Shown one piece after another: positions 1-28,726 of a DNA stretch of 28,726 nucleotides. The stretch is from the IMG/VR virus record IMGVR_UViG_3300001750_000086, positions 1-28,726 of that record; one strand, 5' to 3'. The stretch comes from a virus. The notes under the pieces were generated by a model that did not search any database, was not told where the DNA came from, and saw nothing but the letters and a program-made list of their open reading frames with translations. Every line of letters begins with the position of its first letter. Positions within the stretch are counted from its first letter, which is position 1. The translations under genes were made by a program, and so were the position numbers.

Positions 1-2
1 AA

Positions 3-665
3 GAAATAGCAGGTCATAGCATAAAAAGGGTAGTTAATGCTCGTGATGAGTGGTGTGTGGAAGCATACATGAAGACAGATTATAGTAAATTAAATAAAGT
101 TGATTTCAAAGAAACATTGAGAAAATTTTTGGTTAATGAATTTGCAAATAATTTAATTAAAAATATTTCTGAAAAATCAATTACAAGTAGTGATATAAAA
201 CTTGATTATGAAAGTTGGGAATATTTTAATTTAATAGATTTTTTTGATATGTTTGCTGGGAAATATTATCCAAAAGATTCTTTTAATAATGGCAAAGTCC
301 CATTAGTTTCTGCTAGTGATACCAATAATGGTATTATGTCTTGGACAGATTTAGAGCCGAAGTTTTCTAAAAATTCAATTACAATCGGAAAGATAGGGGC
401 TACAACCTATTATCAATCAGTTGATTTTGTAGCAAGTCCAGATGTTACTGTTTTAAAACCTAAATTTAATATGAGTAATTATATAGGATTGTTTTTAATA
501 ACTGTAATAAATCAAGAAAATATTAAATGGTTTTATGGTAGACAAATTAGGTTAGGAGGTTCTCAAAAACTTAAAATAAAATTGCCAGTTGATAAAAATA
601 GAAATCCAGATTGGCAATTTATGAAAAACTACATAAAAACACTGCCTTATTCATCAAATTTATAA
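3..665 (+). CDS. Restriction/methylation specificity protein, C-terminal part (5' end outside window)
   Basis: The reading frame is open to the left edge, so the N-terminus is missing; a GTG at 57 lies inside conserved sequence and is unlikely to be the start. The first visible residues (NARDEWCVEAYMKTDYSKL) resemble the linker found before the specificity domain in type I S subunits and in fused N6-adenine methylase/specificity proteins. The rest looks like one target-recognition domain: an aromatic-rich opening (WEYFNLIDFFDMFAGKYY), then GKVPLVSAS, and near the end GRQIRLGGSQKLKIKLPV followed by DWQFMKNYIKTLPYS, a typical family ending. Family knowledge: this domain reads the DNA target for methylation or cleavage. 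Whether a methylase or nuclease domain precedes it cannot be seen. It may protect phage DNA or be a remnant of a host system. The family call is fairly secure; the activity is not. Confidence 0.75.
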   Translation, partial: EIAGHSIKRVVNARDEWCVEAYMKTDYSKLNKVDFKETLRKFLVNEFANNLIKNISEKSITSSDIKLDYESWEYFNLIDFFDMFAGKYYPKDSFNNGKVPLVSASDTNNGIMSWTDLEPKFSKNSITIGKIGATTYYQSVDFVASPDVTVLKPKFNMSNYIGLFLITVINQENIKWFYGRQIRLGGSQKLKIKLPVDKNRNPDWQFMKNYIKTLPYSSNL

Positions 666-715
666 TTTAATCAAAATTTATTTTGCTAAAAAATAAAAAT
701 AAAGTAAAAAAAGAC

Positions 716-744
716 TTGACATTTAGAAAAAAATGTGTTAGTAT
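716..744 (+). promoter_or_regulatory. Early-type promoter P1 (TTGACA, 17 bp, extended -10 TGTTAGTAT)
   Basis: A perfect -35 box TTGACA (716-721) is followed after 17 bp by TAGTAT (739-744), with an extended -10 TG at 736-737. It lies in the 108-bp gap before the exonuclease gene. The box and spacer closely resemble three other sites in this window, at 2166, 21422 and 22009. It would be read by the host housekeeping sigma factor. Confidence 0.75.
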
Positions 745-773
745 ATATTATAGAATAAAAAAAGAGGTACATT

Positions 774-1391
774 ATGTTTAAGAACGTGAAGTTAGTTAAG
801 GAATACAAAAATTATACAGAAACCACAAAAAAAGGTGGTAGAGTATATAATATAGGAGGTAATAATCCATATAAGAGTGTTACTACTTATATAAAAGACC
901 GTAATCCGAATAAATTTGATGAAATTATAAATCAAATGGGTATTGAAAACTGGAATGAATTGTCTTATGCTGGAACTCACGATGGTTCTTTGTTTCATAG
1001 TTATTGTGAACAGTTATTAGAAAATGAAACAATTCAATATAAAAAATCTATACATCCTAAGTTAAATGATTATTTTAAAACTACAATGAAAGGCTATTTA
1101 AAAGAACATATAAATAATATAGTCTTATCTGAAGCTGTACTATTTTCTCATAAGTATAAATTGGCTGGTAGAGTCGATTTAATTGCTGAATTTGATGGTG
1201 TGTTGAGTGTTATTGATTTTAAGACTTCTAATAAACCTAAGAAAAAAGAATGGATTGGAGACTATGAGCTTCAAACTGAATTATACAGAAGAATGTTTAA
1301 GGAAATGTATTTTATAAACATTACTCAAAAAGTTATAATTATGTTAGAAAAACAAGAGGGTACTATACAAACATTTATAGAGAATATATAA
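774..1391 (+). CDS. PD-(D/E)XK exonuclease, MGME1/Cas4-like
   Basis: A 205-residue protein with the core of the PD-(D/E)XK nuclease fold. GTHDGSLFH (67-75) supplies the early GxxxH element and SEAVLF (119-124) a conserved Glu. GRVDLIAEFDG (132-142) and VIDFKTS (146-152) form the metal site (Asp135, Asp148, Lys150). Gln167 in YELQTELY follows, as in Cas4, RecB and MGME1-type exonucleases. Family knowledge: such enzymes degrade single-stranded or end-frayed DNA during replication and recombination. It is the first gene after promoter P1, so probably early, and it sits just upstream of the late sigma gene and the gp47/gp46 nuclease. Fold confidence is high; polarity and substrate are unknown. 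Confidence 0.78.
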   Translation: MFKNVKLVKEYKNYTETTKKGGRVYNIGGNNPYKSVTTYIKDRNPNKFDEIINQMGIENWNELSYAGTHDGSLFHSYCEQLLENETIQYKKSIHPKLNDYFKTTMKGYLKEHINNIVLSEAVLFSHKYKLAGRVDLIAEFDGVLSVIDFKTSNKPKKKEWIGDYELQTELYRRMFKEMYFINITQKVIIMLEKQEGTIQTFIENI

Positions 1392-1392
1392 A

Positions 1393-1566
1393 ATGAAAAA
1401 ATCTAAAAAGAAAAGAAAGAAGAAAATACTAAAACATCTCGTTCCTGAGATAACAAAAAGATTGGCTCATGTAAACCTTATGTATCATCAGAATAAGGTT
1501 ATGGACGATGATACTAAATATAGTAGGAAAGATAAACATAAAAAAATTTTTAACAAGGAGGATTGA
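1393..1566 (+). CDS. Small basic protein, unknown
   Basis: A 57-codon frame starts with ATG two bases after the exonuclease stop and ends at TGA 1564-1566. The N-terminus is almost all Lys and Arg (MKKSKKKRKKK); the rest is charged, with the short hydrophobic stretch ILKHLVPEITKRL. No RBS is evident close upstream, so translation may be coupled to the preceding gene. The RBS of the next gene (AAGGAGG, 1555-1561) lies inside its last codons, the tight packing seen elsewhere here. Composition suggests nucleic-acid or RNA polymerase binding, but I recognise no family. It could be non-coding, though the frame exactly fills the gap between two genes. Confidence 0.5.
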   Translation: MKKSKKKRKKKILKHLVPEITKRLAHVNLMYHQNKVMDDDTKYSRKDKHKKIFNKED

Positions 1567-1567
1567 T

Positions 1568-2176
1568 TTGTCAATAGTCAATGGTCAAATAAAAAAAAGA
1601 AAAAAGAGAGCGCCAACAGATTCAACGAAAAAAGATTATGTAAGCAATAAATTATTTTATGAGGCAATGGTTGAATATAATAAGTTAAGTGGGGTGGAAA
1701 ATCCAGATGAAGATGTTTTATATGCTAAAGATAAAGTATATAATGTAATAGGGCAATATTTTATAGTAATATCAAATAATTTAGCCAAGAAATCAAACTT
1801 TAATAATTATACTTATATTGATGATATGATACTAGATGGTATAGAAAATTGTGTAAGATATATGGGAAATTTTGATGAAACAAAATCAACAAATCCTTTT
1901 TGTTATTTTTCAACTATAGTATATAATACGTTTGCGAGGAAGATTATGAAAGAAAATCGTCAATTATATACAAAATATAAGTTGTTAAATAAATATATTG
2001 ATACTATGAGTGTTGATGAAAACATGGAAGTAAATAGCTATCTTCAAATAACAGGTGATGAATTTATAGTAAAACATGAAGAAGGGCTGGCAAAAAAAGC
2101 AGAAAAGAAAAAAGCAAAAGAAATTGAAAATGAAGCAAGAAAGATAGAAGAAAATAAAATAAATGTTGACAAGTAG
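1568..2176 (+). CDS. 55: gp55-like sigma factor for late transcription
   Basis: About 202 residues. I place the start at TTG 1568, seven bases after a perfect AAGGAGG. An ATG 60 bp upstream is in frame but lies in the previous small gene, has no RBS and adds a tail absent from the family. The protein tracks T4 gp55 along its length: YVSNKLFYEAM, then AKKSNFNNYTYIDDMILDGIE, NFDETKSTNPFCYF and FARKIMKENRQ align with the YVNNK, FNFSGYT, DGIE, NFDETKYKNPHAY and RIKKER segments of T4 gp55. Family knowledge: gp55 replaces host sigma, recognises a TATAAATA -10 element and needs the sliding clamp for activation; the clamp gene lies 6 kb downstream. T4 gp55 has 185 residues; the extra length is a Lys/Glu-rich tail. 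Confidence 0.88.
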   Translation: MSIVNGQIKKRKKRAPTDSTKKDYVSNKLFYEAMVEYNKLSGVENPDEDVLYAKDKVYNVIGQYFIVISNNLAKKSNFNNYTYIDDMILDGIENCVRYMGNFDETKSTNPFCYFSTIVYNTFARKIMKENRQLYTKYKLLNKYIDTMSVDENMEVNSYLQITGDEFIVKHEEGLAKKAEKKKAKEIENEARKIEENKINVDK

Positions 2177-2194
2177 AAAAAAATGTGGTACTTT
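2166..2194 (+). promoter_or_regulatory. Early-type promoter P2 (TTGACA, 17 bp, TGGTACTTT)
   Basis: TTGACA (2166-2171), a 17-bp spacer and TACTTT (2189-2194) with an extended -10 TG at 2186-2187. The spacer nearly repeats that of P1, sharing TAGAAAAAAATGTG. It overlaps the last codons of the sigma gene and precedes the mini-protein at 2232. A T4-late-like TATAAATA follows at 2198-2205, so the site could serve early and late transcription, but that octamer is common by chance at this base composition. Confidence 0.65.
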
Positions 2195-2231
2195 TATTAT
2201 AAATAAAAATAAAAGGGGAGGTTATAAAAAA

Positions 2232-2411
2232 ATGCCGGGATTGGACAAGACAGGACGAAATGGTGAGGGAGCAAAAACTGGTAGAGGTTTGGGTATTTGT
2301 AATGATAAACCTATTAAAACTCCAGTAAATAATGTAAATGATATAAGACCATCAAACAGAGGTACAGGAAGGGGTATCGGTCAAAATTTAGGAAGAAAAA
2401 AAAGAAGATAA
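2232..2411 (+). CDS. DUF5320-like Gly/Arg-rich mini-protein
   Basis: A 59-residue protein starting at ATG 2232 after the RBS GGGGAGG; the frame extends further upstream but without an RBS. The N-terminus (MPGLDKTGRNGEGAKTGRG) matches the MPGxDxTGPxGxGPxTGRG pattern of DUF5320-type proteins of bacteria, archaea and phages. The C-terminus is Gly/Arg/Lys-rich (RGTGRGIGQNLGRKKRR), suggesting nucleic-acid binding. One Cys is present (residue 23). It has its own early-type promoter (P2), which argues that it is expressed in quantity. No function is known to me. Confidence 0.6.
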   Translation: MPGLDKTGRNGEGAKTGRGLGICNDKPIKTPVNNVNDIRPSNRGTGRGIGQNLGRKKRR

Positions 2412-2430
2412 AAAGGAGGGATATAAAAAT

Positions 2431-2481
2431 TTGGGTAGTAAATATAATAATATAAAAATTGAGTCGGATTGCCGACTCTAG
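2431..2481 (+). CDS. Possible 16-codon leader peptide
   Basis: AAGGAGGG at 2413-2420 is a strong RBS with no annotated gene behind it. A TTG at 2431 opens a 16-codon frame whose last codons run through the 2461-2478 hairpin and stop at TAG 2479-2481. Placement of a strong RBS before a short frame ending in a stem-loop fits a regulatory leader, but the start is not canonical and the frame is too short to test by coding signal. The RBS could also be a remnant of a lost gene. Confidence 0.22.
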   Translation: MGSKYNNIKIESDCRL

Positions 2482-2580
2482 TCAGAGTAGATTACGCCTT
2501 CTTTTGGAGAAGAGTTAAACTACTTGGCAAATGCCAGTCAATGAAAGTTGGCTGGCATCTTTAAAAAATAATATTTTTTA
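2461..2580 (+). ncRNA. Structured intergenic RNA ending in a terminator-like hairpin
   Basis: This G+C-rich island in AT-rich surroundings has several predicted stems. GAGTCGG pairs with CCGACTC around ATTG (2461-2478). CTTCT pairs with AGAAG. AGTAG may pair with CTACT around the latter. An 11-bp stem (2531-2541 with 2548-2558, one G-T pair, loop TGAAAG) is followed by CTTTAAAAAATAATATTTTTT. An alternative stem TGGC/GCCA (2525-2536) would compete with the last hairpin, so two folds are possible. It could be a small RNA, a leader of gene 47, or a terminator for the 2232 transcript. I match no known RNA family and it is not a tRNA. Confidence 0.4.
2531..2558 (+). terminator. Probable intrinsic terminator hairpin upstream of gene 47
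   Basis: An 11-bp stem with a 6-base loop. The 3' flank is CTTT and then A/T-rich rather than a clean T run, so termination may be partial. It separates the P2 transcript from the gp47/gp46 operon. Confidence 0.45.
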
Positions 2581-2596
2581 GTGAGGGTATAATTTT

Positions 2597-3679
2597 ATGA
2601 AAATAGCTTTGATAACGGATTTACATTTCGGTAAATCAAACGACAATAAGTTCTATTTAAAAAAACAAAAAGAATTTTTCCAAAATCAATTTTTCCCTTA
2701 CATTAAAAAACATGAAGTTAAAAGAGTCTTTTGTTTAGGGGATATTTTTGATAAACGAAAAACAGTTAATATTGAAACATTAAAAGAAGTAAAAGAGTTC
2801 TTTTTTGATTATATGTTACAAAACGATATAGAATTTAAGTCTATTTTAGGCAATCACGATATATATTTTAATAATACTTCTGAAGTAAGTATCATTCCTC
2901 TATTGAAAGAATATCCCAACGTAACAATTTATAAACATCATACAGTTTATCCTTGCGGTGATGATTTTAATATAGGATTTTTGGCTTGGATTAACGATAG
3001 TAATATAAAAGAAACAGAAGAATTTTTTAAACGTGATGATATAAATTTATTACTTGGACATCTTGAAATTTGTGGTTTTAAGATGAGCAAACATAATCAA
3101 CATACAATAGAAGAAGGTTATAATGAAAGTTTTTTTAAGAAATATGAAAATGTTTTTTCAGGACATCTTCACTTAAAATCAACATCAAATAATATAACAT
3201 ATCTCGGTACGCCATATGAATTGACTTGGCTGGACTTTAATTCTCTTGTAGGTTTTCATATATTTAATACTGATACTAGAGAATTACAACATATTCAAAA
3301 TAAGGAGAATTTATTTTGTAAGGTAGTTTATGATAACGGTAATGTAACAAGTTTTCCTGAGCATAGTTCTCTGGAAGATAAAATGGTAAAAGTTATTATA
3401 AAAAATAATGATGATGGGTTAAAATGGAGATTGTTTTGTGAAGAATTGGAAGAAAAAAATGCTACAGTTACTATTTTACAAGATAGTGAAATTGATACAA
3501 TAGATTTAAAAACACTAAAAGAATTAGAGAAAAAAGAAAATATAGACATGTTGGAAATTTTTAATGAAGTTATTATGAGCAGTTCTCCAAATTTAAATCA
3601 TAAAGATAAAATTATTAGAGAATTGACAAATTTATATGAGAATGTGATAAGCGATAATACAACTGAGGAGAATTTATAA
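2597..3679 (+). CDS. 47: gp47-like recombination nuclease subunit (Mre11/SbcD family)
   Basis: A 360-residue calcineurin-like phosphoesterase with all metal-binding motifs: TDLHFG (7-12), GDIFDKR (48-54), GNHD (85-88), GHLE (154-157) and SGHLH (188-192). T4 gp47 has 339 residues and the same order. Family knowledge: gp47 with the ATPase gp46 resects DNA ends for recombination-dependent replication and degrades host DNA. ATG 2597 follows GTGAGGG. Its stop lies two bases before the gp46 start, so the partners are translated together. Cytoplasmic. Call secure from motifs and synteny. Confidence 0.95.
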   Translation: MKIALITDLHFGKSNDNKFYLKKQKEFFQNQFFPYIKKHEVKRVFCLGDIFDKRKTVNIETLKEVKEFFFDYMLQNDIEFKSILGNHDIYFNNTSEVSIIPLLKEYPNVTIYKHHTVYPCGDDFNIGFLAWINDSNIKETEEFFKRDDINLLLGHLEICGFKMSKHNQHTIEEGYNESFFKKYENVFSGHLHLKSTSNNITYLGTPYELTWLDFNSLVGFHIFNTDTRELQHIQNKENLFCKVVYDNGNVTSFPEHSSLEDKMVKVIIKNNDDGLKWRLFCEELEEKNATVTILQDSEIDTIDLKTLKELEKKENIDMLEIFNEVIMSSSPNLNHKDKIIRELTNLYENVISDNTTEENL

Positions 3680-3681
3680 TT

Positions 3682-5400
3682 ATGATTGAATTTCAAAGAA
3701 TAAAATGGAAAAATTTTTTGGGTACAGGGAATGTCTATACAGAGATAGAGCTTAATAATCATAAGAAGACTTTAATAATGGGGTTGAATGGTACAGGTAA
3801 ATCTACAATACTGGACGCTATATATTTTGCTCTTTTCGGCAAAGGATTTAGAAAGGTAACAAAAGACCAGTTGATTAACAATATAAATCAATCTAATACT
3901 AAAGTTGAATTGCAATTTAAGAAAGGTAAAACTTTTTATAAAATAGTAAGAGGGATAAAACCTAATAAATTTGATATATATAAAGATGATAGTTTAATAG
4001 ATAAATCAAGTAGTGTTGACCAGCAAGAATTTTTAGAAACATTTTTATTACATATAGATAAAAAAGCATTTTCTCAACTTATAATGTTGGGGTCAAGTTC
4101 TTTTATCTCTTTTATGAAATTGCCACCTAAAGATAAAAGAGATATGATAGAAGAAATATTAAATTTGAATGTATTTACAACGATGTTTAATACGCAAAAA
4201 GAAGAGTTGAATAAATTAAAAACTGAGTATGAAAAATTTAAGCAATTAAAAATCCGCATAAAAGATAAAATAAAATTACACAATCAGTTTATAGAAAAAA
4301 TTGAAAAAGATAATGAAGACGAAATATATCAATTAAAAGAAGATATTTTAAAAAAACAGAAAGAGATTGAGCCTATTTATACAGAAATTGATATATTTAA
4401 AAAACAAATTATAAATATAAAAAAAGTTAAAGAAAAATTGACAGAATTGTTGGGCTTACAAGTAAAATATCAATATCAACAGACAGATTTATCGAAAGAT
4501 ATAAGAGTAGAGGAAAAAAGTATTAAATTTTATAACTCTGAAAATAAATGTGAGGTGTGTGGACAGGTTATAGAAGAAAATTTTAAAAATAATAAAATTG
4601 CTGAGTCTATAAACAACATCGATATAGTAAAAAAGAAAAGCAATGTCTTGCAAGAAAAAGAAAATGAATTAAAAATAGAAGCAGGCAAATTAAGCATAGA
4701 ATATGAAGATTTAAAAGAGATTGAACAAAAATTAAATAAAAAGATACAAAGCATTGAATATATAAAAATGGATATTGAATACCAACAAAAGAATTTAATA
4801 AAATTAGAAACAAAATCAGAAACAACAGAAATATATGAAAAATTAAATAAATTAAAAGGCATTTTAAAAGAAATGGAAGCGAAAGAATTAGATTATGATG
4901 AGCAATTGTATATTAAAAAAGAAATTTATAGCTTACTTCAGAAAGGATTATTTAAACAAGTAGCACTAGAAAAATATTTAGCGATGTTAAATCAATTTAT
5001 CAATTATTATCTTAATAAGACGGAGATAAAATATAAATTAGAATTTAATAAATTTATGGAAATAGAGATATTAAATACTGGTTGTGAAAAATTAAATTAT
5101 AATTCTTTTTCTGAGGGGGAAAAGAAACGTGTGGATATTGCGGTGTTATTTGCTTTTAGAAACATTATAGAAATTAAAAATAATATGGTATCTAATTTAC
5201 TTGTTATAGATGAAGTATTAGACTCTGCTTTGGATAAAGAGGGGATAGACAATTTCTTTATGCTCGTAGAGTCTGTTTTAGCAGTGAGTAATATAAATTT
5301 GTTTATTATATCTCATATTAAAGATGATGACATTTTGGGTAAGTTTAATAATATTTTGGAATTTAAAACCGAGAGGGGTTTTAATATGTTAAAAAAATAA
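3682..5400 (+). CDS. 46: gp46-like recombination ATPase subunit (Rad50/SbcC family)
   Basis: A 572-residue SMC-type ATPase. Walker A is GLNGTGKS (34-41). Two long Lys/Glu-rich coiled-coil arms flank a zinc hook CEVC (290-293). The ABC signature SFSEGEKKR is at 475-483 and Walker B LLVIDEVLD at 506-514. Length is close to T4 gp46 (560). Family knowledge: it dimerises through the hook and uses ATP to control the gp47 nuclease. It begins two bases after gene 47. The catalytic Glu after the Walker B Asp is present (Glu511), so it should be active. Confidence 0.95.
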   Translation: MIEFQRIKWKNFLGTGNVYTEIELNNHKKTLIMGLNGTGKSTILDAIYFALFGKGFRKVTKDQLINNINQSNTKVELQFKKGKTFYKIVRGIKPNKFDIYKDDSLIDKSSSVDQQEFLETFLLHIDKKAFSQLIMLGSSSFISFMKLPPKDKRDMIEEILNLNVFTTMFNTQKEELNKLKTEYEKFKQLKIRIKDKIKLHNQFIEKIEKDNEDEIYQLKEDILKKQKEIEPIYTEIDIFKKQIINIKKVKEKLTELLGLQVKYQYQQTDLSKDIRVEEKSIKFYNSENKCEVCGQVIEENFKNNKIAESINNIDIVKKKSNVLQEKENELKIEAGKLSIEYEDLKEIEQKLNKKIQSIEYIKMDIEYQQKNLIKLETKSETTEIYEKLNKLKGILKEMEAKELDYDEQLYIKKEIYSLLQKGLFKQVALEKYLAMLNQFINYYLNKTEIKYKLEFNKFMEIEILNTGCEKLNYNSFSEGEKKRVDIAVLFAFRNIIEIKNNMVSNLLVIDEVLDSALDKEGIDNFFMLVESVLAVSNINLFIISHIKDDDILGKFNNILEFKTERGFNMLKK

Positions 5401-5417
5401 AAGAAAAGGTGAATGTT

Positions 5418-6197
5418 ATGTTTTTTTGGTTAAAGATTTATTTAGTTATGATGACATTTTTCATTTTTGTAGTTATCACTGATGTTGTTAAAAGTGATGA
5501 GTTGACGGACATTGCTGTAAAAAATAAAGATGAGTATATTTTAAATCATTCAACATTTACGATTAGGTATGATACAGAAGAAAAAATCCCGGTGTTAATA
5601 AGTTGGAATTTATCAAAATGTTTTTTAGGAGATATAAAACGAATTGGTGGGTTTATTCAAGATAAATTATTGCCTAAGAATTTTGTAAGGGTATTAAGTA
5701 GCGATTATACTAATAGTGGTTATGATAGAGGACATATTTGTCCATCTGGTGATAGAACAAGAATTAAAGAAGAAAATAAAGAGACGTTTGTAATGACAAA
5801 TATTGTGCCACAAATTAGTGTTACAAATCGAAAGGTATGGTATTATTTTGAACAATGGTTGAGAAGTTTAGTAAAGACAACAGATAAAGAATTATATATA
5901 ATATCAGGTGTTTTTCAAACTAAAGGAAAAATTAGTAAAAAAGAAATTGGAGTGCCAGAAAATTTGTTTAAGTGTGTTTTAATTATTGATGATGGGGACG
6001 AAGATTTAAAAAGAATAAATGCCAGAGAAACAGATACCCAATCTTTATGTATAATGGTAACTAATGATAAAACAAACATAAATAATATTACTAATGATTG
6101 GAAGGATTATATTATAGATTTAGATACAATAGAAACTTTAATAAATTATGATTTATTTAATAAAATTCACAAAGACATTATCATTAAGGAGTATTAA
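5418..6197 (+). CDS. Secreted DNA/RNA non-specific endonuclease (NucA family)
   Basis: About 259 residues from ATG 5418, chosen because GAAAAGG (5403-5409) is well spaced; a GTG at 5409 overlaps that RBS. Residues 1-22 are a strongly hydrophobic helix (WLKIYLVMMTFFIFVVI), a signal peptide or membrane anchor. The nuclease core has DRGHICPSGDR (103-113, catalytic His106), TNIVPQ (127-132) and later Asn137, Trp141 and Glu145, the beta-beta-alpha metal site of this family. Family knowledge: sugar-nonspecific cleavage, usually outside the cytoplasm. An exported nuclease placed between gp46 and the clamp genes is odd; degrading incoming rival DNA or DNA from lysed cells are possibilities I can only infer. 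It is followed at once by a membrane-linked lipase. Confidence 0.85.
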   Translation: MFFWLKIYLVMMTFFIFVVITDVVKSDELTDIAVKNKDEYILNHSTFTIRYDTEEKIPVLISWNLSKCFLGDIKRIGGFIQDKLLPKNFVRVLSSDYTNSGYDRGHICPSGDRTRIKEENKETFVMTNIVPQISVTNRKVWYYFEQWLRSLVKTTDKELYIISGVFQTKGKISKKEIGVPENLFKCVLIIDDGDEDLKRINARETDTQSLCIMVTNDKTNINNITNDWKDYIIDLDTIETLINYDLFNKIHKDIIIKEY

Positions 6198-6198
6198 A

Positions 6199-7062
6199 AT
6201 GAGATTACGAAGAAGAATTAAACAAATTTATATAAGAGTTATAAATATTTTTATACGGTATTCTATTTTTTTATTGTTTCCAATAAAAAGAATTGATATG
6301 AAAAATAAAAAGAAAATAATTATATCCACAGAAGATAAAACAGCACTACTTTTGTTACAATACATGGCAAATGATTTAGATATAAAACACGAAGACAAAT
6401 TAAGTTTGCAATATTTTAATAGAATTATGAGAGGAGATTATGACGTAACAAAATCAAAGAGTTTGGAGTTTATTATTGATGTTTTTAATATGTGGTATCC
6501 TATAACAAAACTTTTAGATTTAAAGTCTGGTTTAGATGTTGTTGTATTTAAAAAGAAAGATGAGAAAAAACTTATAATTTGTATTGATGGGACAGATATG
6601 TCAAAAGGAAGGATTGAAGTAGGAGATATAAAAACAAATATAAAAATTTATTTTAATATGTTATTTAATAGACCTATGAGTGTTGGAATAAAACAATTAA
6701 CACAATCCTATGGGATAATTAAAAATATTTTATCTAAATATAAAGGATACGATATAGTGGTTACAGGTTTTTCTTTGGGTGGATTTTTAGCTCAAAACGT
6801 ATGTGTAAAATTTGGATTAAAGAATGGAATTTTTTTTAATAGCTTTGATTATAGATATAAACAGATTGAATATTCTCCTATTTGTAAATCTTATATAATA
6901 ATAAATGATGTTATAGGGCGATTTGGGAAAGGAATGTGTCCTAAATATGCTTTTATTCAACATAGAGTTGATATAAATAGATTAAGTTTTAAATACCACT
7001 CTTTGTATAATTTTTTTGAATTTTTCTTTGAAAGAGAAAATATAATTGGTATCAAATATTGA
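6199..7062 (+). CDS. Lipase-like alpha/beta hydrolase with N-terminal membrane segment
   Basis: A 287-residue protein starting at ATG 6199, two bases after the nuclease stop, with AAGGAG at 6186-6191; an upstream start inside the nuclease gene is less likely. Residues 1-9 are very basic, followed by a hydrophobic helix (about 11-28), consistent with membrane anchoring. The hydrolase part has IDGTD (129-133, oxyanion-hole region as in class 3 lipases), the nucleophile elbow GFSLGG (190-195, Ser192), Asp237 in INDVIGRFG and His267 in YHSLYNF, a full Ser-Asp-His triad. Closest to lipase_3/Mbeg1-type hydrolases. It may act on host phospholipid at lysis or in superinfection exclusion (inference). 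Paired with the exported nuclease. Confidence 0.7.
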   Translation: MRLRRRIKQIYIRVINIFIRYSIFLLFPIKRIDMKNKKKIIISTEDKTALLLLQYMANDLDIKHEDKLSLQYFNRIMRGDYDVTKSKSLEFIIDVFNMWYPITKLLDLKSGLDVVVFKKKDEKKLIICIDGTDMSKGRIEVGDIKTNIKIYFNMLFNRPMSVGIKQLTQSYGIIKNILSKYKGYDIVVTGFSLGGFLAQNVCVKFGLKNGIFFNSFDYRYKQIEYSPICKSYIIINDVIGRFGKGMCPKYAFIQHRVDINRLSFKYHSLYNFFEFFFERENIIGIKY

Positions 7063-7070
7063 TTTTTTTT

Positions 7071-7078
7071 TATAAATA
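7071..7078 (+). promoter_or_regulatory. Candidate late promoter TATAAATA
   Basis: A perfect T4-late octamer in the short gap before the gene at 7120, with a T-rich upstream flank. The phage has a gp55 homologue, so such sites are expected, but roughly ten copies per strand could occur by chance in this window. Confidence 0.3.
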
Positions 7079-7119
7079 AATATATAATACAAAAATAAAT
7101 TTTAGGAGAGTATAAAATC

Positions 7120-7404
7120 ATGGCAAAGAAAAAAGGTTCAGAAGGATTAGATAATTTGGTAGAAGGTGTAAAGAATATGTTTCCCAATGGAGCGAGTGAT
7201 TTAGCTGGTATGTTCTCAGGTTTGTTAGAACAGGTTGCTAATAAAACAAATAAAGAAGAAACTACAGAAAAACCAAAAGAAGAAGAAAAAGAAGAAGATA
7301 ATGGTTTGGATTTAGAAAATTTTAAACAAGAGATAATTGACGCAACAATGGTTGAGGTTGAAAAATTATTAGAAAAGGCGTTAAAAAAACAACCTAACGA
7401 ATAA
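7120..7404 (+). CDS. Acidic hypothetical protein, unknown
   Basis: A 94-residue protein from ATG 7120 behind GGAGAG. Three parts are visible: a basic start (MAKKKGSEG), a helical segment with Gly, Phe and Leu (about 10-42), and a disordered Glu/Lys linker (about 46-64) leading to a C-terminal amphipathic helix (FKQEIIDATMVEVEKLLEKALKK). No family recognised. It sits where T4 carries small transcription-associated proteins between genes 46 and 45, so a transcription or clamp accessory role is conceivable, but no motif supports that. Confidence 0.6.
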   Translation: MAKKKGSEGLDNLVEGVKNMFPNGASDLAGMFSGLLEQVANKTNKEETTEKPKEEEKEEDNGLDLENFKQEIIDATMVEVEKLLEKALKKQPNE

Positions 7405-7418
7405 AGTAGTGTTTTATA

Positions 7419-7449
7419 TTGAACTGGTCGGTTTTACCGGCTAGTTCAA
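7419..7449 (+). promoter_or_regulatory. Long hairpin directly upstream of the uvsY RBS
   Basis: A 13-bp stem (7419-7431 with 7437-7449, two G-T pairs) with a five-base loop TTTTA. The RBS AGAGAGG starts two bases after it. There is no T run, so a classical terminator is unlikely; an RNA-processing or translational-control element is more plausible. Confidence 0.5.
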
Positions 7450-7463
7450 AAGAGAGGTATTTT

Positions 7464-7907
7464 ATGGTTTTAAAAAAAAAACATAGTTTTATTGAAGAAT
7501 GGAAAAATGATTGTAAAATTGATAACACAAAGTTAGAGGAATCTGCTTCTTTAACTCCGGTACTTCATTCCAAGTATTGGGTTATATATTTACATCAATC
7601 AAAAAAATATAATTCTTTGCTTGCCGAGTATAAAAAACTTTCCTTACTTAAATCAAAATATTATAGTGGTAGATTAAGCAAAGAAGAGTGTGAGAATTTA
7701 GGTTGGGATATAAACTATCTTAAAATTTTAAAAACTGAGTTAAAAAGTTATGTAGAAAGTGATGATGATGTAATAAAATTAACGACAGAAATAGAAAATC
7801 AAAAACAAATAATAAAATATCTTGAAGATATATTAAAAATGATACATAATAGGAGTTTCTTAATTAAGAATATAATTGATTGGATAAAATTCAAAGATGG
7901 ACAGTAA
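7464..7907 (+). CDS. uvsY: UvsY-like recombination mediator
   Basis: 147 residues from ATG 7464 with AGAGAGG upstream; the frame opens earlier at 7419 but that part encodes the hairpin. Similar to T4 UvsY (137 residues): IDNTKLEESASLTPVLHSKYW matches the T4 IDSTKLQYEAANNVMLYSKW segment, KSKYYSGRLSKEE matches the YYSGR segment, and the C-terminus NRSFLIKNIIDWIKFKDGQ matches SRGFAIKHIQDMRAFEAGK. Family knowledge: UvsY helps UvsX displace single-stranded DNA-binding protein. In T4 it is away from gene 45; here it is immediately upstream of the clamp, with its end near the clamp RBS. UvsX is at 16385. Confidence 0.85.
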   Translation: MVLKKKHSFIEEWKNDCKIDNTKLEESASLTPVLHSKYWVIYLHQSKKYNSLLAEYKKLSLLKSKYYSGRLSKEECENLGWDINYLKILKTELKSYVESDDDVIKLTTEIENQKQIIKYLEDILKMIHNRSFLIKNIIDWIKFKDGQ

Positions 7908-7921
7908 AGGGGAGGTTTTCA

Positions 7922-8596
7922 ATGAAATTAAAATTAGAAGATTTAACGATTTTAAAGAATTTTGCTCTTATAAACAATAGTATATATATACGAGAAGGCA
8001 ATATTATTTCTTCGCTTTCGCCAGAAATAAATATTTTTGCAAAGTTTATATCACAAACAAAATTTCCCATCAATTTTGGGATATTTGATGTATCACAATT
8101 TTTAAATGTCATTGGAATATTTAACTTTGAAAAATTAGATATGACTTTCCATGACAGGTATCTTTTATTAACAGAAGGGACAAAACAAATAAAGTATTAC
8201 TATGCGGATACTTCTACGTTGACACTTCCACCTGAAGAGGATATTGAATGTGAGCCTTTTATTGGTACATTAAAGATAGAGTTATCGGTTATAAAAGAAA
8301 TATTAAAAATATCTAATATTTTTAATTATGATAGGTGTCATTTTCTAGGAGAAGAAAAAACACAAAATATTATAATAAAATTGGGTAATAGTTCAGAACA
8401 TAATTTTGTTACAACATTAGAAAGTTGTGGGGATATAACAGAAGATTTTGATATATGTATAAGTAAGAGTGATTTAAAAATAATAGAAAGTGATTATATA
8501 ATTGAGTTCACTCCAGCTTGTTTAAAATTTACATATTGCAATAAAGATTTAGAATTGTTAGAATATTTTATCAGTACAATAAATGTGGAGGTATAA
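7922..8596 (+). CDS. 45: gp45-like sliding clamp
   Basis: 224 residues from ATG 7922 behind GGGGAGG; upstream in-frame codons lie inside uvsY. The beginning (MKLKLEDLTILKNFALINNSI) aligns with T4 gp45 (MKLSKDTTALLKNFATINSGI), and IFDVSQFLNVIGIF matches the YDLNGFLGILSLV segment. Length equals the family (228). No catalytic residues are expected. Family knowledge: a trimeric ring that tethers gp43 to DNA and also activates gp55-dependent late promoters. Followed five bases later by its loader, as in T4. Confidence 0.9.
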   Translation: MKLKLEDLTILKNFALINNSIYIREGNIISSLSPEINIFAKFISQTKFPINFGIFDVSQFLNVIGIFNFEKLDMTFHDRYLLLTEGTKQIKYYYADTSTLTLPPEEDIECEPFIGTLKIELSVIKEILKISNIFNYDRCHFLGEEKTQNIIIKLGNSSEHNFVTTLESCGDITEDFDICISKSDLKIIESDYIIEFTPACLKFTYCNKDLELLEYFISTINVEV

Positions 8597-8601
8597 AAAT
8601 T

Positions 8602-9579
8602 ATGAAAAATATGGTAAAAAATGATATATTGTGGGTGGAAAAATATCGACCTAAAAAAGTTGAAGATTGTATATTTCCTGAGTATTTAAAAACTGCTTTG
8701 ATGAGTATAGTAAATAGTGATAACAACACAAATCTTTTATTTGCAGGTCAAGCAGGGGTAGGAAAAACAACAGTTGCAAAGATATTGGCAGAGCAACAAA
8801 ATTTGAATTATCTTTTTATCAATGGAAGTTTACAAAATGGAATAGATATTATAAGAGATAAAATATTAAAATTCTGTTCTGTAACATCTTTTGATAATAA
8901 AAGAAAAATTGTAATTTTAGACGAGGCAGATTATCTAAATGCTAATTCTACACAGCCAGCTTTAAGGTCATTTATGGAGCAATATTCAAAAAATAGTAGT
9001 TTTATTTTGACAGCTAATTTTGAAAATAAAATAATAGAACCACTAAGGTCAAGGTGTTCAACTGTATATTTTAATTTAAAAGAAGATAACGATGAAAAAA
9101 CCCAATTATCTTTTTCATTTTTTACGAGGATGCTTTTTATTTTAAATGAAGAAAATATAGAAGTTACAGACACCGGCAAAAAAGCACTGGCAAAACTGAT
9201 ACTTTATTTTTATCCCGATTTTAGGAAAATCATAAATGAGGTTCAGAGATATTGTATTGTTAATGATAATAAATTAGATGTTGGTTTATTTTCTGTGTTG
9301 AAAAAAACAAATCCAGATTTAACTTTAATTGTGGAGTATGTAAAAGGGGGTGATTTTTATAAATTAAGAAAATTGTTAGGTGAAAGACCATATAATTATG
9401 AAACTATATATACAGAATTATATGATTTATTATTTTCTGTTGTTGACACTGAAAGTATACCATCGCTACTTATTTTGTTAGCAGATTATCAATACAAGCA
9501 ATCTTTTGTATTAGATAAAACATTAAATTTGATAGCTTGTTTAGTAAATATATTTCAGGAGGTAAAATTTAAAAAATGA
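8602..9579 (+). CDS. 44: gp44-like clamp loader large subunit (AAA+ ATPase)
   Basis: 325 residues (T4 gp44: 319). WVEKYRPKKVEDC (11-23) is the typical loader start. Walker A GQAGVGKTT (49-57), Walker B LDEAD (106-110), sensor 1 LTAN (136-139) and the SRC box (150-152, arginine finger) are all present. Family knowledge: four gp44 with one gp62 open the clamp using ATP. The stop overlaps the gp62 start in ATGA, so subunits are translationally coupled. Confidence 0.95.
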   Translation: MKNMVKNDILWVEKYRPKKVEDCIFPEYLKTALMSIVNSDNNTNLLFAGQAGVGKTTVAKILAEQQNLNYLFINGSLQNGIDIIRDKILKFCSVTSFDNKRKIVILDEADYLNANSTQPALRSFMEQYSKNSSFILTANFENKIIEPLRSRCSTVYFNLKEDNDEKTQLSFSFFTRMLFILNEENIEVTDTGKKALAKLILYFYPDFRKIINEVQRYCIVNDNKLDVGLFSVLKKTNPDLTLIVEYVKGGDFYKLRKLLGERPYNYETIYTELYDLLFSVVDTESIPSLLILLADYQYKQSFVLDKTLNLIACLVNIFQEVKFKK

Positions 9580-10040
9580 AACTTCAATCATCTACATTAT
9601 TAAAAAAAGATAATGAAAAAAATGGTACAATAAAAAAAAGTGCTTCACCTTTTGATATATTAAACAATATAAATAAAAAAATTGGTGGACATAATAAAGA
9701 GGTGGAGAATTATATACCCTTTTTAACAAACAGGTATTATTCATTTTTTTATGACACTTGTGAGTATGCTAATATAATGAACCAACATAGTAATTTAACT
9801 CCACAGCAACAATATGATTTTTATTATTTTTGTTTAGAAAGACGTACACAAGTTATAACAAAATGGTTTAAATGGAAAATTACAGATAAAATTAAACAAA
9901 TAGTGGATTATTATGGATATAATTTTGTAAGAAGTTTAGAGGTAGAAGATTTAATAGGGGAGGAGGATTTAAAAAAAATGGTAAATACTCAGGTATTTAA
10001 AAATAAGGGAGGTATTAGAAAAAATGGAACAAAAAACTAA
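9576..10040 (+). CDS. 62: gp62-like clamp loader small subunit
   Basis: 154 residues, start overlapping the gp44 stop by four bases. Matches the phage clamp loader A subunit family: SPFDILNNINKK, then YIPFLTNRYYSFFYDTCEYA, MNQHSNLTPQQQYDFYYF, TKWFKWK and IVDYYGYNF. Family knowledge: gp62 is the non-ATPase fifth subunit of the loader ring. The C-terminus overlaps the start of regA by 17 bp, so 44, 62 and regA form a tightly packed unit. T4 gp62 has 187 residues, and many phages have a shorter form like this one. Confidence 0.88.
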   Translation: MKLQSSTLLKKDNEKNGTIKKSASPFDILNNINKKIGGHNKEVENYIPFLTNRYYSFFYDTCEYANIMNQHSNLTPQQQYDFYYFCLERRTQVITKWFKWKITDKIKQIVDYYGYNFVRSLEVEDLIGEEDLKKMVNTQVFKNKGGIRKNGTKN

Positions 10041-10494
10041 TTTGGAAGGGAAAACTAATTTGGTGAAAACTAATTTGGAAAAACTTATTACAGAAACCTT
10101 TTGTGAAGTGGAATTAACATCAAACGAAAACTTTTTAAAGATTAAAGAAACATTGAGTCGAATGGGAATTAAAAAGAATATGAAATTATATCAGAGTTGT
10201 CATATTTTATTTAAACGTGGTAAATATTATATTGTCCATTTTAAAGAATTATTTGGTTTAGATGGCAAAGAGGTAAAAATTCAAGAGTATGATATAATGA
10301 GAAAGTTGTTGATTATAAAATTATTAGAAAAGTGGGGGTTGTTAATACCGAAAGATAAACAACAGATAGAAGAAGTTGGAGATAAATTACAAAAAATTAA
10401 CATAGATATTATACCCTTTAAGGAAAAAGATAATTATGAACTGATAGAGAAATATAATCTTGGCAAATATCATAAAAAGGTAGAGAATAAGTAG
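10024..10494 (+). CDS. regA: RegA-like translational repressor with repeat-bearing N-terminal extension and recoded C-terminus
   Basis: 156 residues against 122 in T4. The core is clear: NFLKIKETLSRMGIKKN, then LYQSCHILFKRGKYYIVHFKELF match T4 DFLKVKETLTRMGI and LYQSCHILQKKGLYYIVHFKEM. About 25 extra N-terminal residues contain KTNL three times, encoded by three 13-bp copies of AAAACTAATTTGG. RBS GGGAGG at 10007-10012 supports ATG 10024. Family knowledge: RegA binds start regions of early mRNAs, including clamp genes, and blocks translation. The last codons (YNLGKYHKKVENK) are repeated in diverged form after the TnpB element at 11646, where the frame continues into a longer tail; the tail seen here was probably supplied by that element. 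Confidence 0.9.
   Translation: MEQKTNLEGKTNLVKTNLEKLITETFCEVELTSNENFLKIKETLSRMGIKKNMKLYQSCHILFKRGKYYIVHFKELFGLDGKEVKIQEYDIMRKLLIIKLLEKWGLLIPKDKQQIEEVGDKLQKINIDIIPFKEKDNYELIEKYNLGKYHKKVENK
10033..10078 (+). repeat. regA: Three copies of AAAACTAATTTGG at the regA start
   Basis: Identical 13-mers at 10033-10045, 10051-10063 and 10066-10078, spaced 18 and 15 bp so the frame is kept (each encodes KTNL). They lie inside the first codons of regA. A repeated RNA site at the start of an RNA-binding autoregulator suggests an operator, but the repeat may simply be protein-level. Confidence 0.75.
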
Positions 10495-11643
10495 TATAAA
10501 AATGAGTTATTTTATAAATAGAATATATTAAGAGGTTTAATAAAGATGATAAGAAAGTCAACAATAAATCTTAAATTTGTTAATAAAGGTAAACTTGAAA
10601 AATTAAAGATAATTGCTGAAGAATATCAAAGAGTTGTTAATATATTTATAGATAGACTTTGGGAACAGCAACAATTTTCAGGCAGTTTTGTCAAAGATAC
10701 AACTGTTGATAGTTGGTTATCCGCTTGTTTAAAACAAACAGCTTCAAAACATGCTCTTTCTATTATTAAACCACAACGTAAGAAAAAGAAAAAATCTAAA
10801 CCTACATTAAATAAACTTATAATGGAACTTGATTCAAGAGTTATTAAAATTACACAAGATATAAATTCTTTTGATATTTGGGTTAAACTTTTAACTGTTA
10901 GTAATAAAATTGATAATAAGTTTGGTAAAAGATTTAGTCTTAATTTACCATCCAAAAAGCATATACATTTTAATAAATTTTTACAAGACGGATGGACAAT
11001 TAAAAAATCAATTAGATTAAGAATAAATGAAAAAGGTTATTTTGCTGATATAATTTTTGAAAAAGAAGCTCCCATAATAAAAACTAAAGGTAAACAAAAA
11101 GCTGTTGATATAGGATATAAAAAATTGATTGTAAGTTCAGATAAAGAATTTATAGGTGATAATAAAATTTATGAAAAAATATCAAGAAAGAAACAAGGTA
11201 GTAAGGCTTTTAAACGTGCTTTAATAGAACGTGATGAGCTAGTTAATTTATCATGTAAAAGTTTAGATTTAATAAATGTTAAAAGTTTATATGTCGAAGA
11301 TTTAAAAAATGTTAAACATAAATCTAAAGGCAAAATACATAAAAAGTTTAACAATCGACTTCAACGGTGGGTGTATTCTCAATGTTTGAGAAAGCTCGCT
11401 ATGTTGTGTGAAGAGAGTGGAATTTTATTTAAGAAAATCCCACCTCAATATACAAGTCAAAGATGTAGTTGTTGTGGAGAGATACATAAGAAAAGCAGAA
11501 AGAATGAGCTTTTTTGTTGTGTTTCTTGTAATTTTGAGAGTGATGCCGATTATAATGCTTCACTTAATATATTACACATGGGACAATATGATGTCCATGC
11601 CTTACAAAAGCCAATTCTATAAAATTTTATAGGAAGGGCAACC
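10454..11643 (+). mobile_element. TnpB element 1, inserted in the regA 3' end
   Basis: The proposed element runs from the recoded regA tail (matching the post-element sequence from 10454) through tnpB to the right-end hairpin and CAACC at 11639-11643. There is no tnpA transposase, so it could not move alone by the usual single-strand route. The left limit is inferred from where the duplicated regA codons begin and could be some bases off. Confidence 0.6.
10546..11622 (+). CDS. tnpB: TnpB-family RNA-guided nuclease (IS200/IS605 OrfB-like), copy 1
   Basis: 358 residues with the split RuvC site intact: VDIGYKKL (187-194, Asp188), VEDLKNVKH (250-258, Glu251) and DADYNASLNIL (333-343, Asp333/Asp335). 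A zinc ribbon with Cys307, Cys310, Cys325 and Cys328 lies before the last motif. Family knowledge: TnpB uses an omega-RNA read from the 3' end of its own element, whose guide is the sequence just beyond the right end, to cut matching DNA next to a short TAM. The gene sits 51 bp after regA, with AGAGG before ATG 10546 and a TATAAATA at 10513. A near relative (roughly 87% identity by hand count over the shared 170 residues) is at the right edge. Confidence 0.88.
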   Translation: MIRKSTINLKFVNKGKLEKLKIIAEEYQRVVNIFIDRLWEQQQFSGSFVKDTTVDSWLSACLKQTASKHALSIIKPQRKKKKKSKPTLNKLIMELDSRVIKITQDINSFDIWVKLLTVSNKIDNKFGKRFSLNLPSKKHIHFNKFLQDGWTIKKSIRLRINEKGYFADIIFEKEAPIIKTKGKQKAVDIGYKKLIVSSDKEFIGDNKIYEKISRKKQGSKAFKRALIERDELVNLSCKSLDLINVKSLYVEDLKNVKHKSKGKIHKKFNNRLQRWVYSQCLRKLAMLCEESGILFKKIPPQYTSQRCSCCGEIHKKSRKNELFCCVSCNFESDADYNASLNILHMGQYDVHALQKPIL

Positions 11644-11663
11644 ATAACTTGGGGAAATATCAT
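11617..11663 (+). ncRNA. Element 1 right end: omega-RNA 3' hairpin and guide
   Basis: Perfect 16-bp palindrome CTATAAAATTTTATAG (11617-11632), then GGAAGGG and CAACC (11639-11643). By family rule the roughly 20-base guide starts at 11644; that sequence encodes the regA C-terminus in codon register. The true RNA would begin further upstream within tnpB; only its 3' part is marked. Expression is inferred. Confidence 0.45.
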
Positions 11664-11699
11664 AAAAAGTCAGAAAACATAAGAATTACAGGAGTTTAA
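11644..11699 (+). pseudogene. regA: Residual regA 3' tail after the element
   Basis: In frame, 11646-11699 reads NLGKYHKKSENIRITGV and TAA. Its first eight residues equal those at the end of intact regA, but the codons for Asn, Leu and Gly differ (AAC, TTG, GGG against AAT, CTT, GGC). It has no start of its own. It is best read as the original end of regA, cut off by insertion. The tail retains AGGAG (11690-11694), the RBS of the next gene, which explains why it has been kept. Confidence 0.7.
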
Positions 11700-11704
11700 A
11701 AATC

Positions 11705-12127
11705 ATGGAAATAACAAAAATTGATGTAGGTGTAAAGGATTATTTTAAAACTTTTCCAACTGAACATTGTTATTACTTTTATCCTCATTTTAATTTAGAT
11801 GATAAAATTTTATTGTTGGATAAATATAATAGAGTATTAAATTATGTTGTAAATAATGATTTTATAATGTTACGACAACATGAAAAGGCACTAATATCTA
11901 CTGGATATATGTTTACGAAAATACCCGAAAATTGTATATTACAAGCATTTAGTTGTGTTAATCAATATCTTGCAAATCATCTTGAAGTTATACCACAATA
12001 TTTTGAACCTGATATTTTAAAAGAAAATCCCTTATCTGTTTATATTATAAATAAAGAAGTAGAACAAACTATTTTAACTAAAAATATGGTTTTGTGTTGT
12101 GTTAGCTTAAACAAAATGGGAGGATAA
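11705..12127 (+). CDS. Beta-rich hypothetical protein, possibly dUTPase-like fold
   Basis: 140 residues from ATG 11705, with the RBS inside the residual regA tail. Alternating hydrophobic strands predominate. HEKALISTGYMFTKIPENCILQAFS resembles the strand-turn pattern of trimeric dUTPase/dCTP deaminase proteins (xxALIPTGxxxxIPxGxxxQxxxxS), and NKEVEQTILTKNMVLCCVSL could be the closing strands. The catalytic motifs of dUTPase (the Ser/Asp/Tyr active site and the C-terminal P-loop-like arm) are not seen, so any enzyme role is doubtful. Placed between regA and an M15 peptidase, where T4 has regA next to 43. Fold idea weak; gene itself likely real. Confidence 0.55.
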   Translation: MEITKIDVGVKDYFKTFPTEHCYYFYPHFNLDDKILLLDKYNRVLNYVVNNDFIMLRQHEKALISTGYMFTKIPENCILQAFSCVNQYLANHLEVIPQYFEPDILKENPLSVYIINKEVEQTILTKNMVLCCVSLNKMGG

Positions 12128-12130
12128 AAG

Positions 12131-12721
12131 ATGTCAGAATACAAGAAAATAGCTGTAATATTATTTTCAAATTGGAAATTATTTGTTTCTTATGTGTTTA
12201 AAATAAATCTTTTTATTGATGATTTTATAATGTTTTTAGTGAATAGAAAGGTTGTAACTAAAGGAGAGCAACAGTCTATTAAAAATAATGATGAGGATTT
12301 TTTTAAGATTAAAGTTGGTAAACATTTTAAATTATATGAATTTTTTAGGTCAAAAATAGCTATAACACATAATATTGATAATAAAACAAAAAATCAATCT
12401 GTTATAGAAAATATAATGTTATTAACAGAACATTGTTTAGACCCTATTAGAGAAAATTTTGATAAACCAGTTTATATAACTTCTGGATATAGATGTCCAA
12501 AAGTTAATAAATTGGCTGAAGGAACTTCAACAAGTGAACATCTTATCGGTAGAGCGTCAGATATAGTTGTTGAAGGTGTAGATATTAAAGAATTGTTTGA
12601 ATGGTGTAAAACTAATTTAAAATTTAATCAACTTATTTTAGAAACTCCAAAAAAAGGCAATAGTTGGGTTCATATTAGCTATCGGGAACATGGCAATAAA
12701 AACGAAGTAAAACTGATGTAG
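12131..12721 (+). CDS. Peptidase M15A-type Zn peptidase (possible endolysin)
   Basis: 196 residues. The C-terminal half is an M15A domain: FKLYEFFRS (66-74), YITSGYRCPKVNKLAEG (115-131), then SEHLIGRASDI (135-145) and SWVHISY (178-184). His137, Asp144 and His181 are the zinc ligands. Family knowledge: D-Ala-D-Ala or L-Ala-D-Glu type cleavage of peptidoglycan peptides; phages use it in endolysins or virions. The first 50 residues are hydrophobic and basic (IAVILFSNWKLFVSYVFKI), perhaps a membrane-associated or wall-binding part. RBS GGGAGG overlaps the end of the previous gene. A wall enzyme inside the replication cluster is unusual. Confidence 0.75.
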   Translation: MSEYKKIAVILFSNWKLFVSYVFKINLFIDDFIMFLVNRKVVTKGEQQSIKNNDEDFFKIKVGKHFKLYEFFRSKIAITHNIDNKTKNQSVIENIMLLTEHCLDPIRENFDKPVYITSGYRCPKVNKLAEGTSTSEHLIGRASDIVVEGVDIKELFEWCKTNLKFNQLILETPKKGNSWVHISYREHGNKNEVKLM

Positions 12722-12730
12722 AATTATGAC

Positions 12731-12758
12731 TTGACTTGTTGCGTAAAAAGAATATTAT
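12731..12758 (+). promoter_or_regulatory. Promoter before DNA polymerase (TTGACT, 16 bp, TATTAT)
   Basis: TTGACT (12731-12736) and TATTAT (12753-12758) separated by 16 bp in the 58-bp gap before gene 43. No extended -10 TG, so it differs from the P1 class. Confidence 0.45.
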
Positions 12759-12779
12759 TATGTGAATGGGAGGTGTTTT

Positions 12780-15374
12780 ATGAAGTTTTATAAAAATGTT
12801 TTTTTAGAAAAAAATTATTTATTAACTAAAGAATATAAAAATAATAAAGATGTATATACAAAGGTTAAATATGAACCATCAATTTTTATGGAAGATAACG
12901 AAGGTTTTTATTATGAGCCTATCACAAAACACAAATTAAAAAAACATACATTCACATCAATTTATGATTATTATGCTTATGTTAAGAAATATCAAGATAT
13001 TTCTAATTATAAGTTGTATGGGAATAAAGATTTTAGGTCATGTTGGTTAGCAGATAATTACGCTGAAACAAAATTTGATGTAGAAAAAATTAAACCTTGT
13101 CTTAATATAATCAATATAGATATAGAAGTTGTATCGCAAGATGGTTTTCCTAAACCGGAAGACGCACTCGCTCCATTATGTCTTATCACGCTAGGCAATT
13201 TATATAAAGGTGATGATGAAAAATTTATAACACTTGGATTGAGACCCATACAGGATAAATCTATTGAAGAAGATACCACTTATATTTTTTGTAAAGATGA
13301 AAAAGAATTATTAAAAAAATTTATTGAAGTATGGCAATCTTTAAACGTAGATATTGTAACTGGATGGAATGTTGGAGATTTTGATATAACATACTTAATT
13401 AACCGGATGAAAAGAGTTTTTAAATTTTCTACAGCATATAAAAATTTATGGTTAGGGCTAAGTTCTTGGGGAGTTATTAAAGAACATACAAAATCCCAAT
13501 ATGTATTTGGAACAAAACAAATTACAAAATATTATACAATAGCAGGTGTTACAATATTTGATTATTTATCTATATATAAAAAATATATATTTAAAAATAG
13601 ACCTTCATACTCTTTGGATAGTATTTCACAAATAGAATTGGGCGAAGGAAAGATTGAATATAGTAATGATTATCTCAGTTTAAATAACTTATACGAAGAA
13701 AATTATGATTTATATGTTAAATATAATATTCAAGATGTTGCTTTGGTTAATAAATTAGATAAAAAATTAAAATTTATGGATATGGTACTACATTTAATTT
13801 ATGACGCTGTTATGCCTTACGATAATGTATTACTCCCAACAAAGATGTGGGAACAGATTATATTCAAATATTATAAAAAACATAAATTAGTAATGTTATA
13901 TAATACATATACTAATAATGAAGACAGTGAATATATTGGTGCTTATGTCAAAGAAGTTATCCCCAACAAATATTTATGGATAATGGCGTTTGATATTGAC
14001 TCACTTTATCCTAATATAATTGTCCAGCAAAATATTTCGTTTGAGACATATTGTCCACAAGAATATAGTAAAATAATAAACCCGAATGATATTGAAAATG
14101 AAAGCGAAGAAGAAATAAAAACAAGAAATGAATATCTAAAAGAAAAAAATGTTACATTTACTCTTAATTCTGTTGAATATACAAAAGAAACTTGTGGAAT
14201 ACTTCCAACGTTAATAAAGGAAATTTATAAAGAACGTCAAAGATGTAAAAGATTGAGTAAAGATAATAATAAAAAATATATTGATACTAAATTAGAAAAA
14301 TATAAAATTAGAGCGGATTATTATTCCAGCTATCAACATATTAAAAAAATACAATTAAATTCTTTGTACGGAGCTTTAGGTTGTATATGGTTTAAATTCT
14401 TTAATATTAAACTTGCTGAAAGCGTAACATCTACCGGGCAATATATAATAAAGAGCATAGAAAATAGTGTAAATAATTATATTAAAACTATTCTAAATAA
14501 AGAAAAAGAAGATTATATTGTTGCTATGGACACAGACTCAATTTATGTTAGATTTGATGAATTTATAGAAAAATTAAAGTTAAAGGGTAAAGAAAAGATT
14601 ATAAATTTTTTAGATAAAAAAGTTTCACCAGAGATACAAAAAATAATTGTTCAGGACGCTAAAAAAATTGCTATAAAATTAAATAGTTATGAAAATAGAA
14701 TTGTAATGAAAAGAGAAGTTATCGCAGATAAGGGGATATTTTTAGCAAAGAAAAGATATATATTATCTATTGTTGATGATGAAGGTATAAGAGAAAAGAA
14801 ATTAAAAATGGTAGGTATATCTGCCATTAGTTCTTGGATACCACCATTTTGTAAAGAAAGAATAATAAATGTCATAAAAGAATATTTTTTATCGGAAGAA
14901 GATAATATTGACAATATAAAGATAGATTTAAAAAAATATATAAAAGAGACTAAAACTATTTTTAAAAAACTTCCACATAATGAAATAAGCAGGGCAAAAT
15001 CAATCAATCACTTAAAAAAATATTCAGATAAAAATACGATATATAGAAAGGGGAGCGGATTTCATATAAAAGGTGCTTTATTTTATAATCATTTAATAGA
15101 TTACTATAAAATTGAAAATAAATACGATAAAATTAAAGAAGGTGATAAGATAAAAATGGTATATTTAAAACCCAATATTTGGAACATGAATGTTATTGCT
15201 TTTCATTCAAAAATACCCAAAGAGTTTGAGTTAATAAATTATATTGACTATGACACAGAATTTGAAAAAACTTTCGTAGAACAAATTGATATGATAGGAA
15301 AAGTGTTGGGGTTGGATTTAATAATGATGAACAAACACCTTAACAAAAATCAGTTGACATTTTTAAAAAGATAG
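12780..15374 (+). CDS. 43: gp43-like family B DNA polymerase
   Basis: 864 residues from ATG 12780 with GGGAGG at 12768-12773; a GTG at 12762 precedes that RBS and is rejected. Proofreading exonuclease: Exo I NIDIEV (Asp114, Glu116), Exo II GWNVGDFD (Asn197, Asp202), Exo III YNIQD (Tyr315, Asp319). Polymerase: motif A FDIDSLYPN (404-412), motif B KKIQLNSLYG (522-531), motif C MDTDS (583-587) and a downstream KKRY. T4 gp43 has 898 residues, and all active-site residues are present. Family knowledge: the phage replicase, held by gp45; in T4 RegA and gp43 itself repress its translation. The C-terminus (NKNQLTFLKR) is the usual place for the clamp-binding peptide. No intein or intron seen. Confidence 0.97.
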   Translation: MKFYKNVFLEKNYLLTKEYKNNKDVYTKVKYEPSIFMEDNEGFYYEPITKHKLKKHTFTSIYDYYAYVKKYQDISNYKLYGNKDFRSCWLADNYAETKFDVEKIKPCLNIINIDIEVVSQDGFPKPEDALAPLCLITLGNLYKGDDEKFITLGLRPIQDKSIEEDTTYIFCKDEKELLKKFIEVWQSLNVDIVTGWNVGDFDITYLINRMKRVFKFSTAYKNLWLGLSSWGVIKEHTKSQYVFGTKQITKYYTIAGVTIFDYLSIYKKYIFKNRPSYSLDSISQIELGEGKIEYSNDYLSLNNLYEENYDLYVKYNIQDVALVNKLDKKLKFMDMVLHLIYDAVMPYDNVLLPTKMWEQIIFKYYKKHKLVMLYNTYTNNEDSEYIGAYVKEVIPNKYLWIMAFDIDSLYPNIIVQQNISFETYCPQEYSKIINPNDIENESEEEIKTRNEYLKEKNVTFTLNSVEYTKETCGILPTLIKEIYKERQRCKRLSKDNNKKYIDTKLEKYKIRADYYSSYQHIKKIQLNSLYGALGCIWFKFFNIKLAESVTSTGQYIIKSIENSVNNYIKTILNKEKEDYIVAMDTDSIYVRFDEFIEKLKLKGKEKIINFLDKKVSPEIQKIIVQDAKKIAIKLNSYENRIVMKREVIADKGIFLAKKRYILSIVDDEGIREKKLKMVGISAISSWIPPFCKERIINVIKEYFLSEEDNIDNIKIDLKKYIKETKTIFKKLPHNEISRAKSINHLKKYSDKNTIYRKGSGFHIKGALFYNHLIDYYKIENKYDKIKEGDKIKMVYLKPNIWNMNVIAFHSKIPKEFELINYIDYDTEFEKTFVEQIDMIGKVLGLDLIMMNKHLNKNQLTFLKR

Positions 15375-15400
15375 GAGGTGTCGAAATAAATATTTTTAAC

Positions 15401-16372
15401 ATGGCAGTGTTAGGAGCAAATACAGAGCTAGGTGGAGCTTTTTTAGATATTCTTGAAAAAGAAAAATTTTTATATAATGATATTAGGTTGTTTTGTTTAC
15501 AAAAAGAAAATGATATTATTATGAAAGTAAAATTAAGAGGTTATGATATTTCTATAGAATTTTTTGAAAAAAGAAAAATAAATAAATCTAATATAATAAT
15601 AATTTGTCAATCAGAATTTTTATCAAAAGAACATCTATCTATTTTTTTGTCTAATAAAGATATAAAAATTTTAGATATAACAGGTAATATACAATATATT
15701 AAAGAATATAATAATATTCCTGTAATCATACCAAAAATTAAAAACATTGATATAATAGAGAAAGATTATCCAATTATAGGTTCTCCGTCTAGTGTGGGAA
15801 TTATCATATCAAAAGTTTTAAATGGCATTAAACATAATTTTGGAGTTATTATAAAAGTATTGGTAGTATGTGAAACGAATACTAAAAATCCTCTAGTTTC
15901 TGTAAATAATTTTGATAATTCTTTTATAAAATTTAATACAGAAACAATAAATAAAAAATCAAAATGTTGTCAAGCAGAAGAAAAGCGTTTACAAACTGAA
16001 ATAAAACTGTTATTAAATATTAAATCCAGAATTACAATTTTAGGGAGTGTTTCTTTCAATACTCCACAAAATGTTGTTAATATTATGGTATCAATAAAAT
16101 TAAAGGAAAAAATAACAGTAGAAAGATTTAAGAATGAAGTATTAAAAAAAATAAAAAATGTTAAATATATTGAAAATATGTCTGATATGGACATACTTTC
16201 TTTAAATAAATTTAAAGAGTTGAATATAAATAAAGGTGAAACCATATTATTATATGGGTTGCAACAAAATAATAATTTAAGGTTGACAGATGATTTTAGA
16301 TTTTATATGATGGGTAACTATTATAGTTGTGGTCTAGCAAGCAATGGTTTAGAAATATTAAAAATATTATAG
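15401..16372 (+). CDS. Degenerate aspartate-semialdehyde dehydrogenase homologue (likely pseudoenzyme)
   Basis: At least 323 residues. It follows the Asd fold along its length when laid beside the intact enzyme at 20394: MAVLGANTELGGAFLDILEK mirrors LAIVGATGAVGKTFLTLLEK, ILDITGNIQ mirrors VIDNSSAF, and PVIIPKIKNIDII mirrors PLIISEVNPEKIF. The active-site NPNC is replaced by SPSS (Ser131 in place of Cys132), the Gln in STYQAS is lost, and the RVPV...HSE substrate-binding segment reads SFNTPQN. So catalysis is very unlikely although the frame is intact. The strong RBS AGGAGGTG (15373-15380) is 20 bases from ATG 15401; the well-spaced codon is ATA 15386, so a non-standard start adding INIFN is possible. 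It might pair with the active Asd or have a new role. Confidence 0.7.
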   Translation: MAVLGANTELGGAFLDILEKEKFLYNDIRLFCLQKENDIIMKVKLRGYDISIEFFEKRKINKSNIIIICQSEFLSKEHLSIFLSNKDIKILDITGNIQYIKEYNNIPVIIPKIKNIDIIEKDYPIIGSPSSVGIIISKVLNGIKHNFGVIIKVLVVCETNTKNPLVSVNNFDNSFIKFNTETINKKSKCCQAEEKRLQTEIKLLLNIKSRITILGSVSFNTPQNVVNIMVSIKLKEKITVERFKNEVLKKIKNVKYIENMSDMDILSLNKFKELNINKGETILLYGLQQNNNLRLTDDFRFYMMGNYYSCGLASNGLEILKIL

Positions 16373-16384
16373 TGGGAGGTTTTA

Positions 16385-17428
16385 ATGTCAGAAAGTTTTA
16401 TTGACAAATTACTTAAAATATCAGAAAATCCTTTTGTTAATGTTGCGTCAGAAGGGATTTATGGAGATACGAATAAGTTCATAGACTCAGGAAGTTACGC
16501 ATTTAATGTATTATTAAGTGGTAGTCTTTTCGGTGGTATTCCACAGAATAAAATTACAGCACTTGTTGGACAAGAAGGAACAGGCAAAACCTTCCTTGTA
16601 TTGACTGCTTGTAGGTCATTTTTAGAACAATCAAAAGATGGGGTTGTTTATTACTTTGAAACAGAAAATGCTTTAACAAATAAATTATTAGTAAGTAGAG
16701 GTATTGATACAAAAAGATTTATAATTCAACAGGTATCAACGGTTGAAGAATTAGGCTCAGAGATTTTAAAAGTATTAGATTGTTACGATAATTTTGATGA
16801 AGAAGAAGAAGGAAAGAAAAAACAAAAAAGACCACCTTTAATGTTGTGTCTTGACAGTTTAGGCATGCTATCCACTTCTAAAGAAACAGAGGACACAATG
16901 AAAGGTGCTGATAAAAGAGATATGACAAGGGCACAGAAGATAAAGGGCGTGTTTAGAACGTTGACACTTCATCTTGGCAAAGCAAATGTACCATTTTTAA
17001 TAACAAATCACACATATTCTGCCATTGGTTCATATATTCCAAGAAACGAAATATCTGGAGGGATGGGAATAAAATATGCTTCAAGTAGTATAATAGAACT
17101 TACAAAAAAATATTTAAAAGGGAGTACAGCAAAAGAAACTATAGGGATTATATTTTCTGCAAAAACATATAAATCAAGATTTACAAAAGAAAATAAAAAA
17201 GTGAGTCTTTTATTAAAATACGGAAAACCACTTGATAGATATTATGGATTAGTTAATATTGCTGAAGAAGTTGGATTAATTACAAAAACATCTACAAGGT
17301 ATGAATTTCCTAGTGGCGAAAAAGTTTTTGAAAAACATATTAACGAAAATCCAGAAAAATATTTTACATCTGAATTTCTTAAAACACTTGAACCACTTGT
17401 CCAAAAAATTTTCGGGAATAATTTATAA
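16385..17428 (+). CDS. uvsX: UvsX-like RecA-family recombinase
   Basis: 347 residues from ATG 16385 behind GGGAGG. Walker A GQEGTGKT (62-69), the catalytic Glu region YYFETENA (89-96), Walker B LMLCLDSLG (152-160, Asp157), and LITNHTYS later, which corresponds to the T4 UvsX NHTY segment. SGGMGIKYASS is also typical. An acidic/basic insert (DEEEEGKKKQK) lies just before Walker B. Family knowledge: forms filaments on single-stranded DNA and starts recombination-dependent replication with UvsY. The stop codon shares one base with the next gene's ATG. Confidence 0.95.
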   Translation: MSESFIDKLLKISENPFVNVASEGIYGDTNKFIDSGSYAFNVLLSGSLFGGIPQNKITALVGQEGTGKTFLVLTACRSFLEQSKDGVVYYFETENALTNKLLVSRGIDTKRFIIQQVSTVEELGSEILKVLDCYDNFDEEEEGKKKQKRPPLMLCLDSLGMLSTSKETEDTMKGADKRDMTRAQKIKGVFRTLTLHLGKANVPFLITNHTYSAIGSYIPRNEISGGMGIKYASSSIIELTKKYLKGSTAKETIGIIFSAKTYKSRFTKENKKVSLLLKYGKPLDRYYGLVNIAEEVGLITKTSTRYEFPSGEKVFEKHINENPEKYFTSEFLKTLEPLVQKIFGNNL

Positions 17429-18456
17429 TGGATTTGGTATATAATAATAAAATACTTAAAGAAGATTTATTTGCTAATAAAGATGGTATATTTCCTGTTT
17501 CTTTACAAATAGAAAAAACTTTTAATAATGATAGTGATGTGTCATGGGAAGATATACTTGTTTTTGGTGATAATCTTCAATTTTTAAAAACGATTTACGA
17601 AAATAAAGACTTTTTAATTAAAGATAAAATAAAAGATAAAGTAAAACTAATATATATAGACCCACCTTTTGGAACAAAAAATAATTTTAAAGGGAGTGAT
17701 GGACAAAAAGCATATATAGATAAATTGCAAGGAGCAGAATTTATAGAGTTTTTAAGAAGAAGACTCATTTTAGCAAAAGAAATTTTATCTGATGATGGTA
17801 GTATTTTCGTACATTTAGATTATAGAAAAGGGCATTATATAAAGGTTTTAATGGATGAAATTTTTGGTGAAAAGAATTTTAGAAATGAAATTGTTTGGTG
17901 CTATACTGGACCCGGAAAAGTAATGAAATATTTTCCAAGAAAACACGATTATATTCTATTTTATACAAAAACAAAAAATAATTTATTCAATCTTCAATAT
18001 ATTTCATATAAACATGGTTTAAGTAATACAGGAATCATGTTTAAAAACAAGGAAAGGAAAAATAAGGAGTTGTTAAAAGAATTAGAAAATAAGGGTAAAA
18101 AAGTAGAAGATTGGTGGATAGATATTTGGGCAACAGAAAAATATAGGAGTGAACTAATTGGTTATCCAACACAAAAACCCGAAAAACTTTTAGAGAGGAT
18201 AATAAAAGTATCCACAAATAAAGGTGATTTAGTAATGGATTTTTTCTGTGGTAGTGGTACGACACTTACTGTTGCTGAAAAACTCGGTCGTTGTTGGGTT
18301 GGTTGTGATAATGGAGAGTTGGCAATAAATATAACACAAAAAAGATTACAGGAAATTGATAAAAGTAAAGATTTAGAAAATCCAAAAAAGAAATATAATA
18401 AACAAGCAAAAAATTTTATTATAATGAAATATTTAAACGATAAAAATAATGTATAA
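17428..18456 (+). CDS. DNA methyltransferase, beta class (N6-adenine or N4-cytosine, Mod-like)
   Basis: 342 residues. Motif IV LIYIDPPFGT (74-83) precedes motif I VMDFFCGSGTT (269-279), the beta order of type III Mod enzymes; DPPF suits N6-adenine or N4-cytosine transfer. YPTQKPEKLLERII (246-259) and WVGCDNG are also typical. It lacks the extra domains of a complete Mod protein and no Res subunit is nearby, so it is probably a solitary methylase. Its ATG overlaps the uvsX stop by one base, so it is embedded in the uvsX-gp41 operon and likely expressed with replication; protection of new phage DNA is the simple inference. T4 dam is a different class. Confidence 0.85.
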   Translation: MDLVYNNKILKEDLFANKDGIFPVSLQIEKTFNNDSDVSWEDILVFGDNLQFLKTIYENKDFLIKDKIKDKVKLIYIDPPFGTKNNFKGSDGQKAYIDKLQGAEFIEFLRRRLILAKEILSDDGSIFVHLDYRKGHYIKVLMDEIFGEKNFRNEIVWCYTGPGKVMKYFPRKHDYILFYTKTKNNLFNLQYISYKHGLSNTGIMFKNKERKNKELLKELENKGKKVEDWWIDIWATEKYRSELIGYPTQKPEKLLERIIKVSTNKGDLVMDFFCGSGTTLTVAEKLGRCWVGCDNGELAINITQKRLQEIDKSKDLENPKKKYNKQAKNFIIMKYLNDKNNV

Positions 18457-18476
18457 CAAATAATGGAGTTATAATA

Positions 18477-19859
18477 ATGATTAAAGACATTAAATTTGAA
18501 TTTTATATTTTAAATAAACTTATTACTGATGACAGATACGCAAGAATGGTATTACCTTTCCTTAAAAAGAATTATTTTTTGGTGGATTTTAATGTTCATC
18601 TAATTTTTTCTATAATAAAAAGCTATTCAGAAAGGTATAGTAATACGCCATCTTTTGAAACAATTTTATTATGCTTGGAAGATGATACATTTTTAAAAGA
18701 AAATAAAATACTAATTATTGATGAAAAACAGATAACAGATATAAAGACTTTACTTGAAGAAATTTATAATCTTGAAGTCAAATTAGATGAAGAGTATTTA
18801 ATACAAAAATCAGAGAAATTTTGTTATGATAAAGCTGTATATAATGCTTTGATAGAATGTATAGATATTGCTGAAAATGGCAAAAAAGAAACCAAAGATA
18901 ATATTGTAGATGTGATGTTACAGGCTTTATCTGTTACTTTTGACACATCAGTAGGACATGATTACAACGAAGATGCTGAACAGAGATTTAATTTATATAA
19001 AAATAAAGAAAAGAAATATCCTACAGATATTGATGAATTAAATTTAATAACAGATGGGGGATTTGAAGAAAAAACACTCAATATATTTATGGCAAAGACT
19101 GGAGTTGGTAAATCCATAACTCTTTGTCATTTAGCCTCGCACTATTTAAGACAAGGATTTAATGTATTGTATATCACGCTTGAAATGTCAGAGAATAAGA
19201 TAGCTGAAAGGATTGATGAAAATATATTTAATGTAACGAAAAATGAATTACACGCTTTTAATGTTGATGACTATAAATCAAGATTTAATATAATAAAACA
19301 AAAATTAAAATCAAAATTGTTTATTAAGGAATATCCAACATCATTAGGGAACGTAAATCATTTTGAAAGTTTGCTTAAAGAATTGAAAATTAAGAAAAAT
19401 TTTAAACCAGAGATTATTATTGTTGATTACTTAAATATTTGTGCGTCAAGAAGACCAGCAGTAGGTTTATATTCCAATGGGAAACAAGTCGCTGAAGAGT
19501 TAAGAGGATTTGCGGTAGAGCATAAAGTACCTTTATTCACAGCTACACAGACCAAGAGAGGTAATAGTTCAGATTATGAGCTAGAAGACACAGGGGAGTC
19601 TTATGCTATCCCACAGACAGCCGATTTTTATGTAGCTTTTATTGATAATGAAGAATTTAGAGAAAATAATCAAATAATGGTAAAACAATTAAAAAATCGG
19701 TATAATGATGATTACCTCCATAGAAAATTTTTAGTTGGGATAGATAGGTCAAAATCAAGATTATTTAATATTGATAATGAAAATGATAAAGACATTAATT
19801 CTTTTACTATGCCAAAAAATAATAAAAACTATAAACAACTTTTGCAAGAGGAGGGTTAA
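18477..19859 (+). CDS. 41: gp41-like replicative DNA helicase (DnaB family)
   Basis: 460 residues (T4 gp41: 475). The N-terminal domain (1-150) ends with LSVTFDTSVGHDYNEDAEQR, as in T4 (LSISFDSYVGHDW). Walker A AKTGVGKS (206-213), then LYITLEMSE (231-239), and Walker B IIIVDYLNI (313-321, Asp317). ELKIKKNF before Walker B and KQLKNRYND near the end are also shared with T4. Family knowledge: hexameric 5'-3' helicase working with primase gp61 (23237). RBS GGAG upstream of ATG 18477. Confidence 0.95.
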   Translation: MIKDIKFEFYILNKLITDDRYARMVLPFLKKNYFLVDFNVHLIFSIIKSYSERYSNTPSFETILLCLEDDTFLKENKILIIDEKQITDIKTLLEEIYNLEVKLDEEYLIQKSEKFCYDKAVYNALIECIDIAENGKKETKDNIVDVMLQALSVTFDTSVGHDYNEDAEQRFNLYKNKEKKYPTDIDELNLITDGGFEEKTLNIFMAKTGVGKSITLCHLASHYLRQGFNVLYITLEMSENKIAERIDENIFNVTKNELHAFNVDDYKSRFNIIKQKLKSKLFIKEYPTSLGNVNHFESLLKELKIKKNFKPEIIIVDYLNICASRRPAVGLYSNGKQVAEELRGFAVEHKVPLFTATQTKRGNSSDYELEDTGESYAIPQTADFYVAFIDNEEFRENNQIMVKQLKNRYNDDYLHRKFLVGIDRSKSRLFNIDNENDKDINSFTMPKNNKNYKQLLQEEG

Positions 19860-19861
19860 AC

Positions 19862-20392
19862 GTGGCAGAAACTAAAGGGAAACTTATTATATTATGTGGA
19901 AGGTTAATGGTATTATATAAAGATAGTCTTAAAGAAGCTGATAATGAATTATTTAAAAGGGTTGGGCTTCATTATAACGAACTAGATCCTGAAGGTTGGT
20001 ATGATACCAAATTGTTTGCTCTTTTTATAGATAAATACGCAGAAGCGTCTATAACAAAAGAAAACGCAATAATTACTTTAGGGAAAAGTATGTATCCTCA
20101 AATAAAAAGAATGGGTGGATTGCCAAACCACATTAAAACACCAATAGACTTGCTTAAATATTCAGTAGAAACATTTTTAAAAAACCATAGAGGGCGTGAG
20201 GTAAGACCAAAAAAACTTGTTGAAGCTATAAATGGCAGGGTTGTAATTCATGGCACTAATCCCTACTTTTCACAAAAACTTTGTAAAGGTGTATATTTGG
20301 GGATACTTGGGATGTATAATGTAAAAAATCCTAAAGTTGTGATAACTAAAGGTTTTCCAAATGTTGAATATATAATAACATGGGATATTTAA
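19862..20392 (+). CDS. Unknown protein, possibly HNOB/V4R-like sensor fold
   Basis: 176 residues starting at GTG or at the ATG-equivalent codon just after the gp41 stop (GAGGAGG overlaps gp41's end). The pattern GWYDTKLFALFIDKYAEAS, then ITLGKSMYPQIKRMGG, and near the end GTNPYFSQKLCKGVYLGILGM and a final VEYIITW resembles the heme-NO-binding/V4R-type small-molecule domain, where an NPYFC...GVxxGIL segment and a terminal CEFxxxW are usual. The expected Cys residues are not at those places and no heme His is evident, so binding of heme or zinc cannot be claimed. Sits two bases before the intact Asd gene, suggesting co-expression. Fold proposal is weak. Confidence 0.6.
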   Translation: MAETKGKLIILCGRLMVLYKDSLKEADNELFKRVGLHYNELDPEGWYDTKLFALFIDKYAEASITKENAIITLGKSMYPQIKRMGGLPNHIKTPIDLLKYSVETFLKNHRGREVRPKKLVEAINGRVVIHGTNPYFSQKLCKGVYLGILGMYNVKNPKVVITKGFPNVEYIITWDI

Positions 20393-20393
20393 A

Positions 20394-21407
20394 ATGAGAA
20401 GACCAAAAATAAATCTTGCTATTGTTGGAGCAACAGGAGCGGTAGGCAAAACATTTTTAACATTATTAGAAAAACGTAATTTCCCTGTTGATGGATTAAC
20501 ACTTTTTGCTTCGCCAAAATCTATCGGTAGAAAACTTGTTTATTGTGGTAAAGAATATGAAGTAAAATCTATAGAAAAGGATAGTTTTAAAAATATAGAT
20601 TTAGCATTTTTTTCCGCAGGAGCGACTATCAGTAAATATTACGCTCATAAGGCAGTTAATTCTGGTGCTATAGTGATTGACAATTCCAGTGCTTTTAGGT
20701 TGGATGAAGATGTACCTTTAATTATATCCGAAGTTAATCCTGAAAAAATATTTACACATACAAAGGGGATTATTGCAAATCCTAATTGTACCACTATAAT
20801 AATGTTGGTAGCCTTAAAACCTTTGTATGATTATAGTAGAATAAAAAGAGTTATTGTGTCAACCTATCAGGCTTCATCTGGAGCAGGCGAAAAGGGTTTA
20901 GCTGAACTTATAACACAAACGAAAAAATATGCGGAGGGGGTATCTTTTGGTAGGAAATATTTTCAACATCAATTATTATTTAATGTAATTCCACAAATTG
21001 ATGATTTTAAGAACAATGGATATACAAAAGAAGAAATGAAAATGTTTAATGAAACAAGGAAAATTTTAGGTGATGAAAATATTACGGTTAATGCGACTTG
21101 TGTTAGAGTACCTGTGCTAACAGCACATTCAGAGTCAATAACCATAGAAACTAAGAAGAAAATTTCACCAAAACTGGCAAGGGAAATATTTAAAAATTCT
21201 CCGGGAATTACTTTGCTAGATGACACAGTAAAATATTCAGAATATCCTACTCCATTGTTTGTAGCTGGAAAAGAAAATTGCTATGTGGGGAGGATACGGA
21301 AAGATTTATCCACAAAGAAAGGGTTATCATTTTGGGTGGTCGGAGACCAACTTATAAAGGGCGGAGCTTTGAACGCTATACAAATTGCTGAACATTTAAT
21401 AAAATAA
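20394..21407 (+). CDS. asd: Aspartate-semialdehyde dehydrogenase, catalytic residues intact
   Basis: 337 residues, full family length. NAD(P) site VGATGAVG (11-18), active site NPNCTT (130-135, Cys132), STYQASSGAG (156-165, Gln159), and RVPVLTAHSE (238-247, Arg238, His245). NPNC rather than NPGC separates it from ArgC. Family knowledge: reduces aspartyl phosphate to aspartate semialdehyde, the branch point to lysine/diaminopimelate, threonine and methionine. Why a phage needs it is unclear; supply of amino acids or wall precursors, or of a modified base precursor, are possible. It starts two bases after the preceding gene. A degenerate homologue lies at 15401. Confidence 0.92.
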   Translation: MRRPKINLAIVGATGAVGKTFLTLLEKRNFPVDGLTLFASPKSIGRKLVYCGKEYEVKSIEKDSFKNIDLAFFSAGATISKYYAHKAVNSGAIVIDNSSAFRLDEDVPLIISEVNPEKIFTHTKGIIANPNCTTIIMLVALKPLYDYSRIKRVIVSTYQASSGAGEKGLAELITQTKKYAEGVSFGRKYFQHQLLFNVIPQIDDFKNNGYTKEEMKMFNETRKILGDENITVNATCVRVPVLTAHSESITIETKKKISPKLAREIFKNSPGITLLDDTVKYSEYPTPLFVAGKENCYVGRIRKDLSTKKGLSFWVVGDQLIKGGALNAIQIAEHLIK

Positions 21408-21421
21408 ATTTTAAAAAAGAC

Positions 21422-21449
21422 TTGACAACAAAAAAAAGTATGATAGTAT
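21422..21449 (+). promoter_or_regulatory. Early-type promoter P3 (TTGACA, extended -10 TGATAGTAT)
   Basis: TTGACA (21422-21427), 16 bp, TAGTAT (21444-21449) with TG at 21441-21442. The sequence after the -10 (ATAATATAAGAT) is shared with the site at 22009. It drives the micro-protein at 21481. Confidence 0.8.
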
Positions 21450-21480
21450 ATAATATAAGATGAAAAAAGGAGAGTTAAAT

Positions 21481-21591
21481 ATGAAAAAATCTAAGGTAGA
21501 AAAAGGTTGTGATAAGTTTTTTAATATAGTTATAATATTATTTATTGTATATTTCATGGGACATCTTTTAGTTAGTTTATTATCCAAATAA
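21481..21591 (+). CDS. 36-residue membrane micro-protein
   Basis: ATG 21481 lies behind AAAGGAG (21467-21472) and the strong promoter P3; stop TAA 21589-21591. Basic N-terminus (KKSKVEKGCDK), then a hydrophobic helix FFNIVIILFIVYFMG (about 13-27) and a short hydrophobic end: one membrane-spanning segment. Being first behind an early promoter suggests a host-takeover or superinfection-exclusion role (inference only). Too short for family assignment. Confidence 0.65.
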   Translation: MKKSKVEKGCDKFFNIVIILFIVYFMGHLLVSLLSK

Positions 21592-21593
21592 TA

Positions 21594-21601
21594 TATAAAT
21601 A
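21594..21601 (+). promoter_or_regulatory. Candidate late promoter TATAAATA
   Basis: Perfect octamer in the 39-bp gap before the gene at 21631. Chance occurrence is possible at this base composition. Confidence 0.25.
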
Positions 21602-21630
21602 AGTAAAAGAATAATAAGGAGAAAAATATT

Positions 21631-21990
21631 ATGGGTAGTTTTACAAATTATACAGATAGCATTAAAAACCTTTTGGAAGAAATTATAGAAGATATTAGGT
21701 GGATAGAAGGAGAATTGTTAAATAATACTTCCCATTGGACAGAAGAAAATATTAAGGAACTATATAAACTTTTTGAAAAAATAAAATATTTTGAACCAAG
21801 AGAAAATAAAAAGGAAGAAGGGTTTGATTTATATATATATGATGGGGATGATTTTATTAGGTTAAGTTCTTTAGATATTATAGAACTTGCGACTATATAT
21901 ACGGATATAATAATTATAGAAAAAGCTATAAGTAGAGAAATGGCAATGGAATTGGATAAAATTCTTCAATTTATAGAAAAAATAAATTAA
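21631..21990 (+). CDS. Unknown helical protein, paralogue A
   Basis: 119 residues behind AAGGAG. Mostly helical, with a central segment of Asp/Tyr character (FDLYIYDGDDFIRLSSLDIIELATIY). It is homologous to the protein at 22809: LFEKIKYFEP with LLDKLNFWEV, LYIYD with LFIYD, and FIRLSSLDIIELATIYT with YIRISSLEDMELGNVYI, in the same order and spacing. The two copies flank the HAD phosphatase gene. No known family recognised; probably early because it lies behind P3. Confidence 0.7.
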   Translation: MGSFTNYTDSIKNLLEEIIEDIRWIEGELLNNTSHWTEENIKELYKLFEKIKYFEPRENKKEEGFDLYIYDGDDFIRLSSLDIIELATIYTDIIIIEKAISREMAMELDKILQFIEKIN

Positions 21991-22008
21991 AATAAATGAA
22001 AAAAATAC

Positions 22009-22037
22009 TTGACATTCATAAAAAAGTGTGATAGTAT
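22009..22037 (+). promoter_or_regulatory. Early-type promoter P4 (TTGACA, extended -10 TGATAGTAT)
   Basis: TTGACA (22009-22014), 17 bp, TAGTAT (22032-22037) with TG at 22029-22030, followed by ATAATATAAGATAAGAAAAGGAG-like leader shared with P3. Drives the HAD gene. Confidence 0.8.
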
Positions 22038-22070
22038 ATAATATAAGATAAGAAAAGGAGAAAGTTTATT

Positions 22071-22556
22071 ATGAAAAAAAATTTGAAGAAACAAGAAACA
22101 AAAGTAGTATTGTTCGACCTCGACAACACGTTAATTTCCCATAAGGATAGGTTTAAATATCTCGCTGGTGTAACAAAAAATGGCGAAAAAGAATTTAATG
22201 CGTACCACGATAAAACATTAGACTCGAAACCTTTACCAGCTGTAAACCTTTACAAAAAAGAAATGGACGCTGGAAAACAAGTGTATATTGTTACTGGTAA
22301 AGGCGAAAGCTACGGTAAAATGGTCGATTTATGGTTCAAAAGAAATAATTTACCTGTTCCACATAAGAAATTTATGAGGAACGAAAAAGACTATAGGAAA
22401 GCAATGGTTTTTAAAAATGATATTATAACAAATAAAATTGGTAAAGAAAATATTGATTACTTAATTGATGATGATAAAAATATTATCCGAAGATTGGGCA
22501 GAAGTATTGTAGTAAAAGATGCTAATATATTCAATAAACGACATGTTTATAAATAA
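22071..22556 (+). CDS. HAD-superfamily phosphatase resembling the PNK 3'-phosphatase domain
   Basis: 161 residues. HAD motif I FDLDNTL (15-21, Asp16 and Asp18), motif II VTGK (74-77, Thr75), a Lys region near 106-115 and motif IV DYLIDDDKN (129-137). The arrangement, with LYKKEMDAGKQVYIVTGKG and DLWFKRNNLP, resembles the C-terminal phosphatase domain of T4 polynucleotide kinase (PseT); there is no kinase domain. Substrate could be a nucleic-acid 3' phosphate or a small molecule. Codons in the first half favour C endings (GTA TTG TTC GAC CTC) more than its neighbours, suggesting a different recent origin. Own promoter P4. Confidence 0.78.
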   Translation: MKKNLKKQETKVVLFDLDNTLISHKDRFKYLAGVTKNGEKEFNAYHDKTLDSKPLPAVNLYKKEMDAGKQVYIVTGKGESYGKMVDLWFKRNNLPVPHKKFMRNEKDYRKAMVFKNDIITNKIGKENIDYLIDDDKNIIRRLGRSIVVKDANIFNKRHVYK

Positions 22557-22596
22557 AAGAAAATAATGGTTTTCTACCTTTTTAATTATTCAATAT

Positions 22597-22604
22597 GGGG
22601 GGGG
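22597..22604 (+). repeat. Eight-G homopolymer at the RBS of a small gene
   Basis: A run of eight G in very AT-rich DNA, nine bases before ATG 22614, so it serves as the RBS region. Such tracts are prone to slippage; a longer frame from ATG 22566 passes through it, so a change in length would also shift that frame. Confidence 0.8.
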
Positions 22605-22613
22605 TGTACTATC

Positions 22614-22781
22614 ATGGCATATTTTTATAATAAACTTGAATATCAAAATTTAGATACATTAAAGAAAACTTTAGTAAATATCAATTATAGTGATGATGCG
22701 ATTTTAGATGATATTGAAGAAAATAAGTTTTTTATAGATGATGATGATTTTTTGCGATACTACTCTCGCAAGTTTAATTAA
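22614..22781 (+). CDS. Small acidic protein, unknown
   Basis: 55 residues from ATG 22614, the first Met after the G-rich RBS; an in-frame ATG at 22566 would add 16 residues and has no RBS. Aromatic and acidic (NKLEYQNL, then DDIEENKFFIDDDDFLRYYSRKF). Ends 27 bases before the next gene. No family recognised. The acidity would suit a DNA-mimic or inhibitor, which is speculation. Confidence 0.55.
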   Translation: MAYFYNKLEYQNLDTLKKTLVNINYSDDAILDDIEENKFFIDDDDFLRYYSRKFN

Positions 22782-22808
22782 AAAGAAATAATAAGGAAGA
22801 TATAAAAA

Positions 22809-23213
22809 ATGGCAAGAATGAAAACAGATTTAATTAGAACTACCAATAATTTAATGAATAGTGTAGATAAAATTATTAAGGATATTAGATTATTAGATGC
22901 TTATATAGAAGAAATTTCTAAAGTTTGGTTTGAGGTCAACTCTGATACTGTAAAAGCTGATATGGAGAGTCTATATTCATTATTGGATAAGTTAAATTTT
23001 TGGGAAGTTAAAGAAGCTAAAAATAAATTAGAATTATTTATTTATGACAATAATAATTATACTAAAAATGATTATATTAGAATATCTTCTTTAGAAGATA
23101 TGGAATTGGGAAATGTTTATATAAGTATAGTATTAAGTGGTGGGAATATTGCTAAAGAATTTGAAAGACTGTTTAAATTTATGGTGGAATTTTCAGAAAT
23201 GTATAGACATTAA
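22809..23213 (+). CDS. Unknown helical protein, paralogue B
   Basis: 134 residues behind AAGGAAG. Homologous to the protein at 21631 across the C-terminal two-thirds (LELFIYDNNNY, then YIRISSLEDMELGNVYISI). The N-terminal helix is different and more basic. No known family. It precedes primase gp61 and could belong to the early segment rather than to replication. Confidence 0.7.
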   Translation: MARMKTDLIRTTNNLMNSVDKIIKDIRLLDAYIEEISKVWFEVNSDTVKADMESLYSLLDKLNFWEVKEAKNKLELFIYDNNNYTKNDYIRISSLEDMELGNVYISIVLSGGNIAKEFERLFKFMVEFSEMYRH

Positions 23214-23236
23214 CAGAACGGGATAAAGAGTTTATT

Positions 23237-24328
23237 ATGGTCGAAAATGAGTTTATAAAACAACTCCAACCTTATCTTTTAGGGTTTGAACAGAAAAGTA
23301 AGGATTTGTTTATATTCAGGTGTCCTTTTTGTGGAGATTCTAAAAAGTCAAAAAAGAAAAAAAGAGGGAATCTTTATAAAAATGGTGGAAAGTTTTTTTA
23401 CCATTGTTTTAATTGTAATAAAAACACTACATTTTATTCATTTCTAAAAGACATAAATTACAATTTATGGCTGGAGTATAGAAAACAGGTGTTGACAGAT
23501 AATTTTTGTTTAACAAAAAAAGATGATATTGGAAATGTTTTAACAAAAAGTGATAATAAAGTGAAAAAAATCTCTACTGCTCCAGAAATATTGAATACGT
23601 TACAAATTAAAACGCTTCCATTTTCACACATTGCAAATCAATATCTTTTAGTCAATAGGAAGATTCCAAAAGAAACTTTAACAAAATTTTTTTATGTATC
23701 TCCAGAGAGTTTTTATACATTTTCAAAAGAACATTTAAACATTCCCACATCGGAGATTGCTACATATTATTGGGTAGGGTGGTATTTTTATAGTGTTTTT
23801 GATAAAGATAAAATAATAGGGTTTCAATTAAGAAAAATTGAACAACTTAATGAAACAAAAATTGGCGGAGGATTACGCTATTTTATTTTTAAGTATAATT
23901 CTAATTCTTTAAAAAATGAGGATAATAACCTTATTTTTAATTATTCTAATTGTAATTTTTCAAAAAGGTTTTATGTATATGAAGGGGTATTTGATAGCTT
24001 ATATACTAAAAATTCTATAGCATTGACAGGTATTTCAAAATATCTGTTTTTATTAGATTTGTCAGAAGAGAAAAGAAAAAATTGTGTTATAGTATTTGAC
24101 AATGATTTTAAGTATAATAAGGAAGTAAGTAAAATTTTGTTAAAAGTTTTATCCAAAGGAATGTCGGTATTTATAGCACCACCACATTTAGAAAAAGAAT
24201 TTAAAGATATTAACGAGTTGGTTGCTAAACAAGGTTATACTTCTGAAGATATACAACATTTAATAGATGGCAATATTTATTCTGGATTGAAAGGGAGGTT
24301 AGAACTTCAAAATAGAAAAAAATTATAA
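23237..24328 (+). CDS. 61: gp61-like DNA primase (zinc ribbon plus Toprim)
   Basis: 363 residues (T4 gp61: 342). Zinc ribbon CPFCGDSKKS (29-38) with FYHCFNC (54-60), Cys29, Cys32, Cys57, Cys60; the KKRGNLY after it matches T4 KARGWYY. Toprim: VYEGVFDSLY (247-256, Glu249) and IVFDND (285-290, Asp288, Asp290). The end (FKDINELVAKQGYTSEDIQHLID) also follows T4 gp61. Family knowledge: makes RNA primers with helicase gp41. The RBS is weak (GGGATAAAGAG). Confidence 0.93.
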   Translation: MVENEFIKQLQPYLLGFEQKSKDLFIFRCPFCGDSKKSKKKKRGNLYKNGGKFFYHCFNCNKNTTFYSFLKDINYNLWLEYRKQVLTDNFCLTKKDDIGNVLTKSDNKVKKISTAPEILNTLQIKTLPFSHIANQYLLVNRKIPKETLTKFFYVSPESFYTFSKEHLNIPTSEIATYYWVGWYFYSVFDKDKIIGFQLRKIEQLNETKIGGGLRYFIFKYNSNSLKNEDNNLIFNYSNCNFSKRFYVYEGVFDSLYTKNSIALTGISKYLFLLDLSEEKRKNCVIVFDNDFKYNKEVSKILLKVLSKGMSVFIAPPHLEKEFKDINELVAKQGYTSEDIQHLIDGNIYSGLKGRLELQNRKKL

Positions 24329-24337
24329 ATAGATTAA

Positions 24338-24895
24338 ATGAATATTATCGGAGTCGATTACTCTATAACATCACCAGCTATATGTATCAATATGGGTGAA
24401 AAGTTTTATTTTTTATCTCATCAAAAGAAATACACAGATTGGATATGGAAGGATAAAATTTTTGGGTATTCTATATTTAAAGAAATGAAGGTTGACACAA
24501 AACATTCAACAAGAAAATACGATATAATTTCAACGTGGGCTATAGACATTATAAATAGATATAAACCTTGCTATTGCGTATTAGAGGGCTATTCTTATGG
24601 TTCTATAAATCAGTCTATGAGCTTTAATATAGCAGAAAATACACAGGCTCTTAAACAGAAAATATACAAAGAAAATATAGATATGGATATTGTTCCACCG
24701 AGTTCTTGTAAGAAAGCGTTTACAGGAAAGGGAAATGCTACAAAGTTTGCAATGTATGTCGCTTTCACAGAAAAGACTGGCATAGATTTAAGCAAGATTT
24801 TTGATACATTAAATGTTGACAAAAATCCTATATCTGATTTGGTGGATAGTTACGCATTATGCCATTATTTTATAAATAAAGATAAAAATAGGTAA
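24338..24895 (+). CDS. RuvC-like Holliday junction resolvase
   Basis: 185 residues, RNase H fold. IIGVDYSITSPAI (3-15, Asp7), VLEGYSYGS (81-89, Glu83), then KKAFTGKGNATK (125-136), and ISDLVDSYALCHY (165-177, Asp167, Asp170) give the acidic site of phage RuvC-type resolvases. T4 itself uses the unrelated gp49, so this phage may have replaced that function. It follows primase and precedes gp13. ATG 24338 has only a weak RBS. Confidence 0.82.
   Translation: MNIIGVDYSITSPAICINMGEKFYFLSHQKKYTDWIWKDKIFGYSIFKEMKVDTKHSTRKYDIISTWAIDIINRYKPCYCVLEGYSYGSINQSMSFNIAENTQALKQKIYKENIDMDIVPPSSCKKAFTGKGNATKFAMYVAFTEKTGIDLSKIFDTLNVDKNPISDLVDSYALCHYFINKDKNR
24871..24878 (+). promoter_or_regulatory. Candidate late promoter TATAAATA before gene 13
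   Basis: Perfect T4-late octamer 22 bases before ATG 24901 of a structural gene, inside the last codons of the resolvase. A late promoter is expected here because gp13 is a virion protein and the phage has gp55; chance cannot be excluded. Confidence 0.4.
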
Positions 24896-24900
24896 AACAG

Positions 24901-25659
24901 ATGAGAATTAAATCAAGAAAAGAGCTTATATCCTACTGTCTTAAAAAACTTGGCGACCCTGTTATAGAAATAAATGTTGCTACAGAGCAAATTCAAGATA
25001 GAGTAGATGAAGCGTTACAGATAATTCAAGAGAGACATTTTGATTTTTCAACGAGAACGTATCTTTGTTATAAACTTACAGAAAAGGATATAAAAAATAA
25101 ATATATCTTGTTGGACAATACACATGGAGAAATACAAGCTATATTAAAGGTCTATATAGACTCAACACAACACATAGACTCAATATTCAATATAAACTAC
25201 CACTTAAATTTTAATGTGGCTTTTAGCGGTATGGGTTCACTTTCAAATATTAGTTATTATGTAATGAAGAAGCAACATTTAAGATTACTTGATGAGGTTT
25301 TTTCAACAACAGAACATATACCTATAAGGTGGGAAAAATATACGGATAAATTATTTATTGATATAAATTGGAGTGAAATTTTAAATGTAAAGGATAAAAT
25401 GATATTTATAGAATGTTTTAAATTGTTAGATGTAGAGAATACGCCTCAACTATGGGATGATATAACATTAAAGAGATACGCTACAGCTTTAATAAAGAAA
25501 CAATGGGGTGAAAATTTATCAAAATTTAATTTGCCATTGCCGGGTGATGCTGAATTGAATACAGAGCGATTGATAAGCGAATCGCAGGAAGAAATTGAAA
25601 AACTTGACGAGGAGCTAAATACAAAATATCAATTTCCATTGGATTTTCTCGTAGGGTAA
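24901..25659 (+). CDS. 13: gp13-like neck (head completion) protein
   Basis: 252 residues (T4 gp13: 309). The start SRKELISYCLKKLGDPVIEINVATEQIQDRVDEALQ-type segment corresponds to T4 [35 protein letters not shown], and the end RLISESQEEIEKLDEEL then FPLDFLVG follows T4 RLIEEARLEKEALREEL and FGILVG. Family knowledge: part of the neck that joins head and tail. Its last seven codons are duplicated after the TnpB element at 26862 with mostly different codons, so the tail here was probably supplied by that element. No gp14 is seen next to it. Confidence 0.85.
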   Translation: MRIKSRKELISYCLKKLGDPVIEINVATEQIQDRVDEALQIIQERHFDFSTRTYLCYKLTEKDIKNKYILLDNTHGEIQAILKVYIDSTQHIDSIFNINYHLNFNVAFSGMGSLSNISYYVMKKQHLRLLDEVFSTTEHIPIRWEKYTDKLFIDINWSEILNVKDKMIFIECFKLLDVENTPQLWDDITLKRYATALIKKQWGENLSKFNLPLPGDAELNTERLISESQEEIEKLDEELNTKYQFPLDFLVG

Positions 25660-26863
25660 ATAAATGTTAATTCAAAAAGGTTTTAAATATAAAATTTTAC
25701 CTACTAAAGAACAAGAAAAAGTTTTACTTCAATGTGGAGGGAATACTAGATTTTTATGGAATTATGTATTAAAGTTAAATCAGGATTATTATAAAGAAAC
25801 AGGTAAGTTTAAGTTTTGGTATGAATTAGCAATGTCTTTACCTGAACTTAAAGAAGAATATCCTTTCCTTAAAATATCTCATTCACAATCTTTAGTTGTA
25901 GTTGTTAGACAATTTGATAAAGCATTAAAAGACTCATTCAGAAAAAAGAAAGGTTTTCCAAAGTTTAAAAAGAAACTTAAATTAAATGATAGTTTTACCA
26001 GTCCTCAAGCATGGAGATTAGGAAAAGGTTTTATTTATATCCCTAAAGTTGGAGAAGTTAAATGGAAGAAAAGCAGGTCTTTGAGAGGAAAACCTAAATC
26101 TATTACTGTATCTCAAGATGGTAATAAATGGTATTGTTCTGTTTTATGCGAGTATGAAATTAAAGAAAAGAAGAAGAAAAATAAAAATATAGTTGGTTGT
26201 GATGTTGGAATAAAAGAGTTTGCCACATTATCAGATGAAACAGTAATAAACAATCCTAAAATTACTAATAAATATAAAGATAAATTAACAAAAGAACAAA
26301 GAAGTTTAAGTAAAAAGAAAAAGGGAGGGAAAAACAACTTTAAGCAGAGATTAAAAGTAAGAAAAGTACATAACAAAATAAGAGACAGTCGTATGGATTT
26401 TCTACACAAAACATCTAGCTCGATAGCCAAGAACTATGACGGAATTGTGGTAGAAGATTTGAATGTTGTAGGGATGTTAAAAAATCACTGTCTTGCTAAA
26501 GCTATAAGTGATGTTTCATGGTTTGAGTTTAACAGACAACTTAAATATAAGTGTTTGTGGGGTTTTAAACACTATATTAAAATTGATAGATTCTTTCCAA
26601 GTTCAAAAACTTGTTCAAGATGTGGTTGTATTCAAGATATGCCTTTAAGCAAGAGAACTTTTAATTGTCCTGATTGTGGTTTAAAAATGGATAGAGACCT
26701 AAATTCTAGTATTAACATAAAAGAACAAGGTATAAATACGCTAGGGTATAGCGGAATTAACGCTTGTGGAGATGTTCTGTTAGGAACGTCAATGAAGCAA
26801 GAAAAAGAATGCTTGGATAACCAAGCAAATGCCACAAGATTATAGTCTTGTGGAGTACCAACC
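25636..26863 (+). mobile_element. TnpB element 2, inserted in the gene 13 3' end
   Basis: Runs from the recoded gp13 tail (from about 25636) through tnpB to the right-end hairpin and CAACC at 26859-26863. The left boundary is inferred from the start of the duplicated codons. There is no tnpA and no classical left end: only four bases separate the gp13 stop from the tnpB start. Confidence 0.65.
25664..26845 (+). CDS. tnpB: TnpB-family RNA-guided nuclease (IS200/IS605 OrfB-like), copy 2
   Basis: 393 residues with all key residues: VGCDVGIKEF (177-186, Asp180), VVEDLNVVGML (262-272, Glu264), zinc ribbon Cys317, Cys320, Cys335, Cys338, and MDRDLNSSINI (342-352, Asp343/Asp345). The N-terminus (YKILPTKEQEKVLLQC) is the common TnpB start. 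Distinct from copy 1: SRCG/CPDCGL ribbon and a different N-terminus, so a separate lineage. Its ATG is four bases after the gp13 stop, and its stop codon lies in the loop of the right-end hairpin. Family knowledge as for copy 1. Confidence 0.9.
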   Translation: MLIQKGFKYKILPTKEQEKVLLQCGGNTRFLWNYVLKLNQDYYKETGKFKFWYELAMSLPELKEEYPFLKISHSQSLVVVVRQFDKALKDSFRKKKGFPKFKKKLKLNDSFTSPQAWRLGKGFIYIPKVGEVKWKKSRSLRGKPKSITVSQDGNKWYCSVLCEYEIKEKKKKNKNIVGCDVGIKEFATLSDETVINNPKITNKYKDKLTKEQRSLSKKKKGGKNNFKQRLKVRKVHNKIRDSRMDFLHKTSSSIAKNYDGIVVEDLNVVGMLKNHCLAKAISDVSWFEFNRQLKYKCLWGFKHYIKIDRFFPSSKTCSRCGCIQDMPLSKRTFNCPDCGLKMDRDLNSSINIKEQGINTLGYSGINACGDVLLGTSMKQEKECLDNQANATRL

Positions 26864-26883
26864 GTTAGATTTTATTGTGGGAT
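26832..26883 (+). ncRNA. Element 2 right end: omega-RNA 3' hairpin and guide
   Basis: CCACAAGA pairs perfectly with TCTTGTGG around TTATAG (26832-26853), then AGTAC and CAACC (26859-26863). The guide by family rule begins at 26864 and encodes the gp13 C-terminus. Only the 3' part of the RNA is marked; the 5' end would be inside tnpB. Confidence 0.5.
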
Positions 26884-26885
26884 AA
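26862..26885 (+). pseudogene. 13: Residual gene 13 3' tail after the element
   Basis: In frame it reads PLDFIVG and TAA, against PLDFLVG and TAA in intact gp13. Codons for Pro, Leu, Val and Gly all differ synonymously (CCG, TTA, GTG, GGA against CCA, TTG, GTA, GGG); ATT replaces CTC (Ile for Leu). It has no start and is best read as the original gp13 end cut off by insertion. The first two bases of the Pro codon come from CAACC. Confidence 0.75.
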
Positions 26886-26927
26886 TTTTAAAATAGGGTA
26901 GTTTTAAAATAGGGTAGTTTTAAATAG
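26886..26927 (+). repeat. 16-bp tandem repeat, two and a half copies
   Basis: TTTTAAAATAGGGTAG at 26886-26901 and 26902-26917, and a partial third (TTTTAAATAG) to 26927. Lies between the residual gp13 stop and peptide deformylase. No function evident. Confidence 0.8.
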
Positions 26928-26952
26928 AATAATAATAAAAAGGTGTTTTATA

Positions 26953-27399
26953 ATGTTTTTAACAATTAAATTGTATCCCGACCCGATACTTATGCAAAAA
27001 ACAAAAAAGATAGACACTATCACAAATAGTCATTTCCGAGTTTTAAACACAATGAAAAATTTTTGCAAAGATAATGACTGGCTAGGCTTAACAGCCAACC
27101 AGATAGGCTATTTATATTCAATGTTTGTAATTAAAAACAAAACTTTTATCAATCCTGAGATTATAGAATATAGTAAAGAACAAAATGTAGCAGATGAGTG
27201 TTGTGTAAGTATTCCCTATTTCACTTGCCATAATAAAAAAAGATTTACTGTAATTAAAATTAAATATATAGATGAAAATGGAAAAGAACATATAAAAAAA
27301 TTATCTAATACAAAAGCAAGGGTGTTTCAACATGAATTTGACCACACTCAGGGAAAATTGATAATCGATAATATAAATAAAAATAATATAGAGAGGTGA
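26953..27399 (+). CDS. def: Peptide deformylase
   Basis: 148 residues, somewhat short. Motif 1 GLTANQIG (45-52, usually GLAAxQ), motif 2 DECCVSIP (81-88, usually EGCLSxP; Cys84 in the ligand position) and motif 3 HEFDH (127-131, His127, Glu128, His131) supply the metal site. RBS AAAAGG upstream of ATG. Family knowledge: removes the N-formyl group from new proteins; phage versions are known and may boost host translation of phage proteins. Gly to Cys in motif 2 is unusual. Confidence 0.88.
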   Translation: MFLTIKLYPDPILMQKTKKIDTITNSHFRVLNTMKNFCKDNDWLGLTANQIGYLYSMFVIKNKTFINPEIIEYSKEQNVADECCVSIPYFTCHNKKRFTVIKIKYIDENGKEHIKKLSNTKARVFQHEFDHTQGKLIIDNINKNNIER

Positions 27400-27403
27400 A
27401 ATA

Positions 27404-28216
27404 ATGAAAAGTATAAAAGAATTTTTAGAGCAAAGTGTAAGTTTTTTAGGATTATCACAAAAAAGATTTGCGGAGAGACATATCGAATTTTTAAAAGAAA
27501 AAGAAAATAATCCTTATACAAGAGAAGTTGATATAAAAGATGTTGTTGGTAATCCAGATAAATATGTAAATACTTCGGGGGTTATAGCTGGAGAAGTTAT
27601 AGAATTAGGTGTACATAAAACTCCGGGAATTGGATTATATGTACAATCAAGTTTAGAGCCATTTTTTGTATTACTAGGTGAACAAGGTTTTATTGATATA
27701 GACGGAATGAATAGAAGATATATTCAAATAATAGATGATAATGGAGAAAAGACAGAAGATAAAATATATATAGGCGATTATATTGTAGCTTGTGGGGATT
27801 TTAATAAATTATTTTATACATCTTGTGCTATGTCAAAAGTACATTATATTCAAGTATTTAAGGCTGATTTTATACATCATAAATTTGCAGAAAGTGAATT
27901 TACAATAACAAAATCTTTGCCATTAGTACCAGATTATCAATATTATAAATGGGAGATAGGGGAAGATAGCATAACTAGTGGGTTTATAAATCAACATATA
28001 CTGTTTTCAGGTATGGATAATAATACTCCAACGGATATTGTAGGTTGTAAATTTTTTATATTTAAGTTTGAAACACAGAAAAAGGGATTTGGTGTTATAT
28101 CTCTTGATTTTAATAGATATGATAAAAATGGAAAATTAGTTGAATTTATAGGCTCACATGAATATTTAATTTTTGTAACAATGCCAATGGTTGCTTTATC
28201 CTATGCTAGTTCATAG
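27404..28216 (+). CDS. Unknown protein, C-terminus probably interrupted by TnpB element 3
   Basis: 270 residues behind GAGAGGTG. The middle is beta-rich with many Gly and Asp (TSGVIAGEVIELGV, then GIGLYVQSSLEPFFVLLG and YIGDYIVACGDF), which suggests an OB-like or virion protein, but no family is recognised. The last eight residues (VALSYASS) are encoded by the right end of element 3, beginning at GGTTGC 28189, so the natural C-terminus is probably missing or altered. The original end would be on the far side of the element, outside this window. Starts four bases after deformylase. Confidence 0.65.
   Translation: MKSIKEFLEQSVSFLGLSQKRFAERHIEFLKEKENNPYTREVDIKDVVGNPDKYVNTSGVIAGEVIELGVHKTPGIGLYVQSSLEPFFVLLGEQGFIDIDGMNRRYIQIIDDNGEKTEDKIYIGDYIVACGDFNKLFYTSCAMSKVHYIQVFKADFIHHKFAESEFTITKSLPLVPDYQYYKWEIGEDSITSGFINQHILFSGMDNNTPTDIVGCKFFIFKFETQKKGFGVISLDFNRYDKNGKLVEFIGSHEYLIFVTMPMVALSYASS
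28169..28216 (-). ncRNA. Element 3 right end: omega-RNA 3' hairpin and guide (minus strand)
   Basis: On the minus strand CTATG pairs with CATAG around the six-base loop AACTAG (28201-28216), followed by GATAAAG and CAACC (28189-28193). The guide would start at 28188 and run into the antisense of the 27404 gene. Same plan as element 1: TTCTAT, eight bases, ATAGGA, then GCAACC. Confidence 0.45.
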
Positions 28217-28726
28217 AATAGGCTGTAAAGCATGGACACCATATCGTCCCATGTGTAAAATATTGAGTGAAGCATTATAATCCGCATCACTCTCAAAATT
28301 ACAAGAGATACACTTAAAAAGCTCATTCTTTCTGCTTTTTTTATGTATCTCTCCGCAACAACTACATCTTTGACTTGTATATTGAGGTGGAATTTTCTTA
28401 AATAAAATTCCTTCCTCTTCACACAACATAGCGAGCTTCTGCAAAACTTTTGGATACACCCACCGTTGAAGTTGATGATTAAACTTTTTATGTATTTTAC
28501 CTTTGGATTTATGTTTAACATTTTTTAAATCTTCTGCAAAAAGTTCTTTAACATTTGTTAAATCTAAAGCCTTACAAGAAATATTAACTAACTCATTTCT
28601 TTCTATCAATGCTCTTTTAAATGCTTTACTTCCTTGTTTCTTTCTTGATATTTTTTCATAAATTTTATTATCACCTATAAATTCACCACTAGAACTTACA
28701 ATCAATTTTTTATATCCTATATCTAT
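28189..28726 (-). mobile_element. TnpB element 3 (partial, runs off right edge)
   Basis: Right end at 28189 with hairpin and CAACC, tnpB reading leftward, left end beyond the window. Inserted in the opposite direction to the host gene, unlike elements 1 and 2. Confidence 0.65.
28211..28726 (-). CDS. tnpB: TnpB-family RNA-guided nuclease, copy 3 (N-terminus outside window)
   Basis: The frame is open to the right edge and shows the C-terminal 172 residues. It begins with IDIGYKKLIVSS (the first RuvC Asp), then AEDLKNVKHKS with the catalytic Glu, the zinc ribbon SQRCSCCG...CISCN, and DADYNASLNIL. Roughly 87% identical to copy 1 by hand count, with single changes such as Cys to Lys next to the zinc ribbon and Lys to Gln near the end. 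All active-site residues visible here are kept, so it may be active. Confidence 0.85.
   Translation of the reverse strand: MDIGYKKLIVSSSGEFIGDNKIYEKISRKKQGSKAFKRALIERNELVNISCKALDLTNVKELFAEDLKNVKHKSKGKIHKKFNHQLQRWVYPKVLQKLAMLCEEEGILFKKIPPQYTSQRCSCCGEIHKKSRKNELFKCISCNFESDADYNASLNILHMGRYGVHALQPIL

Follow-up and report, generated by a model that had tools for sequence, protein, structure and literature searches.

In aspartate-semialdehyde dehydrogenase (Asd, EC 1.2.1.11), a cysteine acts as the nucleophile, His274 serves in acid-base catalysis, Arg267 and Glu241 hold the substrate, and Arg102 and Lys244 belong to the phosphate site. The roles of the catalytic and substrate groups have been described together with the functional dimer, in which the subunits communicate and the active sites are linked, and the helical subdomain of the bacterial enzymes adds to the dimer interface (PMC3276109). 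A cellular paralogue, Usg (USG-1, E. coli b2319, PRK08040), has Ser at the nucleophile position (VPDS for NPNC). In an unrelated protein, the deoxyhypusine synthase of trypanosomes, a dead paralogue forms a heteromer with its active relative (PMC3663545). Metabolic genes carried by phages are usually read as extra enzymes; were a phage to maintain a dead copy next to a live one, the two would count as a pseudoenzyme pair. Here we describe P0001, a dead Asd homologue that is real and apparently maintained, in a phage that also encodes an intact Asd, P0002; the setting is new, a cellular precedent is known, and the partner is putative. A literature search, with most subscription papers outside its range, found nothing on phage Asd or on dead Asd in phages.

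Results

The window analysed is the complete 28,726-base IMG/VR record IMGVR_UViG_3300001750_000086, which is AT-rich (GC 26%). It belongs to a T4-like phage and has the T4-type replication gene order (gp47, gp46, clamp, clamp loader, regA-like repressor, DNA polymerase, UvsX, gp41-like helicase and primase), several of these names being assigned from reading the translations. The window is not close to any phage compared, as the closest UvsX proteins are 53% identical to its own. The gene for P0001 is placed between the DNA polymerase gene and uvsX, and the intact Asd gene, which the first-pass annotation had put 4 kb away, is indeed found 4.0 kb downstream on the same strand (Table 1). The 176-aa protein encoded directly 5' of the intact gene (19862-20392) matched no known family, and a search of viral contigs gave no relative. 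Further along, two small proteins of no assigned function (21631-21990 and 22809-23213) are paralogues (29% identity, E=9e-14), and their genes flank one for a HAD-type phosphatase.

Table 1. Coordinates of P0001, its neighbours and the intact Asd gene in the window
Feature	Position	Strand	Evidence
T4-type DNA polymerase, upstream neighbour of P0001	12762..15374	+	tblastn, about 36% identity to the closest phage DNA polymerases
AGGAGG ribosome-binding site, immediately after the stop codon of the polymerase	15373..15378	+	direct reading
Probable non-standard start codon ATA (ATT 15392 also possible)	15386..15388	+	AGGAGG spacing; strand 1 of Rossmann fold
P0001, catalytically dead Asd homologue, 328 aa	15386..16372	+	NCBIfam Asd E=4e-11; Pfam Semialdhyde_dh E=1.8e-4; residue loss; coding statistics; model pLDDT 73.7
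Codons of GSPSS, replaced catalytic motif (ANPNC in P0002)	15779..15793	+	alignment
UvsX/RecA-like recombinase, downstream neighbour of P0001	16385..17428	+	about 50% identity to T4-like phage UvsX
P0002, intact Asd, 337 aa, all catalytic residues present	20394..21407	+	NCBIfam PRK14874 E=5e-139; asd_B above cut-off

P0001 matched the NCBIfam models PRK14874 (E=4.2e-11) and asd_B (E=9e-10) over residues 3-160, far below the family cut-offs (42.5 bits vs 223 and 38.2 vs 324.2, respectively). The NAD-binding domain of semialdehyde dehydrogenases, matched in Pfam at 22.3 bits under a cut-off of 26 bits, is present, which places P0001 in the Asd-like superfamily by homology. Against P0002, to which P0001 is about 20% identical, BLASTP gave E=9e-7. 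The N-terminal half alone scored 38.8 bits with the Asd profile, while those of 1000 shuffles that scored at all reached at most 4.5 bits; the C-terminal half alone scored 4.6 bits, as high as 1 of 1000 shuffles, and its hhalign E of 0.032 is not significant. The whole protein was aligned by hhalign with the Asd profile collinearly over residues 4-327 (E=2.5e-7). On these profile, shuffle and hhalign scores, the homology of P0001 to Asd is certain, being strong for residues 1-160 and weak in the C-terminal half, where a strongly diverged C-terminal dimerisation domain is probably present. The proposal that the full Asd fold pattern is preserved therefore holds well for residues 1-160, while for the C-terminal half it finds support in the right order of the full alignment but not in the scores of that half alone.

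Only E241 is kept in P0001 among the eight catalytic and substrate residues R102, N134, C135, Q162, E241, K244, R267 and H274 (E. coli numbering). R102 is replaced by Lys, N134 and C135 by Ser, Q162 by Thr and K244 by Arg, and R267 and H274 are without counterpart, so that the substrate-binding Arg/His segment is gone, as had been noticed before. The frame had also been described as open with SPSS at the NPNC site, and this reading is correct, since P0002 and the other Asd frames have NPNC or GGNC there. When the open frames of all loci were scanned, N-P-N-C or G-G-N-C was retained in 119 strong Asd matches; the full-length homologues lacking both motifs are P0001, E. coli Usg and a weak match (L162) that scored at the level of other family enzymes. 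The NADP signatures GxxGxxG, S-x-x-S-x-G and SGxG are likewise absent from P0001. GATGAVG is changed into GANTELG, in which the middle Gly is lost and the first and last are kept; the S-x-x-S-x-G loop (S40, S43, G45) and the SAG turn are both altered; and no SGxG loop is left, the main gap of about 26 residues lying around this site and the helical subdomain. These losses argue against a dinucleotide sensor and thus against the dinucleotide-binding regulatory role suggested in the first-pass annotation. A shuffle test of the conserved columns of P0001 in a forced-length alignment had no power, the shuffles reaching the observed values.

The base composition at the three codon positions of P0001 (GC1/2/3 0.29/0.22/0.12) resembles that of the other window genes, and so does its in-frame codon score of 0.178; each of the remaining forward frames scores about -0.9. 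The frame has no stop codon, although its own base make-up would predict about 36 in the absence of selection. Given the normal coding statistics and the absence of stops, P0001 is apparently a maintained gene, and a non-catalytic role for an open frame kept without its catalytic residues, as proposed earlier, remains the best reading of the residue loss and the coding statistics. The frame as given begins at ATA, and the first common start codon is ATG 15401. The AGGAGG motif stands 7 nt ahead of ATA 15386, 13 nt ahead of ATT 15392 and 22 nt ahead of ATG 15401, while 22 of the 24 window genes surveyed have a ribosome-binding site 5-13 nt ahead of the start; moreover, a start at ATG 15401 would shorten strand 1 of the Rossmann fold in the alignment. 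Because the spacing is usual only for ATA and ATT, P0001 likely uses one of these non-standard starts, and the ATA could also be a single-base change of, or a sequencing error in, a former ATG.

An AlphaFold2 model of P0001 (pTM 0.76) has a predicted Asd-like fold, and its best matches in the PDB are Asds (E=1.6e-20, TM about 0.63); since the model was built on an alignment of Asds, this fold is not independent proof. Residues 165-195 are modelled below pLDDT 50 and are unreliable, and a model from the single sequence reached a pLDDT of only 35. No match at E<=0.001 was obtained in a viral fold library.

No confirmed relative of P0001 was found in viral contigs with the whole protein, the alignment or the N-terminal part as query, and none was found among annotated phages and plasmids. 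The 51 Deferribacterota genomes searched also contained no relative; matches there span only about residues 3-160 at 21-26% identity, a pattern to be expected from ordinary Asd-type enzymes. P0002 is nearest to the Asds of this phylum (63% identity in Deferribacteraceae and 60% in Mucispirillum; 64% to one genome of the phylum in a second comparison), so the phage host may belong to Deferribacterota, as judged from this one gene. P0001 is also nearest (24%) to the Asd of the genome that gives 64% to P0002. One Deferribacterota genome has two intact asd genes on separate contigs (L183 9808-10860 and L184 1405-2439), neither in a phage-like setting. The end branch of P0001 in the tree, about 10 changes per site, is far too long for its placement to be used in choosing between gene duplication in the phage and separate capture. 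A full catalytic Asd is unusual in a T4-like phage, relatives in the scan coming from only 7 viral contigs, with several matches at a contig end. Since 49 related T4-like records, many of them fragments, gave no credible Asd (three weak matches were short and chance-like), both Asd genes look like insertions special to this phage lineage. As to mobile elements, the window has a TnpB-like gene (10546-11622), a second partial copy of it on the minus strand (28211-28705; DNA 87% identical over 544 bases) and a different TnpB at 25664-26845; the TnpB genes had no close match in Deferribacterota that would link the phage to a host there.

Discussion

P0001 probably acts not as an enzyme but in binding or regulation. 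We tentatively favour, at somewhat less than even odds, a phage pseudoenzyme kept for protein binding, its likeliest partner being an active Asd from either the phage or its host. P0001 would be a fast-evolved Asd paralogue in which the Rossmann-type N-terminal domain survives, as probably does the C-terminal sheet, but from which the nucleophile, the groups for acid-base chemistry and substrate binding, and the NADP site have disappeared; it may be made alongside the replication proteins. A dead partner of this kind could tune or block a homodimeric Asd with linked active sites and might alter the flux of aspartate semialdehyde. The loss of seven of the eight key residues in a homologue with normal coding statistics, a good ribosome-binding site and a predicted Asd-like fold speaks for this reading, and so does the intact Asd encoded nearby on the same strand of the same phage. 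The role is attractive because Asd is a dimer with linked sites (PMC3276109) and because dead paralogues can control live ones (PMC3663545). P0001 may pair with an active subunit, as the first-pass annotation suggested. Against it, the deletion takes out the helical-subdomain region that helps to form the dimer, residues 165-195 are poorly modelled, and at about 20% identity to P0002 the interface residues are not visibly matched to it.

Nearly as likely is that the Asd-derived fold has been repurposed and binds something unrelated, such as DNA, a replication protein or a defence protein, with no link to aspartate metabolism. The extreme divergence seen in the end branch and a composition and C-terminal half unlike those of Asd would fit such a change, but an intact Asd in the same small genome segment would then be a coincidence. 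That the P0001 gene is flanked by the polymerase gene and uvsX and lies at a distance from the intact asd also points this way, although such a position says little, as unrelated insertions frequently break up phage cores. It is rather unlikely that P0001 is a decaying gene, that is, an asd that was acquired, became redundant once a second copy was present and is not yet broken. Decay would agree with the survival of a single active-site group, with the deletion, with the lack of relatives in the searches and with an ATA that could be a mutated ATG; however, an AT-rich frame at about 20% identity to every Asd has kept free of stops and shows the codon-position bias of the other genes, which suggests that most of its change took place under selection on the frame. 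The least probable explanation is that P0001 is an enzyme that has diverged to a different chemistry, for instance one using Ser instead of Cys: the Ser stands exactly at the nucleophile position, but the protein has also lost the general acid-base His, the Gln, the two Arg residues and the NADP signatures.

Returning to the favoured pseudoenzyme that binds an active Asd, a bolder form of it, to which we give little credence, is that a phage with its own working Asd uses the dead one in mixed dimers to shut or retune the host Asd and so takes over the aspartate-semialdehyde branch point during infection; if true, this would touch lysine, diaminopimelate, threonine and methionine. With the P0001/P0002 pair one could test whether inactive subunits serve phages in steering the metabolism of the host, and P0001 would also bear on the function of bacterial Usg.

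Compared with the Asds of the PRK14874/asd_B type, P0001 has full-length collinear homology and the same strand-helix pattern, and shares the two outer Gly residues of the nucleotide loop, the substrate Glu in the EExK/R..E helix and the C-terminal G-x-A-x-N; it differs from them in lacking the catalytic Cys, Gln and His, the Arg pair and the NADP signatures, and in the deletion of about 26 residues. With the trypanosome deoxyhypusine synthase (PMC3663545) it has in common an inactive paralogue beside an active one, and thus a possible way of working; the heteromer was shown there and would apply to P0001 by analogy. Usg resembles P0001 more closely: besides having Ser at the nucleophile position, it has also lost Arg102, Gln162 and Arg267, has Arg for Lys244 and keeps Glu241. 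In Usg, unlike in P0001, GxTGxVG and His274 are retained and the C domain is complete; with an Asd profile Usg reaches 264 bits, against 38 for P0001. P0001 itself is not a Usg, its match to PRK08040 being only E=0.008 over residues 4-123, and so the resemblance in lost residues looks parallel. Usg nevertheless provides a cellular precedent for the retention of an Asd paralogue whose catalytic Cys has become Ser.

What the first reader, a model, noticed from the sequence alone, without database searches (positions are those of the whole stretch)
25636..26885. TnpB element between a complete gp13 and a second, recoded copy of the gp13 C-terminus
Seen directly: gp13 ends PLDFLVG-stop, and immediately after the TnpB right end the frame reads PLDFIVG-stop. 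In the nucleotides, five of the seven codons differ, four synonymously (CCA/CCG, TTG/TTA, GTA/GTG, GGG/GGA) and one conservatively (CTC/ATT). This cannot be a target-site duplication, which would be identical, nor chance, because register and stop match. By TnpB rules the guide is the sequence just after the right end, which is this tail. The inference: the element is a homing device. It cuts uninterrupted gene 13 in rivals, inserts by recombination, and carries a recoded tail that keeps gp13 whole and resists self-cutting (6 mismatches in the first 22 guide positions).
Basis: partly seen in the sequence, partly recalled or inferred. Interest (0 to 1): 0.93.

Follow-up and report, generated by a model that had tools for sequence, protein, structure and literature searches.

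The report
Phage TnpB carrying target-gene repair tail
In several uncultured phages an RNA-guided DNA-cutting gene (TnpB) sits at the very spot its guide RNA would cut in an important phage gene and comes with a differently spelled replacement for the cut-off gene end, the same layout that engineers use in 'home-and-rescue' gene drives.

Summary
gp13 (head-tail adaptor) ends PLDFLVG-stop; TnpB follows 4 nt later. Exactly where its guide should begin, the DNA reads PLDFIVG-stop, with 6 of 24 nt changed. Chance is about 1e-10 per register, though an unconstrained flank comparison alone would not convince (2% of mismatched pairs). It is not alone: a distantly related TnpB in the same window does this to RegA, and three in other IMG/VR contigs to a tail tube, a portal and a terminase gene (5 of 62 testable loci; scores 40-152, next best 28). 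A sixth (L081) does it to a gene start. Catalytic residues are intact in the five compared; TnpB1's guide-RNA scaffold covaries; transposase is absent or reduced where examined. Best reading: the upstream copy is the recoded rescue, the downstream copy the native target and guide template, i.e. a natural home-and-rescue homing element. Not shown: cutting, homing, any empty allele, and whether recoding was selected or came from a diverged allele. L081 (one guide mismatch, likely TAM intact) and L116 (exact self-match) speak against recoding always being the protection.

The parts
24901..25659 (+). gp13, neck / head-tail adaptor, complete, target gene of TnpB1
   Evidence: PHROG 211, E 3.2e-35; Y and P near the C-terminus invariant in 9 aligned relatives, tails listed
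25636..25659 (+). recoded replacement (rescue) of the gp13 tail: PLDFLVG-stop
   Evidence: 6 of 24 nt differ from the guide-side copy
25664..26845 (+). TnpB1, 393 aa, IS200/IS605-type RNA-guided nuclease; no tnpA, no left end
   Evidence: D180, E264, D343/D345 and four Zn-ribbon Cys conserved
26732..26861 (+). guide-RNA (omega-RNA) scaffold, overlapping the end of tnpB and ending at the right end GTACCAA
   Evidence: five helices, 98.2% of cells paired, 12 of 33 pairs with changes on both sides against 4.6 in shuffles
26862..26885 (+). native gp13 tail remnant PLDFIVG-stop; first 16-20 nt are the predicted guide
   Evidence: boundary; codon comparison
10024..10494 (+). RegA translation repressor, complete, target gene of TnpB2
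   Evidence: PHROG 242, E 9.6e-43
10456..10494 (+). recoded RegA tail NLGKYHKKVENK-stop
10507..10545 (+). leader shared with the L087 element, containing TATAAATA (10513-10520), the motif I recall as the T4 late promoter
   Evidence: alignment; motif positions (23 in window, 14 expected, so suggestive only)
10546..11622 (+). TnpB2, 358 aa, of the clade whose relatives L093 and L095 lie behind a resolvase-type (IS607-like) tnpA; no tnpA here
   Evidence: Cas12f1-like_TNB; 85% identical to the L087 TnpB; resolvase domain in L093, L095
11646..11699 (+). native RegA tail remnant NLGKYHKKSENIRITGV-stop; first 16-20 nt are the predicted guide
   Evidence: right end AACCAT ends at 11645 by alignment; reading
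28211..28705 (-). TnpB3 (cut by the window end), 87% identical to TnpB2 over its length; right end at 28187, predicted guide 28186-28167, antisense to the 3' part of ORF 27404-28216
   Evidence: whether a rescue exists lies beyond the window

Best explanation
TnpB1 (and TnpB2) is a natural 'home-and-rescue' element. Shown: the phage carries, between the gene body and a second gene end, a unit made of (i) a differently spelled end of the target gene with its stop, (ii) an intact tnpB, (iii) a guide-RNA scaffold (tested for TnpB1), placed exactly at the point where the guide begins; what follows reads as the severed native gene end, which templates the guide. Inferred: the TnpB-guide complex finds this native end in co-infecting phages that have the uninterrupted gene and cuts it. 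Phage recombination repairs the break from the TnpB-bearing genome, using the gene body on one side and the native tail on the other. The whole unit is copied in, and the gene stays whole because the element brings its own end. The changed spelling stops the complex from cutting the rescue copy, and should also make loss of TnpB by recombination between the two copies rarer. Transposase and left end are no longer needed and have been lost. So TnpB has changed from a transposon-retention factor into a homing endonuclease aimed at conserved phage genes.
For: Recurrence: gp13, RegA, tail tube (L087), portal (L088) and large terminase (L119) tails score 41, 57, 152, 40 and 77; the next best of 62 loci scores 28; 6, 0, 0, 6 and 0 of 6508 mismatched pairs do as well. 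Homology starts at the independently aligned right end in W1, W2, L087 and L088; L119's right end was not placed. Differences are synonymous far beyond chance: 20 against 6 in W1, W2 (its stop codon left out) and L087, expected synonymous share 0.18, p about 1e-10; adding L088 and L119 (15 codons before a one-codon gap) gives 24 against 11 plus one changed stop codon, p not recalculated. So the divergence did not arise in an untranslated remnant. Rescue copies mismatch the 20-nt guide at [3,6,13,15,18], [3,4,6,9], [7,10,13,16,19] and [2,3] in W1, W2, L087 and L088. PMC12803034 (passages) reports that mismatches in the first 1-4 nt abolish unwinding by Ymu1 TnpB and that 12-16 bp are required for efficient cutting by Dra2 TnpB. 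Nuclease residues intact in all five; W1's scaffold covaries. Transposase: none between gene and tnpB in W1 and W2; in L088 about 45 residues that match the C-termini of the L093/L095 resolvases by eye. In L087 the downstream copy still overlaps the next gene's start, marking it as native.
Against: No cutting, no homing and no empty allele was seen; the sequences are IMG/VR contigs. Synonymous differences are also what recombination between two diverged alleles would leave, without selection for self-protection. In L087, where length allows a test, changes are only mildly denser in the guide (5 of 20 nt against 9 of 73). The sequence before the rescue copies is not obviously altered in the IS607-type cases (ATAT or GTAT before W2, L087 and L088; TAM unknown). 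L081's replacement differs from its guide only at position 1 and keeps TTAT; L116's guide has an exact match inside its own intact gene. The pattern is rare: 5 of 62 testable loci among 106 scanned, 0 of the 16 loci fetched one by one from phage records. Two of the five are in one genome, and L087's TnpB is 85% identical to TnpB2. The test looked only at same-strand genes, so the common orientation is partly by construction. Unconstrained comparisons rate W1 (2.1% of mismatched pairs) and L088 (0.9%) as weak, and some loci I do not count scored as high there (L214 45, L220 42, L250 40).
Confidence: 0.6

Rival explanations
1. Scar of mosaic recombination without function: an IS200/IS605 or IS607 element once jumped into the gene end, and the gene was later restored by recombination with a diverged phage whose complete gene end landed just before tnpB, deleting left end and tnpA. 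The duplicate and its synonymous differences record the other allele; TnpB merely persists.
For: Synonymous differences fit allelic divergence. tnpA remnants in L088 and, by eye, L090 show erosion from the left. L090 has no tail copy (score 32, 17% of mismatched pairs). L081 keeps a near-perfect target.
Against: Needs a non-homologous join close behind the stop in five cases (4 to 125 nt). TnpB stays intact with, for W1, its scaffold although the transposase is lost. Nearly the same TnpB2 module with a shared leader sits at two genes, each with its own fitting replacement.
Confidence: 0.27
2. Co-conversion scar of an ordinary free-standing homing endonuclease: TnpB homes like T4 seg/mob genes, and the altered gene end is just the flanking donor sequence dragged along, not a rescue made for the purpose.
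For: T4 free-standing endonucleases co-convert flanks and cause marker exclusion (PMC2988022, passages). HEGs cluster near terminase, structural and replication genes (PMC10448857, passages).
Against: Nothing in those passages describes a second, severed gene end behind the endonuclease gene. Here that copy sits at the guide position and marks the insertion point.
Confidence: 0.08
3. IStron-like or intron-like insertion spliced out of the mRNA so that gp13 uses the downstream end.
For: TnpB is known from IStrons (recalled; PMC4227781 seen only in the listing).
Against: No group I or II intron in the window, L087 or L119 at Rfam gathering scores; L088's one group I intron lies 2.3 kb downstream of its TnpB stop. 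Only 4 nt separate the gp13 stop from tnpB. The upstream copy is already complete with stop.
Confidence: 0.01
4. Chance similarity or assembly artefact.
For: The gp13 copy is short and at DNA level 18 of 24 nt does not stand out; unconstrained protein comparison 2.1%. Contigs are from IMG/VR, reads not seen.
Against: Calculated about 1e-10 per register; five cases in four contigs, the window and three others.
Confidence: 0.02

Closest known systems
IS200/IS605 and IS607 TnpB (OMEGA nucleases)
   Same: Protein family, scaffold position, guide position right after the right end; gene-drive-like spread is reported in plasmids (PMC11870625, passages)
   Different: No transposase or left end in W1 and W2; the element carries a replacement for the end of the gene it interrupts
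Synthetic home-and-rescue gene drive (HomeR, PMC7968924; outline with abstract and section 7 read)
   Same: Guide to an essential gene, insertion at the cut site, recoded remainder of the gene on one homology arm (22 or 27 residues there; about 7 to 31 here)
   Different: Natural, phage-borne, nuclease and guide in one locus; function inferred, not shown
T4 free-standing homing endonucleases (SegF, SegG, MobE)
   Same: Selfish nuclease gene beside phage genes, spread by break repair in mixed infections (PMC2988022, passages)
   Different: Cleavage sites hundreds to thousands of bp from the nuclease gene; no severed second gene end and no built-in rescue in what I read
Intron endonuclease gp210 of phage PhiPA3 (PMC11620839, abstract and outline)
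   Same: Phage homing nuclease harming a co-infecting rival
   Different: Intron-encoded; no recoded gene end in what I read
Prophage e14 / phage 21 integration into icd (recalled, no call)
   Same: An inserted element supplies an alternative 3' end of the host gene
   Different: Integrase-mediated; no guide and no nuclease target in the displaced end

Membership tests
TnpB nuclease family | RuvC catalytic D/E/D and Zn-ribbon cysteines | tested here: met
   Invariant D180, E264, D343/D345, C317, C320, C335, C338 in W1, W2, L087, L088, L119; PF01385 and PF07282 above cut-off for TnpB1, PF07282 for TnpB2. Which residues are catalytic is recalled from ISDra2 TnpB.
TnpB nuclease family | Structured guide-RNA scaffold ending at the right end | tested here: met
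   W1 with four relatives: 98.2% cells paired, 12 pairs with two-sided changes, 0 of 500 shuffles as high. Not tested by covariation for TnpB2 (single-sequence folds only).
Intact IS200/IS605 or IS607 element | tnpA and left end present | tested here: not met
   W1: tnpB starts 4 nt after the gp13 stop; the relatives L081, L082, L100, L101, L103, L105 have tnpA sequence upstream (IS200-type domain in L081 and L082). W2: 51 nt between RegA and tnpB. L088: about 45 residues of a resolvase C-terminus by eye, no Pfam hit. L119: 37-nt gap.
Homing endonuclease element | Cuts the empty allele and is copied in by break repair | not testable with these tools
   No empty allele found; no experiment possible
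Home-and-rescue drive (as a design) | Recoded remainder of the target gene on the body side of the insertion, keeping the reading frame complete | tested here: met
   Five 3' cases; one 5' case, L081
Home-and-rescue drive (as a design) | Rescue resistant to the element's own guide | tested here: inconclusive
   At least 2 guide mismatches in W1, W2, L087, L088, but only one in L081; exact self-match in L116; cutting not measured
TldR (nuclease-dead TnpB regulators) | Lost catalytic residues | tested here: not met
   Catalytic residues present; definition recalled, start of the abstract of PMC13418256 seen in listing
IStron | Group I intron around TnpB | tested here: not met
   No Rfam intron in window, L087 or L119; the one in L088 lies away from TnpB

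The most novel reading that the evidence does not exclude
Phages have evolved RNA-guided home-and-rescue gene drives: transposase-free TnpB elements that cut conserved genes (neck, RegA, tail tube, portal, terminase) of rivals at the C-terminal coding end and carry a synonymously recoded end that keeps the gene whole and escapes the guide. The trick arose in at least two TnpB lineages (IS605-type and IS607-type) and can be mounted on new genes with a new rescue each time.
Probability: 0.5. Interest if true: 0.93.

Novelty: new variant of a known kind. Interest (0 to 1): 0.86.

Why it matters
If true, nature built the architecture that gene-drive engineers later designed: a programmable nuclease parked in a conserved gene with a recoded rescue. 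It would explain how TnpB can sit in genes that a phage needs without introns or inteins, how it can live without a transposase, and give a sequence signature (gene end / TnpB / right end / second gene end) for finding RNA-guided homing elements. It also makes the old question of how homing elements avoid cutting their own carrier testable: the native and recoded ends, and so the predicted cut and uncut substrates, can be read from the genome.

Tried and rejected
Empty alleles: IMG/VR scans gave at best about 40% (gp13), 46% (gp44 next to regA), only itself and a 23% hit (L087 tail tube) and nothing (ORF 27404-28216). Phage-record searches gave at best 54% for RegA, 29% for the terminase, 27% for the portal; L087 DNA matched only at its TnpB; plasmids at most 29% for the terminase.

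Spread of the pattern: 16 loci fetched from phage records (scanned) and 51 further TnpB places from TnpB-bearing records gave no case I call clear; L214, L220 and L250 scored 45, 42 and 40 (0.4, 0.8 and 1.2% of mismatched pairs) and were judged short chance matches without a gene end, not studied further. phrog_506 hit 2 of 50 records, and those 2 were included because they were known to carry TnpB.

Target-site duplication, group I intron and nuclease-dead regulator were tested and rejected. TAM for IS607-type elements could not be fixed. For the IS605 type, TTAT stands where the left ends of six relatives become alike (L082, L100-L103, L105; whether TTAT is flank or element is by analogy) and before L081's gene-side copy; transfer to W1 is inference. 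A first attempt at scaffold alignments used wrong end points and was redone. Denser changes in the guide of L087 are only a trend. TATAAATA as a late promoter is suggestive only.

Counts: one search used 37 IMG/VR loci plus W1 and W2. Loci left out: same contigs again (L104, L106, L109), near-copies judged by match statistics only (L091, L115, L129), partial or end-truncated hits (L084, L118, L122, L127). Near-copies such as L097/L098 and L117/L120/L121/L126 were kept. W3 (cut) and L251/L252 were not scored. Of 106 loci, 44 had no same-strand gene ending near TnpB and dropped out of the test. Literature listings were capped at 7 to 25 rows.
Full report
What is there. The window is a fragment of a T4-like phage: DNA polymerase, UvsX, clamp loader, RegA and gp13 match the corresponding PHROGs. 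gp13 ends YQF-PLDFLVG-stop at 25659. TnpB1 begins at 25664. After its right end, at 26862, the DNA reads PLDFIVG-stop.

Where the guide begins. I placed the right end without using the gp13 similarity. In seven related IS200/IS605 insertions the sequence is alike up to ...GTGGAGTGTCAC and then differs. W1's matching end is ...GTGGAGTACCAA, at 26861. The second gp13 tail starts at the next base. The last 130 nt before it fold into stem-loops whose pairs covary among W1 and four relatives (98.2% of cells paired; 12 of 33 pairs with changes on both sides, shuffles 4.6; slid versions at most 44% paired). TnpB1 matches solved TnpB structures (8bf8 and 8h1j, E 1.6e-58), and the RuvC and zinc residues are present.

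It is a pattern. Within the same window TnpB2 (10546-11622; 23% identical to TnpB1; its clade relatives L093 and L095 lie behind a resolvase-type tnpA) sits 51 nt behind RegA (PHROG 242), which ends NLGKYHKKVENK-stop. Directly after TnpB2's right end the DNA reads NLGKYHKKSENIRITGV-stop. A TnpB 85% identical to TnpB2 in another contig (L087) sits behind a tail-tube gene (PHROG 45) and is followed by 84 of 99 identical nt of that gene's end, with 11 synonymous and 3 other codon changes in 31 codons. There the downstream copy runs on into the next gene's start, so it is most likely the native end. L088 shows it for a portal gene (MLSNNREE-stop / MKSNNREE-stop; PHROG 156), with about 45 residues resembling the end of the L093/L095 resolvases still lying between gene and tnpB. 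L119 shows it for a 629-aa large terminase (PHROG 2 and Pfam Terminase_6N) with an IS605-type TnpB (GGISMKSQFANPTMRKRNII... / GGIMLNSKFANPAMRKRNIL...).

Statistics. Over 106 TnpB loci, 62 have a same-strand gene ending near TnpB. Comparing the last 30 codons plus stop with the 130 nt behind TnpB, the five cases score 152, 77, 57, 41 and 40 and the next best 28. Of 6508 mismatched pairs 0, 0, 0, 6 and 6 do as well; at about 40 one expects roughly 0.06 such loci among 62 (my arithmetic). Less constrained comparisons are weaker for the short cases: W1 2.1% and L088 0.9% of mismatched pairs; a search reading both strands kept L087, L119, L089, W2 and L081 on top, above the null maximum of 39, while L220, L088, L214 and L250 follow at 40-42 and W1 is not in the top ten. 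As direct DNA repeats, L087, L089, L119, L116, L088, W2 and L081 are among the first nine of 105 loci, the other two being L165 and L153 (for all but L087 one of 315 mismatched pairs scores as high).

What the differences say. In W1, W2 (stop left out) and L087, 20 changed codons are synonymous and 6 are not; random changes would give 18% synonymous (p about 1e-10). With L088 and L119 the count is 24 to 11, plus a changed stop in L088. An untranslated remnant decaying on its own would not look like this; the divergence happened while both versions were under protein selection, or in the translated upstream copy. Against the 20-nt guide the rescue copies mismatch at 5, 4, 5 and 2 positions in W1, W2, L087 and L088, with at least one of the first seven in each. 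This fits self-protection. So would plain allelic divergence, and I cannot separate the two without uninterrupted relatives.

A mirror case and two that do not fit neatly. In L081 (71% identical TnpB1 relative) the insertion lies antisense at the start of a gene (ORF 3843-4619, minus; no Pfam or PHROG hit). The start region is present twice, the left end seen in relatives is missing, and the tnpA frame is shortened (Y1_Tnp matched from profile position 34, against 12 in L082). The gene-side copy is preceded by TTAT, which also stands at the left ends of six relatives, so probably the TAM. But this copy differs from the guide only at position 1. In L116 the DNA behind the right end is a piece of a replication-type gene (PHROG DNA-binding and DnaD-like hits) that follows complete just downstream, with an exact guide match inside it (no TTAT before it). 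In L089 the leader of the next gene is copied before tnpB. So replacement of severed gene parts seems recurrent, whereas recoding as protection is not proven.

How it most likely works. The phage has one unit = recoded gene end + tnpB + scaffold, exactly at the guide boundary, between the gene body and the native gene end. Cutting of an uninterrupted copy by TnpB and repair from this genome would copy in the unit and leave the gene whole. This is the plan of the synthetic HomeR drive, whose left homology arm carries a recoded stretch of 22 or 27 residues after the cut site (PMC7968924 section 7). Functional steps are inferred.

Literature. Nine searches of the held library, most with capped listings, showed no title or abstract start that describes a natural recoded rescue beside TnpB. 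TnpB as a homing-like or drive-like nuclease is known (PMC11870625 passages; PMC12803034 passages). T4 free-standing homing endonucleases and HEGs beside essential genes are known (PMC2988022, PMC10448857 passages; the held text of the latter has no 'TnpB', 'recod' or 'synonymous'). Subscription papers and preprints outside the library were not searched.

Verdict. Observation confirmed. The homing reading is strengthened by recurrence and corrected in direction (upstream copy = rescue, downstream copy = native target), and it remains untested in function.

Noticed in passing
window 28187-28726 (-) and 27404-28216 (+): TnpB3, a near relative of TnpB2, is inserted antisense so that its right end supplies the last residues (VALSYASS-stop) of ORF 27404-28216; a rescue copy, if any, lies beyond the window.
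   Followed up: partly
L089 around 3836-3866, 3960-4003, 5071-5134: 38 of 39 nt of the next gene's leader are copied directly before the TnpB start codon, and the guide sequence also occurs inverted upstream with one mismatch.
   Followed up: partly
L116 around 3815-3846, 5201-5320, 5868: A fragment of a replication-type gene follows the TnpB right end, the complete gene follows that, and the gene's start is also present upstream of TnpB; the guide has an exact match in the complete gene.
   Followed up: partly
window 26880-26930: Repeated unit around TTTTAAAATAGGGTAG directly behind the gp13 tail remnant, not explained.
   Followed up: no
window 11090-11071 (-): TnpB1's guide matches 17 of 20 nt inside the TnpB2 gene; I estimate about 0.06 such matches by chance, so probably accidental.
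   Followed up: no
window 20394-21407: A semialdehyde dehydrogenase gene (Pfam PF01118 and PF02774), probably aspartate-semialdehyde dehydrogenase, in a T4-like phage.
   Followed up: partly
L088 5998-6358: A group I intron (Rfam RF00028, 95.9 bits) in the same contig piece as the portal-gene TnpB.
   Followed up: no
   Followed up: no
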